Positions 1 to 64,000 of a stretch of 64,000 bases of DNA are shown in pieces; the first letter of the stretch is position 1; every line of letters starts with the position of its first letter. This stretch comes from a virus: positions 1 through 64,000 of the IMG/VR virus record IMGVR_UViG_3300019926_000010; one strand, written 5' to 3'. Made by a program: the position numbers and the translations under genes. Below the pieces are notes generated by a model that saw only the letters and a program-made list of their open reading frames with translations, did no database searches and was not told the DNA's origin.

Positions 1-371
1 GTACAGGAATCAAGATCACCAAGCATGGACGTGGCCCATGTGGTATGTTAACATGGTAGTTAGAACATCAATGAATCAACAGGATTGCACATAAACGTTA
101 GTCCGCCAGAAAATTTGTGTGGATTTTGAGAGTTGCCAGTGGAGTTCTCACTTCCCTGACACGCGCCCAGGGTGAACCGCGCCAGTGAACCCGCGCACGG
201 CCTTCCTGACGAAATCCGCGCCTTGCACACGCCCAGGAATAACTGTCAGTTCATCCGAAACGCGCCACCGCGAAGCGACGTGTCGCACCGAAGGTAACCG
301 AGATCGTCCTGGCGGAAGCCGTCGAGATCGGAGATCATTGAACAAAGCACCCCCTTATATACCTCCCCCCA
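1..371. other. Left non-coding region
   Basis: No convincing gene is seen in these 370 bases; the possible short open frames are basic, arginine-rich and lack the acidic composition of the real proteins here. The stretch near 290-312 (AAGGTAACCGA) is shared with the upstream side of the promoter at 20400. It probably holds upstream control sequence or the junction of the viral genome. Confidence 0.5.
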
Positions 372-403
372 CCCTATATAAAGGGTTGTTTATTGTTTAT
401 AGT
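372..403 (+). promoter_or_regulatory. Late/structural operon promoter P-A (TATA box)
   Basis: A TATA box TATATAAA lies at 375-382 inside a 32-base block that is identical at 31 of 32 positions to 20426-20457. An archaeal start site would fall about 25 bases downstream, near 405, giving a leader of about 185 bases ahead of the packaging operon. Seen: the repeated block. Inferred: promoter role and start site. Confidence 0.75.
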
Positions 404-424
404 AGAAGAGGCAGTCGGACAGCA

Positions 425-556
425 CGGTAACAGTTACGTTAAAAGAAGCTGTTACAAGCGCGGTTACCCGGTACGGGAAAGAGTGGCGGTTGTTGCTCCT
501 TCCTGACGTTAACAGCAACGTATTACGTTTACTGTTAACAGTACAGTATACCTGCG
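425..556 (+). promoter_or_regulatory. Leader with GTTAACAG/CTGTTAC palindromes
   Basis: The leader carries repeated half sites of the type GTAACAG / CTGTTAC, including the perfect palindrome ACTGTTAACAGT at 531-542, and the string CTTCCTGACGTTAACAGCA near 499-517, which recurs at about 47598-47616. The sites lie downstream of the predicted start of transcription, a position suited to a repressor operator or to leader RNA structure. Confidence 0.6.
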
Positions 557-589
557 CTTGTAACGACCCGCCACAAGTATCTCATTTCA

Positions 590-1354
590 ATGGCCGCAGG
601 TGAACTGACCGGTTGGACAGCAGAGGAGCTGAAAGACCTTCGTTCCGACTTCGAGGGCACGCCAGTTCACCAGTCCGGGGTTCACTTCGAGACTGCGTAT
701 TGTCTCAACAAAATCGGGAAACAACCGGACGAGTACGATGGACCTCAACGGTTTTGTGTCAATCGTGCGAAAAAATATGAGGATGACGACGGGAAGGAGC
801 AGTACGCCCCGGCCTGCCGCTTTCATGGTGGTCGGAAAGGCGATACTGCCGACGAAAATCTGGAAAAGTTAGCCAATCTGTCGCACGGGTACTACGCTAT
901 GCAGGAACATCTACTTGAAGACTTGAGTGACGAGGAGGAGGAAGCGTATGAAGAGATCATGGAGCGTGGTGCCGAAAAGGGCATTACACGCGAGAACGAT
1001 TTCTTCTCTTGGGAGTCACTTCAGTCGCTTGCCCTCAACATTGTAACCGACCGACGGTTGCGAAAGACGATCAACGACGAGGGCGTCGTGCGAACGGTTA
1101 ACGAATACTCGGCGCAGGGTGAACTCCTCGATCAGCAAGAAGAGGAACATCACCTTCTCAAGATTTCTCAGTCTCAGCGGCGACTTATCGAGAAACTGAA
1201 AGAAAACCTCGGGTTGACTCGCAAGCACCAGGACGAGATGGAAGCCATCGAGGAAGGTGGCCGGATCGAGTTCCTTTCCGAGGGCATGGAATCTGCCCTT
1301 GAGGATGGTGAGGAGTACGATCCCGAAGATTGGGAAGATGAGGAGTCCGGTTGA
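590..1354 (+). CDS. Putative terminase small subunit
   Basis: A 254-residue acidic protein, first of the packaging operon and immediately upstream of the terminase large subunit, the usual place of a small terminase. It has a central Cys/His cluster (residues about 38-79: C, C, C, H spaced as a possible zinc site) and a helical, glutamate-rich C-terminal half that could form a coiled coil for ring assembly. I cannot see a clear helix-turn-helix, so the call is from position and size. It overlaps the next gene by 17 bases. Confidence 0.55.
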   Translation: MAAGELTGWTAEELKDLRSDFEGTPVHQSGVHFETAYCLNKIGKQPDEYDGPQRFCVNRAKKYEDDDGKEQYAPACRFHGGRKGDTADENLEKLANLSHGYYAMQEHLLEDLSDEEEEAYEEIMERGAEKGITRENDFFSWESLQSLALNIVTDRRLRKTINDEGVVRTVNEYSAQGELLDQQEEEHHLLKISQSQRRLIEKLKENLGLTRKHQDEMEAIEEGGRIEFLSEGMESALEDGEEYDPEDWEDEESG

Positions 1355-1667
1355 CACTGCGGTTCGGGAATTTTCTGCTGGCTACGCGATAACCGAGTTC
1401 AATCTTGAGCTTGGTAACCACCAGTCGGTTCAGATTTCGAGTTACCGAGCGGAAGACATCCGTGAATGGTGGTTTGAACAGGGTGCGGGCGGCCCCGTTC
1501 CTGTCGTTTTGCGCGGCGATAACCGGCATCTGGTTCCCGAAGAAGACGACGATCTCGCTTACGAGACGTTGAGGATTCCAACTGATATGACGGATGAACG
1601 AGGATCGGCCTCGTTTCTGATCCCAAATGAGCAACACACGCGGCTTCTGATGGGCTTCGATCAATGA
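1338..1667 (+). CDS. Small protein of unknown function in packaging operon
   Basis: Predicted 109-residue protein starting at an ATG inside the end of the putative small terminase gene; an earlier in-frame ATG at 1257 would force a long overlap with non-acidic residues, so the later start is preferred. The next gene starts on an overlapping ATGA. Beta-rich looking, acidic, no motif recognised. Its conservation of tight coupling suggests a role in packaging or early head assembly. Confidence 0.6.
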   Translation: MRSPVDTAVREFSAGYAITEFNLELGNHQSVQISSYRAEDIREWWFEQGAGGPVPVVLRGDNRHLVPEEDDDLAYETLRIPTDMTDERGSASFLIPNEQHTRLLMGFDQ

Positions 1668-1852
1668 GGGACCCAATTACCTCGGAAGGAGGAAAGATCG
1701 CTCAGGAGCCGCCACAGGAGCAAATCTACGTCGAGGAGTTGAACATGGGACGTGGCGAAATCGGTTGCTACGTCGAGTGGAAAAATCTTCGCGACGGATG
1801 GATTCTTGCTGAAAACACGGATTCTTTCGTTTCTGTTGACAATCATAGATGA
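1664..1852 (+). CDS. Small hypothetical protein
   Basis: 62-residue acidic protein translationally coupled on both sides: its ATG overlaps the stop of the gene before (ATGA) and its own stop overlaps the start of the terminase large subunit. No recognised domain. Position suggests an accessory packaging protein. Confidence 0.55.
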   Translation: MRDPITSEGGKIAQEPPQEQIYVEELNMGRGEIGCYVEWKNLRDGWILAENTDSFVSVDNHR

Positions 1853-3585
1853 TAAATCAGGAGTTGGCCGAGAAGTTCTCCAACAGCACCGGGCACGACC
1901 TGGAAGAGTTGGTAGAACGATGGCGCGGGGCACCTGAGAAGGTCGCTGAAGACCTATTCCAGGCTCAGAACCCAGACACGGGTGAAATGGAGTCTATTGA
2001 GGTGTTTCCGTATCAGGCTCAATTCCTTCATGCGTATTTCTACAGCGATTCCACGATTCTGAACTGTTATAAGGGTCGTCGGATCGGGATGTCCTACGTT
2101 GCCTGTATTGCGATCATCATTGATGGCCTTCGGCACAAGAATATGGAGTTCCCTATTCTTGCGACGAAGAAAGAGCAGGCTCAGGACCGTATAGAGGACA
2201 TTGAGACTATTTTGAAGTCCTCACCGTTGCCGTTTGACGATTTGGTAGACACGAACAACAAAGGGGAGATCATCCTCTATAACGGGTCCACTTTCAAGGC
2301 ATATACGGCAAATCCCGACAATGCGCGTGGGATCACCGCGAGAACGGTGTTTATTGACGAAATGGCCTTCGTTGAGGATCAGGAGAAGGTCATCGAGGCG
2401 TTCATGCCGACGATCTCCTTGGGTTCCAAGGGGAAGCTCCTCCAGATTTCGACGCCAAAAGTCTCTAATGACTTGTTCATGGAGACGAATAAGCGGGGTC
2501 AGGAGGGTGCAGACGACGTTGTTGCGATTAAACAGCCGACGTTCAAGAACGCTGACGACATTGACATCGAGATCCCATTAACGGATCAGCCCGCTGAGGT
2601 CGTCAGACCGGATATGAACGCCCGGACTTTCGAGTCTCAGCGACTTTCAGACCCGCAAGGGTTCGCACAAGAGTACCTGTGTCGTCCAATTTCGGACGAA
2701 TATCGGTTCTTTTCAGGGGATTCCGTGGAAAGGGCACAGGAGCGCGGCGCAGTTGACGATTACTCATACGGAGCGTATGTTGGTGCTGAGAAGGGCGGCT
2801 TGATGGTCGCGGGGATCGACCTCGGGGCTTCAGGTGACGATACGGTCATCTCAGTGTTTGAACATACGGGGAAACGTCGTTATCTCCGGTACCACGAGGT
2901 TGTTACCAAACAGACGCTCCAGCTATCTGGTATTCGGGACCCTGACAGAGGGAACCCGAACCATTTGATTACACGGTTTCAGGACTTGCAGGATCAGTTG
3001 AACATTGACCACATGGTCATTGACGCAACTGGGATGGGCAAGTTCTTCGATTCTAACATTACGAACGTCCTCGGTCGTGGTGTTCACAAGTTCGATTTCA
3101 ACAACCAGGAAGCCTGGTTTGACATGGCTGGTGACCTCAACGCGGCCCTTCGTGAGGATATGGTCACCCTGGTCCCTGACGATGATATGGAGGATCAGTT
3201 GAAGTCGATGGTGAAAACGCAAGACGAGGATTGGAAAAAGCCGAAACTGACCGGGAAAAACCACTCCAAAGACGGGAAGGACGACATCGCGGTGTCGTTG
3301 ATCCTCGCGGCATACCCGGTAATGCTCAACTCGCAACGATCACAGCGGATGCACGCGGCGGAGGATGACGAATATGTCCCCGCTGAAGGTGAATTTAGGC
3401 CCGGCCCCGATGGTCGGGTGAAGTCACAGTCGGGAACGGCGGTTCACCAGCAGTCGGACAGAACAGCCAACCGAAATTACACGGGCGGGAAAAACCGTAC
3501 CGGTTCGGCGTATAGCACACGAAGTGTATCGCGGACGGGCGACAGTAATCGCTCATATAAACGCCGTCATGGACGACGGCGATGA
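1849..3585 (+). CDS. terL: Terminase large subunit (packaging ATPase-nuclease)
   Basis: 578-residue DNA-packaging motor and headful/cos nuclease. ATPase part: degenerate Walker A GRRIGMS at residues 76-82, Walker B TVFIDE at 166-171, and coupling motif LLQISTP near 198. Nuclease part of RNase H fold: first catalytic Asp in AGIDLGASGDDT near residue 323, second Asp in MVIDATG near 391, last acidic pair in KDGKDDIAV near 475. Length is normal for the family. The last 70 residues are a low-complexity Ser/Arg tail. It is coupled to the gene before by an ATGA overlap and is followed after 8 bases by the portal gene. Confidence 0.95.
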   Translation: MINQELAEKFSNSTGHDLEELVERWRGAPEKVAEDLFQAQNPDTGEMESIEVFPYQAQFLHAYFYSDSTILNCYKGRRIGMSYVACIAIIIDGLRHKNMEFPILATKKEQAQDRIEDIETILKSSPLPFDDLVDTNNKGEIILYNGSTFKAYTANPDNARGITARTVFIDEMAFVEDQEKVIEAFMPTISLGSKGKLLQISTPKVSNDLFMETNKRGQEGADDVVAIKQPTFKNADDIDIEIPLTDQPAEVVRPDMNARTFESQRLSDPQGFAQEYLCRPISDEYRFFSGDSVERAQERGAVDDYSYGAYVGAEKGGLMVAGIDLGASGDDTVISVFEHTGKRRYLRYHEVVTKQTLQLSGIRDPDRGNPNHLITRFQDLQDQLNIDHMVIDATGMGKFFDSNITNVLGRGVHKFDFNNQEAWFDMAGDLNAALREDMVTLVPDDDMEDQLKSMVKTQDEDWKKPKLTGKNHSKDGKDDIAVSLILAAYPVMLNSQRSQRMHAAEDDEYVPAEGEFRPGPDGRVKSQSGTAVHQQSDRTANRNYTGGKNRTGSAYSTRSVSRTGDSNRSYKRRHGRRR

Positions 3586-3593
3586 TTTACTAA

Positions 3594-5036
3594 ATGACTG
3601 AAGGACAATCTGAGACATATAACCTACTTCGAGAGGCCGAGAACTCTGGCGCTCTCGATTTCGCTCTGGAGTCTTCTAAAGCGGTTGTTCAGACGACCGG
3701 AGCGGGTTCATCTCCCCGTCCTGAAGGTCCGCCTGAACAGCGAATTGAGGAGTTTCGGACGATCTACGACACTGACCCGCTTGTTGGTCAGGCTGTCGAT
3801 AAGATGGTCGAATACCTCGTCGGTTCCGGGTTCAACATTGAACCCCGAAATGTCCCGTTCACGGACACGGAACAGACCGCTGAGGATATTGCAGACCTGA
3901 AACGCCTCGTTGAACTGTCGGATTTTAACGGAAAACTGATCGAATGGGTCAAACGGGCCGTCGTTGACGGTACCGCGTTCCTTGAACTTGTCTGGAACAG
4001 CGAAACTGACGAGTTTGAGCCAAATCTTCTTCCGACCCTCGATATGGAGATTCAGCCCGACGAGTATGGGAATGACGGTAAATATATTCTCGATACCAGC
4101 GGGCAAGACGGTGAAGTAGAATACGAATCTCACGAAGTTGCTGTTCTTCGGTTTTACCGACAGCCGAAGGAGATGTGGGGTCATTCCTTCATCGAGCGTG
4201 CCCAGGAGCAGACGGATATGCTTCGTGACATGGAGATCGACATGGCGCGGTTCATCTCCACGAAGGCGTATCCGCCTATTCTCTGGAAGCTCGGTGACGC
4301 CGACAACAACATCCACTGGACTGACGATCAAATCGAGGGCTGGTTGGACACCGTTGAGAATATCGAGCCAGATTCGATGCTCGCGGCAGGAGACGACGTT
4401 GATTACGATGTCGTCGGTTCCACTTCGACCAGCTCTGAATCTGGTGTGATGAACCTCGACGGGACGTTCACGCACCTTCAAACGAGGGTGGCAACCGCGT
4501 TCGGTATCCCCGCCTTCTTGCTGAATCTCGATGCAGGTACCGGGCGCAATGATTCGGTTACACAGATGCCGTCGTTTGATCGGCGGATTCAGGCCCTCCG
4601 GGTTCCGATCCAAAATGCGGTGGAACAGCAGATTTTCCGTTCCATCATGGGTCACCCGGACCCTGAGAACTTTACTGACATGGTTCCCCGGTTCGAGTTT
4701 GGGGAACATTCGTCCGAGGAAGAACGTCTTGAAACGGATGAGGCGCTAAAGCTGTTCAATAACGGATTTCTCACTCGTGAGGCGTTCGCCCAACGGGTCG
4801 GTATTGATCCCGAGGTCGAAATGCCAACGCAGGAAGAACTAACGTCTGAAATCATCCCAGTGATCCAGCAGTTAGCCGGATCTGGTGATGATATTCAGAA
4901 TCCCGAGGGTGGGGCACCAACCGATACTGGTGGCGGTGCAGATAGTTCGGGTGGTGAAGTGAAATCACGGCAGAACCCGGAAAATGACACTTCTGATGAT
5001 GACAGTCGAAATCAGCAGAGTGTAGATAACGAGTAA
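3594..5036 (+). CDS. Portal protein
   Basis: 480-residue protein of the portal family, the dodecameric ring at the capsid vertex through which DNA enters. It follows TerL directly, and the readable core (residues about 50-420) has the typical arrangement: N-terminal region with TDPLVGQAVDKMVEYLVGSG, wing strands, and a long helical crown near the end. The last about 60 residues are a Gly/Ser/Asp-rich tail. Size fits the 450-550 residue range of the family. Confidence 0.88.
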   Translation: MTEGQSETYNLLREAENSGALDFALESSKAVVQTTGAGSSPRPEGPPEQRIEEFRTIYDTDPLVGQAVDKMVEYLVGSGFNIEPRNVPFTDTEQTAEDIADLKRLVELSDFNGKLIEWVKRAVVDGTAFLELVWNSETDEFEPNLLPTLDMEIQPDEYGNDGKYILDTSGQDGEVEYESHEVAVLRFYRQPKEMWGHSFIERAQEQTDMLRDMEIDMARFISTKAYPPILWKLGDADNNIHWTDDQIEGWLDTVENIEPDSMLAAGDDVDYDVVGSTSTSSESGVMNLDGTFTHLQTRVATAFGIPAFLLNLDAGTGRNDSVTQMPSFDRRIQALRVPIQNAVEQQIFRSIMGHPDPENFTDMVPRFEFGEHSSEEERLETDEALKLFNNGFLTREAFAQRVGIDPEVEMPTQEELTSEIIPVIQQLAGSGDDIQNPEGGAPTDTGGGADSSGGEVKSRQNPENDTSDDDSRNQQSVDNE

Positions 5037-5039
5037 GAT

Positions 5040-5303
5040 ATGGACGACGAAGAAACTAATCAACTTGATGATATTCATTCTGAGGTAAAAGGTTCTCATG
5101 CTCAGTTAGGTGCAATCAACGAACGAACACTGAGTATTCAGAGACAACTGGAATCAATTTCGGAAGAAGTCTCTGAGAATGAACAGGAAATAGACAAATT
5201 ACAGGGTAAAGTGAAACGCAACACCACCGTCGTCGGTGGAATTTCTGGTGGGGTTGCGATGATAACGATGTGGTTTGCGGATAAGGTCACGCGCGTACTA
5301 TGA
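5040..5303 (+). CDS. Coiled-coil protein with C-terminal membrane helix
   Basis: 87 residues: residues 1-60 form a heptad-like coiled coil, then a hydrophobic helix (VVGGISGGVAMITMWFA) near the C-terminus. This architecture is that of XhlA-like phage proteins, which sit at the membrane and are often linked to lysis. Its place between portal and prohead protease is odd for a lysis gene, so it could also be a membrane anchor for prohead assembly. Overlaps the protease start by 4 bases (ATGA-type). Confidence 0.6.
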   Translation: MDDEETNQLDDIHSEVKGSHAQLGAINERTLSIQRQLESISEEVSENEQEIDKLQGKVKRNTTVVGGISGGVAMITMWFADKVTRVL

Positions 5304-6769
5304 CTACACAAACAGTTGATGGCGGCGATCTCGGGGATCTTAGCTTCTCCATTGATCTCTCTTCCCCCGGTCAGAACGCCCTTGAGGAAGGATTCAACCG
5401 ATATGGTGTCAAAGACACCGAAGATCGTGTTGAGTTTGTCTTCGAGGCGATGCAACCGGGGATGCGAAATGGGTTCAAGATCACCGAAGACTTCCTGAAA
5501 ACGGTCGCGTCTAACTTCGAGAAGGAGGCACCCGCCCAGGTTGACCATGATCGGTCAATGTTGATGAACGCCGGACGGATCACTGATATGTGGTTCTCAG
5601 ACGGTGCCCTTCGGCTTCGGGGTTACGTTCCCAAAACGGGAGCAGACACTCATCAGGAGTTCGTTGATCGGTTCACATTCGATCCCCCGCAGGTTCAGAA
5701 TGGATCTGTGGGCTTCGGGATGCAGTTCGAGCTTTCCGAAGATGATGATGGGAACCCGATGCCGGTCGATGGAACGATGCAGGAGTTCTCCTTCCTGCCG
5801 TTTCCCGGTGGATATGACGAATCGACTGGTGGCCTAAAAGCTCAGTTCGAGGAGGCATATCAGCAGTATAGAGAGGACTCTGAGCCTGACATGGAAGAAC
5901 TGGATGAAGTCTACGAAATGTGGACTTCGATGGTCAACATGGATAACGACCAGATGGAGCGTTGGGACGAACATCCTTGCGCCGACGAAATGGTCGATAA
6001 TGGCGAAAGTATTCGGGATGAAACTCTGATGTTAATGGGTAGCCCGAAAGAGAGTTGGTCGCAGGAAAATGTCGATATTGCGAATCAGGTTATCGACTTT
6101 ATTGCGACTGAAACTGAAAAAGATCCAGAGAACCCCGAAGAAGGCGGACCTGGGACTTGTCCCAGCCGGTGGGCGGTTAACCTATTGAATCGGGGATATA
6201 ACCCATTTCAAGATTTCCCCTCAGGGAATCCGCAGTTTAGCGAGGAGGGGGACGAAAACGATGATGACGCTCCGGATGGAGTCGAGTCCTTTGATGTCCG
6301 CCTCGACACGGAAACACTATACAACTTAGATAACATGAGTTTTCAGCGAATTGATTTTGACGAGCTTCCCGACGACCTCCCGGAAGAGGTTGCGGAGTTC
6401 GTCTCGAATGTTGAAGAACAGCACAAGTCCAACGTCGAGTTCATCGAATCGGTGACCGAAGACAAGGAGGAAGCCGAGACGGAGCTTCAGAACTATAAGC
6501 AGGATCTCGCAGAGGATCTTGCAGAGCGCGAGGCCGTTCTTTTCGAGGCCGACGAGCTTGCTGAGTTCTCGATGTCCCGCCTTCACAAGCTGGACGAGGA
6601 TTCGGCACAGTTCGACGCTTCTGCTGGTGAAGCGGACGAAGAGGATGATGAAGAGGAAGGCGCTGACTTCGGGAAGCAGGAACGGAAGTCGGGCGACTTC
6701 ACTCAGGAGCGGGTTGACAGCCGGGCCAAGGAAGGTCTGGACAGTATCCCCGGCATCGCCACGGAGTAA
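5300..6769 (+). CDS. Prohead protease / scaffold fusion
   Basis: 489 residues. The N-terminal about 190 residues look like a Mu gpI-type prohead protease: ITEDFLKTVASNF, then AQVDHDRSM with a possible catalytic His, and a glycine-rich strand GSVGFGMQF. The C-terminal about 150 residues are a glutamate/glutamine-rich coiled coil, as expected for an internal scaffold that is cut from the protease. A middle segment (residues about 195-310) with PCADEMVDNG and CPSRWAVNLL is not recognised and may be an insertion. It is followed by the decoration and major capsid genes. Confidence 0.75.
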   Translation: MTTQTVDGGDLGDLSFSIDLSSPGQNALEEGFNRYGVKDTEDRVEFVFEAMQPGMRNGFKITEDFLKTVASNFEKEAPAQVDHDRSMLMNAGRITDMWFSDGALRLRGYVPKTGADTHQEFVDRFTFDPPQVQNGSVGFGMQFELSEDDDGNPMPVDGTMQEFSFLPFPGGYDESTGGLKAQFEEAYQQYREDSEPDMEELDEVYEMWTSMVNMDNDQMERWDEHPCADEMVDNGESIRDETLMLMGSPKESWSQENVDIANQVIDFIATETEKDPENPEEGGPGTCPSRWAVNLLNRGYNPFQDFPSGNPQFSEEGDENDDDAPDGVESFDVRLDTETLYNLDNMSFQRIDFDELPDDLPEEVAEFVSNVEEQHKSNVEFIESVTEDKEEAETELQNYKQDLAEDLAEREAVLFEADELAEFSMSRLHKLDEDSAQFDASAGEADEEDDEEEGADFGKQERKSGDFTQERVDSRAKEGLDSIPGIATE

Positions 6770-6789
6770 TTTTACGGAGATAATATACA

Positions 6790-7290
6790 ATGGTTGACGT
6801 TAACGTCGCAAGTAACACGGAGTACATCGAGAATCGACAGTCCAGCGGTGCTGTTCAGTACGAGTGTGATGAGGGTGACCTCGTTGCAATCGACTCGAAC
6901 GGTGACGTTGTTGAGGCTGACGCCGCCAATGGCGTTTCCGGGAAGGCTCGTGGGGTCGTCACTGGTCCCGCTCGTGATCCCTCGAAGTACGGGAGCGACT
7001 TCATGGAGACGCAGTTGGTTGTCGAGAGTGAATACGATCTCGTCGGAGAGGCCCGGAAGACCTTCTTCGAGTACGGGATTCGTGTTCGGAACGCAGATCA
7101 GGACTGGAACTTCACCCCTGGAGCAGACATCTATCTGGCCGAGGGTGGGGGTTACACTGAAACTGTCCCGTCCACGAGCGGTTCTGTCATCCAGAAGGTC
7201 GGCTACGCGAAGCCCGGCCCGACGGAGGATGGCGTTGCCAACGAGGTCGTCATCACTGTTGACCAGTTCGCAGAGGAGACGGTCGCCTAA
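6790..7290 (+). CDS. Capsid decoration protein (DUF2190-like)
   Basis: 166-residue beta-rich protein directly upstream of the major capsid gene, the standard place of a lambda gpD-like or DUF2190-type decoration protein. The pattern EGDLVAIDSNGDVVEADAA and the repeated short strands fit that family. An AATTTTACGG leader separates it from the protease gene. No cleavage site is visible. Confidence 0.7.
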   Translation: MVDVNVASNTEYIENRQSSGAVQYECDEGDLVAIDSNGDVVEADAANGVSGKARGVVTGPARDPSKYGSDFMETQLVVESEYDLVGEARKTFFEYGIRVRNADQDWNFTPGADIYLAEGGGYTETVPSTSGSVIQKVGYAKPGPTEDGVANEVVITVDQFAEETVA

Positions 7291-7330
7291 ATTTTCGACC
7301 GGCATTAAACAAAGCACACTAACTTAATCA

Positions 7331-8311
7331 ATGGTTTCTGACAATCCTTACAACACTCAGCTTGAGACGAAGGACGACGTTCCTCTCGCTGATCTTTTCG
7401 ACATCGCAATGCAGAAGGTGGACCTGTTCAACGAGGCGGAGCGTCCTTTCCGTTCTCTGTTCGTTCAGGAAGTTTCTGAGATGATCTTCTCGGCTGACCA
7501 CGTTCCCGCTGACATGACGTGGGAGGCTGTCGGTGAAGGTGAACACCCCGTCACGGGTGACATCCCCGACGACAAGAAGGTCGCCATGAACGTGGAGAAG
7601 TACGCTCGTGGCCTGAACTTCTCGCAGGAGTTCATCGAAGATAACCCCTCGGAGATGGTCACTCGCCGCATCAACGCTATGCTGGAGGGTGCCGTCAAGA
7701 AGGAGCAGGAGGTCATCTTCAACACGTTCAAGTCCGGTATCGCTGACGGTGGCGAAATCTGGTACGACGTTCCTGACTACGGCGAGTACACCTTCTCGAA
7801 CACTCACGATCACACGTTCGCGTCCACGCAGGAACTCTTCGAGCGCAACGGTGGCTCGGATACGAACGCCCACGCACCGAGTGAGCATCTTCGTGAAGCG
7901 AACAAAGAGATCCGACACCACGGTCGGAACCCGTCTTACGCCCTCTGTTCCAGCGAGTTCGCGGCTGAACTCGTCAATGAACTGTCGTGGGACGCGAGCT
8001 ATCACATCCCGGACGCCTCGGACCTGCGCTCGACCGCGCTTCCCGAGACTCAGATCCAGCTTGACGGTACCACGCTGTTCCAGACCCCGTGGATCAACGA
8101 CGAGGGTTCCTCGGAGTACACCTTCTACATGATGGACGACTCCAAGCCGCTCTACTTCCACGAAGCCAGCCCGGTCACCCTGAACGGCCTGAACGGTGCG
8201 CCCGTTCGGTCGCCCGGTGATATTCTCGGTGCCACTGGGAGTGCCCGTTGGGGCGTCAAGATGGTTGACCCCCTCGCGGGTGTCAAGGTCACTGCGGACA
8301 ACCTCGCGTAG
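7331..8311 (+). CDS. Major capsid protein (HK97 fold)
   Basis: 326-residue protein, very regular codon use, placed between decoration and connector genes. The order of genes and the sequence pattern (N-terminal helix, long E-loop-like strand region around residues 55-90, NPSYALCSSEFAAEL P-domain helix, and C-terminal beta segment ending SARWGVKMVDPLAGVKV) fit an HK97-fold capsid protein of the Mu-like/DUF5309 type. It should be the most abundant virion protein. Confidence 0.85.
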   Translation: MVSDNPYNTQLETKDDVPLADLFDIAMQKVDLFNEAERPFRSLFVQEVSEMIFSADHVPADMTWEAVGEGEHPVTGDIPDDKKVAMNVEKYARGLNFSQEFIEDNPSEMVTRRINAMLEGAVKKEQEVIFNTFKSGIADGGEIWYDVPDYGEYTFSNTHDHTFASTQELFERNGGSDTNAHAPSEHLREANKEIRHHGRNPSYALCSSEFAAELVNELSWDASYHIPDASDLRSTALPETQIQLDGTTLFQTPWINDEGSSEYTFYMMDDSKPLYFHEASPVTLNGLNGAPVRSPGDILGATGSARWGVKMVDPLAGVKVTADNLA

Positions 8312-8323
8312 AGGTTTTCCTGA

Positions 8324-8728
8324 ATGTTCGACTCCGACGCTGAACTAATGAGCCATGTTCGGGGGCAGGTCGGGGTCAGCCAAAATGGTGACCTCCCCGA
8401 ACAAGCTCTTAAAGAAGAAGTACAACGCGGCAAGGAAGAAATTAGTCGTGAACTTCGAGAACGCCTCAACAACGGCGAGTCTGTTAACTTTTACAAGTCT
8501 GATGAACCGCAAAAGGCTCTCGAATTTTTCGTCAAAGTCAGAGCGCGTGGACGTGTAAAAAGAAATCAAAAGAAGCGTGGCCGCCATCCGGGTAAAGGTC
8601 GCGGGCCTCCGGATCATGCTAATGCCCCTGCTTCTGTTTCTTCGATGCGACGACATGATTACGATGACCAGACGATGAATCATTGGCGAGATCGAATGGT
8701 TCATCACCTCAACAGGGTGACTGAATAA
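8324..8728 (+). CDS. Putative connector-region protein
   Basis: 134 residues, 12 bases after the capsid gene and overlapping the next start. The middle is basic (RVKRNQKKRGRHPGKGRG), unusual in this acidic proteome and suggestive of nucleic-acid contact; the C-terminus is helical. Place between capsid and head-tail connector genes suggests a head-completion role. Confidence 0.55.
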   Translation: MFDSDAELMSHVRGQVGVSQNGDLPEQALKEEVQRGKEEISRELRERLNNGESVNFYKSDEPQKALEFFVKVRARGRVKRNQKKRGRHPGKGRGPPDHANAPASVSSMRRHDYDDQTMNHWRDRMVHHLNRVTE

Positions 8729-9186
8729 TGGCTTCTACTGACGACGAGCTTCAAAATGAAGTCCGAGAGTTGACTGACTACACGTCCACAAGCGTGTTCA
8801 GTGAGTCAGCTCTGGATGAAGTCTTCGAGATCGCCAAGCGAGACATCCAGGGCGAGGCAAATACGACGATCAATTCGTGGTACGACGACCTCGACAAGGA
8901 AAACTCGCTGTTCTGGACTGCGTGTCTGTTCACGAAGATCAAAGCAGGCGAGCTTGACGGCGTTCCGATGAGCCTCGGTGACATCGACTACGATTCACTG
9001 AAGTCCAGCGGAAGTCGTGCCGATAGCAAGCCGATGATCTGGTACGAGAAGGCCAAACGGTACACTGATCGCCTTGTTTCGAGTGGTGGTCGGTTTGCGA
9101 GTACCCGGATCAACCGTGGTCAGTCTCGTAAGTACGGTAGTGAGAGCGATATCACGGACGAGATCGACTACGGCGGGGATAACTAA
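8728..9186 (+). CDS. Head-tail connector (adaptor) protein
   Basis: 152-residue mainly helical protein. N-terminal helix pair with DEVFEIAKRDIQ, then a second bundle and an extended C-terminus, the shape of gp6/gp15-type adaptors that dock under the portal. Sits in the canonical adaptor-stopper-gp10 order. Starts on an ATG overlapping the stop of the gene before. Confidence 0.6.
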   Translation: MASTDDELQNEVRELTDYTSTSVFSESALDEVFEIAKRDIQGEANTTINSWYDDLDKENSLFWTACLFTKIKAGELDGVPMSLGDIDYDSLKSSGSRADSKPMIWYEKAKRYTDRLVSSGGRFASTRINRGQSRKYGSESDITDEIDYGGDN

Positions 9187-9530
9187 TGAACCCCTCTGGA
9201 GGTTCAATGCGTGTCAAGTCTCTTATCTCACAGATGGGAAAAGAGGCTGTCATCGAGCGCGTTCCTGATGGGAACAGCGACCGGTTGAATCATAATACAG
9301 GAGAGTACGAACCTATCGGAACGGAAATCTGCGCGTATTATAATCCGGACACGGAAGGCGGACAATCCGCTTCTGGTGAAGTGAGCATCACGCAATCGCA
9401 GTTCGCGTTTTTCCCTGATGCTTCAATCCGAGTCAACGACCACATTATCTACGATCTCGTGACGTATGAGGTTGAGAAAGTCACTCACCGACCTTCTCAT
9501 ACCGTTGCGGTTGCCAAGCAAGTACAATAG
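9186..9530 (+). CDS. Head-tail stopper (head closure) protein
   Basis: 114-residue beta-barrel-like protein in the usual slot of a head-closure protein; ends on VTYEVEKVTHRPSHTVAVAK, the typical final strand pair in which a coordinate system for the measured quantity is defined. An internal ATG at 9207 is an alternative start. The next gene starts at the very next base. Confidence 0.55.
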   Translation: MNPSGGSMRVKSLISQMGKEAVIERVPDGNSDRLNHNTGEYEPIGTEICAYYNPDTEGGQSASGEVSITQSQFAFFPDASIRVNDHIIYDLVTYEVEKVTHRPSHTVAVAKQVQ

Positions 9531-11615
9531 ATGGCAAAGCTTGAACTAAGCGTCGATAACCGCTCTCTCAAGCGCACTACCTCGAATGTTGAGGATGCGA
9601 TTGAGGATGCACTCTCTGATGCCGCTGGAGATGTCATGGACAACGCCATTGACATCGGTAAACAGCACATCAAGGACAAAGAGGCGGTGTGGCGCTACGA
9701 AGTCCTCGGTAAGACGATGCACGCGGACTTCGACTATACCGAGCTTACGAAAGCCGAGAAGTACACGATCTGGAACTCGTCACGTCACGCAGGCATCGTT
9801 GATGAAGGTGCTGAGTTTGATGGTCTACCGAACTATACACGGCTGATCCCGTGGGTTCTGGACAATCTAAACGACTGGCATCCGTTCGATTACGACGGTG
9901 ATGATGGTGATGATGGAGACAGTTCTGTTGACGTTGATCCTGGTGAAGGACTCGACGCAATTGCCTCACAGATCGGCACAGTAACCGAGGAACAGGAGGA
10001 AGAAGGTGGCTATGTTCATGGCTCGGATTTTATCATGGAAAGTTCACCGTATGATTCCTCGCTATTCGGTGTGTATACCAACGGGAAGGTGGGCAACCGC
10101 ACTCCCGCCACCTACGATATAGGTCAGGCTGTCAACTATCGGAACACGAAAGATAGACAGGCACAATACCTGGAAGGCTACTGGACTCACGTTGCACTCG
10201 CTGACGGTGACAGGAAGGAGTTTCTTTCCCAGCTTCGTGATCGGTTCGGTGATGATGACGTTGATTCAGTGATCGGGGCTATAGACGGGTGGAAGAACTC
10301 TACAGATAGCGCCGAAGCACGGTTCCTCGAAAAGTTGGCACGGGGTAACTACGATATAGAAGCTCCACTTCGGAACAGCCAACACTCAGTTGATGATCCA
10401 ACTGAAGGTGAACTTGCGGTGTACCACGAGATGGTCGCCGCGTCTCAAGAGTTCATCAATATCCACTACGCCGATAACAAGGGCAAGGTCACCGCCTATC
10501 GGGGGATGGACGATGAACAGACCAACCAGTTGGCGGCGGAGATGTTCAATAATCCCGAAGCTGACCGGTGGCAGTTCCAAGATTCTGTTGCCCAGTCCTA
10601 CACGTTAAGTGAGGATATTGGAGACGAGTTCAGTCAGGGGGTTGAGGTTGAGGTTTCGTTCGACGTGGACGATCACCTTCTCGATGCGCCTGACTTCATC
10701 TTGGAAACGAACGACGAAGGAGAGATTCACCTCGTCGGCGGTGCGCGGTCCTTCTCGCGTGAACAGATCGAGTTTAACGGGATTGATCCCGACGTTCTTC
10801 TGAGCGGAGACATTTCAAAGTTCAGAACGGACGAACACAACGCGATGCACGACATCGTTGACTCGATCTACAAAGAAGAAGGACTAATCAGTGACCCCGA
10901 AATGAGTCAGCGCCTTACTGACTGGGCCGCTGAGTATAGAAGAGACATTGGTGACGATTCCGACATCGAGGATAAGATCGACGCGATCACCGTCAACCCC
11001 TACCCCGACACTGACGATTCCGAGCTTAGTTTTTCTGATGTCACTTCCGATAACATTTATGATGTTTTGGAAGATGGCGACCTCTTAGAAACTGAGTTCG
11101 GTTACTTCAAAGTTATTGACTCCGAAGTAGTTTCTGTTGGGTGGCAGGGGGAAGAGAAATACGCCATTCAGCCCATTGGTGGGCAACTGAAGATGTTTAA
11201 CCAATCTCGAACAGACGAGAACGGTGATCCGATTATCTTAGGAACGGTTACTCCAACATATGCCCGACCGAAAACGGATGATCCTGTATTCGGAATCTGG
11301 CAAGAACATCTTGACAGTGGTGGTTCCATAACTCACGTCTATCATAAATCCGACGCTCCACCAGAAATTGAGACAAATTACACCGATAGTGATACCATCT
11401 ATGATACATCTTGGATGGAGGAAATGATCGGTGGAACATTTCTGGTTCAACTCTCTGATGGAACAGTAGTTCTTGCCGATCTCCACGAAGGAAGCAACGG
11501 ATGGGAGTTTGTAAAGGTTGAAGGTAGTAATGCCTACGACTGGTATCCTCCTAATTCAGACGGAACGAGCGACAGTGACGTGATGATACTCGGCTTGCCG
11601 AACGAGGCTAACTGA
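9531..11615 (+). CDS. gp10-like connector protein fused to probable ADP-ribosyltransferase
   Basis: 694 residues, far longer than a normal tail-completion protein (about 120-180). Residues 1-120 match the HK97 gp10 pattern (KLELSVDNRSL, then a helix and WNSSRHAGIVDEGAEF). An acidic linker follows at about 120-160. Residues about 290-420 carry the R-S-E signature of arginine-type ADP-ribosyltransferases: Arg324 in TAYRGMDD, Ser356/Ser360 in QSYTLSED followed by a helix with DEFSQ, and Glu396-Gly-Glu398 in the ExE turn. The last 230 residues are beta-rich and unrecognised. By analogy with T4 Alt, a toxin domain may be carried in the virion and injected. Seen: motifs and fusion; inferred: activity. 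Confidence 0.65.
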   Translation: MAKLELSVDNRSLKRTTSNVEDAIEDALSDAAGDVMDNAIDIGKQHIKDKEAVWRYEVLGKTMHADFDYTELTKAEKYTIWNSSRHAGIVDEGAEFDGLPNYTRLIPWVLDNLNDWHPFDYDGDDGDDGDSSVDVDPGEGLDAIASQIGTVTEEQEEEGGYVHGSDFIMESSPYDSSLFGVYTNGKVGNRTPATYDIGQAVNYRNTKDRQAQYLEGYWTHVALADGDRKEFLSQLRDRFGDDDVDSVIGAIDGWKNSTDSAEARFLEKLARGNYDIEAPLRNSQHSVDDPTEGELAVYHEMVAASQEFINIHYADNKGKVTAYRGMDDEQTNQLAAEMFNNPEADRWQFQDSVAQSYTLSEDIGDEFSQGVEVEVSFDVDDHLLDAPDFILETNDEGEIHLVGGARSFSREQIEFNGIDPDVLLSGDISKFRTDEHNAMHDIVDSIYKEEGLISDPEMSQRLTDWAAEYRRDIGDDSDIEDKIDAITVNPYPDTDDSELSFSDVTSDNIYDVLEDGDLLETEFGYFKVIDSEVVSVGWQGEEKYAIQPIGGQLKMFNQSRTDENGDPIILGTVTPTYARPKTDDPVFGIWQEHLDSGGSITHVYHKSDAPPEIETNYTDSDTIYDTSWMEEMIGGTFLVQLSDGTVVLADLHEGSNGWEFVKVEGSNAYDWYPPNSDGTSDSDVMILGLPNEAN

Positions 11616-11616
11616 T

Positions 11617-11805
11617 ATGACTTCTTTCGATCAACTAAGTGAGGAAGAGCAGTACAAGGTGTACTGGCTGGCCCAACATCTTGCGAAAGAAGGAATTGAC
11701 GGGATTCACTTCACAGACGAGATGCGTGCGTATCTGGAGAGCGGTGAAGCGGAGAACGATCTCGAAAAGAAAGCAAACGCGAAATTAAACGGACGGCAGT
11801 TCTAA
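11617..11805 (+). CDS. Small hypothetical protein
   Basis: 62-residue acidic helical protein, one base after the ADP-ribosyltransferase fusion and directly abutting the next gene. Pairing with a toxin-like gene makes an immunity or chaperone role possible, but nothing in the sequence shows it. Confidence 0.55.
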   Translation: MTSFDQLSEEEQYKVYWLAQHLAKEGIDGIHFTDEMRAYLESGEAENDLEKKANAKLNGRQF

Positions 11806-12315
11806 ATGGAAAGATTAGACGTTGCGGAGACACTTCTAAATGAAGCAGAAGAGGCTGTTGACGTTACAGCACGCACACGAGGTTCCGGTGACCACTCGAC
11901 TCCTGTTGTCTTACTCTCTAAGGTTAATGCCTATCGACGGGCGAAAGGTAACTCTTCGAGAAACGGGCTTCGGGATACGGATGGAGACGGAGATCCTGAA
12001 GAAGTTCTGCTAAAACACATCTATGAAGCCTCCGCCACATTTGAGACACGTTCTGAAGACGAAGTAGAATCTTATCAGTTAGCACGCTCTCTGTACGAGC
12101 GGCTATCAGCCTACGAGGAATTTCCTGAACGGTTCCACTCGGGGCTAAATGACTTTTCGCTTGGGGAACTTAAGCAAGGCGGTTTCCAGGCACCGACGCC
12201 TGAGCCTGTCTACAAGCACACGTTCAGCATTAGCCTGGACTTCTCTGATGAAATTGCGTTTACCATCGAGAACGGGCTGGTTGGCAGTTTCGATAACTCG
12301 ATCTCTAACAACTAA
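11806..12315 (+). CDS. Putative tail terminator protein
   Basis: 169 residues in the slot just before the sheath gene, where contractile-tail viruses encode the tail terminator. Helical N-terminal half and a C-terminal half of alternating strands (TFSISLDFSDEIAFTIE) are consistent with that role. Family identity is not certain. Confidence 0.5.
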   Translation: MERLDVAETLLNEAEEAVDVTARTRGSGDHSTPVVLLSKVNAYRRAKGNSSRNGLRDTDGDGDPEEVLLKHIYEASATFETRSEDEVESYQLARSLYERLSAYEEFPERFHSGLNDFSLGELKQGGFQAPTPEPVYKHTFSISLDFSDEIAFTIENGLVGSFDNSISNN

Positions 12316-12317
12316 CA

Positions 12318-13625
12318 ATGACTACTATTGGAAACGACATCATTCCGGGGATTCAGACGACGGTTGACACGGCGGACACGGTTGCCATTGCGCTTGGCTC
12401 TCCGACCGACGTAGCCCTCGTTGGTCCCGCTGATGAATCGGCTACTGATTATCCTGGTGCAAACGAGGTTCAGCGCCTCACCACGCCCAGTGACGCTCGA
12501 AATACGTTCGGTGAACCGGACAACTCGATGCTCACTCGGGCAATCTTCCAGGCGTTCGGTGAGGGTGCAAGCCCTGTCTACGCCGTCGCCGTCGAAAGTG
12601 CCGAGATTACCGGCGAAGATATTTCTGGAATCGGTTCGACTTCCGGAACTCTCGCTGAAGCACCTATCGCGGAAGACTCTACTGAAATTTCGATCAACGT
12701 TGATGGGACCGAGAAGTCGGTTACTATCACTGTTGACGACCCTTCGACCAAGACTCCCGGAGCAGACGAAGCGTTCGTCAATCCGGTCACTGGTGACTTT
12801 GAACTGGATGCGGCTCCGTCCACGTCCGGTGACGTGATCTACACGCACTACAACGAGATGAAGTACGCTTCCGCGTTCAAGGCAGTCGCGGAGCAGTACG
12901 GTGAGACGGTTGACTTCTTGGCTCCGGTTCAGGAAAACCTCGATGTCACCGCAAAGGCGCTCGCTGAAGTGAATGACATGGAAGGCTTCTACGAGCTTGC
13001 GGTGGCTCTGTGTGGCCTTCCCGCTGACACCACCATCGAGGCTGACATGGCCGACGTGACGTGGGACGACTCCCGGCTTCAGGTTATCATGCCTGCGCGA
13101 GACGAAGATGGGAATAGCGCAATTGGTTCCTACGCTGGCCGTCGTTCCTCGCTTGGTATCGACGCTTCTGCGATGGGTAAAGAACTCAACACGCAGGGTC
13201 GGATGTACCAGCGGATCTCGCTTCAGAACGAGCGCGATCTCGTTAACAACAACGTGGTCCCGATTCGGTCTTCGACTGACGGTGCCCGGATCGTTGACGA
13301 CCCCACGACGGTCAACGACGATAACGCCGAGGAAGCCGGGATGCGCCAGGGCTTCGCTCGACTCGTCATGGATCGTGTTATCAACATCGTCCAGACTGTC
13401 GAAACGCCGTTCATTGGCCGACTGAACGAAAAGGAAACCCGGAACGGCCTGGAGAACCTGCTTAACGAGGAACTTACTGATCTCCTCAAATCGAGCGCCA
13501 TCGAGGGATACAGTGTTTCCATCGAGGAAAAAGACGCCATGTCCGCTCGGGTTGACGTGAGTGCCGATACCACGGACCCCCTCCGGAACATCTACAACAA
13601 CGTCCTGGCTGGCGAGGCCAACTAA
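12318..13625 (+). CDS. Tail sheath protein
   Basis: 435-residue contractile sheath subunit. Begins with the N-terminal arm and hub of sheath proteins (PGIQTTV then TVAIALGSPTDVALVGPADE, followed by a domain with SMLTRAIFQAFGEGASPVYAV) and ends with the conserved C-terminal domain: LVMDRVINIVQTVETPFIGRLNE, then EGYSVSIEE and a last strand. It defines the virus as a myovirus. The tube gene follows after 32 bases. Confidence 0.92.
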   Translation: MTTIGNDIIPGIQTTVDTADTVAIALGSPTDVALVGPADESATDYPGANEVQRLTTPSDARNTFGEPDNSMLTRAIFQAFGEGASPVYAVAVESAEITGEDISGIGSTSGTLAEAPIAEDSTEISINVDGTEKSVTITVDDPSTKTPGADEAFVNPVTGDFELDAAPSTSGDVIYTHYNEMKYASAFKAVAEQYGETVDFLAPVQENLDVTAKALAEVNDMEGFYELAVALCGLPADTTIEADMADVTWDDSRLQVIMPARDEDGNSAIGSYAGRRSSLGIDASAMGKELNTQGRMYQRISLQNERDLVNNNVVPIRSSTDGARIVDDPTTVNDDNAEEAGMRQGFARLVMDRVINIVQTVETPFIGRLNEKETRNGLENLLNEELTDLLKSSAIEGYSVSIEEKDAMSARVDVSADTTDPLRNIYNNVLAGEAN

Positions 13626-13657
13626 CGGGCATTAAACAACTCTACTATTGATTTACA

Positions 13658-14089
13658 ATGACTGAAACTGAAGACCGCGGAAGTGTCGCAGGTGACGCTG
13701 AGGTTACTGGCAACATCACTCTTGAAGTCTCTTGGGAGACGAGCGATGGTGCCAAGCAGTCTGCAACCTATACGATCAAGTCGCTGGACACCAGCAAGGA
13801 GATCGAGCTTGCGGAGATCCGTGGCAACAACATCAAACTCGAATCGAGCGCGACTACGGCAATCGACTATTCCGGGTCGCTGACTTTCCACGGTGACAAG
13901 AAGTCGTACTTTGACGACAAGCTGTTCAACGACGACGACACGCCTCGTGAGTGTACGCTGACTATCACCCACAGTAACGGTGAAAACTCCGGTTACACTG
14001 GAGTGAAGATGACCTCTCAGGGTTACACCGCCGACGAAGGAGAGGCAACCGAGACATCCTACGACTGGATGGCTCACGACGAGCTGTAG
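13658..14089 (+). CDS. Tail tube protein
   Basis: 143-residue beta-barrel-like protein immediately after the sheath gene, as in all contractile tails. Pattern GDAEVTGNITLEVSWETSD and CTLTITHSNG fits the tube fold with paired strands that stack in hexameric rings. Preceded by a short A/T-rich leader. Confidence 0.8.
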   Translation: MTETEDRGSVAGDAEVTGNITLEVSWETSDGAKQSATYTIKSLDTSKEIELAEIRGNNIKLESSATTAIDYSGSLTFHGDKKSYFDDKLFNDDDTPRECTLTITHSNGENSGYTGVKMTSQGYTADEGEATETSYDWMAHDEL

Positions 14090-14110
14090 AGAGGATTTCC
14101 CTCCCTTCTC

Positions 14111-14134
14111 GTTGATTTCGACATTTTAGTACAG
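14111..14134 (+). promoter_or_regulatory. Promoter-like motif before tail chaperone gene
   Basis: GTTGATTT at 14111-14118 and TTTTAGTACAG at 14124-14134 form a pair that recurs on the minus strand at 61001-61020 and in part at 55574-55592. The TTTTAGTA core fits a haloarchaeal TATA element. It lies 58 bases before the chaperone start codon. Confidence 0.5.
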
Positions 14135-14192
14135 ACAGATAATCGCGTTGCTCTACTCGCTACCCTAATTTCGCTTACCTTTACCTACAACA

Positions 14193-14669
14193 ATGAGTGA
14201 CGCAGTTGACAACGAGAGTACGGACAGTAACGAAATCGAAAGTATCCCGAAGTTCAAGCGCATGGTCCTCCGTGGAACCGATTACCGTGAGGAGTATGAG
14301 TTCGAGATTTTCGATGATGCCATGACCATCGAGATCAAGCCTCTTTCCGACGATCAGTACACGACGCTTCTGGAGCAGATGGAAGAGGACATTGACGATG
14401 CGAAGTTCCAGCGGATCATGGCCGAGGCCGACGGGAAGTCTGCTGACGAAGCAGAAGAAGAGTTCGACGTTGGCTTCGTGAAGGCAATGCAGACTGCGGC
14501 CAAGCTCGGCATCGACCCCGAGTCCGTGGGCCTCGAACAGTCCGAGGTTGCGAACATGGTGGACAAGATGGTCGGCGGACAGTCCATCCAAATTGGTCGA
14601 GAGGTGATGGAAATTACCTCGAACGTCTCCGCGGCAAAAGAATTTCCGGGAGCGCGGGGCGGCGACTGA
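14193..14669 (+). CDS. Tail assembly chaperone, short form (G-like)
   Basis: 158-residue acidic helical protein between tube and tape measure, the place of the lambda G / T4-like chaperone that coats the tape measure during tail assembly. The frame ends in a stop at 14667 while a second frame is open from 14608 to 14961, so a longer product is expected by frameshift (see next entry). Confidence 0.8.
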   Translation: MSDAVDNESTDSNEIESIPKFKRMVLRGTDYREEYEFEIFDDAMTIEIKPLSDDQYTTLLEQMEEDIDDAKFQRIMAEADGKSADEAEEEFDVGFVKAMQTAAKLGIDPESVGLEQSEVANMVDKMVGGQSIQIGREVMEITSNVSAAKEFPGARGGD

Positions 14670-14961
14670 AGTTTGGATTCTGAGTAAGGCCGGTTCGGTT
14701 CTCGCTGAGAATCAACTTGACCTAACACCGCTACAGAAGCAGGTTCTCGTTCAGGGCTTTCAGGAGATCAAGAAGCAGGAGATGGAGTCCCAGCAGAGTA
14801 TGCTTGGAGGCGGTTCTGGTGGCGGTGGTCCGACCTCTGGTTCCGTCAAGAACGGGGCGGCCCGTGGTGGAAAGTCAGGAGTTGAACGCAAAGTCGAAGA
14901 AGAGTCCTTCGTCAATCCCGGCGCGACGGACCCTCTCGAACACGTAGATGAGGAAGCATGA
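14193..14961 (+). CDS. Tail assembly chaperone, frameshifted long form (GT-like)
   Basis: The +1 frame relative to the short form is open from 14608 to the stop at 14959-14961 and has no good start codon of its own. In the overlap, the short-form codons read GAA TTT CCG at 14640-14648; tRNA-Phe on TTT can slip one base to TTC (14644-14646), giving a fused protein of about 255 residues that continues RERGAATEVWILSKAGS. A -2 shift elsewhere in 14608-14666 would give the same frame. The extension is a helix followed by a Gly/Ser linker and an acidic tail; its stop overlaps the tape-measure ATG (ATGA). Inferred from the widespread use of such frameshifts at this locus. Confidence 0.75.
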
Positions 14962-17900
14962 CAGTCCAAATTGACGTAGAACTTAACGAGCAGTGGCGCG
15001 ACGATCTGGCTGAACTCAAGACTGAGTTTCAGTCGATGGACGGTGACGAGGTTGACCTCGACGCCAACATTCGACCTGCCCAGCGCGAGATCGCTGAACT
15101 TCGCACTGACCTTTCTGCTCTCACAGATAAAGAACACAAGGTCAAAGTTGATGTTGATAAATCTCAGTTTGATGAGAAGATCAAGTCGATTAAAAATCTT
15201 CAATTAGATGATCCTGATATTGACCTTGGTGACGTTGGTGACGTTGATGGTTCAATCAGTATCACCAGCGACATTGACGAAGACGATCCTCTAATTTCCG
15301 CCCTTCTTGACGATGAAAGCGAACTTTCTACCGATGGTACAGTTCGGTGGACTTCTCGTGGTGGCTATGGTCCCTCAAGCGGATCGGGTGTAATTCACTG
15401 GGATTCCGATGTCGATACAACTGATCTAATCCAGGAACTTGAAAAGGCTAAGAAGGAAGCCAAAGCCGCTGGTGCAACCGAAATAGACTATAAACTCACT
15501 CCCGAAGATGGAAAGTCATCTAAGTTTCTTGACGCTATAACGGATGATCGTAAATCTTCAACGACTAATCGAACCCACAATTACGAAGAATACACTAATT
15601 ACACCAGTCGGGTTGACCACGCCGCCTTTGAAGATGCTAAAGAGGAAGTTGAAAAGCTCAAACAGGGCTTCAAAAAGAACGGCCTAAACAAGATCACCAC
15701 GGAGTTCTGTGTTGAGCGGTGTGACAACTGGAAGGAAAACCTCCAGAACATCTACAAGGATCTTGATGCCCTCCAAGAGTGGCAGGACGAGAACGGAGAG
15801 ATCAAGATTTCGCTCGCCGGTAACCTCGATGAAATCGAAGATACTCTTGACCAGCTTGAAGAAAGCGGCTTCGAGCCTCGCGCTGGGGGAGACGAAACCG
15901 AAGTAGAGCGGATGAACCGGAGGGCAAACTCCGGTGGAACCGAGTCGCAATGGGAGATGGTCAAGGAACACCTCGGGATCGAGGATGATGATGGTTCCGG
16001 TGGTGGAGACTCAGACGGTCCCAGTAAACCCGGTTGGACTCGTGAAGACCGGAAGTGGATGGGTGGCGGAATTAGTAACGCTATCGTCACCGAGGCCAGC
16101 GGTCAGTTAGATCGACTGGATAACACTCTCGATTCGCTTGGTATTGAGGGTTCAGTAGAGGGTGATCGGTTCACTCCACAGGACATCTCTGTTACAACCG
16201 CGATGGAAGATAGGGCGATCCACTCCCTTCACGGCGAATCCGTTGCTAATTCCCCTGCGGCAAATCTCCATCGAAAAAGCGACGAAGTTCAGGAAACCGC
16301 CCAACGGCAGGCGTTTTCTGACATCGTTCGTGAGTACGACAAAAACGTTGGTAACTCCTATAGTGGTCGAGATTACAGTGACCACGGAGAATTTGATCCG
16401 TTCAGAAATCAGGGGATCACCAAGGGAAGCTCGGGGAAGATGTGGGCAACCCCGGATGCCATTGGAAATACGTTAGACAAAGAACACGGAACGAATCCCT
16501 TCACTTCTCGTGAGAGGGCATTTCTTAGCAGGTTCGGTGTTGACATGAAGTCGTCGGGATTCTTTGGTTCTGATGATGATTCTTCGATGGCTGATTGGTT
16601 TAGGTCAGTCAGCATCCGGAGAACTGGTCCCGGTGGATTAGGTCAGTTCTCTGCTAACGCCAATCGGTTTAAAAGAAGTGGCACGTCGAACTGGGGAAGT
16701 ATCCTCGGTTTCAGTGGCTTACCTGGATTCGATAGTGACACTGGCAAGCAGAAAGCCAGCGGTATGGGTGCATTGAAGAAGCTGATGCCGACGATGGCTA
16801 AATACTGGCAGTTCCTTGCTCTGCTGTCCCCGATGCTGATTACTCTGGCCGCGAACGCGGCTGGGGTTGCGGCGGCTATGGGTTCCATTGCTGTCGCAGG
16901 CGGTGCAGTTGTGGGTCTTGGCCTTCTCGGGTTTGGGAGTAATCTCAATGACTCTCTTGCGAAGGCACAGAAGAAACTCAAGACCTTCAAGAAAGAGATG
17001 TTCGGTGCGTTCCAGTCCACCTTCCAAGCGTTTTCACCGTTCACTGAAGGCTTCCTGACAACGGCACCCATGCGCGTGGGTCCACTCGCTGAGTCTTTGA
17101 AAGGACTCACTGAGTTCATGCCAACGTTCAACAACGCCTTTGATGGCGTCATTAGCTGGGCGGCTGAGTTCATTGATCTCGTCGTCAAGATGCAACCGAT
17201 GCTATCCCAGCTTGGGATGCGGTTCGGGAAGATCATCGGTGACATCATGCTGAAAGCGTTCCAGTGGCTCACCGAGACGGCTTATAAAAATCAGGACGTG
17301 ATGATTGCTGTCGGTGAGGCGATCTACAACATCATCACTGTCCTTTATCAGGTCGCTCAGGTGATGACGTACCTCGTTGCGATCTTCTCTCCGTTGATCT
17401 GGATGTTCAAGACGTTCGCGTCGTTCATCTCGGAAAGATGGGTTGCCGCAATGATTGCAGGCGCGATGGCCGTTTACGGAATTGCGACCGCGGTTGGTGT
17501 CTTGTCGGGCGCGTTCTCGACTATGATGGCAACCAGCTTCTCCTCGATGGCCTCTTCGATTGCCTCCTTCGCGGCGACCGCAATCACGTCGTTCCTTGCG
17601 GCGGCTGAGGCGCTTGCTGTGCTGATTGCTGGTGAGGCTACCCTCATGGCGATGACCGGTGCTGGACTCGCTCTCGTCGCCGCTGGCGTCACCGCAGGGT
17701 ACATGGCATACAACGCTATCGCTCCCTCCGGAATGTCGTCCAGCCTCGGGGGTGGCAGTGGTGCCGCTCCTGGTATCGGTGGTGGCGTCGGTGGTGGTGG
17801 CGGCAGTAGCGGTTACGAACCCGGAAACGGGATGGCTGGCGGAAAGACGGTTATCAACGTCAAGGGAGACATCACGAAGGCGACGATCTCGGACGTTGAG

Positions 17901-17966
17901 GATGCTGTGAGCAAGGAGTACCAGAGTGAAACGACTATCGAATCAGAACGAAATTCCGGTGAATAA
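14958..17966 (+). CDS. Tape measure protein
   Basis: 1002 residues, the longest protein of the tail module. N-terminal coiled coils (about 1-130), a poorly ordered middle, and from about residue 610 a series of hydrophobic alanine/glycine-rich helices (for example MLITLAANAAGVAAAMGS and VVGLGLLGFG) that are expected to enter the host membrane. Ends in a Gly-rich segment and a charged tail. Its length sets tail length (roughly 1.5 angstrom per residue gives about 150 nm as a rule of thumb). Confidence 0.92.
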   Translation: MTVQIDVELNEQWRDDLAELKTEFQSMDGDEVDLDANIRPAQREIAELRTDLSALTDKEHKVKVDVDKSQFDEKIKSIKNLQLDDPDIDLGDVGDVDGSISITSDIDEDDPLISALLDDESELSTDGTVRWTSRGGYGPSSGSGVIHWDSDVDTTDLIQELEKAKKEAKAAGATEIDYKLTPEDGKSSKFLDAITDDRKSSTTNRTHNYEEYTNYTSRVDHAAFEDAKEEVEKLKQGFKKNGLNKITTEFCVERCDNWKENLQNIYKDLDALQEWQDENGEIKISLAGNLDEIEDTLDQLEESGFEPRAGGDETEVERMNRRANSGGTESQWEMVKEHLGIEDDDGSGGGDSDGPSKPGWTREDRKWMGGGISNAIVTEASGQLDRLDNTLDSLGIEGSVEGDRFTPQDISVTTAMEDRAIHSLHGESVANSPAANLHRKSDEVQETAQRQAFSDIVREYDKNVGNSYSGRDYSDHGEFDPFRNQGITKGSSGKMWATPDAIGNTLDKEHGTNPFTSRERAFLSRFGVDMKSSGFFGSDDDSSMADWFRSVSIRRTGPGGLGQFSANANRFKRSGTSNWGSILGFSGLPGFDSDTGKQKASGMGALKKLMPTMAKYWQFLALLSPMLITLAANAAGVAAAMGSIAVAGGAVVGLGLLGFGSNLNDSLAKAQKKLKTFKKEMFGAFQSTFQAFSPFTEGFLTTAPMRVGPLAESLKGLTEFMPTFNNAFDGVISWAAEFIDLVVKMQPMLSQLGMRFGKIIGDIMLKAFQWLTETAYKNQDVMIAVGEAIYNIITVLYQVAQVMTYLVAIFSPLIWMFKTFASFISERWVAAMIAGAMAVYGIATAVGVLSGAFSTMMATSFSSMASSIASFAATAITSFLAAAEALAVLIAGEATLMAMTGAGLALVAAGVTAGYMAYNAIAPSGMSSSLGGGSGAAPGIGGGVGGGGGSSGYEPGNGMAGGKTVINVKGDITKATISDVEDAVSKEYQSETTIESERNSGE

Positions 17967-18391
17967 TGGCTGAATCTCCACTAAACGAACTACCTGACTT
18001 TTCTCTTACTTCAGATAAGGTCGATTTCGAGCCTGAGTATTACCCTGAACGGGTGAAACCAAGTAAGGAGCGGAATATTAATCGAGAAGACGAAATCTGT
18101 GAAGGAGAGCAGGTAACCGATAACGGCGGAAAGAATCACGATCTACACGTTCGTGGGTATCTTCTTCAGTCCGAAAAATCAACGTTTTGGGAAACTCTTG
18201 ATGCCGGTGTTGAGTTTCAGCTTGTTGCAATGCCCTGGTCCGGCTATGTCTACGTGAAGTCCGGAAAACTCGAAGGACCAATTGGAGTCGATAACGTCGA
18301 ACGGCAGTGGGTCTACGAATATACCATCAAGTTCGTTGCATCGGGTAGTGAAACCGGAAACAACAATGGCATTGTCCAGGCCGCAGAATGA
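17966..18391 (+). CDS. Baseplate-proximal tail protein
   Basis: 141 residues, beta-rich, between tape measure and hub, coupled on both sides (start overlaps the stop before; end overlaps the hub start). In other contractile systems this slot holds a LysM-type or gp53-like adaptor that joins tube and hub; no LysM motif can be read with confidence here. Confidence 0.55.
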   Translation: MAESPLNELPDFSLTSDKVDFEPEYYPERVKPSKERNINREDEICEGEQVTDNGGKNHDLHVRGYLLQSEKSTFWETLDAGVEFQLVAMPWSGYVYVKSGKLEGPIGVDNVERQWVYEYTIKFVASGSETGNNNGIVQAAE

Positions 18392-19698
18392 GTTGCGATC
18401 TCTCTAATATTATCGTCCACTTTATCGAGTCTGGAATAAAAGTTCGGCCTCTCTCACTGGATATTCGGAAATCTCGAAGGACCGATAATGACTTCGATCA
18501 CGTTCAAGCGACTCTGAAGAAAATCTCCGGTCAACACGTTCGGGATAACAATATCCACAAGGAACCGGTGGAGATTATCGGTGACGAAGACGGGAACAAT
18601 ATCTATCGAGGATATTATAAAACGGATGGAGTAACTGTCGCAGAGAATGAGGCTATACTGAAAATAAACGACCCCAGGAAGATCCTCCAAGAAGGGACAA
18701 TTGATAAAGAGTGGGGCAGGATCTCTCTGAAAAACGTTGTTGACTATATCTTCAAACGAAGAAACGATCCCCACAACGTCCTTCGCTCTTTCAAGCTCGC
18801 AGAATCGAGCCTGGACACTACGAAGCTACAACACACCGACGATCTCGCTTCCGGGGCTGGGAATAAGAGAACACCTGAAACAACTTCAAAACTCAGTGAC
18901 GCTTTCGTTGATTTCCGGGCTGATATATCTCCGTTCGGTGACGGTGACGGAAATTTCGACTTCCGAGAAGAATCTCCATATTCCGCCCTTGCTGAAGTAG
19001 CAGATATTTGGGAAACCCAGTTTTGGGTCGATCAAGATGGAACTCTGATTATCGGCCATCCCGACGTTACAGCAACGGTCTACGGTGCTGGTCAGGGTCC
19101 AGATAACTGGCATATTAGTGAATGGAACCTCCCCAAGAATCCAACCCCACTGAAAGGTGTTGTTGTGAAGGGAAAGATGGACCAGAAAGGTGGCAAGGAT
19201 AACGCACTCGAAGAATTGTGGAACGTCGTCACCAATAAGAAAAAGTTCCAAACTCGGGCGGCGGCTGGCTTTCTTGACGATGACAGTCTCGAAGAAACGA
19301 TTGTTCTTGATGGGAAGAAAAACACAACTGATCCCAAAGTTCTGAAACGAATGGCTCGATCAGCCTTTATGGAACACCACACCAAACAAAATAGAGGTTC
19401 AGTTATCATCAATACGATGGTTGACAACAAAATCCCCCAATCGCAGTACGCTGGTGTAGATATTGGGGATAAATTGTTAGTCAACAACTTCCAGGCTGAT
19501 TGTAACAAACTCCAATCCGGAGTGTACGACATCCATGAAATTCAGCACGACATTACTGGTTCAGATGGGTGGACGATTACACTTAATGTAAGCCAAGCAA
19601 TCACTAATGCTAATGCTGTAAAAAGTCGGTTCTGGTACTTCGATCCGACCGATTCTGATATGAACCAGGATTCGCCCTTCATTGGGCTACAAGTATAA
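18388..19698 (+). CDS. Baseplate hub protein (gp27/gpD-like)
   Basis: 436 residues. The gene order tape measure - adaptor - hub - spike and the readable architecture (two beta domains joined by helical parts, with PYSALAEVADIWETQFWVDQDGTL in the middle and a C-terminal VGVDIGDKLLV-like segment read as YAGVDIGDKLLVNN) support a gp27-like hub that forms the trimeric base for the spike. Starts on an ATGA overlap. Confidence 0.65.
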   Translation: MSCDLSNIIVHFIESGIKVRPLSLDIRKSRRTDNDFDHVQATLKKISGQHVRDNNIHKEPVEIIGDEDGNNIYRGYYKTDGVTVAENEAILKINDPRKILQEGTIDKEWGRISLKNVVDYIFKRRNDPHNVLRSFKLAESSLDTTKLQHTDDLASGAGNKRTPETTSKLSDAFVDFRADISPFGDGDGNFDFREESPYSALAEVADIWETQFWVDQDGTLIIGHPDVTATVYGAGQGPDNWHISEWNLPKNPTPLKGVVVKGKMDQKGGKDNALEELWNVVTNKKKFQTRAAAGFLDDDSLEETIVLDGKKNTTDPKVLKRMARSAFMEHHTKQNRGSVIINTMVDNKIPQSQYAGVDIGDKLLVNNFQADCNKLQSGVYDIHEIQHDITGSDGWTITLNVSQAITNANAVKSRFWYFDPTDSDMNQDSPFIGLQV

Positions 19699-20255
19699 TG
19701 GTTACAGGAAATAAACCCCAGCAGATGGGTCGAATTGTCTCCGTTACACAGACCCCGAACGGGATGGTGCAATGTTCGGTACAGCTACCTCACTCGGGTG
19801 GGGCTGTGAATGACGTTCCCGTCGGGAAGCCCGCATCGGGCGTTATGTGGAAGCCGGAATCTGGAGAAACTGCGGTCATCGACTACACGGACGACGGAAA
19901 TCCGTATATCGCTGAAATTTTATCGGTTCCGTCGAAGGAATACCAAGCCCCTGAACTCGCTGAAGGCTCGATGACCTTTCGCTTTGACGACACGACGGCC
20001 ATCACAGTGGATAAGGACGACAATGGCAATTACGCCGTTGAGATCGAGGCATCTGGAAAGGTGTCTGTGTCCGCCGCTGACGCCGTTGAAGTAGATGGGA
20101 GTACCATCGACCTCGATTCGACTGGGAACGCCTCAGCGGTCAATCTCGGCCCGAATGGAAACACTGTGGTCACGGACGCATCTCTGGAGACAGACGCGGA
20201 CGGAAACGTGACCGGACTCAACCTAACGAAGACCGAGAAGACGAAAGCAGAGTAG
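19698..20255 (+). CDS. Baseplate spike protein (gpV-like)
   Basis: 185 residues. N-terminal OB-fold (MGRIVSVTQTPNGMVQCSVQLPH, then GETAVIDYTDDGNPYIAEIL) followed by a repetitive beta-helix tail with AVEVDGSTIDLDSTGNA, the standard shape of the puncturing spike. The tail is shorter than in many phages and shows no terminal His-rich metal tip. Last gene before the intergenic promoter region. Confidence 0.8.
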   Translation: MVTGNKPQQMGRIVSVTQTPNGMVQCSVQLPHSGGAVNDVPVGKPASGVMWKPESGETAVIDYTDDGNPYIAEILSVPSKEYQAPELAEGSMTFRFDDTTAITVDKDDNGNYAVEIEASGKVSVSAADAVEVDGSTIDLDSTGNASAVNLGPNGNTVVTDASLETDADGNVTGLNLTKTEKTKAE

Positions 20256-20319
20256 TCTACAGTAGTTGTTATACGTTGCTGTAAAAAGATGCTGTAGCGG
20301 GGCTTCTCGAAGATACCGA

Positions 20320-20381
20320 CTACAATATACAGCAACGTATTACAGTACCTATTAACTATATTGTTACAATGGCGTGAGCGG
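20320..20381 (+). repeat. 62-bp control repeat, copy 1
   Basis: 62 bases that match 47628-47689 at 57 positions. It contains TACAG half sites (ATACAGCA, TTACAGTA), an AT-rich centre ATTGTTACAATGG and ends TGAGCGG; the string TGAGCGGCCCCAA that follows also occurs near 60979. Sits 45 bases upstream of the TATA box at 20429. Likely a regulator-binding region. Confidence 0.7.
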
Positions 20382-20425
20382 CCCCAAGTCGCTTCACCCT
20401 AAAGGTAACCGAAGCTCTTCTGACG

Positions 20426-20457
20426 CCCTATATAAAGTGTTGTTTATTGTTTATAGT
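20426..20457 (+). promoter_or_regulatory. Baseplate operon promoter P-B (TATA box)
   Basis: Near-exact copy (31 of 32) of the block at 372-403, with TATATAAAG at 20429-20437. Predicted transcription start near 20460 gives a leader of under 20 bases before the gp25-like gene at 20478, unlike the long leader downstream of P-A. The shared block says that head-tail and baseplate operons are switched on together. Confidence 0.75.
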
Positions 20458-20477
20458 GAACAGCGGCGGCTACGATT

Positions 20478-20804
20478 ATGGATATTTTTGTGAACGATAG
20501 AGGAGATGTGGAATTGGACGATAGGAAGGATCTTTCTACGGTTGAAGGTCGCCGCGAAGTTCAGCAGTCCATCAAGGTGATGGTTACCTCGTATTTCTAT
20601 TCGAGGATCGGCTCTGTGACAGCAATTAACGCAGTGAACAAACTTGAGCTACAGGCCGAGCGGGTAGCTGAAAATAACGATCATATCGAGAATTTGCAGA
20701 GCGTCACTGCTGAACGAGTGGAAGACGGTTCTGGTGGAACTGGAGGTATTAAAATATCAATTATCTACGATACTGGAAGTGTCAATTTTACGGTTGGTGA
20801 TTAA
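20478..20804 (+). CDS. Baseplate wedge protein (gp25/gpW-like)
   Basis: 108 residues with the gp25 pattern: a short leading strand DIFVNDRGDVELDD, a helix with EGRREVQQSIKVMVTS and a beta end KISIIYDTGSVNFTV. First gene of the second structural operon and directly followed by baseplate J. Normal length for the family. Confidence 0.8.
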   Translation: MDIFVNDRGDVELDDRKDLSTVEGRREVQQSIKVMVTSYFYSRIGSVTAINAVNKLELQAERVAENNDHIENLQSVTAERVEDGSGGTGGIKISIIYDTGSVNFTVGD

Positions 20805-22094
20805 ATGGGAGAAATAATTGATGGGCGGTTTGTGTCGGATCAAGAGCTTGCGATCCTCGATGCGTTGATGGAGGACGCAAAGAATCAGTTCGGAGAAGAC
20901 CTGAACGATAGCGACGAGGCGGTTATTCGTCTGTTCTATCTTCCTGTCGCCAGACGGTTCGCTGAGGCACAAAACAACATTGGTCTGGTCCTCGACTCGG
21001 CTCAGATTGAACACGCCACAGGAACCGCTCTCGACTTTCTGACGGCTCTCATTGGCGTCCCTCGTGAAGACGCCGATAAAGCAACTGGAGAAGTTGAGGT
21101 CAGCATCGACTCTGCTGATAGCGTGGATCATATCGTTCCGAAGGGGACTACCGTTTCCACAAACTCTTCTGATCCAGTTGTCTTCGAGACGACTGACTCT
21201 CGGACACTGAGTGCGGGTAACACATCAGTGACTGCACCTATTCGAGCTGTTACCGGGGGTTCCGATTCTAACGTTGGGCAGAACACGTTGGTCAATTTCC
21301 CTGACGGGGTTCCGTTCCCTGGTGCATCGGTGACTAACCCAACCGGAACTGATGGTGGAAGTGATACCGAGACTGACGAAGACCTTCGTGATCGCGCCCA
21401 GGACGAGCTTGCGAACGGCGCTCGGGCAACTGGTCCGGCGCTTATTAGCCGAACGCAAGCCCTTGATGGTGTCTTTGATGTTACAATCTTCATTAACGAT
21501 ACTCCAGAACAGAACGGTCGCGGATATGGGCTTCCGGCTCACTCGTTCGAGCTTGTCCTCGCTACAGATGGTGAAGATGATACCCTTCAGCGTGTTGCCC
21601 AGCGACTTATCGAGACGAAGGCTGTCGGTGACGTTTCGGTAACCGGAAATAACGGTGACCAACTCGATACAAGCAAATCATTTGTCACCGCAAACGGGGA
21701 GATCGAGACGACACTTCCGAACGATCAGACTCATCCAGTCGGATTCTCGTTGTCTTCCTCAGTTTATACCTGGGTCAATGTTGACATCAAGGTTGACGAC
21801 GAGTACGAAGGCGACGATGTAGTTCGTAATTCAATCGTTGAGTATATCGGCGGCCTGAAAACGACTGGCTTAGAGCAGGACGGTGAACTTTCGGTCAGCG
21901 ATGATGTCATCCACGCCGAAGTCGAAGCGGCTGTGATGGAGGTTGATGGGGTCTACGACATCAATGCGGTTACCATCGGGAAGGACTCCTCCAGCACTGA
22001 TGAAAGTAATATTTCCCTGGCAACTCACGAGCAGGCGGTAACTGACGCGACTTCAGGGAATCAGCATATCTCTCTGACGACCACTTCGGTGTAG
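20805..22094 (+). CDS. Baseplate protein J
   Basis: 429 residues of the gpJ/gp6 baseplate wedge family. Readable landmarks: the helical N-terminus with FYLPVARRFAEAQNNIGLVLDS-type sequence, GTALDFLTALIGVPR, the beta domain VPKGTTVSTNSSDPVVFET, the conserved GGSDTETDEDLRDRAQ turn, and a C-terminal domain. Length is close to that of other J proteins. Confidence 0.9.
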   Translation: MGEIIDGRFVSDQELAILDALMEDAKNQFGEDLNDSDEAVIRLFYLPVARRFAEAQNNIGLVLDSAQIEHATGTALDFLTALIGVPREDADKATGEVEVSIDSADSVDHIVPKGTTVSTNSSDPVVFETTDSRTLSAGNTSVTAPIRAVTGGSDSNVGQNTLVNFPDGVPFPGASVTNPTGTDGGSDTETDEDLRDRAQDELANGARATGPALISRTQALDGVFDVTIFINDTPEQNGRGYGLPAHSFELVLATDGEDDTLQRVAQRLIETKAVGDVSVTGNNGDQLDTSKSFVTANGEIETTLPNDQTHPVGFSLSSSVYTWVNVDIKVDDEYEGDDVVRNSIVEYIGGLKTTGLEQDGELSVSDDVIHAEVEAAVMEVDGVYDINAVTIGKDSSSTDESNISLATHEQAVTDATSGNQHISLTTTSV

Positions 22095-22098
22095 GTGA

Positions 22099-22764
22099 TT
22101 GACAATGGCAATTGATACTGGACCCCCCAACGATAGTTACGATAACAACATCGAGTATCTAATCGACACCCTCCCCGAGTTCATGGCGAATGACGAGAGT
22201 TCGGGGAATTGGAAACTTCTCGCTCCGATTGGGTATCAGATTGATGCTTTCGAAAACGATCTTGTTTCAGTTAGTCGAGCAACGTCAGTCCAAGAAGCTG
22301 ACTCGATTGCACAACTGAACAAGCTCGCCAAAATGGTCGGTGCATCTCACCGAACTGGTGAAGAAAAAGAGCATTTCCGATCTCGGTTGTTTGCTCGATT
22401 TCAACTAAATACGGCAGAGGGAACCATCGGTGACGTTATCCATTCTGTCTCTACGATTCTCGACGTTGATCCTGAAGCAATCGGGTATCAGGATTTGGAT
22501 ACTGAAGCGACGGTTGGGGTTGTAATGCCTCGATCTGCGATCAGATCACTGAATTTATCGAGTGACGAAGTAGCTGATATTCTGAATGATCTCGTACCGG
22601 CGGGGTATGAGGTTGCAGGGCAGACGCGCGGGACGTTCGTGTATGTGTCACCGACGACCTACAACAACGTCACCGACTGGGCCGAGTATAACGGATACGA
22701 TGGACTCGACGCAAATGATGATCCGAAAGGTAACGGCGGCACGTATGCAGGAATTGTAAATTAA
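22099..22764 (+). CDS. Tail protein I-like baseplate component
   Basis: 221 residues following J. Pattern with LIDTLPEFMANDESSGNWKL and QLNKLAKMVGASHRTGE, then EHFRSRLFARFQLNTAEGT, fits gpI/YmfQ-like wedge proteins that connect J to the fibres. Four bases separate it from J and four from the fibre gene. Confidence 0.75.
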   Translation: MTMAIDTGPPNDSYDNNIEYLIDTLPEFMANDESSGNWKLLAPIGYQIDAFENDLVSVSRATSVQEADSIAQLNKLAKMVGASHRTGEEKEHFRSRLFARFQLNTAEGTIGDVIHSVSTILDVDPEAIGYQDLDTEATVGVVMPRSAIRSLNLSSDEVADILNDLVPAGYEVAGQTRGTFVYVSPTTYNNVTDWAEYNGYDGLDANDDPKGNGGTYAGIVN

Positions 22765-22768
22765 TCTA

Positions 22769-24346
22769 ATGGCAGACTACACTACTAATCTAAAGGTTTG
22801 GGGATCGACTGGTCAGGAACATCCTGACAATTATTCCTATCTCGAAGATGAGGCTCCGGTTGACGCTTGGGACAACTTCGTCACTTACAACCTTATCTCC
22901 GATGTTAAAAGTCACCTCATTCCCCTGACGAACTCTCGTATCGAAAGCGACTACGGCAGTACCCGGCCCACTTCCCCCGAAGACGGGCATCTGTTTTACG
23001 ACAGCGATTCCCCAGCCCTGGAACAGTACCGTGCATCTGACTCGTCTTGGCACTCCCTTGCATTGGGTGAAGACCTTTCGGCTCACGAATCTGATACCGG
23101 AAATCCGCATAGTGTCACCCTCGAACAGGCACGTACAAGCAACAGCACCCTCAGTGGGTCTGTTGATCTTGGAGGAAACAATCTGAACGGGGTTGGAATC
23201 TCAGAGTTTCAGTCCGGTGACGTTCGGGTTTCCCATGCGGCTCGCGCCCTTCTTGTCGATGAACACAACGGAACTTCGTGGACGACTCGACTGGAGGTTG
23301 ACGAAACTGGAGCTTCGGTTACCGGTTCTCTTTCTGCATCTGGTAATCTTACGGTAACTGGGTCCTCGACGTTTAACTCAGACGCGAGTTTCGCGGGAAG
23401 TCAAGTCGGAGATGTGGGCACTCTTAAATTCACCGATTCTGATAGTTCCGCAAACAATTGGACTGTTACAGAAAACGGAACCAGTGGAAATCTGGAAGCT
23501 GTTCACGGCGGAACTAAGATTCTCGATCTTGGAGACTCGGCGGTTAATATTCTGAACGCACTTCGTGAAAATGGAGATCGAGTTGCTACTCGTCCCTGGA
23601 TTCAAGACGGGTTCTCGATGTCCGGCCTTCTTGAGGTCAATAGCGATATTCGCCTCGCCACGGGCCAGTCTATTGAAGATGGGAATTCCGGAAAAAGATT
23701 CGAGATATTTGATAGTAATTACACTATTATTCGTGGCGGGGGCGGAGACACTGGATTACAAATATCCCCATCAGAAACACGACTTGACGCACTTAGTGGT
23801 CGTCCTATTAAATTTGAGGATCTTGAAGGAAATTACACCGCCGTCCAGTACGACTCGGACGCCTCGGCTGGCGTGCTTCGGACGCCTGGGGCGGCATTCA
23901 GAGTCGAGGGCGACGGAAATCCATCATCAGGTGCTGGTGTAGAGAATATATGGACTGGTTCATCTGGTGCAGTATATGCCTACGACCGTGATGGTGGAGG
24001 ATATCAGACTATGGAGGTCAGGGGCAGCGAACTGAAATTACAGCGAGATGGTAATACCTATATTCAGACTGGTGCTTCTCTTGTTGACCTCTCAGCAACA
24101 GCAGTTGACCTCCGCCTCGCCACAGGGCAGGCTATCGAGGATGGATCGGGAACAGACCGATTTGTTGTCGAGAGTGGAACAACTCGGCTAAACACAGAAA
24201 GCGGAAATAAAGCCTTCCGAGTCTATGAAAGTTCGGGATATACTCACTCGGATGCATCTTCCAGCGACCTATTCAAACTGCCTCGCGTAACTTCCGATAC
24301 CGGTCAAGCCGCTGGAGATATGTGGTACCGCTCGGATCTCGACTAA
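22769..24346 (+). CDS. Tail fibre protein
   Basis: 525 residues. N-terminal part (about 1-110) is the attachment region with DSDSPALEQYRASDSSWHSL, a sequence type common in fibre and collar proteins; the rest is repetitive, with ASGNLTVTGSSTFNSDASF (fibre shaft repeats) and two copies of a segment RLATGQ-IEDG (residues near 293 and 451). Likely host-recognition fibre; the C-terminal tip is short, so the following protein may supply the receptor-binding end. Confidence 0.8.
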   Translation: MADYTTNLKVWGSTGQEHPDNYSYLEDEAPVDAWDNFVTYNLISDVKSHLIPLTNSRIESDYGSTRPTSPEDGHLFYDSDSPALEQYRASDSSWHSLALGEDLSAHESDTGNPHSVTLEQARTSNSTLSGSVDLGGNNLNGVGISEFQSGDVRVSHAARALLVDEHNGTSWTTRLEVDETGASVTGSLSASGNLTVTGSSTFNSDASFAGSQVGDVGTLKFTDSDSSANNWTVTENGTSGNLEAVHGGTKILDLGDSAVNILNALRENGDRVATRPWIQDGFSMSGLLEVNSDIRLATGQSIEDGNSGKRFEIFDSNYTIIRGGGGDTGLQISPSETRLDALSGRPIKFEDLEGNYTAVQYDSDASAGVLRTPGAAFRVEGDGNPSSGAGVENIWTGSSGAVYAYDRDGGGYQTMEVRGSELKLQRDGNTYIQTGASLVDLSATAVDLRLATGQAIEDGSGTDRFVVESGTTRLNTESGNKAFRVYESSGYTHSDASSSDLFKLPRVTSDTGQAAGDMWYRSDLD

Positions 24347-24380
24347 GCTCGCTTCGCTCGCTTAATACTTAAAATAATTT

Positions 24381-25229
24381 ATGGGACAAATAGGAACAAT
24401 CGGACTTGAGACGCAGAACAACGGCACTGTCAAAGTACCCGTTTTCGCTACTGGTGATAGCGGAAGCTCGGTTCACGAGATGATCCGCGTTCAGACTGGT
24501 AGTGGTACTGGATTCATCCCGGTGATCTCGGATACTGGAAGTGCGAGCTTCCCGTATCTGCGCGTGCAAACGCAGAATCATGGGGTGTGTGCTGTTCATA
24601 ATGAATCTTCGTTAGGACCTCAGGTTCAATATGCGTATAATTTTGAAGATGGTACTACTGAAGGGTTTAATTTTTACAACTCTCCAGATAGAGGAGAAAT
24701 TTCTTCTACTTCAAATTCAATCAGTGGGAATTATAGTCTTAAAGTAAATTTCTATGCAAGTCAATATCAAGATAATATATATGCATATCAAAACACAAAA
24801 ATAAATAAATATCAGCCTGATATGATAAAATTTAAATTTAAAATTCCCACTTTTCCACCTGATCCAGGTCCAGATTACTTTTCTATTAATGTAGCTAACT
24901 GGAGCGATTCATATATGACTACCGGAAGTCTTATAACAAATATAAATATTTCCTTTAGAGATAATGAATTGCGGATGGGCGATTCTGATTATAATACTAA
25001 AGTTTTAGGTAAATTATACTCAGGGGATCTTATAGAATTGGAACTTTCTAATATTAATTGGACTACTGGATCATGTGACTATCTTTTTAAAAATGGAACT
25101 ACGGAAAATCAAGGAAGTCATGGATTGCGTGATCCAAGTTATAAAGTTGAAGGTTGGCATTTGAAAACTCAAACAAATAACACAAATGTAGATTGGGAAG
25201 TCCATCTTGATGATTTAGAGACTTACTAA
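24381..25229 (+). CDS. Receptor-binding adhesin with foreign-looking C-terminal domain
   Basis: 282 residues. Residues 1-75 are GC-rich in coding and fibre-like; from about residue 76 (base 24605) the DNA turns strongly AT-rich (many AAA, ATA, AAT codons) and the protein becomes a lectin-like beta sandwich (YAYNFEDGTTEGFNFYN, SISGNYSLKVNF). The sharp shift points to a domain swap that brought in a new carbohydrate-binding tip. Asn-rich instead of Asp-rich, unlike other proteins here. Confidence 0.65.
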   Translation: MGQIGTIGLETQNNGTVKVPVFATGDSGSSVHEMIRVQTGSGTGFIPVISDTGSASFPYLRVQTQNHGVCAVHNESSLGPQVQYAYNFEDGTTEGFNFYNSPDRGEISSTSNSISGNYSLKVNFYASQYQDNIYAYQNTKINKYQPDMIKFKFKIPTFPPDPGPDYFSINVANWSDSYMTTGSLITNINISFRDNELRMGDSDYNTKVLGKLYSGDLIELELSNINWTTGSCDYLFKNGTTENQGSHGLRDPSYKVEGWHLKTQTNNTNVDWEVHLDDLETY

Positions 25230-25231
25230 TT

Positions 25232-25762
25232 ATGTCTATCGCAAATAAATTCATCCACCGAGTAGCATCGCCTCTCTCAAAAACAATTGGTTATATTCGT
25301 ACAGGAACTTCGTACTTGACACCGAAAGACGACTGGGTAGAAGGTCTGAAGCGCCGCCTCACCCTTCTCGGTGATCCCATCTTTCGTCCACTCGGACGGC
25401 CACTGGTATTCGAGTGTCACGACGAGGATTATTTCACGACAGCGGAGGTTAACGGCGATAAGGTCGAAGCCGCACTCCACACCCGCTACCAACGCAACCT
25501 CACTTCTACACGGAAGTACCGAGTGATCGACGGGGAGCGTGACTGGGCCAATGGGTCTTACGTTGTAGATCCCGACGACACGGAATGGCAACACCATGTT
25601 TATATCTTCGACAATGGTGACGGAACCACTGACGTGTACGGCCACAAGGAGACTTCCGCTGAGAAAGATCCCTACGGTCACGTCACCGATAAGCAGTATC
25701 ACGGCGATCCTCTCGGAATCGCTCGTGGAACCCTGGACGAGGCTCACATCAAATATGCTTGA
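25232..25762 (+). CDS. Conserved-looking hypothetical, fibre-distal
   Basis: 176 residues, normal base composition again, directly after the adhesin. Central WQHHVYIFDNGDGTTDVYGH could be a small beta domain. Placement suggests a fibre assembly or adhesin accessory protein, but I do not recognise a family. Confidence 0.55.
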   Translation: MSIANKFIHRVASPLSKTIGYIRTGTSYLTPKDDWVEGLKRRLTLLGDPIFRPLGRPLVFECHDEDYFTTAEVNGDKVEAALHTRYQRNLTSTRKYRVIDGERDWANGSYVVDPDDTEWQHHVYIFDNGDGTTDVYGHKETSAEKDPYGHVTDKQYHGDPLGIARGTLDEAHIKYA

Positions 25763-25898
25763 GTCTCCACCTGTAGCGTGGTTGTTCGAGCAGAGAGTTC
25801 CACTTATCTTTTTCATCATCGCCCTTCTGACGAGGCCGGTTACATGGTCTAAAAGAGCAACAACTCTTATCGAATCCTACTTCGGGGGTGATGAATAG
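25755..25898 (+). CDS. Small membrane protein
   Basis: 47 residues, ATG overlapping the end of the gene before (stop at 25760-25762). One hydrophobic segment (VPLIFFIIALL) after a short N-terminal lead and a positively charged stretch. At the end of the late structural operon it is a candidate holin-like or egress protein, by position only. Confidence 0.5.
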   Translation: MLESPPVAWLFEQRVPLIFFIIALLTRPVTWSKRATTLIESYFGGDE

Positions 25899-26012
25899 AT
25901 GGGAGAATACGTTCAGTGTCCAAACCCGGATAATCCGGACTGTCCTGGTCAGGTATTCATGGGTGGCGGGTGTCCGACTTGCGCCGAATGTGGCTGGTCG
26001 AAGTGCGGTTAA
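25899..26012 (+). CDS. Small Cys-rich protein
   Basis: 37 residues with six cysteines (MGEYVQCPNPDNPDCPG then GGGCPTCAECGWSKCG). Starts directly after the stop of the membrane protein. The C-x2-C-x2-C pattern suggests one zinc site. End of the plus-strand late operon. Confidence 0.5.
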   Translation: MGEYVQCPNPDNPDCPGQVFMGGGCPTCAECGWSKCG

Positions 26013-26152
26013 GAGTCAACGTAGCTGTTGAGTTGCGATTGAAAGTCGCGTAGCTCCTCTTCTTCAAACTGTTCGTACTTTCCTTTCTCAGTTGCACCCC
26101 CTATCAATTCTTCGAGGAGCGCAACTTGGACGGGAGATGGCTTGAGTGCCAT
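26009..26152 (-). CDS. Small hypothetical protein, convergent
   Basis: 47-residue acidic protein (MALKPSPVQVALLEELIGG) read against the late operon, overlapping its last gene by 4 bases at the stop. A TATA-like TTTATAAT lies about 25-30 bases upstream on the minus strand (near 26178). Helical; function unknown. Confidence 0.45.
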   Translation of the reverse strand: MALKPSPVQVALLEELIGGATEKGKYEQFEEEELRDFQSQLNSYVDS

Positions 26153-26249
26153 ATTCACTTATATTTCTCCATCATTATAAACGTTTAGTGACATCTACGG
26201 GTAATTCTATCACGCAAGCCCTTTATGTAGAACAAGTCGAACTTACGTA

Positions 26250-26345
26250 ATGCCACCAAGAGATTTGCTCCGGAAGTCGATAAAAGAAAGAGGAGCGACA
26301 GTCTATGACTTGAATTTACTTTTTAGAAGAGATGGATTTTTATGA
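26250..26345 (+). CDS. Very small hypothetical protein
   Basis: 31-residue reading frame MPPRDLLRKSIKERGATVYD; ends within the start of the following gene. Preceded by a CCCTTTATG element about 30 bases upstream. Weak evidence: only coupling and a promoter-like site. Confidence 0.3.
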   Translation: MPPRDLLRKSIKERGATVYDLNLLFRRDGFL

Positions 26346-26553
26346 TGCAATAAGAGTTGCGTGTGCCGATCTTCTCGATATTCCCGATCAGATGATACCG
26401 ATGGATGCTGGAGAATATGGCGAGGCAACAACAAAAATTCTATCAGATGATATACCTGACCGATTTAATAATCAATTCATTGGCCTTGAATATATGGGAA
26501 AATACTGCCTCAAAATACACAGTGACGGGGTTATGGTTGTAACTGATCTTTAG
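26332..26553 (+). CDS. Small hypothetical protein
   Basis: 73 residues (MDFYDAIRVACADLLDIPD), fairly AT-rich relative to neighbours, convergent with and overlapping the integrase gene by 4 bases at the ends. No recognised domain. Confidence 0.45.
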   Translation: MDFYDAIRVACADLLDIPDQMIPMDAGEYGEATTKILSDDIPDRFNNQFIGLEYMGKYCLKIHSDGVMVVTDL

Positions 26554-27557
26554 ATGTCTTTTAAGTGATCGCGCCTCCTTTCTGCTTTTTCACTTTCCGT
26601 GCCGTGATCGTAGTGCTTATCGAGAATATTCCCACTCATGTTGACACGTTCGCCAGTGACATCTTTCGCTTGACCCGCGTTCCGTGCCGCAGTTACGTAT
26701 CCTCTCCGAAGGGCGTGTGGACTGACTGATCCGGGACACTGTGATGCTTTGTTCCATTCCGTGGCGTCACACGTATCAGGATCTTCCTCGAACGGACAGG
26801 AGCCGCCATTGTAGAAGCAGGGTCGAGTCGCCGTGTAGACGTGTCGCGTGATCGTAGTTCGTGCAGGGCGACCGTACTGGGTGGCTATCAGTGGCTCTCT
26901 CCCGTAGTCGTCTTGAACGTCGGGCCGCCCGTTCTTGACGTAATCAGCCACGACTTCCGCTGTATCAGCCGAGATTATTACGTCGCGTTCACTCTTTTCT
27001 TTCCGCTTCAACGGCGTTCTCTGTTCGGGTCGGTGGCGTATTTCGATGGCTGGTCTACCTTCGTCAAAATCTCCTACGTCAAGAGCGCGAAGGCCGCCAA
27101 TCCGCATACCACACTTCCACAGCAACAGCACTGTAACGTGGCGCGTGCTTGCGTAGTCGAACTTCGAGAGGTGTTCGAGGATCGCGGTCGCTTCTTCTCG
27201 GTGAAGGATTGTGTCGCAAATTTCGTCCTCCTCTTTGACCTTCGGGATTCGGATTAGCTCGTGCAAGCCAACAGGCACGGCCTGGATCGACTCGCAAAAT
27301 TCGATGAAGTTCCGAACCGTTCGGAGATCGTTGCGTGCCGTGATCGGCTTCACGTTTTCGAGACGATGCTCTTTGAACTGGTTGATTACGTCTGAGTCCA
27401 CGTCTCTCAGATCCGTGTAGCCGTTGTCGGTCAACCATTCCACGAATCTATCAAGCGCGGTCGTGTAGTTGGCTATCGTTTTTCGGGAGACGTGTGCTTT
27501 CTTTTCTTTCAGGTATCGTTGCTCGGCATCGCGTGGCGGCGTTTGTTTGAGTTCCAT
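26550..27557 (-). CDS. int: Tyrosine-type integrase
   Basis: 335-residue tyrosine recombinase. N-terminal SAM-like core-binding domain (residues about 15-95), catalytic domain with Arg in LWKCGMRIGGLRALD, a lysine in the beta turn, HxxR in SPHALRRGY and the nucleophile Tyr in DKHYDHGTESE. Between the catalytic parts is a Cys cluster (CFYNGGSCPFEEDPDTCD), typical of haloarchaeal integrases. It reads away from the tRNA-half att site at 27660-27712, the normal arrangement. Suggests that the virus can integrate. Confidence 0.9.
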   Translation of the reverse strand: MELKQTPPRDAEQRYLKEKKAHVSRKTIANYTTALDRFVEWLTDNGYTDLRDVDSDVINQFKEHRLENVKPITARNDLRTVRNFIEFCESIQAVPVGLHELIRIPKVKEEDEICDTILHREEATAILEHLSKFDYASTRHVTVLLLWKCGMRIGGLRALDVGDFDEGRPAIEIRHRPEQRTPLKRKEKSERDVIISADTAEVVADYVKNGRPDVQDDYGREPLIATQYGRPARTTITRHVYTATRPCFYNGGSCPFEEDPDTCDATEWNKASQCPGSVSPHALRRGYVTAARNAGQAKDVTGERVNMSGNILDKHYDHGTESEKAERRRDHLKDI

Positions 27558-27659
27558 TGTTGCCTACAACGGTAACCCGTTTGGGGTAACTCCAGTGGCA
27601 ACGCCAATCCTTCGTCGCGGTGAATAGGGTCTTGCGTTGCGGTACGCGAGCGAGGGCGG

Positions 27660-27712
27660 CGCGTTGCGAAACCGCCCGAGGGAGCGCCGAGGGTTCAAAT
27701 CCCTCCACCGGC
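27660..27712 (+). other. Probable attP: 3' half of a class II tRNA gene
   Basis: A T-arm GAGGG-TTCAAAT-CCCTC at 27689-27705 is followed by CACCGGC (27706-27712), an acceptor 3' strand with no proper 5' partner upstream. Preceding bases look like a long variable arm, so the source tRNA is probably Ser or Leu. No second copy occurs in the window. Located about 100 bases upstream of the integrase start, as in many haloarchaeal elements that recombine at tRNA 3' ends. Confidence 0.65.
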
Positions 27713-27945
27713 TTACCCCTTCGGGGTCAACCGTATCCGCACCACGGCGGCGCGGCAAATTAAAGGTTGTCCCCAATTTTCCACACATTTGAACCCGAGT
27801 AGTCGAAGGTTTTGCCGCTTTTTCTCTCTCGAAATTGAACCCGTTACGGTAAGGATGTACTCTCGTCTTGCGATTATGAAAAATGAGTAGTCTTGCCAGT
27901 GTTCATAAACTATCTGGTACTATTAAGTAACTCCCGAGCGTCTAC
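27713..27945. other. Intergenic region around att site
   Basis: No gene is seen. There is a small hairpin TACCCCTTCGGGGT at 27714-27727 and an AT-rich stretch before the next plus-strand gene. The left side (27558-27600) has two direct GGTAAC copies inside an inverted repeat GTTGCC...GGCAAC, possible integrase arm sites. Confidence 0.4.
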
Positions 27946-28290
27946 TTGATGATGAAAGACTACTCTCTCCTCGGGATCGCGCTCGTCATTCTCGGCGTCG
28001 TTCTGATCGTCCTCGGCGCGGGATCTGCATTAGCCGGTGCGAACAAAATGGACGCTGAAGCTGAATGGAAAGAATCTCAAACAGAAACGACGTGTCACGA
28101 AAGCTACGACGTTGACGTTAAGAACGACTCAGTTGAGGACGTACAAAAAGCGGTCAACAACAACACTCGGGAGTGTGTAACGACTGTACCGGATACGAAC
28201 CCGTATTCGGGTGGTCAGTCTGATATAGCTCTTGGAGCCGTTCTAATGGTTATAGGCGGCACTTCAACCTACTTCGGTAATAAGCAGTAA
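27946..28290 (+). CDS. Membrane protein with two transmembrane helices
   Basis: 114 residues: N-terminal helix (LGIALVILGVVLIVLGAGSA), an external acidic loop with two cysteines likely to pair (TTCHESYD and NTRECVTT), and a C-terminal helix (ALGAVLMVIGGTSTYF). A lone plus-strand gene beside the integrase, so it could be a lysogeny or superinfection-exclusion gene. No family recognised. Confidence 0.65.
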   Translation: MMMKDYSLLGIALVILGVVLIVLGAGSALAGANKMDAEAEWKESQTETTCHESYDVDVKNDSVEDVQKAVNNNTRECVTTVPDTNPYSGGQSDIALGAVLMVIGGTSTYFGNKQ

Positions 28291-28437
28291 AACCTCAGTG
28301 ACCCGCGAAGGGCCACTTGGAACAAATCCTCGCATGATAGTGCAGGCAGGCGAGGGACGGTCCTTAATAACGGGTAGTTCCTAACCCTATCGGACCAGCA
28401 CTAAAAAGAACGCGACCGCTCCGGATAACCGTTTCGG
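28291..28437. other. Intergenic region between convergent genes
   Basis: 147 bases between convergent genes. No frame is convincing and no strong hairpin with a U-tract is seen. Probably holds terminators of both units. Confidence 0.35.
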
Positions 28438-28620
28438 CTACTGATCGTCCTGCCAGCCGCCAATAATGCCAGCAGTCTGATTGGGGTGCCTCTCCGCGAG
28501 TTTCGACCGTTTCTCCATTGAGAGTGACTTCGAGTTTTCAGCTACTTGCTCGTCTCCGAGACTCATTCTAAGTCCGAAGATAGCTGTCGCTTCGGAAACG
28601 CGGCGAGCAAAGCGGAACAC
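28438..28620 (-). CDS. Small hypothetical protein
   Basis: 60 residues, one base after the gene before it in the minus-strand operon; last gene of the early operon that begins upstream near 46 kb. Less acidic than neighbours, hence moderate confidence. No motif recognised. Confidence 0.4.
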   Translation of the reverse strand: MFRFARRVSEATAIFGLRMSLGDEQVAENSKSLSMEKRSKLAERHPNQTAGIIGGWQDDQ

Positions 28621-28621
28621 C

Positions 28622-28957
28622 TCAGATGCCCTCAGAAGTCAGCACACCGCCGTGAGAATAGAGCCAACCAAGACCTCCCGGAGATCCTGTCGTCTTATCT
28701 TCTTCGCCCATACAGAGCTTGTCTGCGCCGTCTGTAATCACTGGATGATTGAACCCCAACCTCATTCGTGCGTCATACGGCTCGTCACAGACAGGACAGA
28801 GGGCATTGCATCCGTGGGTGTCTTTCACGCCAGGAAGGGCCGCCACCTCGCTTTCAAGGTCGCCGTCATGCGCTTTCGCTGGGATCTCAACGATAACTTC
28901 CATTTTCTTCGTCGGTACATCGTGATCGAGCGCGTCTTGAACAGAATTTTCCGTCAT
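28622..28957 (-). CDS. Putative zinc-binding protein
   Basis: 111 residues with CNALCPVCDEPYD and a later Cys, suggesting one zinc knuckle. Start codon lies in the context CTAAAATG that recurs before other genes of this strand (43385, 62033). Function unknown. Confidence 0.55.
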   Translation of the reverse strand: MTENSVQDALDHDVPTKKMEVIVEIPAKAHDGDLESEVAALPGVKDTHGCNALCPVCDEPYDARMRLGFNHPVITDGADKLCMGEEDKTTGSPGGLGWLYSHGGVLTSEGI

Positions 28958-28978
28958 TTTAGTATAGCGTTATATGGT

Positions 28979-29131
28979 TTACTCGTCGGGGTACCAACCG
29001 GGACAGGTGACACTGACAGTCTTGAACCGTTTCTCACGTTCTGTTTGCTCTCGTTCCTCAGCATCACAGAATGGGCACGTTTCCGGTGGATTATCGCCCT
29101 CCTCGTAGTTACCGCAGGTGTAGACGACCAT
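28979..29131 (-). CDS. Rubredoxin-like zinc ribbon protein
   Basis: 50 residues (MVVYTCGNYEEGDNPPETCP then FCDAEE). The spacing of the cysteines is that of a rubrerythrin-type ribbon but with one Cys missing in the first knuckle; a last Cys is near the end. Its ATG overlaps the ThyX stop (TGATG). Confidence 0.6.
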   Translation of the reverse strand: MVVYTCGNYEEGDNPPETCPFCDAEEREQTEREKRFKTVSVTCPGWYPDE

Positions 29132-29820
29132 CAGGGCGCTCGCAGGCTGTTGTTGTTTGTCTTCTCGTCGTAAGCCTGGAAGGACTTTGGTGCCCAGTCC
29201 GAGGCCACGTCACCGATCTTCTTGGCGAACTGCTGTGCTTCCCACTGGGCTTTCCCGTTGTCTCGGAGATCGAGGAAGTGGAACAGCGCCCGAGGATTAG
29301 CCGAGAGCGTCATGTTGACCGGTGCGGCCAACGGCAAGAAGAACCGAGCATCCTCTTTCGGAATACCCTGTTCAACTGCTTCTTTGTAATGATCGAGAGA
29401 ATTTCTCCAATGAATTTCAAGAAGCTGTTCCCATGTAGCTTCTTTCCCTTTTCCGAAGTACGTATTAGATGGTTCATCAACGAAACTCGGAGGAATTACT
29501 GGATTTTTGTCACCGAAGTCAACGTAACGTTGGCTCTGTACGTCGAAGCTCATGTGACGGTGCCGGGTCACCTGAGCCATAGCCGAGCGGCTGAGTCCTT
29601 CGATGAAAAAGCTGGCCTGGGGATGCTCGAACACGCCGAAATGTCCCGAGTACGCCTTCTCGTTCAGGAACTCCTGTAGATCGCGGTCACCCATCGCTTC
29701 GTCATAGCCAGTTCCAACGAGGCTGTCACTCATGTAGTCGCCACGGGCCGACATTGCCGCAAGTTCGTCGGGGTTCGGGGTGCTGTACTCGTCTCGAAGT
29801 TCTACTTTCATGTCAGTCAT
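29131..29820 (-). CDS. thyX: Flavin-dependent thymidylate synthase
   Basis: 229 residues. Makes dTMP from dUMP with FAD and methylene-tetrahydrofolate. The ThyX signature RHRHMSFDVQSQRY is intact at about residues 87-100, including the dUMP/FAD-binding arginines and the SQRY serine. Second conserved region LPLAAPVNMTLSANPRALFHFLDLR near 165-189. Follows the dCTP deaminase gene by two bases, so both act in one dTTP route. Confidence 0.93.
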   Translation of the reverse strand: MTDMKVELRDEYSTPNPDELAAMSARGDYMSDSLVGTGYDEAMGDRDLQEFLNEKAYSGHFGVFEHPQASFFIEGLSRSAMAQVTRHRHMSFDVQSQRYVDFGDKNPVIPPSFVDEPSNTYFGKGKEATWEQLLEIHWRNSLDHYKEAVEQGIPKEDARFFLPLAAPVNMTLSANPRALFHFLDLRDNGKAQWEAQQFAKKIGDVASDWAPKSFQAYDEKTNNNSLRAP

Positions 29821-29822
29821 TG

Positions 29823-30365
29823 TTAGAAGTCCTCGTGAAGCCGCGACGGGGTTGCCCCCATCTGTCCGTTGTACTTGTTGCTGTTCCCCCGACTGTAGGC
29901 CACGTCGGGTGGGTTCTCGTGGGAGTGAAGCGTCATCTGGCAGATCCGCATATCCTCCTTCAACACGATGTCGTAATCCATCGGGTTGTAGAGTTCGAGC
30001 GTGATCTGACCGTTGAACCCAGCGTCTACCAGTCCAGCGTTCTCGATGAATAGTCCGAGCCTCCCTACCGAAGAACGCCCGTGAATCACGCCGACGTATT
30101 CGTCAGGAAGGGCCAGCACCTCGTCGGTGTGGGCTAATCGGAACTCACCCGAGGGAACTTCCATCGTCCCCGTCGGCCAGTGTTCAGGATAGGTACTTTC
30201 GTCGTCAACAACAACTCGGTCTGTCCCTGTCATCCGGAGGAGTTCGTCTCCGAGATGCAGGTCAATCGAACTGGGTTCAACCGCAAGGTCGCCGCCGTTC
30301 GTTCTCTCGATCTGTACGTCACCGTCGTCTAACTTGTCGTTGATAGTTTTGCTTGAAGCAATCAA
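29823..30365 (-). CDS. dcd: dCTP deaminase / dUTPase family
   Basis: 180 residues of the trimeric dCTP deaminase-dUTPase superfamily. Substrate motif GRSSVGRLGLFIENAGLVDA with the catalytic Glu in the ENAG turn, then GFNGQITLELYN. Gives dUMP or dUTP for ThyX. It overlaps the zinc-finger gene upstream by 4 bases. Whether it is mono- or bifunctional cannot be told from the sequence. Confidence 0.92.
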   Translation of the reverse strand: MIASSKTINDKLDDGDVQIERTNGGDLAVEPSSIDLHLGDELLRMTGTDRVVVDDESTYPEHWPTGTMEVPSGEFRLAHTDEVLALPDEYVGVIHGRSSVGRLGLFIENAGLVDAGFNGQITLELYNPMDYDIVLKEDMRICQMTLHSHENPPDVAYSRGNSNKYNGQMGATPSRLHEDF

Positions 30366-30574
30366 ACGAAATCACCAAGTCCGGCCTGCCGTGGCCCGGA
30401 ATCTTCTTCCTTCTCGTCGCCGTCTTCACTTCCCGAGTCTACCCTTGCTCGGATATACGGATACCGACAATCCCAACAGAGAGTTTCTTTACCGGACGAA
30501 TCTTCATGCCCGTAGAAAGTGAACCGTGTGACGTTCTCTTCTTCACCGCACCGTTCGCAGGTCAGGTACCCCAT
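30362..30574 (-). CDS. Small zinc-finger protein
   Basis: 70 residues with CERCGEEENV and CWDCRY (C-x2-C ... C-x2-C) and an acidic tail. Lies between DNA polymerase and dcd; abuts the polymerase stop. Probable DNA- or protein-binding accessory factor. Confidence 0.65.
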   Translation of the reverse strand: MGYLTCERCGEEENVTRFTFYGHEDSSGKETLCWDCRYPYIRARVDSGSEDGDEKEEDSGPRQAGLGDFV

Positions 30575-33223
30575 TTACATGAAGGCTTTCAGGCCACTCT
30601 GCATCTGACCCTTCACTGCGGCGTTTACGTCAATGTCAACTGCGGCGAGAACCTTCTTCATCGGACGGATCACCGCGCCCTCGGTCATGCGACCAACGTT
30701 CACATCGAACGTCTGATCGTAGTTGTCCAGGTCCTCCGTTGTCTCGAACCCGATCACGTCGATCTCGCGGTCCATCTCCTCGCAGTAGAGATCGTCCACG
30801 TAGACCCGCATCGGCTTCGATCCCTGCCCGATGTTGGTTCCGAGCAGGTGATTCGCGTTCCATGCCGCCCGTGGGTGAGCGTCTTGTGGGTGATCTCCGC
30901 TACTCGACCAGTTGTAGTAGTCATCGTTGTCCGCGTGTTCCCTACTGATTTTCTTCCCGAGGCCACCCGGAATACCGATCCGTTGCCATTCAGAGTAGTC
31001 CATACCGGGGTGGATCTCGTCGGCGGCGGCCTTCACGATGTTACCGATGGTCGCGTCATCTTTGCCCTTGAGAATGGCCTTGATAACTGCCTTCTGCGTT
31101 TCCTGGGTCAGCTCCGAGAAGTCAGATCTCTTGGAACCGTATCCCGTGATCTTCAACTCGGGGTCGTCGCTTATGTCGTCGCCTTCGTCCCAGTAACACA
31201 GGTAGGCGTATCGCTTCTTCTTGTTAGACTGGAAGAATCTTTTTAGGTAGTTCTCCGGCTCGATTAGCCACTCACAGTCTTCTCGGGGAACCCCGAATCG
31301 TTGGTTCGCGTAATCGGGGTACACCTGATTGTTCAGGGCGTGACATACCTTCTCGGCTTCCTCGATGCACCGATCCATTCCCCACTCCTCGGGCCACTGA
31401 ATGTAGTTGGAGTCGGTGTCACCGTAGATTACTTCACCTTCGGTGTGATCCTCGACGTACTGAGCGGAACGTTTGATGCACGCCTGACCGAGGGCTGTAA
31501 CGGCGAGAGCCACGTCCTTGTCGTAGAGGAAGAAGTGTTCCCATCCCAACACTCCGAATATCGAGTTGGTTACAGTTTTTGCCACAGCGTACCTCTCGCC
31601 CCACATTTCGACGGCTTCGCGGTCACCACGTTCACCAGCTTCGTGCCGCTTCGTGCGGTAACCCTCCTTCAGGTCAATCGCGTCGTCAATCAACTCACGG
31701 AAGATGCCGTCCTCCTGGCGCGAGAACCAGATACCGTTCGGGGCTTTATTCGCCGGGAAGCCCTCGGGCGGCTCAGATGTCAACTTCGTCTCCGGTGAGA
31801 TGTTGAACATCTTCATCGTCATCGGGTAGAGAGACTTCACGTCGATCCCGGTGACATTCTCGAAGACGCCGTTGGATGGATCGAAGACGTGACCGCCACC
31901 GAAATCTTCCTTGTCCGGGTGCCGGGCAGTTGGGCCGTGAAGATCCTTCTCGTGGAGCTTCCGGCGAACGAACATCTCGATGAAGTCGTTGTTCTCCCGA
32001 GTCTGCTCGAAGTCAACCCCAACCTCCTCGCGGAGTGCGTTCTTGAACGCGAGAACCCCGGCCTCCTCGTTAATCCTGACTGTCAGGAGCGTGTCTTTCG
32101 CGTTGTAGTTGAGGAACTTCACCGGATCTTCCTTCCACATCTCGTGGAACCCCATGTCCGTGTGGGGAATCTTCGTGTCTTCCAGTTCCTCTCGGGCGAC
32201 GTTGTTCAGTCGGTAGGACTGAAGCTCCGACCGCTTCGTGTCCTTGTACGCCTTCATCAGGTCGTAGACAGTCCGGCCACCGAAGTCCTGAACGTCAGCC
32301 CAGCCTCCACCGGAGAGATTAACTTCACCCTCCATCCGAGCCATGCGATCCGGATTGACTCCGACCTCTTCCATCCGAGCGACGAGGTACGGTGCGTCAT
32401 AGCCCTCGAAATTCCAACCTGTCATAAGATCAGGGTCGATGTCCTGAATCCAGCAGGCGAACTCCGTGAGCATCTGCTTCTCTTTCGGACGGGCCTTCAC
32501 CTCGTCAATCTCTTCGGAAAGTCCGGCCTCGTGGAGATCGTCAATACCCTCTGGTTCAGAATCCATCCCGAACATGGACTCGAACGACCGACCCCCGGTG
32601 TAGAAGAACACGACCGTCTTGTCGGTCAATGAATCGTGTGCCGCTATACTCAATATCGCTGAGTCGCGGTGCTGAAGTCGTCCGTCGTCAATCGTGAAGT
32701 CCTGGCGGTCGTCGTTCTCGATGTCGAACGTGACGACTCGGGGATCGTGTTCACCGGCCAGATCAATCGCTTCCGATTCGCTGTAGTGACACCGCTTCGA
32801 TGGAACCCGGATACCAGTTTTGAGGCCCAACTGAATCCGAGCGAAGTTGGTGTACCAGATGTCAGCCTCGTAGGTCGTCTCGAACTGATCTTCAATCTCA
32901 GACCGAGGACCAACCGACCGGAACTGAAGCCGAGTAAGCTCGTCACCGAACAGGCTTTCATGTCCGTGGTCGATGTTGGCAATCTTGGAGTGCGTCTCCA
33001 ACGACTGCGCTCGATCTTCGTAGTCTCCCTTCTCGATGAAAAGCTCAGGCGGAAGTCCGGTCAGTTCAACGTAATCCTGTTCACCGCCAGTGTTCCATCC
33101 GTAGAACCGAACCCCGATGTGACCATCATCGGTCCAGAATACCGCTGAGTTTGTGACGTACAGTTCTATTTCTTCGTTTGCCGATACTTGTTGCTGGTCG
33201 GTCGATTTGGTTTGAGCGATCAT
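30575..33223 (-). CDS. polB: Family B DNA polymerase
   Basis: 882-residue replicative polymerase with proofreading. Exo I FDIEND (near residue 167), Exo II TGWNFEGYDAPYL, Exo III YNAKDT; Pol A GIDVKSLYP, Pol B KTVTNSIFGVLGW, Pol C YGDTDS; the KKRYAYL motif follows. All catalytic acids are present. No intein is seen. Slightly longer than host PolB catalytic cores, consistent with viral protein-independent priming by the encoded primase. Confidence 0.97.
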   Translation of the reverse strand: MIAQTKSTDQQQVSANEEIELYVTNSAVFWTDDGHIGVRFYGWNTGGEQDYVELTGLPPELFIEKGDYEDRAQSLETHSKIANIDHGHESLFGDELTRLQFRSVGPRSEIEDQFETTYEADIWYTNFARIQLGLKTGIRVPSKRCHYSESEAIDLAGEHDPRVVTFDIENDDRQDFTIDDGRLQHRDSAILSIAAHDSLTDKTVVFFYTGGRSFESMFGMDSEPEGIDDLHEAGLSEEIDEVKARPKEKQMLTEFACWIQDIDPDLMTGWNFEGYDAPYLVARMEEVGVNPDRMARMEGEVNLSGGGWADVQDFGGRTVYDLMKAYKDTKRSELQSYRLNNVAREELEDTKIPHTDMGFHEMWKEDPVKFLNYNAKDTLLTVRINEEAGVLAFKNALREEVGVDFEQTRENNDFIEMFVRRKLHEKDLHGPTARHPDKEDFGGGHVFDPSNGVFENVTGIDVKSLYPMTMKMFNISPETKLTSEPPEGFPANKAPNGIWFSRQEDGIFRELIDDAIDLKEGYRTKRHEAGERGDREAVEMWGERYAVAKTVTNSIFGVLGWEHFFLYDKDVALAVTALGQACIKRSAQYVEDHTEGEVIYGDTDSNYIQWPEEWGMDRCIEEAEKVCHALNNQVYPDYANQRFGVPREDCEWLIEPENYLKRFFQSNKKKRYAYLCYWDEGDDISDDPELKITGYGSKRSDFSELTQETQKAVIKAILKGKDDATIGNIVKAAADEIHPGMDYSEWQRIGIPGGLGKKISREHADNDDYYNWSSSGDHPQDAHPRAAWNANHLLGTNIGQGSKPMRVYVDDLYCEEMDREIDVIGFETTEDLDNYDQTFDVNVGRMTEGAVIRPMKKVLAAVDIDVNAAVKGQMQSGLKAFM

Positions 33224-33239
33224 AATGTAACCTATTTGC

Positions 33240-33257
33240 AGGCCAACTTTCCGGCCT
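33240..33257 (-). other. Intergenic hairpin upstream of polB
   Basis: Stem AGGCC/GGCCT with an eight-base loop, in the gap between a small gene and polB. It is not a tRNA-like element but occupies the same kind of position as those described elsewhere. Confidence 0.4.
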
Positions 33258-33307
33258 CAACCCCCAGGGTCCACGGGTCCAGAACCGGTCCGTAGAATGG
33301 GTTATTA

Positions 33308-33535
33308 TCAGACTGATTGACTATCCAGTGTCTCTTGCATTTTCTCTTCGTAGCGACCAAGATCAGCCGACTCTTCGTCGCACCCACTGTTTCTCTGCGT
33401 CTCTATCTGTTCGAGAATATAGTCGAGATCGTCAGCCCGACCAGTTTGTCCGTTTCGTGACAATGTTGTGGCCGAGTATTCTAACTCCTCGATCACCGTC
33501 TCCCAAGCACGACCGTGGAGTGCTACTTTTTCCAT
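33308..33535 (-). CDS. Small hypothetical protein
   Basis: 75-residue helical protein; the ATG at 33535, four bases after the nuclease stop, is preferred over one further upstream that overlaps the nuclease. Likely accessory to the replication genes either side. No motif recognised. Confidence 0.55.
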   Translation of the reverse strand: MEKVALHGRAWETVIEELEYSATTLSRNGQTGRADDLDYILEQIETQRNSGCDEESADLGRYEEKMQETLDSQSV

Positions 33536-33539
33536 TGGG

Positions 33540-34556
33540 TCAGTTGTTCGCCATGTCGTAGATGCCACCGACTTCCTTCACCTCCGATTCCTGCTCGAAG
33601 AAGTCGTCAGGTTTCGCGTCGATAGCGTGCTGGTACGTCGGACCACCGAAGTGCTTCAGACCCCACTCGGATTCACAGTCAGCGTAGTGGTCACAGAGTC
33701 CGTCACCCTTCTCGTTCGACCACGCACAGAGTGGCTGTTCGTCAATGGGGAACCACTCTTTCTCGGCGTGGAACGAGAGGGCGACCATCTCGTGTAACTT
33801 CTGATCCATGAAATCTCTGCGAGATTTCGACAGCTCTGCTCCGATGGTGGTGTCGGACTTGGGGTAGTAGGCCGCGACCCCGGTGACCTCGTGATCCATC
33901 GTCTGCTCGAAGATCGTCGCGTAGAACTCCTGCTCCAGATAGATACCTTCCTCGCGGTACTGGGGATCAGGAACCGAGCCGGTCTTGAAGTCGAGGATCG
34001 TGACTCCGTGGTTCGCCTTGACTTTATTGTCGGGAAGGGAGGCCGACCGCACTACAAGGTCAGCGAACCCCATCAGCGGGACGTTCCACCGTGGGTCGTT
34101 CCACTCGTAGTCGAGCCAGCCTTCCTCTTCGATCCCAACGGGGTTCCACTGACGTTCATCGGCGTGTTTCTGACACCGATTCTGACGCCGTTTCTCGAAC
34201 TTGAGGAAGTTCGTAATGAAAGGCATCATGTGGTCGGCCCAGTCAGCGGCCTCACTCCGTCCGTGACCGGTTTCTTTGCCGGGGAGGTACTGCGAGAGTC
34301 GCGCCGAGTTGAACGCCGTCAGCAGATCCTCCTGCACGTTCTCGTAGAAGTTCTCGAACGCCCGGTGAACCTGCGTCCCCCGAGCCGTGTAGAACGTCGC
34401 GTCACCACGGTGCCCGAGAATGTAGGTGAAGTAGAACTTCATCGGGCAGGTGACGTACTCTTTCAAGCGAGACTTCGAGATGTACGGAAGCGGTCGCATC
34501 GGATCACCTTCGGCTTCTTCCCGAGCCTGTGTGATCCGTTCAGTCTCACTCGGCAT
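33540..34556 (-). CDS. RecB/Cas4-family nuclease with Fe-S cysteines
   Basis: 338 residues, PD-(D/E)XK exonuclease. Nuclease core: GTQVHRAFENFYE, DFKTGS (catalytic Asp and Lys), and LEQEFYATIFEQ (QxxxY-type helix). Four cysteines, one near the N-terminus (VTCPMKFYF) and three at the C-terminus (CAWSNEKGDGLC then DHYADC), match the 4Fe-4S arrangement of Cas4/AddB/Dna2. Start set at 34556 because an upstream ATG would extend into the gene before; it lies inside the end of that gene. Probably processes recombination or replication intermediates. Confidence 0.88.
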   Translation of the reverse strand: MPSETERITQAREEAEGDPMRPLPYISKSRLKEYVTCPMKFYFTYILGHRGDATFYTARGTQVHRAFENFYENVQEDLLTAFNSARLSQYLPGKETGHGRSEAADWADHMMPFITNFLKFEKRRQNRCQKHADERQWNPVGIEEEGWLDYEWNDPRWNVPLMGFADLVVRSASLPDNKVKANHGVTILDFKTGSVPDPQYREEGIYLEQEFYATIFEQTMDHEVTGVAAYYPKSDTTIGAELSKSRRDFMDQKLHEMVALSFHAEKEWFPIDEQPLCAWSNEKGDGLCDHYADCESEWGLKHFGGPTYQHAIDAKPDDFFEQESEVKEVGGIYDMANN

Positions 34557-34710
34557 TTTGTTCATCCTCCAGAATCCGAACGTGATCGGTGATGTCCATT
34601 GCGTGGACACTGCCGTCTGACTTCTTCTGGAACTCAACTACCATCCGATCTCGCTGGCTGGCCTCCTTCAGAAGGTCAACCATGTTGTCGTGGTCAGCGA
34701 ACTCAGGCAT
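34546..34710 (-). CDS. Small hypothetical protein
   Basis: 54 residues (MPEFADHDNMVDLLKEASQR) found between the gene ending at 34703 and the nuclease; it overlaps both (8 and 11 bases). The coupling supports translation. Function unknown. Confidence 0.55.
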   Translation of the reverse strand: MPEFADHDNMVDLLKEASQRDRMVVEFQKKSDGSVHAMDITDHVRILEDEQNAE

Positions 34711-35008
34711 CACGCACCTCGTTCATCTCCTCTGCTGTTTCCATGCACCCACCACCGTCGTCCAAGTCTTCGAGATGTTCGTTGTGGTGGTTACCTTCTT
34801 CGACCTCCTCAACATTCACAACTACTTCCAGAAGTTCGAGCGAGTCGTCAAAGGACTGCCCGATTGCACGTCGGGTAGCCGCTTCGGACTGCTCTTTGAA
34901 CTCCTCGATGCCGTCGAGATCCTGAGATTCGATGATTTCTGCAAGCTCTTCGTCGCTTACCGTGTTGACCGTGATCCCGTGAATCGTGGCCGTGAGTCTC
35001 TTTGTCAT
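34703..35008 (-). CDS. Acidic hypothetical protein
   Basis: 101 residues with KRLTATIHGITVNTVSDEELAE at the N-terminus, a form shared by short viral proteins that bind a partner through a beta hairpin, and a strongly acidic tail with HHNEH. Overlaps its neighbours by 4-8 bases. Family unknown. Confidence 0.55.
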   Translation of the reverse strand: MTKRLTATIHGITVNTVSDEELAEIIESQDLDGIEEFKEQSEAATRRAIGQSFDDSLELLEVVVNVEEVEEGNHHNEHLEDLDDGGGCMETAEEMNEVRDA

Positions 35009-35331
35009 TGTTTACCTCGGAGTCGGGCGTAGTTCTCGGCGTATCCGGCGATGTCTTCGGGGTTATCCTCGTGGTACACTCCCTCACTGTTCCGTGCGAC
35101 CTTCATCAGGATGAATAGGTCACAGACTTCGTGAGGCTCGATCTCGATACCGAGGTAGTTCGACCAAAAGTCAGCGATGATTGCGAACGAATCCTCGGGT
35201 TCACCGTGCTGGTCGGGTCGGTCGTAAACAGTCTGTTTAGCCGAATCGAGGATGTACGTGTCTTCAACGTCAGGAACGGAGGGGCCGCCCTTGTCTTCGC
35301 TTTCTTCAACTTGTGTTGTTTTATGATCCAT
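35005..35331 (-). CDS. DUF6378-like protein
   Basis: 108 residues. The pattern ILDSAKQTVYDRPDQHGEPE, IADFWSNYLG, CDLFILMKVARNSEGV and NPEDIAGYAENYAR is that of a phage protein family named by similar HxDN/D-x-x-GY motifs (DUF6378); the biochemical role is unknown, though the helical fold resembles nucleotide pyrophosphohydrolases. Overlaps the gene after it by 4 bases. Confidence 0.7.
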   Translation of the reverse strand: MDHKTTQVEESEDKGGPSVPDVEDTYILDSAKQTVYDRPDQHGEPEDSFAIIADFWSNYLGIEIEPHEVCDLFILMKVARNSEGVYHEDNPEDIAGYAENYARLRGKQ

Positions 35332-35594
35332 CAGTCAACCCTCTCGAAAATCGTTTCTTCGTGGCAACCGCCGTGTTCTTCTCGGGGACAGATCCCGCGC
35401 CATTCCTCTCGGTCTTTCGAGTCACCGACGAGGTGATTACAACGAACGCATCTGTAAGCCGTGAACCCAGGCTTGAGGTTATTGAGCGGTGCTACTTCTT
35501 GCTGGTTTTGGGGTGGAGTCAATTTATGATTCGAGTATACTGGTTTGCTTCGCCCGACGAATGGAAGTTCCAACAAAGCGACTTCCCCCATCAA
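35331..35594 (-). CDS. Zinc-binding hypothetical protein
   Basis: Up to 87 residues with CVRCNHLV and CPREEHGGCHEE. The ATG at 35594 overlaps the previous gene by 71 bases; a TTG start just after that gene's stop (near 35521) would avoid this and keep both zinc knuckles, and may be the real start. Function unknown. Confidence 0.5.
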   Translation of the reverse strand: MMGEVALLELPFVGRSKPVYSNHKLTPPQNQQEVAPLNNLKPGFTAYRCVRCNHLVGDSKDREEWRGICPREEHGGCHEETIFERVD

Positions 35595-35913
35595 CGAGAA
35601 CTACTTCGCCGTTGGGGTTCTGCTGAACGTGAGTCACATCATCGTGTCTCGTCGTCTCGTCGCCTCGCTTTGTCCATGCCGACCACGACTCTCCGTTAAC
35701 CACAGTGATGTCACCAGGAATCGGATCGTGACGATCTCCGGCCATGTCGATGGCTTGCACCATCCCACCTGGAAGGGTGATAACCTCCGCGATTTCATCA
35801 CTACGGTATTCTATCCAGTCCCCGTCAGAGGATCGAATAGCAACAAGAGCTTCGCGGTCGTCGGTCGGGGTGTCGTCGCCTTCCTGACGATTTTCGCTTA
35901 GTTGTGCTATCAT
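35524..35913 (-). CDS. Hypothetical protein
   Basis: 129 residues, beta-rich (REALVAIRSSDGDWIEYRSD, AIDMAGDRHDPIPGDITVVNG). An SH3-like or PRC-barrel-like small fold is possible but not shown. ATG at 35913 chosen; an ATG six codons upstream exists. Confidence 0.55.
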   Translation of the reverse strand: MIAQLSENRQEGDDTPTDDREALVAIRSSDGDWIEYRSDEIAEVITLPGGMVQAIDMAGDRHDPIPGDITVVNGESWSAWTKRGDETTRHDDVTHVQQNPNGEVVLVDGGSRFVGTSIRRAKQTSILES

Positions 35914-35974
35914 GGTACCGCTCTCCGGCAACTCGCCGTTTCATGCGCCTTTTCAATGAGCTAAGAGCGAAGAT

Positions 35975-36184
35975 TTAGACTTCCGCCGCCGCGTTGTCGT
36001 TCTGCTGAAGTTCAACCCGACTGGTTGCTCCAGTGTGCGTGTTGAAGACCTCGATTAGATCCTCCTCGTGGTTCGGGTTGTCGATCACCTGGGCATCAGT
36101 GTTCTTTCCTTCGACCTCGACGGTGAGGGTCACACCGTCTTGGATCTCTTTCGTGTACGTAGTTGACTTTTCCACGTCAGTCAC
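35975..36184 (-). CDS. Small hypothetical protein
   Basis: 69-residue acidic beta-strand protein (YTKEIQDGVTLTVEVEGKN). Overlaps the membrane-protein gene upstream by 8 bases. No motif recognised. Confidence 0.5.
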   Translation of the reverse strand: MTDVEKSTTYTKEIQDGVTLTVEVEGKNTDAQVIDNPNHEEDLIEVFNTHTGATSRVELQQNDNAAAEV

Positions 36185-36398
36185 CTCCGTAAATCTCGAC
36201 CGAATGACCTTCTTCCTTGAATCCCGTCAGAAGTGCCGATTCAAGGATGCTGAGTCCGATACAGGCACCAAACCCAACCTTTGGATTTAGGTACCCGGTG
36301 AACGTTGCGACGATGATCGCAACGACCATCAGGAACATCACGATCAGTGCTTTCTGAACGCCGCTCGTCAACTCGTAGACGTAATATTTCGTTCTCAT
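36177..36398 (-). CDS. Small membrane protein
   Basis: 73 residues. Two hydrophobic segments (ALIVMFLMVVAIIVATFTGY and VGFGACIGLSILESALLTG). The ATG at 36398 overlaps the stop of the gene before (ATGA), which decides the start against an upstream ATG at 36440. Function unknown. Confidence 0.6.
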   Translation of the reverse strand: MRTKYYVYELTSGVQKALIVMFLMVVAIIVATFTGYLNPKVGFGACIGLSILESALLTGFKEEGHSVEIYGGD

Positions 36399-36556
36399 GC
36401 GTGTTTCTCGACCATCCGTTTTTCTGCGTTCTCCAGCCACGCTTCCTCGTGGTTGTTGAGATCCACCAGATACGCGATTAGATCGTTCCGAACTTTGGTG
36501 GGTGTGTCTTCCTCAAGCCGTTCACTGATTGCGTCTTGGATTGGGTGTTCACTCAT
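36395..36556 (-). CDS. Small hypothetical protein
   Basis: 53-residue helical acidic protein (MSEHPIQDAISERLEEDTPT) that exactly fills the gap between its neighbours, overlapping both by 4-8 bases. DNA-binding or antirepressor-like roles are possible but not shown. Confidence 0.6.
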   Translation of the reverse strand: MSEHPIQDAISERLEEDTPTKVRNDLIAYLVDLNNHEEAWLENAEKRMVEKHA

Positions 36557-36833
36557 CGTCTTCCTCCGGATGTTGCCAGCACCGATCTCCTTCTTTGTCT
36601 ACAGTTCGGGAACACTCGCCGTCCTTGCCTGAGCAAGTCGGTTCATCTACTCCTTCGGGTGTCTCAGCGACGGACTCCATTTCGTAGTTTTCCGCCGATT
36701 CTTCAACCAGAACCGTAATCCGCCGAGAAGAACGCGAACTACTGAGTACACTAACAACGCGACCCTCCACGCCAAGAGGCTCATTGTCATTGTACTCAAC
36801 TACCCTCGGGACGTAGACCACATCGTCACTCAT
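36549..36833 (-). CDS. Hypothetical protein with Cys-rich end
   Basis: 94 residues; beta-rich N-terminal part and a C-terminal Cys/His group (CSGKDGECSRTVDKEGDRCW then QHP) that looks like a CxxxxxC...C...H zinc knuckle. Overlaps neighbours by 8 bases each. Confidence 0.55.
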   Translation of the reverse strand: MSDDVVYVPRVVEYNDNEPLGVEGRVVSVLSSSRSSRRITVLVEESAENYEMESVAETPEGVDEPTCSGKDGECSRTVDKEGDRCWQHPEEDDE

Positions 36834-37185
36834 TTAACTCATCCCGCATTTTAGCGAGCATTTCACCACCGTCGATCCGTTCGACAAGCTCGTTCACTTT
36901 GTCGTGGGTTCCCTGAAGTGCCGCTTTCTTCTCTGTTTCTCCGAGCTGTTCAGCCGCTTCGATTTGTTCTTCCAGAACGAGCGTGGCCTGTGCCCAGTAA
37001 CCAGCCGTCTGATCCAGATTATCGTTGACCTCCGTTAGATCCTCACGCATTTCGAGGAGTTCGTTGAAGTCGAGAAGGGCCGGCAGTTCCGCAGGATCAG
37101 CCTCCTTTTCCTCAATTGATTCGATCCGCTCGTCAAATTCGGCCTTGTCGATGCTCTCTTTCTCGTCGTTGTTGTTGTCAGTCAT
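36826..37185 (-). CDS. Coiled-coil protein
   Basis: 119 residues, almost all helix with heptad-like spacing (LLEMREDLTEVNDNLDQTAG, LEEQIEAAEQLGETEKKAAL). Nothing catalytic seen. Could be a scaffold for replication proteins. Confidence 0.6.
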   Translation of the reverse strand: MTDNNNDEKESIDKAEFDERIESIEEKEADPAELPALLDFNELLEMREDLTEVNDNLDQTAGYWAQATLVLEEQIEAAEQLGETEKKAALQGTHDKVNELVERIDGGEMLAKMRDELNE

Positions 37186-37193
37186 TGTAGAAT

Positions 37194-37580
37194 TTAGTTG
37201 CTAACGCTTTTGCCAGTCGAGAATCCGTCATATCGACCCGAGTGCTGATGGTCGTTCACGGTTTCCGACGTGTCCTGATTTCGGATGTACCCGCAGTTGG
37301 TACAGATTTGATCTCCTCGCTCGTCGTACCGGAAGATTGCACCCTGATCGCCACCGTCTGCGGCGACCTTCTCCTCGGTTACTTCGATCTCGTCTTCCGT
37401 TGCCCAGTCCGGGCAGTCGTGTCGTGGTTGGGTAACTTCTATCCGTTTACCCATGATCTGCGAAGCGTGCGTTCCCTGTCTCACCGTCAGAAGAACCGGA
37501 ACACCACTGTCGTAGAATTTTTCTTCCGGGTGATCTGAGAACGCTTTTACTACGTCAACACGCTTTCCTGTTTTTTCCAT
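37194..37580 (-). CDS. Zinc-ribbon protein
   Basis: 128 residues; middle CPDW and CTNCGYIRN, with His residues near the end, suggest one zinc ribbon. Initial KRVDVVKAFSDHPEEKFYDSG may be a separate strand domain. Eight bases precede the coiled-coil gene. Confidence 0.55.
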   Translation of the reverse strand: MEKTGKRVDVVKAFSDHPEEKFYDSGVPVLLTVRQGTHASQIMGKRIEVTQPRHDCPDWATEDEIEVTEEKVAADGGDQGAIFRYDERGDQICTNCGYIRNQDTSETVNDHQHSGRYDGFSTGKSVSN

Positions 37581-37623
37581 TGAGAATTTGGGGGGATTTG
37601 TTTAATGCAGGTGTTAAACCGAG

Positions 37624-37788
37624 TTACACAAGAGACACTTCATCTCTCGGGAAGCCCAACCGTTTAGCCGCGATTACGAGTTGTCGTTTCGCATCCGACT
37701 TGTTGTCTGATTTAATTATCAGACCTGTCGGTTTTTTGTCTATCACAACACGAAAGCTCTCATAATCCTGCTTGGTCTTCTGGCTCAC
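37624..37788 (-). CDS. Small basic protein with GTG start
   Basis: 54 residues starting with GTG (SQKTKQDYESFRVVIDKKPT), moderately basic, unusual here. Upstream of it lies a TGGTTACCAG repeat (37840 and 37871). No homology recognised; the case rests on an uninterrupted frame filling the gap. Confidence 0.4.
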   Translation of the reverse strand: MSQKTKQDYESFRVVIDKKPTGLIIKSDNKSDAKRQLVIAAKRLGFPRDEVSLV

Positions 37789-37849
37789 TGCTACTGCCTA
37801 CTCGGAACACCTTGATTAATGCTTTGTTCAATGCCTACTGGTTACCAGA

Positions 37850-39097
37850 CTATGCAGACATGACTGACGTTTCCCCATTTTGGTTACCAGATGTATCAGT
37901 ACGACTGTCATCGAAGTCAATCGGATACATCCAGGTCATGGGACGTTCATCAGAGACGCCATGCACCGTCGCCGCCGGTTCAGACCATGCGGCCAACGAT
38001 TCCTCGAAGTCAGATGGGGGACACACAGACCCACTCATTACAACCGGTCGAGAGTCGATATTCTCGATCCGGAACTCGTGGAAGTGACCCCGATACGCGA
38101 TGTCGAAGTCGTGCATATTCTGCCATCCCCGCCACCGATTCTTCCCGCTGGAAGTACCGATGTGGAACAGAGACTTTTGGCCGTGTCGTAGGTGACCTTT
38201 GTGACCACGCATCGTGAAGTTCGTGAAGTACGATCCGGAAGAACGAACGATGGTCACATCGTCCCATCCACGGTCTTCTGCCGTCTTTTCGAGCATCAGG
38301 TACACCACGTCGTCGGCATTTGCATCGTCGCTCATCCCGTCACCACGAAGTTCACCGTGATTACCGTTCTGGCAGACGACCTGCACTGTATCGAACATCT
38401 CCCGAAGGCGTTCGATCTGATCGACGTACAGTTCGTGTGCTTCGTCAACCTGTTCAACCAGGGTGAGAGCCGATTCCCACGGCTGTTTCGCGTGGATTCC
38501 TTCTCCGTGAACCGTGTCACCACCGAGAAGGAGATGGGCATTGTCGTAAGTGACACCGGCTTTCTTCTGACGTTTGACGAGTTCCATCACCTTGTCGGTG
38601 ATCGTTCTGACCCTCCGCTTGGCGATCTTGGGATCGAACACGTTGTTTCCGAACTCGTCTTCGTACTCGGCTCCCATGTGGTCATCTGCTCGATGGATAA
38701 CCACGTCTTCGTTCGAGGGTTCAGTAGTGACACCACCATCAGCAACCACAGGCCCGGTACCTTTGAGATCCTTGGCGAGTGCCCGCTTCATTTCGAGCAG
38801 GACTTCTTTCTTTTTAATCGTGTGTTGTGCCAGTGACGACCGCTCCTCGGGTGGGGATTCCGGAGAGGCCGTCGCGTTCACCGACTCAGTAGCCTGTTCT
38901 CGGTCGTAGTAGATGCCGTGTTCATCACGAGAAATCCGGACACCGCACTCGTTCCGAAGCTGGCTGATGTAGTCCCGTGCCGTGGACTTCGTTACATCCA
39001 GCGCCGTTGCGATGTCTCCGGCGGTACCCGGTAGGGCATCGTAGGCTTCTTTTTGTCGGTCGTTGAACGCTTTGTTGTTGTCTTCAGATGCAGACAT
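37850..39097 (-). CDS. Metallophosphoesterase with N-terminal winged-helix
   Basis: 415 residues. Residues 1-75 form a helix-turn-helix (DIATALDVTKSTARDYISQL). Residues about 130-380 are a calcineurin-like (Mre11/SbcD-type) phosphoesterase: HRADDHMGA, LLLGGDTVHGEG, CQNGNHGE, MRGHKGH and the last metal ligand in YRGHFHE; all five motif blocks are present. A DNA nuclease tied to a DNA-binding head is the likely reading. Lies in the replication operon after the primase. Confidence 0.85.
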   Translation of the reverse strand: MSASEDNNKAFNDRQKEAYDALPGTAGDIATALDVTKSTARDYISQLRNECGVRISRDEHGIYYDREQATESVNATASPESPPEERSSLAQHTIKKKEVLLEMKRALAKDLKGTGPVVADGGVTTEPSNEDVVIHRADDHMGAEYEDEFGNNVFDPKIAKRRVRTITDKVMELVKRQKKAGVTYDNAHLLLGGDTVHGEGIHAKQPWESALTLVEQVDEAHELYVDQIERLREMFDTVQVVCQNGNHGELRGDGMSDDANADDVVYLMLEKTAEDRGWDDVTIVRSSGSYFTNFTMRGHKGHLRHGQKSLFHIGTSSGKNRWRGWQNMHDFDIAYRGHFHEFRIENIDSRPVVMSGSVCPPSDFEESLAAWSEPAATVHGVSDERPMTWMYPIDFDDSRTDTSGNQNGETSVMSA

Positions 39098-39114
39098 TAA
39101 GTGATTATGTGGGG

Positions 39115-39134
39115 TGGCCGGTTACCTCCGGCCA
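39115..39134 (-). other. Intergenic hairpin before the phosphoesterase gene
   Basis: Perfect 7-bp stem TGGCCGG/CCGGCCA with loop AGGTAA (minus strand), directly after the primase stop. The loop contains an AGGT ribosome-binding-like string. Possibly controls translation of the next gene or marks RNA ends. Confidence 0.5.
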
Positions 39135-39141
39135 GAGGAAA

Positions 39142-40365
39142 TTAATGCTCGTTCTGGTAGATCGCGCACCGATCTTCTAAGCAGAACCGTGGTGCGTCTT
39201 GCCAGACCTTCTCGCAGTTGAACTCGTTATAGTTCCGGGCTATAACCTCGTTCAACTGTGCCTTCGTCCGATCAGGGTCAAACCCATCAGGCTCCATCGT
39301 CTCGAAAAACTGGACGATAAGAGCGTAGGGAACACCCATGTTCACGAGCCGGGACATGACGAATAGCTCCATCGTGTGGGAAGAATCCCCGTAATGGAAC
39401 TGGTCACCGTCTCGTTCGTAGTACGCCTTGATGCACGGCCTGTCTTCTAAGAAAAGCCACAGGTCGTCCACCGAGGTGTACCCATCGTTCGCGTTTTCTT
39501 TGTACTCGTCAACTCGGTCGGAATTATATGACGCATTATACGTCACATCCGACGAGGACGACGTAGCGTACTTGATATGGCGAGTGATCGCCTCTCCTGC
39601 ACGCTCTGATTCTACTCTGCTGATACCGTCGGGAAGGGGGCGCGGCGCTGAAGTGAGCGCCCAGTAATCCGCGACTGTGAGATCACGGAGTTCGTTCGCG
39701 GTTACCGGAACACAGTACCGATTCGACGGGAACACCTCAGATGCACCCGGATGGCGTGTGTTCGGAAGCCGTGTCAACCGACCCATATCAGAACTGTCCA
39801 CGTCGAGCCACGGTTCCAGGTTGACTCCTATATCATCTTCCAGATAGGTAATCAACTCACTTGTGTAAGCCGAGAGGCCCGACTTGAACTGTTTCAGATC
39901 ACCGGTCTTGTGGTGAACTTTCGGAAAGTCCAGATACAGGTGAACGCCTTTGTGTCCCGAGAGTGAGAATCGCCAGTGCTTCGCCTTGCCCTCATCAGCG
40001 AGGTATTCGACCACAAGACGAACCCGAGCGAGGAGATCGTACATCTCACTCGTCCAATCCTCCATGTCACCGTCTCCGTCGTACCGATCACCCGGTACGT
40101 CGAAGTCAAGCATGAGAGTGTCTACGTCCGGGACTTCCCCATTTTTCGTGTGACCACGGGGAAATCCGTAGACCGAAACGTAGCCATGATCGTGAACCTG
40201 AGACGCGATCCGGTTCACCAGCGCGTTGATCGTCGGCTTCGACTCTTGCTTTCGACCAACCTGACGTGGGTACGTTCCTTCGGGACACCACACTTCAGCC
40301 GCTTGTCGAATACGGCGTACTTCGTCGGTGAAGCTCCGTTCGACGTTCTTGCCTGCCCTGCTCAC
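39142..40365 (-). CDS. AEP primase fused to PriL-like C-terminal domain
   Basis: 407 residues. N-terminal part is an archaeo-eukaryotic primase: catalytic LMLDFDVP, SLSGHKGVHLYLDF (SxH), and RLTRLPNTRH. The C-terminal about 110 residues carry four cysteines (RPCIKAYYE; NCEKVW; FCLEDRC) in the spacing of the iron-sulfur domain of archaeal PriL. This is a single-chain PriS-PriL-like primase. Overlaps the ATPase gene by 4 bases. Priming of the viral genome is the likely role. Confidence 0.85.
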   Translation of the reverse strand: MSRAGKNVERSFTDEVRRIRQAAEVWCPEGTYPRQVGRKQESKPTINALVNRIASQVHDHGYVSVYGFPRGHTKNGEVPDVDTLMLDFDVPGDRYDGDGDMEDWTSEMYDLLARVRLVVEYLADEGKAKHWRFSLSGHKGVHLYLDFPKVHHKTGDLKQFKSGLSAYTSELITYLEDDIGVNLEPWLDVDSSDMGRLTRLPNTRHPGASEVFPSNRYCVPVTANELRDLTVADYWALTSAPRPLPDGISRVESERAGEAITRHIKYATSSSSDVTYNASYNSDRVDEYKENANDGYTSVDDLWLFLEDRPCIKAYYERDGDQFHYGDSSHTMELFVMSRLVNMGVPYALIVQFFETMEPDGFDPDRTKAQLNEVIARNYNEFNCEKVWQDAPRFCLEDRCAIYQNEH

Positions 40366-41891
40366 GAGAAGTCACCACCTCCATCAGCATAGGCTTGGAG
40401 TCCGGTGTCGCCCTTCTCGACGGTTTCCTCGTCTTCAGTGTCCTCTGCTTCCTCGTCGTTAGACGAGCCACCGTAGACACCTTCATCGTTGATAGCGTCA
40501 ACCTCCTCCATCGCCTCCTCGACTTGCGTGGAGAAGCCTTCCCAGTCTTTGATGTTGATTACTTCTCCCGCTCGGTCACCGAACGGCATGACGGCCTCTT
40601 GTGGACCTTCGAGGAAGCGGGAAGAGTAGTTTTCAACCACGTCGTGGGGCCAACGTGAATCGTCGTACAGACGCTCTTTGGCGTCGTTGCAGATTTTCTC
40701 CCAGTCGAACGTCTTGTGGGGCTTGGCGACCGTTGCGAAGGCCGTAGCGTGCCACTCATGGGGTGTCGCAGACTGATCCACGTCCACGTACCCCTTCGTC
40801 TTCATGTTCTTGAGCGCGTTCCGAACGTCACGGTCGGTGACGTGATAACCGCGAGAACGCATCTCTGACTGGATCTCCGAGACAGTGAACGTCTCGTTGG
40901 CATCCCGAAGTTCTTGGACGATCTCCAAGTCAAGTTCCTCCAGATTGAGGGAACTCATTATCATCTTCTCACCGAACACCCGCATGGTCAACCACCCGTC
41001 AATGGGAGTGACCAGGAGTGTCGGAGCGCCATTTACCATCGGGTCCATCCGATCCTGATGGTGGAAGATCGACATGATCTTCATGAACTTCATCAGGCGC
41101 TTGTAGTCCATCCGAACCTCGGGGAAGTGAGACGGAAGTGGTTCCTGCTGACGGAACTCCCACGAGAAGGGGACCTTCATCTGCCCGATTCCCCCTTCCA
41201 TGTGTTCCGCTACGTTGTAGCGGTGAGTGGGAATCTCGTCCAGGTATCTCCGGATCTCGTTCGCTCTATCCATCCCGACAGTCGGCTCGATGAACGTGGA
41301 CTCTTCCCGAGCCTGTCGGTCCAGAACACGGTCGTTCTGTTCCTTCGAGGCGTCGGTGTAGATAATCAACGCCCGGTTCCGAACCTCCGGGTAATCGTTG
41401 AGGTCCATATCCTCGTTGTCGGTGGCGATGAACATGACAAATCCATCAGGGGGATGGATCGTCTGTTCAACCGTTTGCCGAGTACCACCGGAAACATCAG
41501 TGTACTCGTGCGTGATCGAGCGTCCTTCGCCGTGACGCTTGATCTGCATGAGAAGATGTTCCGGGAACTCGGACCCCATGTCCGGATAGATGTGAACCGA
41601 CGCCGAGTTCAGCTTGTCCTTCTTCTCGAACAACGCAGTCGGTGACGACGACTCGGGGATGGAAGCCGTGTTACTGTCTAACTCACAGTAGTTCGTCGCC
41701 GCCACGATGTAGTCTTTACCGGAGCGAGACGGTCCTTTCATCACAAGGAATCCGCCGCCCTTCTTTGCGAGTAGGGTCGTGAGGAAGGTGTCAGGCTCGC
41801 CTTCAAGCCCGAAATCTTCCTTCATTTTTACCAACTCGTGGAGAGTCGGTGTTTTTGTTACTGTCATTTGAGAATTAACAGCGGTGGTCAT
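40362..41891 (-). CDS. P-loop ATPase, probable replicative helicase or loader
   Basis: 509 residues (501 if the ATG at 41867 is used). Walker A-like GPSRSGKDY near residue 50 and a Walker B-like strand FIATDNEDMD; sensor-like Arg region VRNRALIIYTD; C-terminal half has a winged-helix-like segment (TFTVSEIQSEMRSRGYHVTD) and an acidic tail. Order helicase - primase - polymerase nuclease suggests a replicative helicase or clamp/helicase loader. It belongs to viral AAA-like ATPases; exact family uncertain. Confidence 0.7.
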   Translation of the reverse strand: MTTAVNSQMTVTKTPTLHELVKMKEDFGLEGEPDTFLTTLLAKKGGGFLVMKGPSRSGKDYIVAATNYCELDSNTASIPESSSPTALFEKKDKLNSASVHIYPDMGSEFPEHLLMQIKRHGEGRSITHEYTDVSGGTRQTVEQTIHPPDGFVMFIATDNEDMDLNDYPEVRNRALIIYTDASKEQNDRVLDRQAREESTFIEPTVGMDRANEIRRYLDEIPTHRYNVAEHMEGGIGQMKVPFSWEFRQQEPLPSHFPEVRMDYKRLMKFMKIMSIFHHQDRMDPMVNGAPTLLVTPIDGWLTMRVFGEKMIMSSLNLEELDLEIVQELRDANETFTVSEIQSEMRSRGYHVTDRDVRNALKNMKTKGYVDVDQSATPHEWHATAFATVAKPHKTFDWEKICNDAKERLYDDSRWPHDVVENYSSRFLEGPQEAVMPFGDRAGEVINIKDWEGFSTQVEEAMEEVDAINDEGVYGGSSNDEEAEDTEDEETVEKGDTGLQAYADGGGDFS

Positions 41892-41892
41892 T

Positions 41893-41939
41893 ACCTGCGG
41901 TTCTCGTCGGGAAGCCCGACTACCGACCCGACCGCAGGT
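41893..41939 (-). ncRNA. Degenerate tRNA-like minihelix upstream of ATPase gene
   Basis: Stem ACCTGCGGT / ACCGCAGGT (9 bp) with an inner hairpin GTCGGG-CTT-CCCGAC that has the stem of a T-arm but a three-base loop. Total 47 bases, the same size as the minihelices elsewhere. The AGGT at its 3' end is adjacent to the ATG at 41891, so folding would hide that start. Confidence 0.5.
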
Positions 41940-41966
41940 TCCCACCGCAACGGGGCCGCTGTTACT

Positions 41967-42131
41967 TCACTCGTACACAGCTTCTACGCGCCGTGTATGG
42001 GACTTACGGTCAAGGCCCCGAGCGGCCAGAAGTTGACCAACAGCTCCAGAAACTTCATCCTCGATGTTGGCGATCTCCTGCCATTCCAGGGTTTCTGGAA
42101 CTTCTACAGAGACTTCGATTGTCTTTGTCAT
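41967..42131 (-). CDS. Small hypothetical protein
   Basis: 54 residues (MTKTIEVSVEVPETLEWQEI), helical after a short strand. Its ATG overlaps the stop of the gene before (TAATG). A minihelix and 75-base gap separate it from the ATPase gene. Confidence 0.6.
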   Translation of the reverse strand: MTKTIEVSVEVPETLEWQEIANIEDEVSGAVGQLLAARGLDRKSHTRRVEAVYE

Positions 42132-42388
42132 TATCCCTCAAGCTCGTTCTTCATGTCGCGTTCTTCAACGCGCTTCACGATGTCCCGCTGGACGTGTTCT
42201 TTCGCTGTGTCGTGAAGTTCCTCGGTGACCTCCTCGATGTCGGCCCGAGGCATCACTTCCGCTGTGATCGTCTCGGACGCCTCGAAGGGTTCGTACTCCT
42301 CGATCTGCTTTCGTCGGAGGACTGTCACCGAGACTTCTGTGACGGTGTAATCCGTTTCCACGTCGTCCGGGTCAGAGACGCCGACCAT
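42131..42388 (-). CDS. Hypothetical protein
   Basis: 85 residues (DYTVTEVSVTVLRRKQIEEY, then a helix with HDTAKEHVQRDIVKRVEERD). One base after the gene before; coupled to the next. Short beta-alpha protein that could be a small regulator of replication. Confidence 0.6.
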   Translation of the reverse strand: MVGVSDPDDVETDYTVTEVSVTVLRRKQIEEYEPFEASETITAEVMPRADIEEVTEELHDTAKEHVQRDIVKRVEERDMKNELEG

Positions 42389-42389
42389 C

Positions 42390-43385
42390 TTACTCGGAGC
42401 GGGCCTCGATCTCCTCGATGATGCTGTCTTCGCCCACGTCTTCCATCATCTCAATCGAGATCGAGGACTCGGGGTTGTTCGCCATGACCTGGAACGTGCC
42501 CATCACGTCCTCCTTGTCGGTGATGTCCTGCTCCACGCAGTAGTCGATGCAGTCGTCAATCGCATCGGGGAAGTCCGACGAGGCACCGGCTTCTTTCGCG
42601 GCTTCGGCCATCGCCTGCTTGCTCGCTCCGCCGTCCGTGGCGGCTTCCTGTCCACTGTCGCCGGAGCTTGTAGACGCCGCTTCCTCGGTGTCGTTCGGGA
42701 TACCGATGCGGTTCTCCGTCGCCACGTCGAGGTAGACCGGGGTGTAGAAGTTGAACTTCTCACCTTCGCGCTCGATCTTGAACCGACGGAGCCGCTTCCC
42801 GACGAGAGCGTCACGAGCTTCCGAGGAACTGTCGAACCAGTTGAAGATGTCATCCTCGTCCACAACCGCTTCCCGACCGAGTGTCGTCAGGGTTCGGGCC
42901 GCCGTCTTGGACGTGGAACTGGGTCCGTTCTCCTTGGAACCACCGTTCCAGATGATGACGTTCCCGAGAACCGGATACTCCTGATCGTTGAGATCCATGA
43001 CCGGTTCCCCATTCTCTCCTTCTGCGAGCCACACTTCACCCGTCTCGTCAATGCGAGCCGCGATGAGTGTGAAGTTGTAGGTGTTGCTCCCGTGAGTCTC
43101 GTTCTTCCGTTTGAACTCAGCGGGCTTGAACTCCTCTTCCGAGGGATCGAAGCCCTGACTCTCCCACGAGAACATCTTCACCTTCGACTCGTCGTCGTCG
43201 CGCTGGTAGAGTGCGCCGTCCACCAGAGCGGCGTTCTCGTACCGTTCTGCGATGGACTGTCCGAAGTCACTGTTACCCTCTCGGATGCCCTCGAAGTCGC
43301 CGTCGATTGCCGCGTAGGGCATCATCGTGAGCTTGAGGTCGTCGTTACCACTGAAGTCGCCTGCGTGATTGTCGTAATCAACCAT
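42390..43385 (-). CDS. Possible single-stranded DNA-binding protein
   Basis: 331 residues. Beta-rich middle (KVKMFSWESQGFDPSEEEFK, NTYNFTLIAARIDETGEVWL, LRRFKIEREGEKFNFYTPVY), a low-complexity Ser/Ala/Gly stretch and a helical acidic end. Position just upstream of the helicase and primase and the acidic tail suggest an SSB-like role, but no family is recognised. Start codon context CTAAAATG. Confidence 0.5.
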   Translation of the reverse strand: MVDYDNHAGDFSGNDDLKLTMMPYAAIDGDFEGIREGNSDFGQSIAERYENAALVDGALYQRDDDESKVKMFSWESQGFDPSEEEFKPAEFKRKNETHGSNTYNFTLIAARIDETGEVWLAEGENGEPVMDLNDQEYPVLGNVIIWNGGSKENGPSSTSKTAARTLTTLGREAVVDEDDIFNWFDSSSEARDALVGKRLRRFKIEREGEKFNFYTPVYLDVATENRIGIPNDTEEAASTSSGDSGQEAATDGGASKQAMAEAAKEAGASSDFPDAIDDCIDYCVEQDITDKEDVMGTFQVMANNPESSISIEMMEDVGEDSIIEEIEARSE

Positions 43386-43472
43386 TTTAGAATCTCGTAT
43401 CGCGTGCTGGTTTAGTCAGAAATCTGTTCACTGTGGGTAGCGGGGTTCTCTATTCTATGTTGGTCACCCGAG

Positions 43473-43515
43473 GTCGCTGGACGGAATCGAACCGTCTCAG
43501 AAGGCCATTAGCGAC
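43473..43515 (-). ncRNA. tRNA-like minihelix
   Basis: Acceptor GTCGCT/AGCGAC (6 bp), linker AATGGCCTTCTGA, T-arm GACGG-TTCGATT-CCGTC (5 bp), one base, then acceptor. D and anticodon arms are absent. Lies 10 bases downstream of the stop of the membrane protein at 43525 and about 88 bases before the next gene. Total 43 bases. Confidence 0.75.
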
Positions 43516-43524
43516 AGCCGCAGA

Positions 43525-43713
43525 TTAGATGTACGGGATCAGCGGGATGAAGTCCAGAGGCGGAACAAGGCCCGCCGCCGCAACGAAGAAGTAGATAATG
43601 AAGCCGATTAATGCGAGCTTCCCGACGATCAGCAAAAAGCCGAGAAGAATGAAGAGAAGTCCACCGATTACTGTGCCCACGATACCAAGAAGAAGTCTAA
43701 CCAGAGCCGTCAT
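43525..43713 (-). CDS. Small membrane protein, copy 2 of tandem pair
   Basis: 62 residues, two hydrophobic segments (GTVIGGLLFILLGFLLIVG and IGFIIYFFVAAAGLVP) and a hydrophobic end LDFIPLIPYI. Shares the C-terminal pattern YFF(V/L)AA-G(L/V)VPP(L/V)D--P-IP with its neighbour, so the pair arose by duplication. Overlaps it by 4 bases (ATGA). Confidence 0.65.
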   Translation of the reverse strand: MTALVRLLLGIVGTVIGGLLFILLGFLLIVGKLALIGFIIYFFVAAAGLVPPLDFIPLIPYI

Positions 43714-43928
43714 ACGAACGGAATCACCGGAACCACGTCAACCGGGGGAACCACACCGAGAGCCGCGAGGAAGAAGTAGATGATCCCGACAGTGAGAACG
43801 AGTCCCACAACACCGAAGATGATGTTGAGAAGAATCACCAGAACCGCAAACTTTCCGAAGCTCCGTTTCATGTCACTGCTCATCTCACCGAAGTCGTCGT
43901 CAGTATTGATGTCCATGTCCATGCTCAT
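43710..43928 (-). CDS. Small membrane protein, copy 1 of tandem pair
   Basis: 72 residues; acidic N-terminus with DDDFGEMSSDMKRSFG, then hydrophobic helices (FAVLVILLNIIFGVVGLVL and YFFLAALGVVP). The end PPVDVVPVIPF resembles the short motif of DUF1232-type membrane proteins. ATG at 43928 overlaps the stop of the gene before. Confidence 0.65.
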   Translation of the reverse strand: MSMDMDINTDDDFGEMSSDMKRSFGKFAVLVILLNIIFGVVGLVLTVGIIYFFLAALGVVPPVDVVPVIPFV

Positions 43929-43999
43929 CAGTTGTACCGCTCCTGGCAGAAGTGACACTTGCACATGGGTCCGTGACCCGGTTTATTCGGAATCCCCAT
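43928..43999 (-). CDS. Very small Cys-containing protein
   Basis: 23 residues (MGIPNKPGHGPMCKCHFCQE) ending with C-K-C-H-F-C, possibly one metal-binding site. Very short; supported only by coupling on its 3' side. Confidence 0.4.
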   Translation of the reverse strand: MGIPNKPGHGPMCKCHFCQERYN

Positions 44000-44001
44000 G
44001 A

Positions 44002-44085
44002 TTAGTCGCTCGTCTCCTCGTCGGTCGTCTGTTTGGTTACGCTCTCGAAGCCGCCGTTCTCGCTGTTTTCGTTGGTTTCTGTCAT
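44002..44085 (-). CDS. Very small acidic protein
   Basis: 27-residue acidic frame MTETNENSENGGFESVTKQT between the RNA ligase and the small Cys-containing protein. Polar and low in complexity; weakly supported. Confidence 0.35.
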   Translation of the reverse strand: MTETNENSENGGFESVTKQTTDEETSD

Positions 44086-44090
44086 GGTTT

Positions 44091-45035
44091 TCACGCGCCT
44101 GCTTGTTTGCCGCCTTGTTCCATCCCACGTCGTCGTATCTTGTCACGGAGTTCATTGGCACACCGTCTGTTGATCTGCTTCCGGAACTGGTGTAAGTCCA
44201 GTACCGCGTCTTCGTCCAGTAGAAGAGACGCGCCCTCTTCCTCACCGATGTCTCGGAGAACGCGCTGTGGTAGATCCTCCATGAGGGGCATTTCGAGTTT
44301 GCGGCCCTCGTCATTGACCATCTTCTCGATGGTTTTTTCAATGCGACGGTTAGATCCGGTGTACTTGTCAGCGAGTCTCGATTCGTCGCTGGGTCCACCG
44401 TTATCCGTACCGGCCTTGGCCGATTCGTGCTTCTCAGCGAACGCTTCGGTAATGAGTTTCGCCCGTGTGTCACACGAAGCGTTCTTCATCACGACGCCTT
44501 CAGCAATTCCATCGCGGAACTGACTCTCGATCTCCTCGTAGTCGCTGGGGTTGATGTTTTCAGCGTCGTCAACGTCGAGAACGGGGGCAACCGGCAGGTT
44601 ACCGGCCTGGAACACGTCCATAGCTTCGCCGTGACGAAGCCATCCGCTCATGTCGTTTGGCCCGTCTTCGATGAACACGTCGAAACCGAGGAACCGTGGC
44701 ATCTCTTCCCACGGATAATCCAGCGTGTGAGAGTGCATCGACTCCCCGAACAGAGTCATGTCACCCAGGTTGTCAGCCAGATTGTAGAGCGTGTGCGCGT
44801 CGATCTCCCGAGACACCCACTCGATAGTGGGCCGGAAGTTCTTCGGCACATCCTCGTTCGGAACCGTCGAGTAGTCCAGATTTCGGGACCCGAAGGTGAT
44901 CTCACGCGCGTCCGAGTCTACATGGATACGGAAGTTCGCTCCGTCCATCTTCTCGTGAACAACGACCTCTCCGTCGGAGAATAGTCCGTCTGTGTCCGGA
45001 TGACCGAGCCGACGGATCTTCGGGTATTTCTTCAC
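44091..45035 (-). CDS. RNA ligase (Rnl2-like)
   Basis: 314 residues starting at GTG 45035, whose overlap with the previous stop (GTGA) favours it over ATG 45068. Nucleotidyl-transfer ligase motif I HEKMDGANF with the active Lys near residue 31; motif III TLFGESMH..., motif IIIa FLGFDVFIED, motif IV EGVVMKN, motif V AKLITEAF. Typical of RNA ligases that seal nicked tRNA. In a genome full of tRNA-like units its target may be these RNAs, or host tRNAs cut in defence. Confidence 0.87.
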   Translation of the reverse strand: MKKYPKIRRLGHPDTDGLFSDGEVVVHEKMDGANFRIHVDSDAREITFGSRNLDYSTVPNEDVPKNFRPTIEWVSREIDAHTLYNLADNLGDMTLFGESMHSHTLDYPWEEMPRFLGFDVFIEDGPNDMSGWLRHGEAMDVFQAGNLPVAPVLDVDDAENINPSDYEEIESQFRDGIAEGVVMKNASCDTRAKLITEAFAEKHESAKAGTDNGGPSDESRLADKYTGSNRRIEKTIEKMVNDEGRKLEMPLMEDLPQRVLRDIGEEEGASLLLDEDAVLDLHQFRKQINRRCANELRDKIRRRGMEQGGKQAGA

Positions 45036-45433
45036 TGCCACGTCGGGACCGGCGTTCCACCAGTCCACTTGACACCGATCTCGTAGTCGATCACGTCTTC
45101 GATGTCTTCGATGTTCTCGATTCCGAACGAATCGAGGAAGTCGTAGAGCTGTGCATCCTCATCCTCCAGCCCGTCCGGAAGATCGAACTCCAGGTTGGGG
45201 ATGTCGTAATCATCAGCACCGCCCACGTTGACGGGGATGACGACCTTGTATTCGCCCGAGAACTCACCACCCCGGCCAACCATCCGCGGTTCACCGAGCC
45301 ACGCCTTCTCAGGGAACTGCTTCCCGGATAGCTCGTACACCGCTTCCGTGATCGCGGCGGGGCCGAGGCTCGTTTGTTCATCGCTCGATCCTCCGAAGCC
45401 GAAGAACTGACGGAGTTTGGATAGCAGAGACAT
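45032..45433 (-). CDS. Hypothetical protein
   Basis: 133 residues from ATG 45433. N-terminal amphipathic segment MSLLSKLRQFFGFGGSSDE, then AITEAVYELSGKQFPEKAWLG and a long acidic C-terminal part (DYDIPNLEFDLPDGLEDEDA). The sequence upstream of 45433 in frame is the tRNA-like unit, so the later start is chosen. Function unknown. Confidence 0.6.
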   Translation of the reverse strand: MSLLSKLRQFFGFGGSSDEQTSLGPAAITEAVYELSGKQFPEKAWLGEPRMVGRGGEFSGEYKVVIPVNVGGADDYDIPNLEFDLPDGLEDEDAQLYDFLDSFGIENIEDIEDVIDYEIGVKWTGGTPVPTWQ

Positions 45434-45479
45434 TGTACTACAGAGGGTCAACGACGGTGTGAGCCAGCCGTTGACTGAC

Positions 45480-45547
45480 ACGGACTCCGGGATTTGAACC
45501 CGAGCAACCCCGTTCAGGGGCACTCTCCCAGGCTGAGTTAAGTCCGT
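45480..45547 (-). tRNA. tRNA-like gene with reduced anticodon arm
   Basis: Acceptor ACGGACT/AGTCCGT (7 bp), D-arm ACTC-AGCCTGGGA-GAGT, T-arm with TTCAAAT loop; the anticodon arm is only CCCC-TGAAC-GGGG (4 bp, five-base loop), so 68 bases in all. Loop contains GAA in the anticodon position, but a five-base loop is unlikely to decode. Followed downstream by a 7-bp hairpin GTCAACG...CGTTGAC. Confidence 0.65.
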
Positions 45548-45557
45548 CAATTTATTG

Positions 45558-45602
45558 AGCGCCAACGTTTCCTTCCCTATTCAGGGCGTGTCACACGGCG
45601 CT
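45558..45602 (-). ncRNA. tRNA-derived element in array
   Basis: 45 bases closed by AGCGCCG/TGGCGCT (7 bp with one wobble), with inner small hairpins GTG-TGA-CAC and CCCT-GAAT-AGGG but no TTCGA loop. Ten bases from the element before and three from the one after; tight tandem spacing supports a common origin with tRNA genes. Confidence 0.45.
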
Positions 45603-45605
45603 GAT

Positions 45606-45664
45606 CTCACCTATTGCAATTGAGTCCCAAGAACTCTCGTTCAAGGTCTGAGGCCTAAGGTGAA
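45606..45664 (-). ncRNA. tRNA-derived element in array
   Basis: 59 bases closed by TTCACCT/AGGTGAG (7 bp, one wobble); a hairpin GAAC-GAGA-GTTC lies where an anticodon arm would be; no T-arm consensus. Adjoins the next tRNA-like unit without a gap. Confidence 0.4.
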
Positions 45665-45739
45665 GCCGGAAGCGGGACTTAGCACCCGCGTCTGTAACAT
45701 CACAAGCTACCAATCTTATCTGTATTAGACTATTCCGGC
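45665..45739 (-). tRNA. tRNA-His(GTG)-like, divergent
   Basis: 75 bases. Acceptor GCCGGAA/TTCCGGC perfect; anticodon arm GTAGC-TTGTGAT-GTTAC with anticodon GTG (His); T-arm GCGGG/CCCGC but with an eight-base loop TGCTAAGT lacking the TTCRA consensus; D loop without GG. A real but aberrant tRNA or a tRNA-like RNA. Confidence 0.55.
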
Positions 45740-45741
45740 AT

Positions 45742-45826
45742 GGGAACGGGAGGATTTGAACGCTCCAAGGGCTTACGCCCAGTTTTTCTCACCCGTGCGT
45801 TCCAAGGTCCACGGGACGACGTTCCC
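45742..45826 (-). tRNA. Class II tRNA-like (Leu/Ser type), degenerate
   Basis: 85 bases, the length of a Leu or Ser tRNA. Acceptor GGGAACG/CGTTCCC perfect; variable-arm hairpin GGGC-GTAA-GCCC; T-arm with TTCAAAT loop and a bulged C. The anticodon stem cannot be formed, so identity is unknown. Two bases from the His-like unit. Confidence 0.5.
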
Positions 45827-45867
45827 TCAAGTGAGGCTCACCACACCCCACAGTTACTTGTTGGTTG

Positions 45868-45961
45868 ATTGGCGACCGAATGAACTTCGGAGAAATGGAG
45901 CTAAGTCTTGCTCATCTCCAATTTCATATAACCCGTACACCGACCAACCACTCCGGCCAAC
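45868..45961 (-). ncRNA. tRNA-derived element, long
   Basis: About 94 bases closed by GTTGGC/GCCAAT, with a T-arm-like CCGAA-GTTCA-TTCGG (loop of five) and a central 9-bp hairpin. Looks like another class II tRNA relic in the array. Confidence 0.4.
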
Positions 45962-46021
45962 ACACAATACGGTGAATTTCTATGACAGGTAACGTAGTTG
46001 TTTCCCCTATGACCGAGGGGA

Positions 46022-46067
46022 CGCCTCAACGAGGACTCGAACCCCGATTAATCAACCTGATGAGACA
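46022..46067 (-). ncRNA. tRNA-like minihelix at the nuclease gene end
   Basis: Acceptor TGTCTCA/TGAGGCG (7 bp, two wobbles), linker TCAGGTTGATTAAT, T-arm CGGGG-TTCGAGT-CCTCG, one base. The stop codon of the endonuclease gene (46048-46050) lies in the linker, so the RNA element overlaps the gene end. A 6-bp hairpin TCCCCT-CGGTCAT-AGGGGA follows. Total 46 bases. Confidence 0.7.
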
Positions 46068-46509
46068 ATCTATTTTCAATTAACAATTCTTCAGAAATAT
46101 TTGCTCGTTCTTTATTTCGAGGGTCAATTTGAGATTTAGGATTCATATTTATACTCATTTGACTTTTTGGGGCTTCATCGAATGGAATCCAGTATATCTC
46201 ACTACTATATGGATTTCTTATCGCGTAAACGTCTATTTCATTTTCTGAATATTCTTTTCTATTAACTTCTCCATCAGGTCCGTAATTTTGATTTCGTAAC
46301 TCTACCCTTACAGAACCTTCAACTGTTGACTTAGGTTTGAAAGCAGTTTTACATTGTACCTTTAATAATTCATTGCTTAAATCTGCAATTAAATCATATC
46401 GTTCATTATCTCCTACGGGTTCAGAGACGCTATATCCAAGTTTAAGAAGTTTTACCACTATTTTGTTTTCTGTTATAGTTCCTTGTCTAAGAGAACTTTC
46501 TCCCGACAT
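46048..46509 (-). CDS. AT-rich PD-(D/E)XK endonuclease
   Basis: 153 residues, unlike its neighbours in base composition (very A/T rich, many AAA, ATT, AAT). The order GDNERYDLIAD, QCKTAFKPK fits the PD-(D/E)XK core (Asp, then Glu/Gln-x-Lys) of archaeal endonucleases such as the PF11645 type related to homing enzymes. It sits between tRNA-Asn (3 bases from its ATG) and the minihelix. Likely a mobile, free-standing homing endonuclease. Acidic catalytic residues are readable, target unknown. Confidence 0.75.
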   Translation of the reverse strand: MSGESSLRQGTITENKIVVKLLKLGYSVSEPVGDNERYDLIADLSNELLKVQCKTAFKPKSTVEGSVRVELRNQNYGPDGEVNRKEYSENEIDVYAIRNPYSSEIYWIPFDEAPKSQMSINMNPKSQIDPRNKERANISEELLIENRLSHQVD

Positions 46510-46512
46510 TAC

Positions 46513-46585
46513 GTCTGGTCAAGGAGTCGAACCTCGCACAACACCGTTAACAGCGGCGTGCCCCCACCAAGGGGGCCTACCAGAC
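46513..46585 (-). tRNA. tRNA-Asn (GTT)
   Basis: 73 bases. Acceptor GTCTGGT/ACCAGAC, D-arm GCCC...GGGC, anticodon arm CGCCG-CTGTTAA-CGGTG with anticodon GTT, T-arm CGAGG-TTCGACT-CCTTG. All arms fold. Odd: position 8 is A, not U. The endonuclease ATG starts four bases after the acceptor end (discriminator G, then TAATG), so cleavage at the tRNA 3' end would free an almost leaderless mRNA. Confidence 0.9.
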
Positions 46586-46795
46586 ACGATGCCGGGATGA
46601 AAACACCCGGCGATTATGACCGCTACCCAAACCAGCACGCCTCTTTCGAGGCAATAGAGGCCGCCAGGCCCCGTACTGGGGAATCTGTCGCTGGCAGATC
46701 CCCCTCAAATTGCCCTACTCGCTGAAGGGATGCTATCAGGCATCCACTCCACACGAGTAAACGTGCCCCGACACCATAAAGGTGCCGATTGAACA
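46586..46795 (-). ncRNA. Highly structured non-coding stretch before tRNA-Asn
   Basis: About 210 bases with no gene but with six hairpins in a row on the minus strand: GGCACC/GGTGTC, CACG/CGTG, GGATGC/GCATCC, a 10-bp stem GGGGGATCTG/CAGATTCCCC, GCCTC-GAAA-GAGGC (GNRA loop) and GCCGGG/CCCGGC. Probably further RNA units or leader structures. Transcribed from the TATA site near 46838. Confidence 0.5.
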
Positions 46796-46835
46796 ATGTG
46801 GTATGCTTTGATTAATGCGATGAACTATACAGACT

Positions 46836-46850
46836 GTTTATATAAGGGGG
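46836..46850. promoter_or_regulatory. Bidirectional TATA-like element
   Basis: The palindromic core TTATATAA lies between the minus-strand tRNA array and the plus-strand zinc-finger gene. On the plus strand it is about 45 bases before ATG 46883; on the minus strand it would start a transcript near 46812, just ahead of the structured RNA. Inferred role: shared start for divergent units. Confidence 0.5.
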
Positions 46851-46882
46851 ATTTATACTCCTATACACGGGTAAGATTGAGC

Positions 46883-47485
46883 ATGGTAGATAAGGGATAT
46901 GAAACTCACAGTAATGATGAGCCGATCCGAAAATGTCCTTACTGCGAGTGGGAAGGGGCGTCTCGTGGATTAACGTTCCACGTATTGAACAAAAGCGACG
47001 AAAAGCATGATGAGAAATATGAACTGCCTGACGATTTTGAAGCATCTGAAGCCGAGATCGTCGGCTACGAGAACGTTGATGTGGAGATGCCTGACTCCTA
47101 CAACGTCGAACATAAAACCAGATATGTTTGCGATTATTGTGGGAAGATTTGTCGGGGGTCCGGTGGGCTGAAAGTCCACCTGCAACGTCTCGCTGGAGAC
47201 GAAGTACATCCCGACGACGCAGAAGATCGAGAACCCGACTCCTTCCCACAATTCAAGGTCGGAGAAGACGGCCAACTCGTCCCACAAGACGATGCCTCGC
47301 TGGAGGTAGCCACAGGAGGCGCTGTTGGCGACGAGAGCGGATCTTTGGAAGAACAGGATGTCGTGCCCGTGGAGGAACTGGAACAGCTTAGAGACAGCTT
47401 CGTGGAGGAGGGAGACAACTATGACACTATCTCTCCCGGACAAGCCGCCCAACGTGTCCAGCAGATCATCAACAAGTATCAGTAA
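46883..47485 (+). CDS. Two-zinc-finger protein
   Basis: 200 residues. First finger CPYCEWEGASRGLTFHV...H, second CDYCGKICRGSGGLKVH...H, both C-x2-C...H...H (C2H2-like). The second half is acidic with a C-terminal helix. Start at 46883 matches the TATA-box position; an upstream ATG at 46796 would lie in the promoter. Likely DNA-binding regulator of the first plus-strand early unit. Confidence 0.75.
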   Translation: MVDKGYETHSNDEPIRKCPYCEWEGASRGLTFHVLNKSDEKHDEKYELPDDFEASEAEIVGYENVDVEMPDSYNVEHKTRYVCDYCGKICRGSGGLKVHLQRLAGDEVHPDDAEDREPDSFPQFKVGEDGQLVPQDDASLEVATGGAVGDESGSLEEQDVVPVEELEQLRDSFVEEGDNYDTISPGQAAQRVQQIINKYQ

Positions 47486-47561
47486 TCGAGTTTTATCGGA
47501 AGTCTTATAGTGCTGGATCACGTCTACTTGGTAGAGCGGTTATTCTCTCTTTCCGTCGTTG

Positions 47562-47689
47562 TAATACAGTGCTGTAATGCTGTGCTGTAGTGGGTACCTT
47601 CCTGACGTTAACAGCACCGCACTCCAACTACAATATACAGCAACACAATACAGTACCTATTACGTATATTGTTACAATGGCGTGAGCGG
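47562..47689 (+). promoter_or_regulatory. Control region C (TACAG/CTGTA repeats; 62-bp repeat copy 2)
   Basis: Contains TAATACAGTGCTGTAA at 47562-47577, further TGCTGTG/TGCTGTA half sites, CTTCCTGACGTTAACAGCA (shared with the leader near 500) and at 47628-47689 the 62-base block shared with 20320-20381 (57 matches). No clear TATA box is seen before the gene at 47737. Probable operator cluster. Confidence 0.65.
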
Positions 47690-47736
47690 ATGAAGTCGGT
47701 TTGCTAACAGGATAACTGCTTTGACTTACTCTAACT

Positions 47737-48240
47737 ATGTCTTTTGACGAAGACCAAGGAACGAATGTTTCCTCTGGTACCGACAACGCGACTACCTTTC
47801 ACGCACAGGATGCACCAAACACCAAACGACTCGATGGTCCCGCTGAAACGAAGCGAGAGCAGATGAAACGCCTGTTCACCGAGTATCAAACTGGTACTCG
47901 TAACGGGAAGTGGCGCGAAGAGAAGAAGATCCGGAAGCAGGATAACTCTGCCATGTTCGGTGCGGTTGCGGGTCAGCTCGAACTGCCTCGGATTCTCCGC
48001 GAAGAAGGGCAGAAATTCCTGGATGACATGAACCTCCGGGAGTACGGTCACCCGACTCGGCTTGTTGTGTTCTGTCTTTGCGCTCAGTTATACAACAAGA
48101 AGGCCGCCGACGAGTACCGCTACCACCCGAACCGCAACGACGACAAGAACCCTGATCGGTTCCTCGACCTCGCTGACGATCTCGGACTACGGTACAGTCA
48201 AATCATCTCGGTATACAACAAAGTGGGTCAGGATCTTTAA
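47737..48240 (+). CDS. TFB-like (cyclin-repeat) protein
   Basis: 167 residues. From about residue 60 the sequence follows the first cyclin repeat of archaeal TFB: a charged REEKKIRKQDNSAMFGAVAG helix, LPRILREEGQKFLDDMNL, PTRLVVFCLCAQLYNKKAA, then DLADDLGLRYSQIISVYNKV. It lacks the N-terminal zinc ribbon and the second repeat. I infer a truncated transcription-factor mimic that may act at viral TATA promoters; the function is not shown. Next gene overlaps the stop by 1 base. Confidence 0.6.
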   Translation: MSFDEDQGTNVSSGTDNATTFHAQDAPNTKRLDGPAETKREQMKRLFTEYQTGTRNGKWREEKKIRKQDNSAMFGAVAGQLELPRILREEGQKFLDDMNLREYGHPTRLVVFCLCAQLYNKKAADEYRYHPNRNDDKNPDRFLDLADDLGLRYSQIISVYNKVGQDL

Positions 48241-48365
48241 TGGGTAAAATGTCACCCAAGATTCCGTGCAGTGAGTGCGGTGATCGAGCGCGAAAACGAT
48301 TCAACGGGAAGCTATACTGCTCGGATTGCTTCGATGACCTCGTTCCACTTGACTTCAAAGGATAA
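48240..48365 (+). CDS. Small zinc-finger protein
   Basis: 41 residues with CSECG and CSDC, one zinc ribbon. ATG overlaps the stop of the TFB-like gene and its stop overlaps the next ATG (TAATG), so all three are coupled. Confidence 0.6.
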   Translation: MGKMSPKIPCSECGDRARKRFNGKLYCSDCFDDLVPLDFKG

Positions 48366-48604
48366 TGCCTCTCTGTAAATGCTGTCGTGATTCGTGTGAT
48401 TGTTGTAAAAGGTGTGATCGGTGTGGTCAATCAATGGATGATAGGCCAGATCGTACCGAAAGTGTAGCAAATTCTCAAGAACTTCTTGGTATTCTTATGG
48501 AAGTTCTCGGTAACGACCTCCAAAATGGAAAGTCGATACTTCATATCGACATGGATAACGACATTTCTAATAGTCAGAAAAAAATTGAGTTGGTTCTTTC
48601 GTGA
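48365..48604 (+). CDS. Cys-rich protein
   Basis: 79 residues with seven cysteines near the N-terminus (CKCCRDSCDCCKRCDRCG). Tail is helical with an acidic end. Could bind two metal ions. Starts on TAATG overlap, ends inside the next GTG start. Confidence 0.6.
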   Translation: MPLCKCCRDSCDCCKRCDRCGQSMDDRPDRTESVANSQELLGILMEVLGNDLQNGKSILHIDMDNDISNSQKKIELVLS

Positions 48605-49074
48605 GTCAGTTCACGATAGTCGTAGATGGTAGAGAGCAGAAGGGTCACGGTTACACCTTCGACTCATGGCCCGTCGATACCGTCCGAAAGAACCTCTCTG
48701 ACATGGGTTCTGAAGGTGATTACTCAATTGAAGGATACGAAGATCAGTTCGCAGTAGAACGAAAATCGCTCGGTGATCTCGCTACCTGTGTCGGGGCGAA
48801 GCGGGACGAACACTTCGAGCCGCAGGTTCAACGTGGCGTTGACCGACTTGACCGATATGCAATTGTCGTTGAAGCACCACGCTGGGAGATCGAGAAGGGG
48901 AACTACTTCTCTCACGTTCATCCGAACTCGGTCCTCGGAACGATTGACTCCTGGTCGAGGCCGAGTCATTACGGAGTTGACTTCCACCTCTGCGACGACA
49001 AGTATAAGGCTGAGGTTAAAACTTATACACTGCTCGCAAAATGGAAGGATGAAGCTGATCGAGGTGTTCTCTGA
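48601..49074 (+). CDS. ERCC4/XPF-type nuclease
   Basis: 157 residues beginning at GTG 48601 (overlap GTGA with the stop before). Nuclease core: VDGREQ, GDYSIEGY, FAVERKSLGDL - the conserved GDY and ERK-S motifs of the XPF/Mus81 family. It is a stand-alone nuclease domain without helicase or HhH tail. Structure-specific cutting of branched viral DNA is likely. Confidence 0.85.
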   Translation: MSQFTIVVDGREQKGHGYTFDSWPVDTVRKNLSDMGSEGDYSIEGYEDQFAVERKSLGDLATCVGAKRDEHFEPQVQRGVDRLDRYAIVVEAPRWEIEKGNYFSHVHPNSVLGTIDSWSRPSHYGVDFHLCDDKYKAEVKTYTLLAKWKDEADRGVL

Positions 49075-49075
49075 G

Positions 49076-49567
49076 TCACTCGGTTAACTCATTGAGCGGC
49101 GGTTTCACTGGATGGTTCCGGTCCTTTTCGCATACTGATTCTCGGTAATCCATGAACTCCGACATGAATTGATCGTGGTGTTGGTCGAGAACGAAGTCTT
49201 CGAGGAGTTCAGTGTAATCTGTCTCCGGATCTCGACCACGTTTTCCGATGCACTTGTGGAAGAGCATGGAGTCGAACCACACTGCTTCCTCGAATTTTCC
49301 ATCTTCCACGAGTTCCCACCCTTCATAGCCCGGTGATTCTAACCTCGGATAGCGACTGCTACCGGGCCTCATGGTGAGATATACCTGATCGGCTACCTCG
49401 AATCGCATTGTGAAGTCCCAATCAGTACCGACTGAAAGTTCGTCGTCAACGTCGAGAAGGGCGGCGGCCTCGTCCAAGATGTCTTCGGTGATGTGGACGT
49501 ACCGTTTATTTAGACCACTCGTCGTGGTGTAGAAGTGATACTCGTCGTGGGTGAATTTGTCATTCAT
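49076..49567 (-). CDS. Hypothetical protein
   Basis: 163 residues from the ATG at 49567, which overlaps the stop of the gene before. N-terminal alpha-beta part with DEYHFYTTTSGLNKRYVHIT, later VWFDSMLFHKC and GRDPETDYTEL. Convergent with the ERCC4 nuclease. No family recognised. Confidence 0.55.
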   Translation of the reverse strand: MNDKFTHDEYHFYTTTSGLNKRYVHITEDILDEAAALLDVDDELSVGTDWDFTMRFEVADQVYLTMRPGSSRYPRLESPGYEGWELVEDGKFEEAVWFDSMLFHKCIGKRGRDPETDYTELLEDFVLDQHHDQFMSEFMDYRESVCEKDRNHPVKPPLNELTE

Positions 49568-49784
49568 TTTTATTTTCGTACTCAATTTCTCTAATAGCGT
49601 CGAGTATGCTTCCAAGACACTTGATACCACTATCGGGGATGTTTTCCGTGCTACCTTCAATCGACCAAGGCCCGAAGGTTGCTACTTTATCCGTTTCTTT
49701 TTCTGGATTATAGGTAACTGTATAATTGTCAATCGTAAATCTCCCTTCTCCAGTTTCTTTCAATAGTTTTAGTTGATCTTTCAT
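49560..49784 (-). CDS. Small AT-rich hypothetical protein
   Basis: 74 residues (LKLLKETGEGRFTIDNYTVT), somewhat AT-rich. Overlaps the next gene. No motif. Confidence 0.5.
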   Translation of the reverse strand: MKDQLKLLKETGEGRFTIDNYTVTYNPEKETDKVATFGPWSIEGSTENIPDSGIKCLGSILDAIREIEYENKNE

Positions 49785-49796
49785 AATTAGTTTCTT

Positions 49797-49952
49797 TCAC
49801 TCCTCATTTATAGCGAGAGCGGCGTCAAGGACTCGCTTTCGATATGAGGAATCTTCTTCTCCGTTCATCCGTAATACACCGTGCAGTTCACCAAGTCTTG
49901 TTAGTTCGTCTCCGGTTGCCGGTTCTATTTTAGGCACGTCAGTCATATTCAT
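49797..49952 (-). CDS. Small hypothetical protein
   Basis: 51 residues (NMTDVPKIEPATGDELTRLG), helical. Its ATG at 49952 overlaps the stop of the Cys-containing gene before (TGATG), which rules out a longer frame upstream. Confidence 0.55.
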   Translation of the reverse strand: MNMTDVPKIEPATGDELTRLGELHGVLRMNGEEDSSYRKRVLDAALAINEE

Positions 49953-50068
49953 CAGAGAATGGACAGTCGTTCTTGGGGGTCGTATTCCAACATATACAAC
50001 GTACACCTCGTACAAACGAGAAATCCGCAGTATATACACTTCCGTTCGTTGGTGTTAGTTTCACTCAT
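49952..50068 (-). CDS. Small Cys-rich protein
   Basis: 38 residues (MSETNTNERKCIYCGFLVCT then RCTLY), two C-x2-C pairs, one zinc site possible. Coupled to the next gene by TGATG. Confidence 0.5.
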   Translation of the reverse strand: MSETNTNERKCIYCGFLVCTRCTLYMLEYDPQERLSIL

Positions 50069-50073
50069 TGGAA

Positions 50074-50460
50074 TTAATATTCTCCAGGCGGTGGACACCC
50101 ATCGTCGTTTTTCTGCATGAAGCGATTAGCGGCAACGACGGCTTTCGTCATGCCTGATTCGCCCTTCCCGCAGTTTCCCTGAATGAGGTAACTCTCGGGT
50201 CCGAACGTCGAAGTAAACAACGCTCGCCAGTGACCACGATCCTCTTGAAAGTCAGCGATAACCCGGTATGGAGTTCCTTTGTACTGCCACTTCAGGAATT
50301 GCGGTACGTTCGTCAGTTGATGCCAGCCGTCGGGTGGTAGCTCTTCTAATTCACGTCCCGGTCGTGGTCCGGGTGGCCGGAACGGGATCTGTACGTAAGT
50401 CTCCCCGCCGCCCTTGTGTAAGGCCGCGGAGGGTTCGTCTCCGACTGATGGTAAGGCCAT
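50074..50460 (-). CDS. Hypothetical protein
   Basis: 128 residues; proline- and glycine-rich start (PFRPPGPRPGRELEELPPDG) and a C-terminal CPPPGEY. No domain recognised. Follows the small zinc protein by three bases. Confidence 0.5.
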   Translation of the reverse strand: MALPSVGDEPSAALHKGGGETYVQIPFRPPGPRPGRELEELPPDGWHQLTNVPQFLKWQYKGTPYRVIADFQEDRGHWRALFTSTFGPESYLIQGNCGKGESGMTKAVVAANRFMQKNDDGCPPPGEY

Positions 50461-50463
50461 TTG

Positions 50464-50652
50464 TCATACTTTTTCGACTCCCTGACCACACTCAGGACAG
50501 ATCAACGGATCTTCCTTCGGTGTATCGAGGAGTGTTCCCCGCCAGTCACAACTTCGACACAGCACGTCGATGTCAGATGGATCGGGGTGATCTTGGTTCC
50601 ACGGTGCATCTGAGTCGCTGATCGAAACTCCAGGTGGTAGGTTGTCTCCCAT
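50464..50652 (-). CDS. Small zinc-ribbon protein
   Basis: 62 residues with LCRSCDWRG and ICPECGQG, a complete C-x2-C...C-x2-C ribbon. ATG at 50652, just after the helicase stop, chosen over one twelve bases upstream. Function unknown; tied to the helicase by spacing. Confidence 0.65.
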   Translation of the reverse strand: MGDNLPPGVSISDSDAPWNQDHPDPSDIDVLCRSCDWRGTLLDTPKEDPLICPECGQGVEKV

Positions 50653-50654
50653 GT

Positions 50655-52451
50655 TTATCTCCACGGAGCCGCTTGAGGGATCGCCCAGTGTCGCGGCGCT
50701 CGGCCAGTGATCGCGTTGAGGATGTACTGTGGCGGGTTCACTCGCTCGATCACATCCCGGAACTTGTTGTCGATCACGTAGAAGCTCGCCGCCTCCTCCG
50801 GTTCAGGGCCACGCACGGCTCGGCCTACCGATTGAATGACGTGGATCGCCGTTTCTTCGTAGTACCACTGCCACTCTTTTTCTTCTTGGAGGAGGTAGGA
50901 GACTCGGTTGTCACCGACGTTGGCGAACGGCGCTTTCAGAAGTACCTGCCACCGACACAGATCGCCGTGCAGGTCAACGCCTTCCGTCATCGTCGGGGAC
51001 ACCAGGATGTCTTTATCGCTGTTCTGCCACTTGGCGATAACCGCGTCCTGTTCCTGGTCGCGTTGATGGACGATGCAGTTGTCACCCAACGATTCTCCGA
51101 CCCTCGTAGCTCGGGGATAGGAGACTGAGTGAATCAACCCCTTCTCTCCATCGTGGTGGGAAGCGATCTCCTTGATCTGTTCCATTGCGTCGTCCCAGTT
51201 TTCGTCTTCTTCGTCGCCGCTCATCTTCCCGACCATCGTGTTGATGTGGATTTTCCGATGCTCGACGGGGAAGGGGGTCGGCTTGTCGATGAACTTCACT
51301 TCACCTTCGAGGCCGATCCGTTCAGCCCACTTGTCCACGTTTCCACGGAACGGGATAGTGGCCGACGTGATTAGCCGACGGCGACCACGGGACCATACGA
51401 AATCAGCGAGGAAGTCGTCAACACGAACCGGCTTGAGGTGGATCTTCTTCGTGGTTCGTTCTCCACCAGAGCCAGGGATACCAACCTCGTTGATATTGAC
51501 GACCCAACCTCGACCCTGAGCCACTGTTTGTTGGCAGTAGCGGATCTTTCGGAGGATATTCTGACAATCTTCAACTTCAGACTGCTTGTCCTCGATGTCC
51601 TCGTACTGTTCGATGAACTCCCTGATTCGGCGCTCGATCTCGATGACGACTTCCTCAACGTCCTCGTACCGATCATCCTCCCAGTCCACTTTCTGCCCGG
51701 CATCACCGTAGATACCTTCCGGGAGGACCCACGGCGACAGGTCGAACCCGGCGAACATACTGGCCGACTGTCCCTCGGAGTTATGTCCCTCGTCAATCGT
51801 CACGAGGTCGCGGTCACCGAACGAGAGCTTCCCTGCTTCGTCCTCTTCAGGAAGGTAGTGATCCACGATCAGCATGGCGAAGGTGATGACTGCTGTGTCG
51901 TCTTCCACAGCTCGCATCTTTTCCGTCCAGTAGGTACAGTCAGGCTGTTGCCGACAGGATTCGTCGGATGAAGCCCGAACTGAACACTCGCTACAGTTAT
52001 TACCGGTCACTCCGCAGGTGTAGTCAGCCCGAGATTTGAGCATCGAGACGTACTCCCGAAGATCGTCGTCCTCGGCCAACTGGTTCCGAAGCGACTTCTG
52101 CGGCGTCGTGTAGAACGATTTGCCGTTGTGAAGACCACTTATCTCGACACCGAAGTGATCTCCAACTTTTCTCTGGACCTTATTCAGGACCTTGATAACC
52201 CGACCGACGGTGACGTTGACTGGAGACTTCCCGATTCCAGTCGGGCCTTCGATGATGACGTTCCGGTAGCCATCAATAAACATCGCTTCAAGCGTCTCGT
52301 AGAGAATTTCGTCCTGATATTCGCGGTAACCAGGGAAGGGAAAAAGAAAGTCAGCGAGATCGTGTAGGAAATTTCGGAAGCCGTCTTCTGTTTCGTCGTA
52401 CTGTTCTATCTTGGGTTTAGATGTAGCTTCTTGTTGGCTCTGACTTATCAT
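50655..52451 (-). CDS. XPD/DinG-like superfamily 2 helicase
   Basis: 598 residues. Walker A EGPTGIGKS, DEGH box in TIDEGHNSEGQ, motif III-like LITSATIPF, SPTMTEGVDL, motif VI QSVGRAVRGPEP. A group of four cysteines (CGVTGNNCSECSVR and CRQQPDCTYW) near residues 165-200 fits the Fe-S cluster of XPD/DinG. Likely 5'-3' helicase in viral replication or repair. Confidence 0.9.
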   Translation of the reverse strand: MISQSQQEATSKPKIEQYDETEDGFRNFLHDLADFLFPFPGYREYQDEILYETLEAMFIDGYRNVIIEGPTGIGKSPVNVTVGRVIKVLNKVQRKVGDHFGVEISGLHNGKSFYTTPQKSLRNQLAEDDDLREYVSMLKSRADYTCGVTGNNCSECSVRASSDESCRQQPDCTYWTEKMRAVEDDTAVITFAMLIVDHYLPEEDEAGKLSFGDRDLVTIDEGHNSEGQSASMFAGFDLSPWVLPEGIYGDAGQKVDWEDDRYEDVEEVVIEIERRIREFIEQYEDIEDKQSEVEDCQNILRKIRYCQQTVAQGRGWVVNINEVGIPGSGGERTTKKIHLKPVRVDDFLADFVWSRGRRRLITSATIPFRGNVDKWAERIGLEGEVKFIDKPTPFPVEHRKIHINTMVGKMSGDEEDENWDDAMEQIKEIASHHDGEKGLIHSVSYPRATRVGESLGDNCIVHQRDQEQDAVIAKWQNSDKDILVSPTMTEGVDLHGDLCRWQVLLKAPFANVGDNRVSYLLQEEKEWQWYYEETAIHVIQSVGRAVRGPEPEEAASFYVIDNKFRDVIERVNPPQYILNAITGRAPRHWAIPQAAPWR

Positions 52452-52460
52452 TTTACTAAG

Positions 52461-52895
52461 TTATTGAGGTTCGTACTTCAGCGTCCAGCCGTCCCACTCG
52501 ATACTCACGACACCGCAGTCCGGGTCAGGATCTACGTTCCACTTTGTGTCGCCGTCGTGGAACGCTTCTTCGATGCACTGGATCGTTTCCCGAACGTCGT
52601 CACAGTTCTTCTCCCAGTCTTCGATGCTATGAAGATCGGAAGTGATGCCGCTCGGAGATTCGAGCGTGCTGTACTCGAACCGATAAGTTCGAGTTTCTTC
52701 ACACTCCCAACCATCACCGTACCGTCCTTCTGCATACTGACACCGTTCGTGGAAGATAGCCGCGCCGTCTTCGATGACTGGATTGTCCATGTCACCGGGA
52801 CGCCACTCGTGTTCGTGACTCCGATCTGGCTGGTTGTACGGAGCGTTTGGATCTTTTGCGGCTCCCGGCGGGTAGTGCCAACCGAAGTCAGTCAT
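52461..52895 (-). CDS. Hypothetical protein
   Basis: 144 residues (WHYPPGAAKDPNAPYNQPDR; FHERCQYAEGRYGDGWECEE; CGVVSIEWDGWTLKYEP). Cysteines and aromatic residues suggest a compact metal-binding or disulfide fold. Overlaps its upstream neighbour by 8 bases. Confidence 0.5.
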   Translation of the reverse strand: MTDFGWHYPPGAAKDPNAPYNQPDRSHEHEWRPGDMDNPVIEDGAAIFHERCQYAEGRYGDGWECEETRTYRFEYSTLESPSGITSDLHSIEDWEKNCDDVRETIQCIEEAFHDGDTKWNVDPDPDCGVVSIEWDGWTLKYEPQ

Positions 52896-53319
52896 CGTTT
52901 TCCTCCACCTCAGATCTGCGTACAGCGAACCCGGACCAGCCGCTTCCGTCCGGTATTAGTTCATCATCCTTTACTATCTCCACATCGTCCATATCGAGCG
53001 GCTCAACTATCTTGTTGACAAGCTCACGGATGGACTCGTTAGTGCGGGTGTCGGCCAGTACGCCGTCTTCGTCGATGTTGAAGAATCCCGGCGAATTTTC
53101 TCGGATGAGGTAGTTGGCGAAAATCCACGGTTGAACGGTTCCATCTTCACGGCTGAAGGAAACCATGATCTCGCCGTAGTGCTTTAGTCCCAGTTCATCT
53201 TCCTGTCCATCTTGGACTTTCCTCGCGTTCTCTTGATGCTCTCCGATGCTGTCGTACATGGCGTTCAGCACGTCCATGTCGTACTTGTCTGAGTCGGGTT
53301 CTTGTCTCCGATTGAACAT
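52888..53319 (-). CDS. Hypothetical protein
   Basis: 143 residues, alpha-beta, KYDMDVLNAMYDSIGEHQEN and a middle IMVSFSREDGTVQPWIFANY. No family recognised; one of the many small early genes of this stretch. Confidence 0.5.
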   Translation of the reverse strand: MFNRRQEPDSDKYDMDVLNAMYDSIGEHQENARKVQDGQEDELGLKHYGEIMVSFSREDGTVQPWIFANYLIRENSPGFFNIDEDGVLADTRTNESIRELVNKIVEPLDMDDVEIVKDDELIPDGSGWSGFAVRRSEVEENDD

Positions 53320-53321
53320 GA

Positions 53322-53537
53322 TTATTTATCCGCCTCCTCCAGTTCTACCGCAAACTCCATGCCGATGAGCTTCGACAGAATCTCTTTCCGTTCCGAAAGG
53401 TTCAGGTCTTGATCGCTTTTGATGGAGAGGCTGAACCGCGCTTCGTCGGTATTTCTGTCTCGGGTTTGACTCCCTCCGTTGACTCTCAGTCCGATCTCGT
53501 TGTCGTTAGGACCGACTTCCCAGATTCCGTCACTCAT
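53322..53537 (-). CDS. Small hypothetical protein
   Basis: 71 residues; SDGIWEVGPNDNEIGLRVNG then ARFSLSIKSDQDLNLSER: two short strands and a helix. ATG overlaps the stop of the gene before (ATGA). Confidence 0.5.
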   Translation of the reverse strand: MSDGIWEVGPNDNEIGLRVNGGSQTRDRNTDEARFSLSIKSDQDLNLSERKEILSKLIGMEFAVELEEADK

Positions 53538-53682
53538 TGTTCAGCCTCGTGTCAGATTCGTGCATGATTTCTTCGCCGCTGTGCCACTTGAGCTTCACCC
53601 GATTGCTGTCGAACCGAGCGACTACCTCTGCTTCAACAGGAATTTCGACCGTATCTCCGGGTCGAAGGTCGTTCACATTCAT
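53530..53682 (-). CDS. Small hypothetical protein
   Basis: 50 residues (MNVNDLRPGDTVEIPVEAEV), a pattern like SH3/KOW barrels with a basic strand NRVKLKWHSG. Overlaps the genes before and after. Possibly DNA- or RNA-binding. Confidence 0.55.
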   Translation of the reverse strand: MNVNDLRPGDTVEIPVEAEVVARFDSNRVKLKWHSGEEIMHESDTRLNNE

Positions 53683-53945
53683 TCTTCTTCTTGATCTACT
53701 TCTGTCCAGTCTGCGGTCAGAGTTACCTTCGTCTCGAAGTGTTCACTATCTGGAAGCGGTACTACCATGTCTATCTCGTAGGGTCCTAATTCAGGATACT
53801 TGTCGCTGAGTCCATCTCTCGTGAGATAGACGTGAATGTTTGAATTGGGACACACTTCGACAGCGGTGGCTTTTGTTCGCCTGTGCAAGAACTCTACTGC
53901 CCGTTTCTGACACGGATTGACGTATGGTTCTGATTCGAGATTCAT
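53679..53945 (-). CDS. Small hypothetical protein
   Basis: 88 residues; NPCQKRAVEFLHRRTKATAV at the start and VYLTRDGLSDKYPELGPYEI later. Overlaps the next gene by 4 bases. No recognised domain. Confidence 0.5.
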   Translation of the reverse strand: MNLESEPYVNPCQKRAVEFLHRRTKATAVEVCPNSNIHVYLTRDGLSDKYPELGPYEIDMVVPLPDSEHFETKVTLTADWTEVDQEEE

Positions 53946-53960
53946 GGATTCAACCCAATT

Positions 53961-54095
53961 TCAAGCTGTATTTTTCGGGTCATGTTCCCACTTTTCTTCA
54001 CCGCACCGTTTGCACTCTGAGTACACGTCTAAGTAACCGTGACCTGCGATTCCACCGACGTACTTGTGACCGAGAAGTCTACAGAGCCAACTCAT
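53961..54095 (-). CDS. Small Cys-rich protein
   Basis: 44 residues (MSWLCRLLGHKYVGG, then YSECKRCGEEKWEHDP). Three cysteines and two histidines may form one metal site. Overlaps the previous gene by ATGA. Confidence 0.5.
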   Translation of the reverse strand: MSWLCRLLGHKYVGGIAGHGYLDVYSECKRCGEEKWEHDPKNTA

Positions 54096-54463
54096 TGTTC
54101 ACCGAACTGTTCTTCGGCGGCCTCGATGAATTTCTGATCCCGGAGGTTTTCGTTCCAGTCACCAGCGAACTGTTTTACCTCGGGGAGTCCATCCTCGTCG
54201 TACTGCATGACTGAGGGATGCTGAGTGTACCGAACAGCCCGCCAATGATCGTCCTCTATCACGAAGACGATCTCCGGGTCCGACATCAGATCCCCTCGCT
54301 GAGTGTAGTAGTGAGCAACACTGAGGCGATCTTCCTGCACCTTCTCGATACTGAGATCCATCATTCCCGATCCCAGTGATTCGACCTTGATGTGGTCGCC
54401 CAATTCCATGTCTTGTGCTGATTCGTAGCCCGCAATCTCGATGATTCTCTTTACTGTTTCCAT
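54092..54463 (-). CDS. Hypothetical protein
   Basis: 123 residues, alpha-beta (IIEIAGYESAQDMELGDHIK, VIEDDHWRAVRYTQHPSVMQ). No family recognised. Confidence 0.5.
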   Translation of the reverse strand: METVKRIIEIAGYESAQDMELGDHIKVESLGSGMMDLSIEKVQEDRLSVAHYYTQRGDLMSDPEIVFVIEDDHWRAVRYTQHPSVMQYDEDGLPEVKQFAGDWNENLRDQKFIEAAEEQFGEQ

Positions 54464-54465
54464 GA

Positions 54466-54621
54466 TTACATTCGCATTGCCGCGTACTGATTTCGACAGG
54501 TCTTACAGAGGTGTGACCCGTCGAACTTCCGTACCCTCGTGTGTGATCCACACTTTTCACATCCATTCCCGGTTGGAAGGAACTCGTAGTCAAGTGTGTG
54601 ATCGTCAGTTGATTCGTCCAT
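54466..54621 (-). CDS. Small zinc-ribbon protein
   Basis: 51 residues from ATG 54621: CEKCGSHTRVRKFDGSHLCK then TCRNQY, complete four-Cys ribbon with basic loop, suited to nucleic-acid binding. A longer frame upstream overlaps another gene and is rejected. Confidence 0.6.
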   Translation of the reverse strand: MDESTDDHTLDYEFLPTGNGCEKCGSHTRVRKFDGSHLCKTCRNQYAAMRM

Positions 54622-54742
54622 TATGATGCTCGTCTCGATGGTTCGGCCAGTGAATCTCCTTCCCTTTCGGAACCGACCATCCGCAACCCATGACGGGACA
54701 GTAGGCGGTTCCGTTCTGATACTCAAGCTCGGAGTGAGTCAT
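54605..54742 (-). CDS. Small C2H2-like zinc-finger protein
   Basis: 45 residues (YCPVMGCGWSVPKGKEIHWP then NHRDEHH). Cys and His spacing resembles a classical finger. Overlaps the ribbon gene by 17 bases. Confidence 0.6.
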   Translation of the reverse strand: MTHSELEYQNGTAYCPVMGCGWSVPKGKEIHWPNHRDEHHNGRIN

Positions 54743-54990
54743 GTGATAATGACTTGCTTCGGGGTAACCCCGCTCTCCTCGATGACACCTGCCTTTTCGA
54801 GAATGAAGTCGATACCATCCTGCTTGCTTGAAACCGTACCATAGGTTCCCGCACCAGTCTCGGTTTCATAGTCGATCTGCCAGTCTTTTTCACCAGCCTT
54901 CACTGCATGAGCCGTGAACCCATCGCCGTTGATTGATACGTGTTTGTCTGAACGTTGCTCCAATTCTAACCACTGTGATTCTGATACCAT
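54739..54990 (-). CDS. Hypothetical protein
   Basis: 83 residues from ATG 54990, set by the stop of the gene before. Beta-rich with HVSINGDGFTAHAVKAGEKD and a C-terminal helix. Small alpha-beta fold, function unknown. Confidence 0.5.
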   Translation of the reverse strand: MVSESQWLELEQRSDKHVSINGDGFTAHAVKAGEKDWQIDYETETGAGTYGTVSSKQDGIDFILEKAGVIEESGVTPKQVIIT

Positions 54991-54991
54991 G

Positions 54992-55216
54992 TTAAGCGTA
55001 GTATTTTCCAACCTCTCTGTAATAACCGAGAAGGGCGGCAACCCACCACTCCTCGGCGGTTCCACCGTCTCGGGATGCTTGGCGTCGAAGCGCCTCGACC
55101 AGGATGCCGTCGGCGTTGATGTGACCCCAATCGCTTGTGGGGTCCTCGGAAAACGATTTCATCTGTTCGAGTAGTTCCTGGTCGGTGTACTCGCTGTAAT
55201 CAGGAGTTCTGCTCAT
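54992..55216 (-). CDS. Hypothetical helical protein
   Basis: 74 residues (YSEYTDQELLEQMKSFSEDP; ILVEALRRQASRDGGTAEEW). One base before the next gene. Helical; possible protein-protein adaptor. Confidence 0.5.
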   Translation of the reverse strand: MSRTPDYSEYTDQELLEQMKSFSEDPTSDWGHINADGILVEALRRQASRDGGTAEEWWVAALLGYYREVGKYYA

Positions 55217-55361
55217 GCCTGACCAAGTTCTCTGTTTGGTAGTTGTACGTCACTTTACCGTGGATCGGGCACTTTATTTCGAGAACGCTCGCGTTGACAG
55301 AACCCGGTCCTTCTTTTCCACACCCCGGAACGGGGCATGATTCGTGGTTCGTGAACTTCAT
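55200..55361 (-). CDS. Small zinc-binding protein
   Basis: 53 residues (MKFTNHESCPVPGCGKEGPG then CPIHGK): C-x4-C...C-x2-H, one zinc site. Overlaps its neighbours at both ends. Confidence 0.6.
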   Translation of the reverse strand: MKFTNHESCPVPGCGKEGPGSVNASVLEIKCPIHGKVTYNYQTENLVRHEQNS

Positions 55362-55546
55362 GTCAGGTTGTTTTCCTCAAGCCATTCACCGTAGTCGTGC
55401 TGTGTGGCGTCCCGCTTCTCGATGAAAAACTCACGCTGTCGAGTTCGGGCTTCATCGAGACAGTCAACACACATCTTCCCACCTCCGGGAACGATGTTAC
55501 CGCAACGGGACATATTGACACAGCCACTTTCGTCACTGTCAGTCAT
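55358..55546 (-). CDS. Small zinc-finger protein
   Basis: 62 residues (SGCVNMSRCGNIVPGGGKMC then VDCLDEARTRQR). ATG at 55546 chosen. Ribosome-inactive looking region upstream contains the TTTTAGTAC promoter motif at 55574-55592, about 35 bases before the start. Confidence 0.6.
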   Translation of the reverse strand: MTDSDESGCVNMSRCGNIVPGGGKMCVDCLDEARTRQREFFIEKRDATQHDYGEWLEENNLT

Positions 55547-55573
55547 TAGTAAAATTGGGGGCCAAAACTCATG

Positions 55574-55592
55574 CCCCGTACTAAAAGTAAAC
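55574..55592 (-). promoter_or_regulatory. Promoter-like motif (TTTTAGTAC)
   Basis: Minus-strand TTTACTTTTAGTACGGGG, similar to 61001-61020 and 14111-14134. Predicted start near 55555 for the train of small genes from 55546 down. Inferred. Confidence 0.45.
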
Positions 55593-55630
55593 ACGACCCT
55601 CATTAATCAACCTGCCGATTTGTTCAATGG

Positions 55631-55807
55631 TTACCCGTACTTCCACGGTCGTTCAGGGCGACCGAGGGCGGCAACCAAGACCGGCACTCCAACGTAGAGG
55701 CTGATAATGAAGGATCTAATTGCGTGAGGGAGGAGTAGCGTCAGCAGGGGACCGGAGACAATGCCGATTATCAGCCAGACCTTAGCGGCGTCGGCGTCGA
55801 ACTCCAC
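55631..55807 (-). CDS. Small membrane protein with GTG start
   Basis: 58 residues, two hydrophobic segments (VWLIIGIVSGPLLTLLL and FIISLYVGVPVLVAALG). Starts with GTG 55807; end at 55631. No other start codon in frame. Function unknown. Confidence 0.5.
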   Translation of the reverse strand: MEFDADAAKVWLIIGIVSGPLLTLLLPHAIRSFIISLYVGVPVLVAALGRPERPWKYG

Positions 55808-55880
55808 GAGTCACCGCGATCATCTGTGCAGTCAGCCAGTCTTCTTTGTTCGTCTCCGAACCACAGGTGGTGTAGTGCAT
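55782..55880 (-). CDS. Very small basic protein
   Basis: 32 residues ending VTRGVRRRRR; overlaps the membrane protein gene by 26 bases. Weak support; coupled to the gene at 55881 by one base. Confidence 0.35.
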   Translation of the reverse strand: MHYTTCGSETNKEDWLTAQMIAVTRGVRRRRR

Positions 55881-56633
55881 CTACAGCTCACCGAGGTTCT
55901 TGTTGAGAGACTGTTCCGTCTCCGAGGGGATCGGGGCGCTGTTCGCCGCACTCCGGATTCGGTCCACTCGGTTGTAGAACTGTTCCAGTTCCGACCGGAT
56001 ACCTTCGGGAACAGCTTCCCGATCACCGGTACGGCGGCGTTCCCACTCGACAGCTTCGTTGAGGTGGAGCTTCCGGTCGGATGAACCGGCCATGTTCGAC
56101 ATTCCCATCTGGACGTGGGCCTCTTCCACGGTGACCTCCTGCATGGCTCGGTAGATGTTCCGAACTACCGGGGTAGGAATCTCCAGAACGCTCTCGAACT
56201 CGTGCTGATCCTCGAACATGGCGATGCCTTCCACGTCAGGGAAGTACATCACCAGCCGGGCCAGTTCCGAAACACCACAGTGGCAGAAGGGTGAGAACTT
56301 CATCTCTTCTGCGAACTCCGTGGTGACGTTGAAGATGTCACGGATGTCGTGCTTGTTGTCCGAGTGACTGTGGTTCAGTCCACACACCGAACACTCGAAG
56401 CCACTGACACTGAAGGTCTGCGCCGTCTCCTTGGCTTCTGAGAGTGCGTCAGCGAGGCCCGGTGCTTGGTTCTCGATGAACTCGATGTTATCCTCGACCT
56501 GACTCCAATCTCCGTCCGGTCCTTCTTGATGTTCACCGAGGCTCCACCGCTCGACGCCCCAGTCCTTCTGTTCCGTCGTCGTTTCTGCGTCGGTACTATC
56601 GTCTCCGTCGTCAAAGAAGTCGTATCCTTCCAT
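55881..56633 (-). CDS. Putative zinc-binding protein
   Basis: 250 residues from ATG 56633. Middle CSVCGLNHSHSDNKHD and CHCGVSELARL give a Cys/His group. Remainder is helical. A minihelix and hairpin lie between it and the gene upstream. No family recognised. Confidence 0.55.
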   Translation of the reverse strand: MEGYDFFDDGDDSTDAETTTEQKDWGVERWSLGEHQEGPDGDWSQVEDNIEFIENQAPGLADALSEAKETAQTFSVSGFECSVCGLNHSHSDNKHDIRDIFNVTTEFAEEMKFSPFCHCGVSELARLVMYFPDVEGIAMFEDQHEFESVLEIPTPVVRNIYRAMQEVTVEEAHVQMGMSNMAGSSDRKLHLNEAVEWERRRTGDREAVPEGIRSELEQFYNRVDRIRSAANSAPIPSETEQSLNKNLGEL

Positions 56634-56665
56634 TGTTCTACTGCCTTGGTCCCCGATGGACCATG

Positions 56666-56704
56666 CCCTTCCACGGAATCGAACCGCGGAGCCGCCACTA
56701 AGGG
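56666..56704 (-). ncRNA. tRNA-like minihelix
   Basis: Acceptor CCCTT/AAGGG (5 bp), linker AGTGGCGGCTC, T-arm CGCGG-TTCGATT-CCGTG, one base. 39 bases. A second hairpin TGGTCC-ATCGG-GGACCA follows, 33 bases before the next ATG. Upstream gene stops 44 bases before. Confidence 0.7.
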
Positions 56705-56747
56705 TCAGCCGGATTTGCAAATTTCCCGAAAATCGCCTCGCGTTCCT

Positions 56748-57455
56748 TTAAGAGGGGGTAGGAATCTCAGCGGCCCACAGTGCGCGAGCCATGAAGTCCA
56801 TCTCCTTCGCCGTCATTCGGTAATCATCACCGTCAATGGTCACCGAATGTCGCTCGTTCGACAACCCACTGAACGACACGTCGTAGGCCGAGTCAGCCGA
56901 ATCAGGGCTGATAACCGAGCCGTTCCGTCTTCGGCTTACTGTGTTGGGATGCCGAAACTCACACTCCCAGGTTAGGAGTAGTTCTTGACTGAATAGCCAC
57001 CCATTTTCGGTCACTTCGAGTTTTCCATCTGAGATATACTCCGAGAAGGGCGGCATCTCCGCCAGATAGTCAACCACTTTCATCCGAACCCGGTTCTCCA
57101 TGATCTCGTCGCGGAGATCCACGAGCGGCGTCGGGTCGGCTCCCTCACCCTCGTCCCGATCCTCGTAGATCGTAATGAGGGTGTCCACCATCCGAGGTTT
57201 CAAGTCAGGGCCGAGGTGCATCGGTTGCGCTCCCTCGACCTTGAGGGTAAACTCAGTGGAATCTTCGTTCGGTGAGATTGTTACTGAAGGATCGCCGCTA
57301 AGGTGTAGAATTTCGTCGCCTTCTTTCAATAATCCCCACAGGTTGTGATCGAACAGAAGCCTGTTTTGTCGGGAGAGGGGAACGCTCTCTATGTTTCCGT
57401 CGTCGTGTTGTACTACGATGTTCGCCGGGGTTCTTCGTTTGACTTCAGGCATCAT
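56748..57455 (-). CDS. Possible rIIB-like partner
   Basis: 235 residues, directly downstream of the GHKL ATPase gene and overlapping it. N-terminal part beta-rich, then VRMKVVDYLAEMPPFSEYIS, LEVTENGWLFSQELLLTWEC. Gene order as in T4 rIIA-rIIB suggests a rIIB-like function; sequence match is weak. ATG 57455 overlaps the stop of the gene before. Confidence 0.4.
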   Translation of the reverse strand: MMPEVKRRTPANIVVQHDDGNIESVPLSRQNRLLFDHNLWGLLKEGDEILHLSGDPSVTISPNEDSTEFTLKVEGAQPMHLGPDLKPRMVDTLITIYEDRDEGEGADPTPLVDLRDEIMENRVRMKVVDYLAEMPPFSEYISDGKLEVTENGWLFSQELLLTWECEFRHPNTVSRRRNGSVISPDSADSAYDVSFSGLSNERHSVTIDGDDYRMTAKEMDFMARALWAAEIPTPS

Positions 57456-60261
57456 TATCACCGTATCCGAGGAGTGCCACCTTCTCCCGAACATCGTCTT
57501 CTTCCATCTTGGTGAAGTCCATGTTCAGGTCGTGGAGGGCCATCATCAACTCCTCAACGTGGCCCTTGTACCCCTTGTTGTAGGACAGACTGTCGATGAC
57601 GTTGTAGATTTCAGAGTCATCGTCCCAGTTCGGGGTGTCGATAAGTCGCTGGTAGTGGCTCTCACCCTTCTTTAGTGAGTAAGAGTTGAACTTCTTGGAG
57701 TGAAGCCGACCGTACTTGAACGCGATTATGCTCTTCCGTCCAACGTATTCCTTGTCAGCGACGAACTCGATCTTGTCCATCGCCTTCCTGTCGGCAACAG
57801 CCCACAACACGTCGGGCTGTTCTCCGTCGTCAAAGTGCATCTGACCGAGTAGGTCTTCCGTGAAGTATTCCCGAATCTCGGATCGTTCGTCGGTAATCAG
57901 CTTCTTGCCTTCGATGTTCGTGACCTGAGCGAAGATTACCAGTCGATCATCCTCGATCATATCCACGAGCGTCATTGCACCGTCTTCGGTGGCGATGACC
58001 GAGTTGTAGGAACGGGCTTTGTATTCGTCAGGAAGGAACACAGCCGCACAGTCTTTCAGAGCCTCGTATTCCTCGTTGGAACAGGACGCAATTGCGGCGT
58101 TGTCAGCGAAGTCGTAGTTGTCCGAGATGTTCCTTTCACCCGACCGAGGGAAGAGAACTAACTCGTTTCGTCGGTGGATTCCGTTTCCATCTTCACCGAA
58201 CCGATCTCTGACTTTCTTCACCGGATACCGAGCGTCGATCTTGTGACCGCTCTCGGTTCGGATCTTGAGGACGTGATCTTCCACGTCGTCCGGCTTCCCC
58301 CGAGACTTCTTATCGGTCCCATCGGATCGTTTGTTTTTGCTGGCTATTGCATCCGGGATGTCCCACTCGTCGTCCTCGTCGTCATCACGACGGTACGGAA
58401 CGTTCGGAAGCCGCTTGAACCCGTACAGATCCTCGTAAGTTTCGTACTTGTGGGCACCGGATACCACGATGATCTCGCTGTCATCGTAGGTGTTCCAGAG
58501 CGTCTTTGCCCGGTCCATGAACTTCCCACCGGTCGAAGCCGCCATGTAGATATTCGATCCAGTGGAGTCAGCGAGCAGATCACCGAGCTTTTTCTCACTG
58601 CGTCCCTTCTGTCGTGATACGTTGCATCCGTTTCGGGGAGCGTGGGAAAACTCGGTGAACAGACCGTGGATCTTCTGGTAGGTTTCGGGAATATCGTAGC
58701 TCCCGATCACTTCGATGGGATCGTCGTCGGTGTACTTCTTAATACACTGACATCGGTACTCCCATTCAGAAATAGTCATTCCTACATCATCATCGTAATT
58801 TCGGAACTCGTTGTCCTCCTTCTGAAGGAACCGAGTGAACCGTTTCAGGTTTTTGAACACTCCGTGAGGACCATGCCTCTTGAGAACTTTCCGGAAAGTC
58901 TTCCACTCTCCGGGGTTATCCTGCGGTGCTGAGAGAACGTCTTCCGGACCGTCGATGTTTTCCAGAAACTCAGCGGCTACCTCAAGCTCGCGCTCTTTCA
59001 CGACCTCCTTGATGTGCTTGAAGAACCTCGTGTTTGCAGTGTCCTTCTGGAGTCGGTCCCGGTCGGCGGTCGGCTGGGGGAGGGGAACGTCGTCCTCGTG
59101 GAGGTCAACATCCTCCTCTTTCTTCCCCCTATTCGGACCTTCAATGATAAGTCCCTGTTCGTTGTGGATCTGCACCTTGACGTTCCAGAGTGAGCGAACA
59201 CTAACCCGCGTGTTCCGCTCAATGGGCATACTAACCAGGAAACAGTCCGGGTCATCGTAGCCGCTCGGAACATCAGGTCCCGCAACGATGGTGTACTCAC
59301 CGGGTCGGTTCACTACAATCGGCGGGTCGTTGTAGAGTTCTTCCAGCGTGTTTCCGCCGTACTCTTCCTCGGTGATCGTTTCACCGTCTCGGTACTCCTT
59401 ATAGAGAAGCGGAACCCGGAGAGCCTGACTGTATTTCGCCAGCCAACCTTGGAACTTGTTCAAGTCGATCCCACCCTCAGATTCTTCGAGGACCGGGATC
59501 TCAAATCGGGTTCCACGGAAGTTCTCAGGAATGTCGTTCGGAATCTCTTCAAGTCCTGAGAGATCCGTCAGGAAGGCGATGCCCTCCTTGTCAATGTCCG
59601 GAGCGTCAACCTTCCGGGTCTTTGTCCATCCCGTGATGTCACCGTACTTCCCGGCGGGCTTCACGAACGTCAGGGCACCGAGGCCCATCTTCCCACCGGT
59701 ATCAGCATCGTAGGACACACCCGACATTCCCGTCGTGTTGAACGCTTTGTCCAACTCGTGGGCAGTCATCCCGATGCCGGGGTCCTGGTAGACGATCTTC
59801 CGTTCGTCTCTGTGAAGCTCGACCTCGATGGTCGGGTTGTAACCGAGAGAACTGGCGGCCTCCATGATTTCACTCAGCGGTCGAGGAAGCTCGATAATTC
59901 GACCATCCTCGGTCATCACGTCCCGAGTGAGCCACTCCTCACCGTAATCCGGGTGGTGTGAAATGAGCAACTTCGCCGCTCGAATAACCGCAGTCTCGGC
60001 GTTCTGGTTGTACTCTCGGGGGAACGCCTCGTCACTGCTGTAGATCAGCTCTGATAGATGCTCGTGAATGGCATCCTCAGCGATGTCTCGCTTACTTTTG
60101 CCCGTCGAACCCGTTTCTTGGGCCAACGCGCTGTTTTCGTCTATGACGTTTAATTCGTCCTTTTCAACTGCCGATGCCGACGACGTGATCTCACCGAACT
60201 CCTGACTGCTCGGCGTAGTCGGCACTTTTCCGTTCTGGTTTTGGGTGTCCTGTTGGGACAT
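57445..60261 (-). CDS. GHKL-family ATPase, rIIA-like
   Basis: 938 residues from ATG 60261, which follows a strong GGGGAGGAGACATT ribosome-binding stretch. GHKL (Bergerat) fold: N box near YNQNAETAVIRAA, G1 box YQDPGIGM, G2 box GGKMGLGALTF, about residues 80-200. The remainder (about 700 residues) is unrecognised. Size and architecture are those of T4 rIIA and similar large-virus proteins, not of MutL, Hsp90 or Topo VI B, whose later domains are absent. Probably a membrane- or DNA-associated ATPase. Confidence 0.75.
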   Translation of the reverse strand: MSQQDTQNQNGKVPTTPSSQEFGEITSSASAVEKDELNVIDENSALAQETGSTGKSKRDIAEDAIHEHLSELIYSSDEAFPREYNQNAETAVIRAAKLLISHHPDYGEEWLTRDVMTEDGRIIELPRPLSEIMEAASSLGYNPTIEVELHRDERKIVYQDPGIGMTAHELDKAFNTTGMSGVSYDADTGGKMGLGALTFVKPAGKYGDITGWTKTRKVDAPDIDKEGIAFLTDLSGLEEIPNDIPENFRGTRFEIPVLEESEGGIDLNKFQGWLAKYSQALRVPLLYKEYRDGETITEEEYGGNTLEELYNDPPIVVNRPGEYTIVAGPDVPSGYDDPDCFLVSMPIERNTRVSVRSLWNVKVQIHNEQGLIIEGPNRGKKEEDVDLHEDDVPLPQPTADRDRLQKDTANTRFFKHIKEVVKERELEVAAEFLENIDGPEDVLSAPQDNPGEWKTFRKVLKRHGPHGVFKNLKRFTRFLQKEDNEFRNYDDDVGMTISEWEYRCQCIKKYTDDDPIEVIGSYDIPETYQKIHGLFTEFSHAPRNGCNVSRQKGRSEKKLGDLLADSTGSNIYMAASTGGKFMDRAKTLWNTYDDSEIIVVSGAHKYETYEDLYGFKRLPNVPYRRDDDEDDEWDIPDAIASKNKRSDGTDKKSRGKPDDVEDHVLKIRTESGHKIDARYPVKKVRDRFGEDGNGIHRRNELVLFPRSGERNISDNYDFADNAAIASCSNEEYEALKDCAAVFLPDEYKARSYNSVIATEDGAMTLVDMIEDDRLVIFAQVTNIEGKKLITDERSEIREYFTEDLLGQMHFDDGEQPDVLWAVADRKAMDKIEFVADKEYVGRKSIIAFKYGRLHSKKFNSYSLKKGESHYQRLIDTPNWDDDSEIYNVIDSLSYNKGYKGHVEELMMALHDLNMDFTKMEEDDVREKVALLGYGDNDA

Positions 60262-60287
60262 AATGTCTCCTCCCCACAGCGGGGAAA

Positions 60288-60334
60288 ACGTCACCGGGGA
60301 GTCGAACCCCGAACTTCCGCCTATCGGGTGACGT
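60288..60334 (-). ncRNA. tRNA-like minihelix
   Basis: Acceptor ACGTCAC/GTGACGT (perfect 7 bp), linker CCGATAGGCGGAAGTT, T-arm CGGGG-TTCGACT-CCCCG, no extra base. 47 bases. The stop (TAG) of the upstream gene lies in the linker; the GHKL gene starts 27 bases downstream with CCCC/GGGG hairpin between. Confidence 0.8.
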
Positions 60335-60701
60335 TAATCATCTCCGTTTTGTCCTCTCGGACTCGCTCTTCAACGGATTCGATTTGGGTTTGGGTCCAGC
60401 GGTTGGATTTGATGGCCTCCATCCGGTCGAACTTGATCGGATATGCGGTGACCACCTCCTCCCTGATCGTATCGACAGCGACTTTGAACGTGATACCACC
60501 TTCTGTATAAATAATCGCGGTATCAGAATCTCCTCCGGGGTTCTCTCCTCGATCACCCTCTTGAATTGCATCGGAGATGAGCCGCTTGTCGATGCACCGT
60601 TTCTCGTTTTCGTAGTACAACCGTTGCCGAACGTGGATAGTCAGACAGAAAGTAGATACCAAGTCCCGTCGCTCCTCAACGGGCCGTTGGTTGGTAGACA
60701 T
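60321..60701 (-). CDS. Hypothetical protein (DUF4258-like)
   Basis: 126 residues. FCLTIHVRQRLYYENEKRCI then a beta-rich end AIIYTEGGITFKVAVDTIRE look like the small alpha-beta fold of DUF4258-type proteins, some of which are toxins. Overlaps the gene before by one base. Confidence 0.45.
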   Translation of the reverse strand: MSTNQRPVEERRDLVSTFCLTIHVRQRLYYENEKRCIDKRLISDAIQEGDRGENPGGDSDTAIIYTEGGITFKVAVDTIREEVVTAYPIKFDRMEAIKSNRWTQTQIESVEERVREDKTEMINVTR

Positions 60702-60886
60702 CAGACTGGGCTAAAAATCGCCCGTAGCGGGTGCCACTCTCCCGGAACTACTGGTTGTCGTTCCGGTTCTTCAGAAATACCTGCCCCAACACCACCTGCC
60801 CCTCCTGGTGGATCGTCGTCGTTGTTGTTATCGAACGTTACACTGTCTTCCTTTCCGCTACTTGGGTTGTGATAGTTTCTCTTCAT
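60701..60886 (-). CDS. Small hypothetical protein
   Basis: 61 residues, Gly/Asn/Asp-rich (SVTFDNNNDDDPPGGAGGVG). First gene after control region D. Disordered looking. Confidence 0.5.
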   Translation of the reverse strand: MKRNYHNPSSGKEDSVTFDNNNDDDPPGGAGGVGAGISEEPERQPVVPGEWHPLRAIFSPV

Positions 60887-60955
60887 AGGTTAACTCCTCA
60901 AGTTAAAGGAGGCGGGGGCCTTCCCGACGGTAACCGCACTACATAATACCGCACC

Positions 60956-60973
60956 TAATACAGTGCTGTATTA
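60956..60973 (-). promoter_or_regulatory. Palindromic operator of region D
   Basis: TAATACAG-TG-CTGTATTA is a perfect inverted repeat (8-bp arms). It follows the promoter at 61001-61020 by about 30 bases, close to the predicted start site, so a bound repressor would block transcription. The same half sites occur at 47562-47577, 20260-20350 and, as GTTAACAG, at 425-556. Confidence 0.65.
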
Positions 60974-61000
60974 CTGTAGTGAGCGGCCCCAACCGACCTC

Positions 61001-61020
61001 CTGTACTAAAAATCAACAGC
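61001..61020 (-). promoter_or_regulatory. Promoter of the 60886-57 kb operon
   Basis: Minus-strand GCTGTTGATTTTTAGTACAG at 61001-61020. The TTTTTAGTA is a haloarchaeal TATA-like element; predicted start about 25 bases downstream near 60980. Shared with the promoter before the tail chaperone. Confidence 0.55.
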
Positions 61021-61034
61021 AGAGGGAAGGGACG

Positions 61035-62033
61035 TTAGAGCTTCTGGAGCGCATCCATGTTGAACGCCGATTCCAGGCGCTCAACCCGTGCCTCTAACTC
61101 CTCGATCCGACTGGTTTCGGCTTCGGGTTCCTCTGATGTTTCTTCCTCGGTCACTTCACCGCCATCAGTTGTGGCGGTCATCTGTTCCTCGTAGTCACCT
61201 GAACGAAGCTGACGGCCTCGGTTCTTCAGATCCTCGTAGCCGTCTTCACCGACGAACTTCTGAATCCCGTTCCGGACTGTGTTCTTCGAGCAGTCCACTT
61301 CCTCAGCGATGTCAGTGTTTGTCCGACTCGGATCACGGAGCTTGAGCAGTGCCGACTGCATCTGCATTGTATGCTCCACGGCAGGCTGTTCTTCCAGGTA
61401 CTCCTGGGCCGCCTTCGGTTCCATCGGTAGATCCGGTTCGGCCTCGGACTCCTCGCCCTCACCGGTATCAGCATCCGCCTCTGTCTCCTCGGGTTCACTG
61501 CCCTGTGTCTCGTCGGAATCGTAGAAGTCCACCGGGCTGTAGATGACTTCCTCGCCGTCCTCTGTTTCGAGGATCGGGACGAAGATCGGGTCCACCTCGT
61601 CCTTGGAATAGTCCACATTGAACTCCTCAGCGGCCACATCAGCCTGAATCTCGTGAACTCCGACGATTGTGATGCCGAAGTGTTCGCTTCCGGCTTCCTT
61701 CCACATCTCCTCGTCGGGGGTCGAGAAGTCCTCTCGGTACTTCCGAAGGCCGTACATATCCTTCTCCCCGGTGATCTCCTCGATCAGCTCTTGTTTCTGA
61801 TCGTTGAAGAACCGATAGTCGTCCACTGCACCGGACACTCCGGCATCGGTTCCCTTCACCGTGAGGTCGTCGTTCTGGAGGATCTGCGGCCCGTTGCGTC
61901 GGTTGGCGTCACAGGCGATCCAGTACACCTCGTGGATCTCTGAACGCTCATCGAAATACTGGTTTCCACCAGTAGCGTCGTTTTCTTGGTCGTTTTCGGT
62001 ACTTCCGTCTTCCGCGGTCTGGTCTGCGAACAT
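61035..62033 (-). CDS. Acidic protein with HTH and C-terminal coiled coil
   Basis: 332 residues from ATG 62033 (start context CTAAAATG). Residues about 215-275: NTDIAEEVDCSKNTVRNGIQ is a helix-turn-helix; last 35 residues (RIEELEARVERLESAF) form a coiled coil for dimers. N-terminal half is acidic alpha-beta. Placed beside region D, it is the best candidate for the regulator binding its operators. An upstream ATG at 62069 is possible. Confidence 0.65.
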   Translation of the reverse strand: MFADQTAEDGSTENDQENDATGGNQYFDERSEIHEVYWIACDANRRNGPQILQNDDLTVKGTDAGVSGAVDDYRFFNDQKQELIEEITGEKDMYGLRKYREDFSTPDEEMWKEAGSEHFGITIVGVHEIQADVAAEEFNVDYSKDEVDPIFVPILETEDGEEVIYSPVDFYDSDETQGSEPEETEADADTGEGEESEAEPDLPMEPKAAQEYLEEQPAVEHTMQMQSALLKLRDPSRTNTDIAEEVDCSKNTVRNGIQKFVGEDGYEDLKNRGRQLRSGDYEEQMTATTDGGEVTEEETSEEPEAETSRIEELEARVERLESAFNMDALQKL

Positions 62034-62114
62034 TTTAGTTTGGGTAGCAACTGCATGGTCATCTGCCAATACGTCGATCAGAAAGGAAGTGGGTTAGAGC
62101 TTCATCACCCAAGT

Positions 62115-62179
62115 GGAGTCCACGGGACTCGAACCCGCTCGCGTCTCGCTTACCTGATTCGGTCGGCCAACCGGACTCC
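62115..62179 (-). ncRNA. tRNA-like element with D-like arm, no anticodon arm
   Basis: Acceptor GGAGTCC/GGACTCC (7 bp), D-like hairpin GGT-TGGCCG-ACC, T-arm GCGGG-TTCGAGT-CCCGT. No five-base-pair stem with seven-base loop can be made between them. 65 bases. A hairpin TGGGT...ACCCA follows. Confidence 0.6.
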
Positions 62180-62183
62180 GATT

Positions 62184-62248
62184 GTTAACACGGTGAGGTG
62201 GCGAAATCTCACCGCGGCCAGCGGCCAAGGTTGCCAGCCTTGTTTAAC
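62184..62248 (-). ncRNA. tRNA-like element with anticodon-like arm GGC
   Basis: Closed by GTTAA/TTAAC; inner hairpin CAAGG-CTGGCAA-CCTTG with loop suggesting GGC (Ala); then a GTGAG/CTCAC hairpin in the T-arm position, with a ten-base loop. 4 bases from the element before. Degenerate. Confidence 0.4.
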
Positions 62249-62307
62249 CGCCAACTCGGTCCTTTTGTACCCCGTCGGGGGCTGTCGTTTTTCAGACCAG
62301 ACCTAAT

Positions 62308-62347
62308 ACTACGCCGAGGAATCGAACCTCGAAATACCATTCGTAGC
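62308..62347 (-). ncRNA. tRNA-like minihelix
   Basis: Acceptor GCTACG/CGTAGT (6 bp, one wobble), linker AATGGTATTT, T-arm CGAGG-TTCGATT-CCTCG, one base. 40 bases. A strong 9-bp hairpin GGGACTGGG/CCCGGTCCC lies just upstream; CCCC-CGAC-GGGG follows. Confidence 0.7.
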
Positions 62348-62418
62348 ACGGGACCGGGAACCACCCAGTCCCACGAAAGGGGGTCGGAGAGTGTGACGGG
62401 GGCACGGTGCCCCCAGCA

Positions 62419-62445
62419 CCTCGAAAGGAATCGAACCTACCGAGG
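62419..62445 (-). ncRNA. Shortest tRNA-like hairpin
   Basis: Single hairpin CCTCGGTAGG-TTCGATT-CCTTTCGAGG (10 bp with one mismatch and one wobble) with a T-loop. No linker remains. It begins right after the stop (TAG 62446-62448) of the zinc-ribbon gene, and is followed by a 7-bp hairpin GGGGGCA-CCG-TGCCCCC. 27 bases. Confidence 0.65.
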
Positions 62446-62565
62446 CTAAACCGCGTTGACGCTGGTGTTCACGGTGGTTTCACAGTTTGGGCACTTTTGG
62501 ATCTTCTCGAAAATGTTGAACTTTTGATCGCAGTTCCAACACTTCGCAACTCCACGGAGTGTCAT
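62446..62565 (-). CDS. Small zinc-ribbon protein
   Basis: 39 residues (MTLRGVAKCWNCDQKFN then IFEKIQKCPNCET), two C-x2-C knuckles, a complete ribbon. Starts after the stop of the gene before with TAACATG. Confidence 0.65.
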   Translation of the reverse strand: MTLRGVAKCWNCDQKFNIFEKIQKCPNCETTVNTSVNAV

Positions 62566-62566
62566 G

Positions 62567-62719
62567 TTACCGCCAGCTATACACTGCACGCCGATACCGA
62601 GCGGGCCACGCTTCCGTTTTGTCCGAGCAGTACATCTCTCGCTGACGGTCGGCGTAGGACTTTTCAGCCTTTTTCTTCACCGCGTCGGAGGCCGTCGGTC
62701 GGGTAGCTGACTTCGCCAT
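62567..62719 (-). CDS. Small basic protein
   Basis: 50 residues (MAKSATRPTASDAVKKKAEK then YRRAVYSWR), basic; may bind nucleic acid. Overlaps the acidic gene upstream by TAATG. Confidence 0.5.
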   Translation of the reverse strand: MAKSATRPTASDAVKKKAEKSYADRQREMYCSDKTEAWPARYRRAVYSWR

Positions 62720-62898
62720 TACGCCTCGACCTCCGGAATCTCGATCTCCTCGATCTCGGTGACCTCCTCACCTTCGTGGTATACCGTCGCCTCGGGGTCT
62801 TCGAGGGCTTCTTCCACGAAGTATCGGATGCTGGTGTCTCGCTCTGTGCCATTCTCGAACGCAATCGTGACTTCTCGGATTAGGAGTTTATCTTCCAT
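62719..62898 (-). CDS. Small acidic protein
   Basis: 59 residues (KLLIREVTIAFENGTERDTS then EIEIPEVEA). Strand-rich with an acidic tail. Separated from the minihelix by 42 bases. Confidence 0.5.
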   Translation of the reverse strand: MEDKLLIREVTIAFENGTERDTSIRYFVEEALEDPEATVYHEGEEVTEIEEIEIPEVEA

Positions 62899-62939
62899 CG
62901 AAAGGTGCCCTCCGGGTATGTTAGCCCTTCATTGAGCAG

Positions 62940-62985
62940 TAACTCACGGAGAATCGAACTCCGAAAACGTCACCAGACTGAGTTA
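62940..62985 (-). ncRNA. tRNA-like minihelix overlapping a stop codon
   Basis: Acceptor TAACTCA/TGAGTTA (perfect 7 bp), linker GTCTGGTGACGTTTT, T-arm CGGAG-TTCGATT-CTCCG, no extra base. 46 bases. The TAA stop of the upstream gene (62983-62985) is the first three bases of the acceptor stem. Confidence 0.8.
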
Positions 62986-63126
62986 AATATTGAGGTGTTC
63001 TATTGCTTCAGTTGCACCGTCACGACCGAGGATTTCGATGAGTGCCCGAACTCTGTGGGCGGCGAGATTGGTACCCGTGTCCATCTTCACCACGTCGGCC
63101 TCGGTCTGAAACTCACCGAAGTTCAT
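62983..63126 (-). CDS. Small hypothetical protein
   Basis: 47 residues (MNFGEFQTEADVVKMDTGTN), helical. ATG overlaps the stop of the gene before (ATGA); its stop is inside the minihelix. Confidence 0.55.
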   Translation of the reverse strand: MNFGEFQTEADVVKMDTGTNLAAHRVRALIEILGRDGATEAIEHLNI

Positions 63127-63533
63127 CTGTAATGGTGAATCGCGTCCCGAAGAACCGCCTCGTCGTAGTGATCTCGGTGAAGGTAGTGGGCCAGTTCGTA
63201 GTCATGGTACCCCTCCGGGTTCTCGATGGTGTCAGTCTTCACGAGAACCATGTTGTAGTCGTGCTGTAGGCCGAGGTGGGTGTCGTGCTGGGCGATCTTC
63301 GCTTCCCGCGGATACCCGACACTCACTAACGCATGACCGATAGGACTCATTTTGAAGTCCGACTTGTGAGGTGCCTGATCTGCCATTGCATGGGCCATCT
63401 CAGCCATCTCAGTCGGTGATAAGTCGTCACGGACTCGATCTCGATGCGGCTTGATGGACCGACCCGTAGCCATCTTGATGATTTCGTTGAACGTTACCTG
63501 CGGCTCGTCGTCGGTGGGTTCTTCTGCGAACAT
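63123..63533 (-). CDS. Hypothetical protein
   Basis: 136 residues from ATG 63533. FNEIIKMATGRSIKPHRDRV then LSPTEMAEMAHAMADQAPHK; C-terminal histidine-rich part (HDYELAHYLHRDHYDEAVLR). No family recognised. The longer upstream frame is non-acidic and was rejected. Confidence 0.55.
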   Translation of the reverse strand: MFAEEPTDDEPQVTFNEIIKMATGRSIKPHRDRVRDDLSPTEMAEMAHAMADQAPHKSDFKMSPIGHALVSVGYPREAKIAQHDTHLGLQHDYNMVLVKTDTIENPEGYHDYELAHYLHRDHYDEAVLRDAIHHYR

Positions 63534-63535
63534 TG

Positions 63536-63835
63536 TTACGCTTTGACTGAAACTTCGTTGATTGCATCGGCCTTCGACTCGGGCCGAGCGTCGATCTCCG
63601 TGATAGTTGCACCAGTGAAAGTACCCATCTGCTGGGTGGTGGACTGACTGTAACCCTCCCACCCAGTGAATTTGAACACTTTCCCGTTCGGGGTACGGAA
63701 GCCGTACACAGCCCATCCGTAGCCCCACAGAATGGCCGATCCATCCGAGAACGTCTCTATTTCCATGTTATTCGCCTGTCCTGACCCACCGCCGTTGTAG
63801 AAACGGCTGGTGAGATCGTTGTTACTTAGCGTCAT
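63536..63835 (-). CDS. Hypothetical beta-rich protein
   Basis: 99 residues. RFYNGGGSGQANNMEIETFS then SAILWGYGWAVYGFRTPNGK: antiparallel strand pairs rich in glycine and aromatic residues. Could be an SSB-like OB fold or a small structural protein; not recognised. Confidence 0.5.
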   Translation of the reverse strand: MTLSNNDLTSRFYNGGGSGQANNMEIETFSDGSAILWGYGWAVYGFRTPNGKVFKFTGWEGYSQSTTQQMGTFTGATITEIDARPESKADAINEVSVKA

Positions 63836-63880
63836 AGGACTCTCCAACCCCTCAAACCACTGCGGTTATCATCGGGAAGG

Positions 63881-63919
63881 CCGAGGGAGGGAATCGAACC
63901 CTCACTTAATCCAACTCGG
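63881..63919 (-). ncRNA. tRNA-like minihelix
   Basis: Acceptor CCGAG/CTCGG (5 bp), linker TTGGATTAAGT, T-arm GAGGG-TTCGATT-CCCTC, one base. 39 bases. Lies 3 bases after the stop of the partial gene at the window edge. A small hairpin AACC-GCAGT-GGTT follows. Confidence 0.7.
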
Positions 63920-63922
63920 GGG

Positions 63923-64000
63923 TTACTCTGATGATTTTCTAATAGCCTCAGCCAAATCTCGGGCTTCTTCGATGGTATCAGAGGCCATTAGAGCCTTTGT
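63923..64000 (-). CDS. Partial small protein at window edge
   Basis: Only the last 25 residues of the frame are inside the window (ending ASDTIEEARDLAEAIRKSSE). Either it starts at the ATG 63988 or continues beyond the end. No function can be given. Confidence 0.4.
   Translation of the reverse strand, partial: TKALMASDTIEEARDLAEAIRKSSE

Follow-up and report, generated by a model that had tools for sequence, protein, structure and literature searches.

The viral gene at 47737-48240 probably encodes a single-cyclin-repeat cofactor of an epsilon/TFB superfamily, a protein that would associate with the polymerase or initiation complex of the host and shift its use of promoters or templates. By profile comparison, the nearest cellular relative of the viral family is the haloarchaeal RNA polymerase subunit epsilon and not TFB (scores 80.5 and 33.9). 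The sequence-only reading had proposed a virus-encoded truncated TFB; an epsilon-like polymerase cofactor is the better fit. Computation supports a conserved gene, a cyclin fold, a linker and first repeat that are retained, a zinc ribbon and a second repeat that are lost, and homology to epsilon. From these we infer association with polymerase, promoter preference and timing, as well as binding to RNA polymerase, TBP or DNA.

The window analysed is 64,000 bases out of the 65,389-base virus record IMGVR_UViG_3300019926_000010. The gene and its surroundings are arranged as follows.

46796-47485, plus strand: zinc-finger (C2H2/CxxC) gene, a conserved upstream neighbour (phrog_14797, E 5e-31; PF00096 below cut-off)
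47560-47590, plus strand: cluster of direct and inverted repeats, in the same intergenic region as the 66-bp element below (repeat search)
47624-47689, plus strand: repeat element (operator/promoter region C) in the intergenic stretch ahead of the gene, with a second copy at 20316-20381
47737-48240, plus strand: coding sequence of the epsilon/TFB-like single-cyclin protein, ATG to TAA, 167 aa (phrog_12649)
48240-48365, plus strand: 41-aa Cys-rich ORF with CSEC...CSDC, overlapping the stop of the preceding gene (TAATG)
48365-48604, plus strand: 79-aa Cys-rich ORF with start/stop overlaps at both ends
48601-49074, plus strand: ERCC4 (XPF)-type nuclease with a GDY...ERKxxxD motif (PF02732, E 6e-6; phrog_3490; adjacency)

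The open frame proved real at its exact coordinates and strand, and it is conserved in tailed haloarchaeal viruses. The phrog_12649 profile, of unknown function, matches residues 4-164 (E 7e-35). A tblastn search with the window protein matched 53 tailed haloarchaeal virus records at a query coverage of at least 80% and below 60% identity, all of which annotate the homolog as "hypothetical"; they include HF1, HF2, HSTV-2, HRTV-5/7/8/25/27, HCTV-6 and VOLN27B. The regions read belong to Hafunaviridae, with the exception of Hardygib1 (unclassified Caudoviricetes), and the gene is present in every examined virus of the Hafunaviridae-type group. Gene order is constant in 9 of 9 regions: a zinc-finger/CxxC-type or hypothetical protein, an opposite-strand endonuclease, the homolog of 47737-48240 and an ERCC4-type nuclease. 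The window shares this order with two small extra ORFs ahead of the nuclease and without the endonuclease directly upstream. Since the profile match, the 53 homologs and the constant order in nine regions all coincide on this frame, it is not a chance ORF. Further upstream in the window, a PD-(D/E)XK endonuclease gene (46048-46509, minus strand; PF11645, E 1e-28; PADLOC homing-endonuclease match) adjoins a tRNA-Asn gene (46511-46586).

That the gene follows an operator region, as had been suggested, was borne out by a real repeated intergenic element together with the direct and inverted repeats. The two copies of the element share 91% identity across 66 bp (E 9e-22), the copy at 20316-20381 lying upstream of baseplate-like genes. 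Shorter pieces of it occur near 372-540 and 60956-60992. In HF2, the mapped transcription start site T-17022 lies in a conserved bidirectional promoter region set among 12-bp direct repeats at regular spacing (PMC8707807). The homolog in this virus, HrrHF2_215, is encoded on the reverse strand from position 16985, and because its start codon is only 37 nt from this site, T-17022 most likely serves HrrHF2_215 and the nuclease gene. The viral protein would be produced from a repeat-containing promoter region along with the nuclease.

Within the protein, four parts can be distinguished.

47776-47799, plus strand: conserved N-terminal motif G-T-D-N-A-T-T-F (D-T-x-N-A-T-x-F/I in the family), from family alignments and hhalign
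47851-47892, plus strand: helix of residues 39-52, corresponding to the TFB helix Q-M-x-R-L-R-K-W ahead of repeat 1 (AlphaFold, hhalign)
47902-48234, plus strand: single five-helix cyclin fold of residues 56-166, corresponding to cyclin repeat 1 of TFB (AlphaFold, Foldseek against PDB)
48109-48129, plus strand: H3-H4 loop motif D-x-x-R-Y-x-P, residues 125-131, in near-invariant alignment columns

An initial AlphaFold model from a 14-sequence alignment (six helices, pLDDT 67) was replaced by one from a more diverse 17-sequence alignment (pLDDT 76, core about 90-96). In the latter, the cyclin-domain helices span residues 56-80, 85-97, 107-122, 140-149 and 153-166 in the order of a cyclin repeat, an extra helix (39-52) precedes the fold and the N-terminal 35 residues are modelled at low confidence. 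High-probability Foldseek matches in the PDB begin with TFIIB, archaeal TFB and Brf chains, with cyclins next. The TFIIB/TFB/Brf matches reach probabilities of up to 0.99, many at about 3 Å across roughly 100 residues, and their individual E-values are weak (0.1-3). Most query-normalised TM-scores lie at 0.40-0.47, which is partly due to the low confidence of about a third of the query. In a library of viral structures, annotated viral TFBs are among the best matches. One fold match, the HGTV-1 protein R4TKY1, was set aside as no sequence tie to it was found. The fold predicted is therefore a cyclin repeat, as the sequence-only reading had it; a different fold, which would have refuted that reading, did not emerge. 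The prediction agrees with profile alignments to TFB that score above all shuffled controls.

In those alignments (hhalign), the viral family scored 38.8 against 24 archaeal TFBs (E 5e-5), where the highest of 300 column shuffles was 27.1 and reversed versions gave about 20. After more sequences were added, the viral family reached 33.9, the mobile-element group related to it 45.5 (E 5e-6) and a profile pooling every group 49.6; shuffled versions of the three did not exceed 18.6, 18.7 and 17.4, respectively. A real-protein negative control, the ERCC4 family, gave 10-15. The N-terminal motif aligns with the TFB linker D-K-G-L-S-T-x-I and with T-P-S-A-T-V-I of epsilon. The family's match to TFB is collinear, the helix R-L-x-x-Y-N following the linker and falling on Q-M-x-R-L-R-K-W and the remainder on cyclin repeat 1; in the mobile-element group it extends from DTxNATxI on DKGLSTxI through to the end of the repeat. 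Isolated TFB pieces gave weaker scores that do not discriminate (20.1 for repeat 1, 24.1 for repeat 2); the domain is assigned to repeat 1 on account of the collinear linker. The D-x-x-R-Y-x-P loop is specific to the family and is not found in TFB.

The zinc ribbon of TFB, with its two CxxC, is absent, as had been claimed. The window protein has only two cysteines (FCLC, residues 113 and 115), and no PF08271 zinc ribbon was found above the curated cut-off anywhere in the virus record. The model of this 167-residue protein likewise contains one cyclin repeat and no second. Canonical TFB genes were not found in the virus record, in 11 related viral records or in HGTV-1.

The link to epsilon emerged from searching 392 haloarchaeal genomes with the viral profile, which matched in 174. 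The matches comprise (i) close homologs of 160-200 aa, mostly with an ERCC4 gene; (ii) divergent proteins of about 190-310 aa; (iii) one chromosomal protein per genome of about 255-330 aa (E 1e-5 to 1e-7), annotated in haloarchaeal replicons as "DNA-directed RNA polymerase subunit epsilon". Aligned by hhalign, the viral family and epsilon match at 97.4% with a score of 80.5 (E 1e-11; shuffles at most 23), and in a reciprocal search of 4,492 ORFs with an epsilon profile, the viral family outranked every decoy. The link holds at the level of the family, because the epsilon profile does not reach the window protein by itself, which has diverged too far; an intermediate group matches that protein at E 4e-38. 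Epsilon and TFB on their own do not align significantly. Epsilon has no model that we could find in Pfam or NCBIfam, and Pfam, NCBIfam, PADLOC and PDB sequence searches with the viral protein or epsilon returned nothing informative. Viral contigs yielded no relatives when scanned with only the window protein, with the mobile-element groups or with epsilon; a plasmid match to Rhizobium (E 4) was put down to chance. In the tree, one long branch attaches epsilon and gives no direction of descent. On these profile relationships the viral and mobile-element proteins, epsilon and TFB form one superfamily, TFB being a distant relation, and epsilon itself appears, judged by its relationship to the viral proteins, to be a TFB-like protein with a single cyclin repeat.

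Viral protein and epsilon (rpoeps; OE_1279R of Halobacterium salinarum) share homology over about 130 residues at family level, a single-domain plan without zinc ribbon, a common [N/S]-A-T-x-[F/I] motif and a helix ahead of the cyclin-like domain. They differ in that epsilon, at 255-330 aa and about one per genome, has its own conserved N-terminal (RLETRPGSGSLSR...RWG) and C-terminal (LPAYGRNPYRDPNLP) parts, which in the combined alignment are absent from the viral protein, whereas the latter is about 160-180 aa, lies beside an ERCC4 nuclease gene and carries the R-Y-x-P loop motif. Epsilon is an additional polymerase subunit in H. salinarum and a subset of haloarchaea (PMC8305020). As relayed in that 2021 review, which cites Madon & Zillig 1983 and Leffers 1989, purified polymerase transcribes native templates efficiently with epsilon and not without it; the same review calls its biological relevance enigmatic. 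Within our incomplete coverage of the literature, we found nothing tying epsilon to TFB or to viruses.

Divergent family members in haloarchaeal genomes (L025, L131-L133) lie near recombinase-like and restriction-modification-like genes, sometimes directly adjoining the recombinase. These neighbours (tyrosine recombinase-like, restriction-modification-like) are putative, assigned by reading the ORFs in three wider regions. The setting suggests that the divergent members are parts of small integrative elements.

A serious alternative, overlooked in the sequence-only reading and in our estimate unlikely, is that the viral protein serves as a DNA-targeting or regulatory subunit of the downstream ERCC4-type nuclease, with a role in recombination, replication-fork processing or genome maturation. 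For the viral subfamily we rank this first among the rivals because the ERCC4 gene lies directly downstream and because one contig carries both as a single frame. Every hafunavirus sampled, like the closest proviruses, has the nuclease gene immediately after the homolog, stop and start codons nearly always overlapping, and these nucleases retain GDY and ERKxxxD. The single frame (L024:2944-3936, on the 72-kb metagenomic viral contig IMGVR_UViG_3300010222_000171) joins the epsilon/TFB-like domain and the nuclease in 331 aa, the nuclease part having no start codon of its own. It is one metagenomic case and is either a real fusion or an indel artefact. Against a nuclease subunit, the wider family (L025, L081, L085-L104) has no ERCC4 nuclease gene in the stretches examined, and epsilon's partner is RNA polymerase. 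In the window, moreover, the nuclease gene at 48601 lies in the same operon but past the two small overlapping Cys-rich ORFs, which stand between both genes. The 41-aa ORF is absent from the relatives read, where the gene continues straight into the nuclease gene. Its CSEC...CSDC resembles a zinc ribbon, and the TFB zinc-ribbon model does not match it.

Somewhat less probable still would be direct derivation from a host TFB, the protein then acting as a dominant-negative or specificity factor that occupies TBP/promoter complexes without recruiting polymerase. Such a factor would account for the retained linker and cyclin repeat 1 and for the loss of the zinc ribbon and repeat 2, and the viral protein does resemble archaeal TFB/TFIIB (PF00382, PF08271) in its cyclin-repeat fold and in being collinear with it from the linker motif through repeat 1. 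However, epsilon is closer than TFB, and repeat 2, which is used for the orientation of TFB on the BRE (PMC7289017), is missing. Pfam searches gave no PF00382 (TFIIB) match to the window protein or its family; with the direct search uninformative, "a TFB by Pfam" was rejected as a description. The combined alignment further shows that the TFB positions G-R-S and K-E-I-G-R are unconserved in the viral subfamily, which has other residues there, and TFB-like contacts therefore cannot be assumed. Of the truncated TFB first proposed, the cyclin repeat and the loss of the zinc ribbon thus stand; membership of the Pfam TFIIB family and TFB as nearest cellular relative do not. Among cellular proteins, a 145-aa open frame of Haloarcula argentinensis (G001:C14:302276-302506) has one PF00382 match over the cut-off and is a possible one-repeat TFB paralogue or fragment. 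That the protein is a scaffold built on the cyclin fold, or a host-takeover factor, without a direct part in transcription or nuclease action is very improbable: many adaptors use the cyclin fold, the N-terminal 35 residues are of low confidence and the loop motif is specific to the family, but the kinship to epsilon and TFB is specific and extends even to the linker region beyond the cyclin fold.

We propose that the viral protein is a polymerase cofactor. Recruitment of polymerase in the manner of TFB is impossible since the zinc ribbon is missing, which is why a cofactor role is proposed. The protein would use its linker motif and cyclin repeat to bind the RNA polymerase or initiation complex of the host, taking the place of epsilon or working beside it, and would shift the promoter or template choice of the host polymerase during infection in favour of viral ones. 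The data suggest that the virus brings its own polymerase cofactor.

By analogy, precedents may be found for both halves of this proposal. TFB3 of Sulfolobales and Thermoproteales is a single-cyclin-fold TFB paralogue acting in trans with canonical TFB (PMC7289017, PMC3189178); it is a cellular crenarchaeal paralogue reported to lack no more than one cyclin fold, and in the viral protein the zinc ribbon is missing as well. For viral targeting of initiation, TFBs encoded by viruses (SSRV1/Italian rudiviruses, Aoguangviridae) are likewise initiation-factor homologs carried by archaeal viruses (PMC9501531, PMC10768690), but these are recognised TFB homologs, unlike the single-repeat phrog_12649 family known only as "hypothetical". 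RIP (ORF145) of Acidianus two-tailed virus is a viral regulator; its target is the host polymerase, and it mimics the TFIIB B-linker (PMC9501531). In contrast to the present family, it is described as sharing ancestry with a viral structural protein and not with TFB or epsilon, and its effect is global inhibition.

What is new here is that, by sequence kinship, the nearest cellular kin of this viral family is epsilon rather than TFB. Epsilon thereby gains a structural reading as a single TFB-like cyclin repeat. The authors of the HF2 study expected virus-encoded factors and named zinc-finger and HTH proteins as candidates (PMC8707807). For the early-middle-late programme of tailed archaeal viruses without their own polymerase, the epsilon relative is a concrete further candidate factor. 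More tentatively, and with the balance somewhat against it, epsilon may be a domesticated TFB derivative without zinc ribbon, and rival versions of it may serve tailed viruses and integrative elements in retuning the polymerase of the host. If so, a polymerase subunit would be exchanged in sigma-like fashion between host and virus in Archaea.
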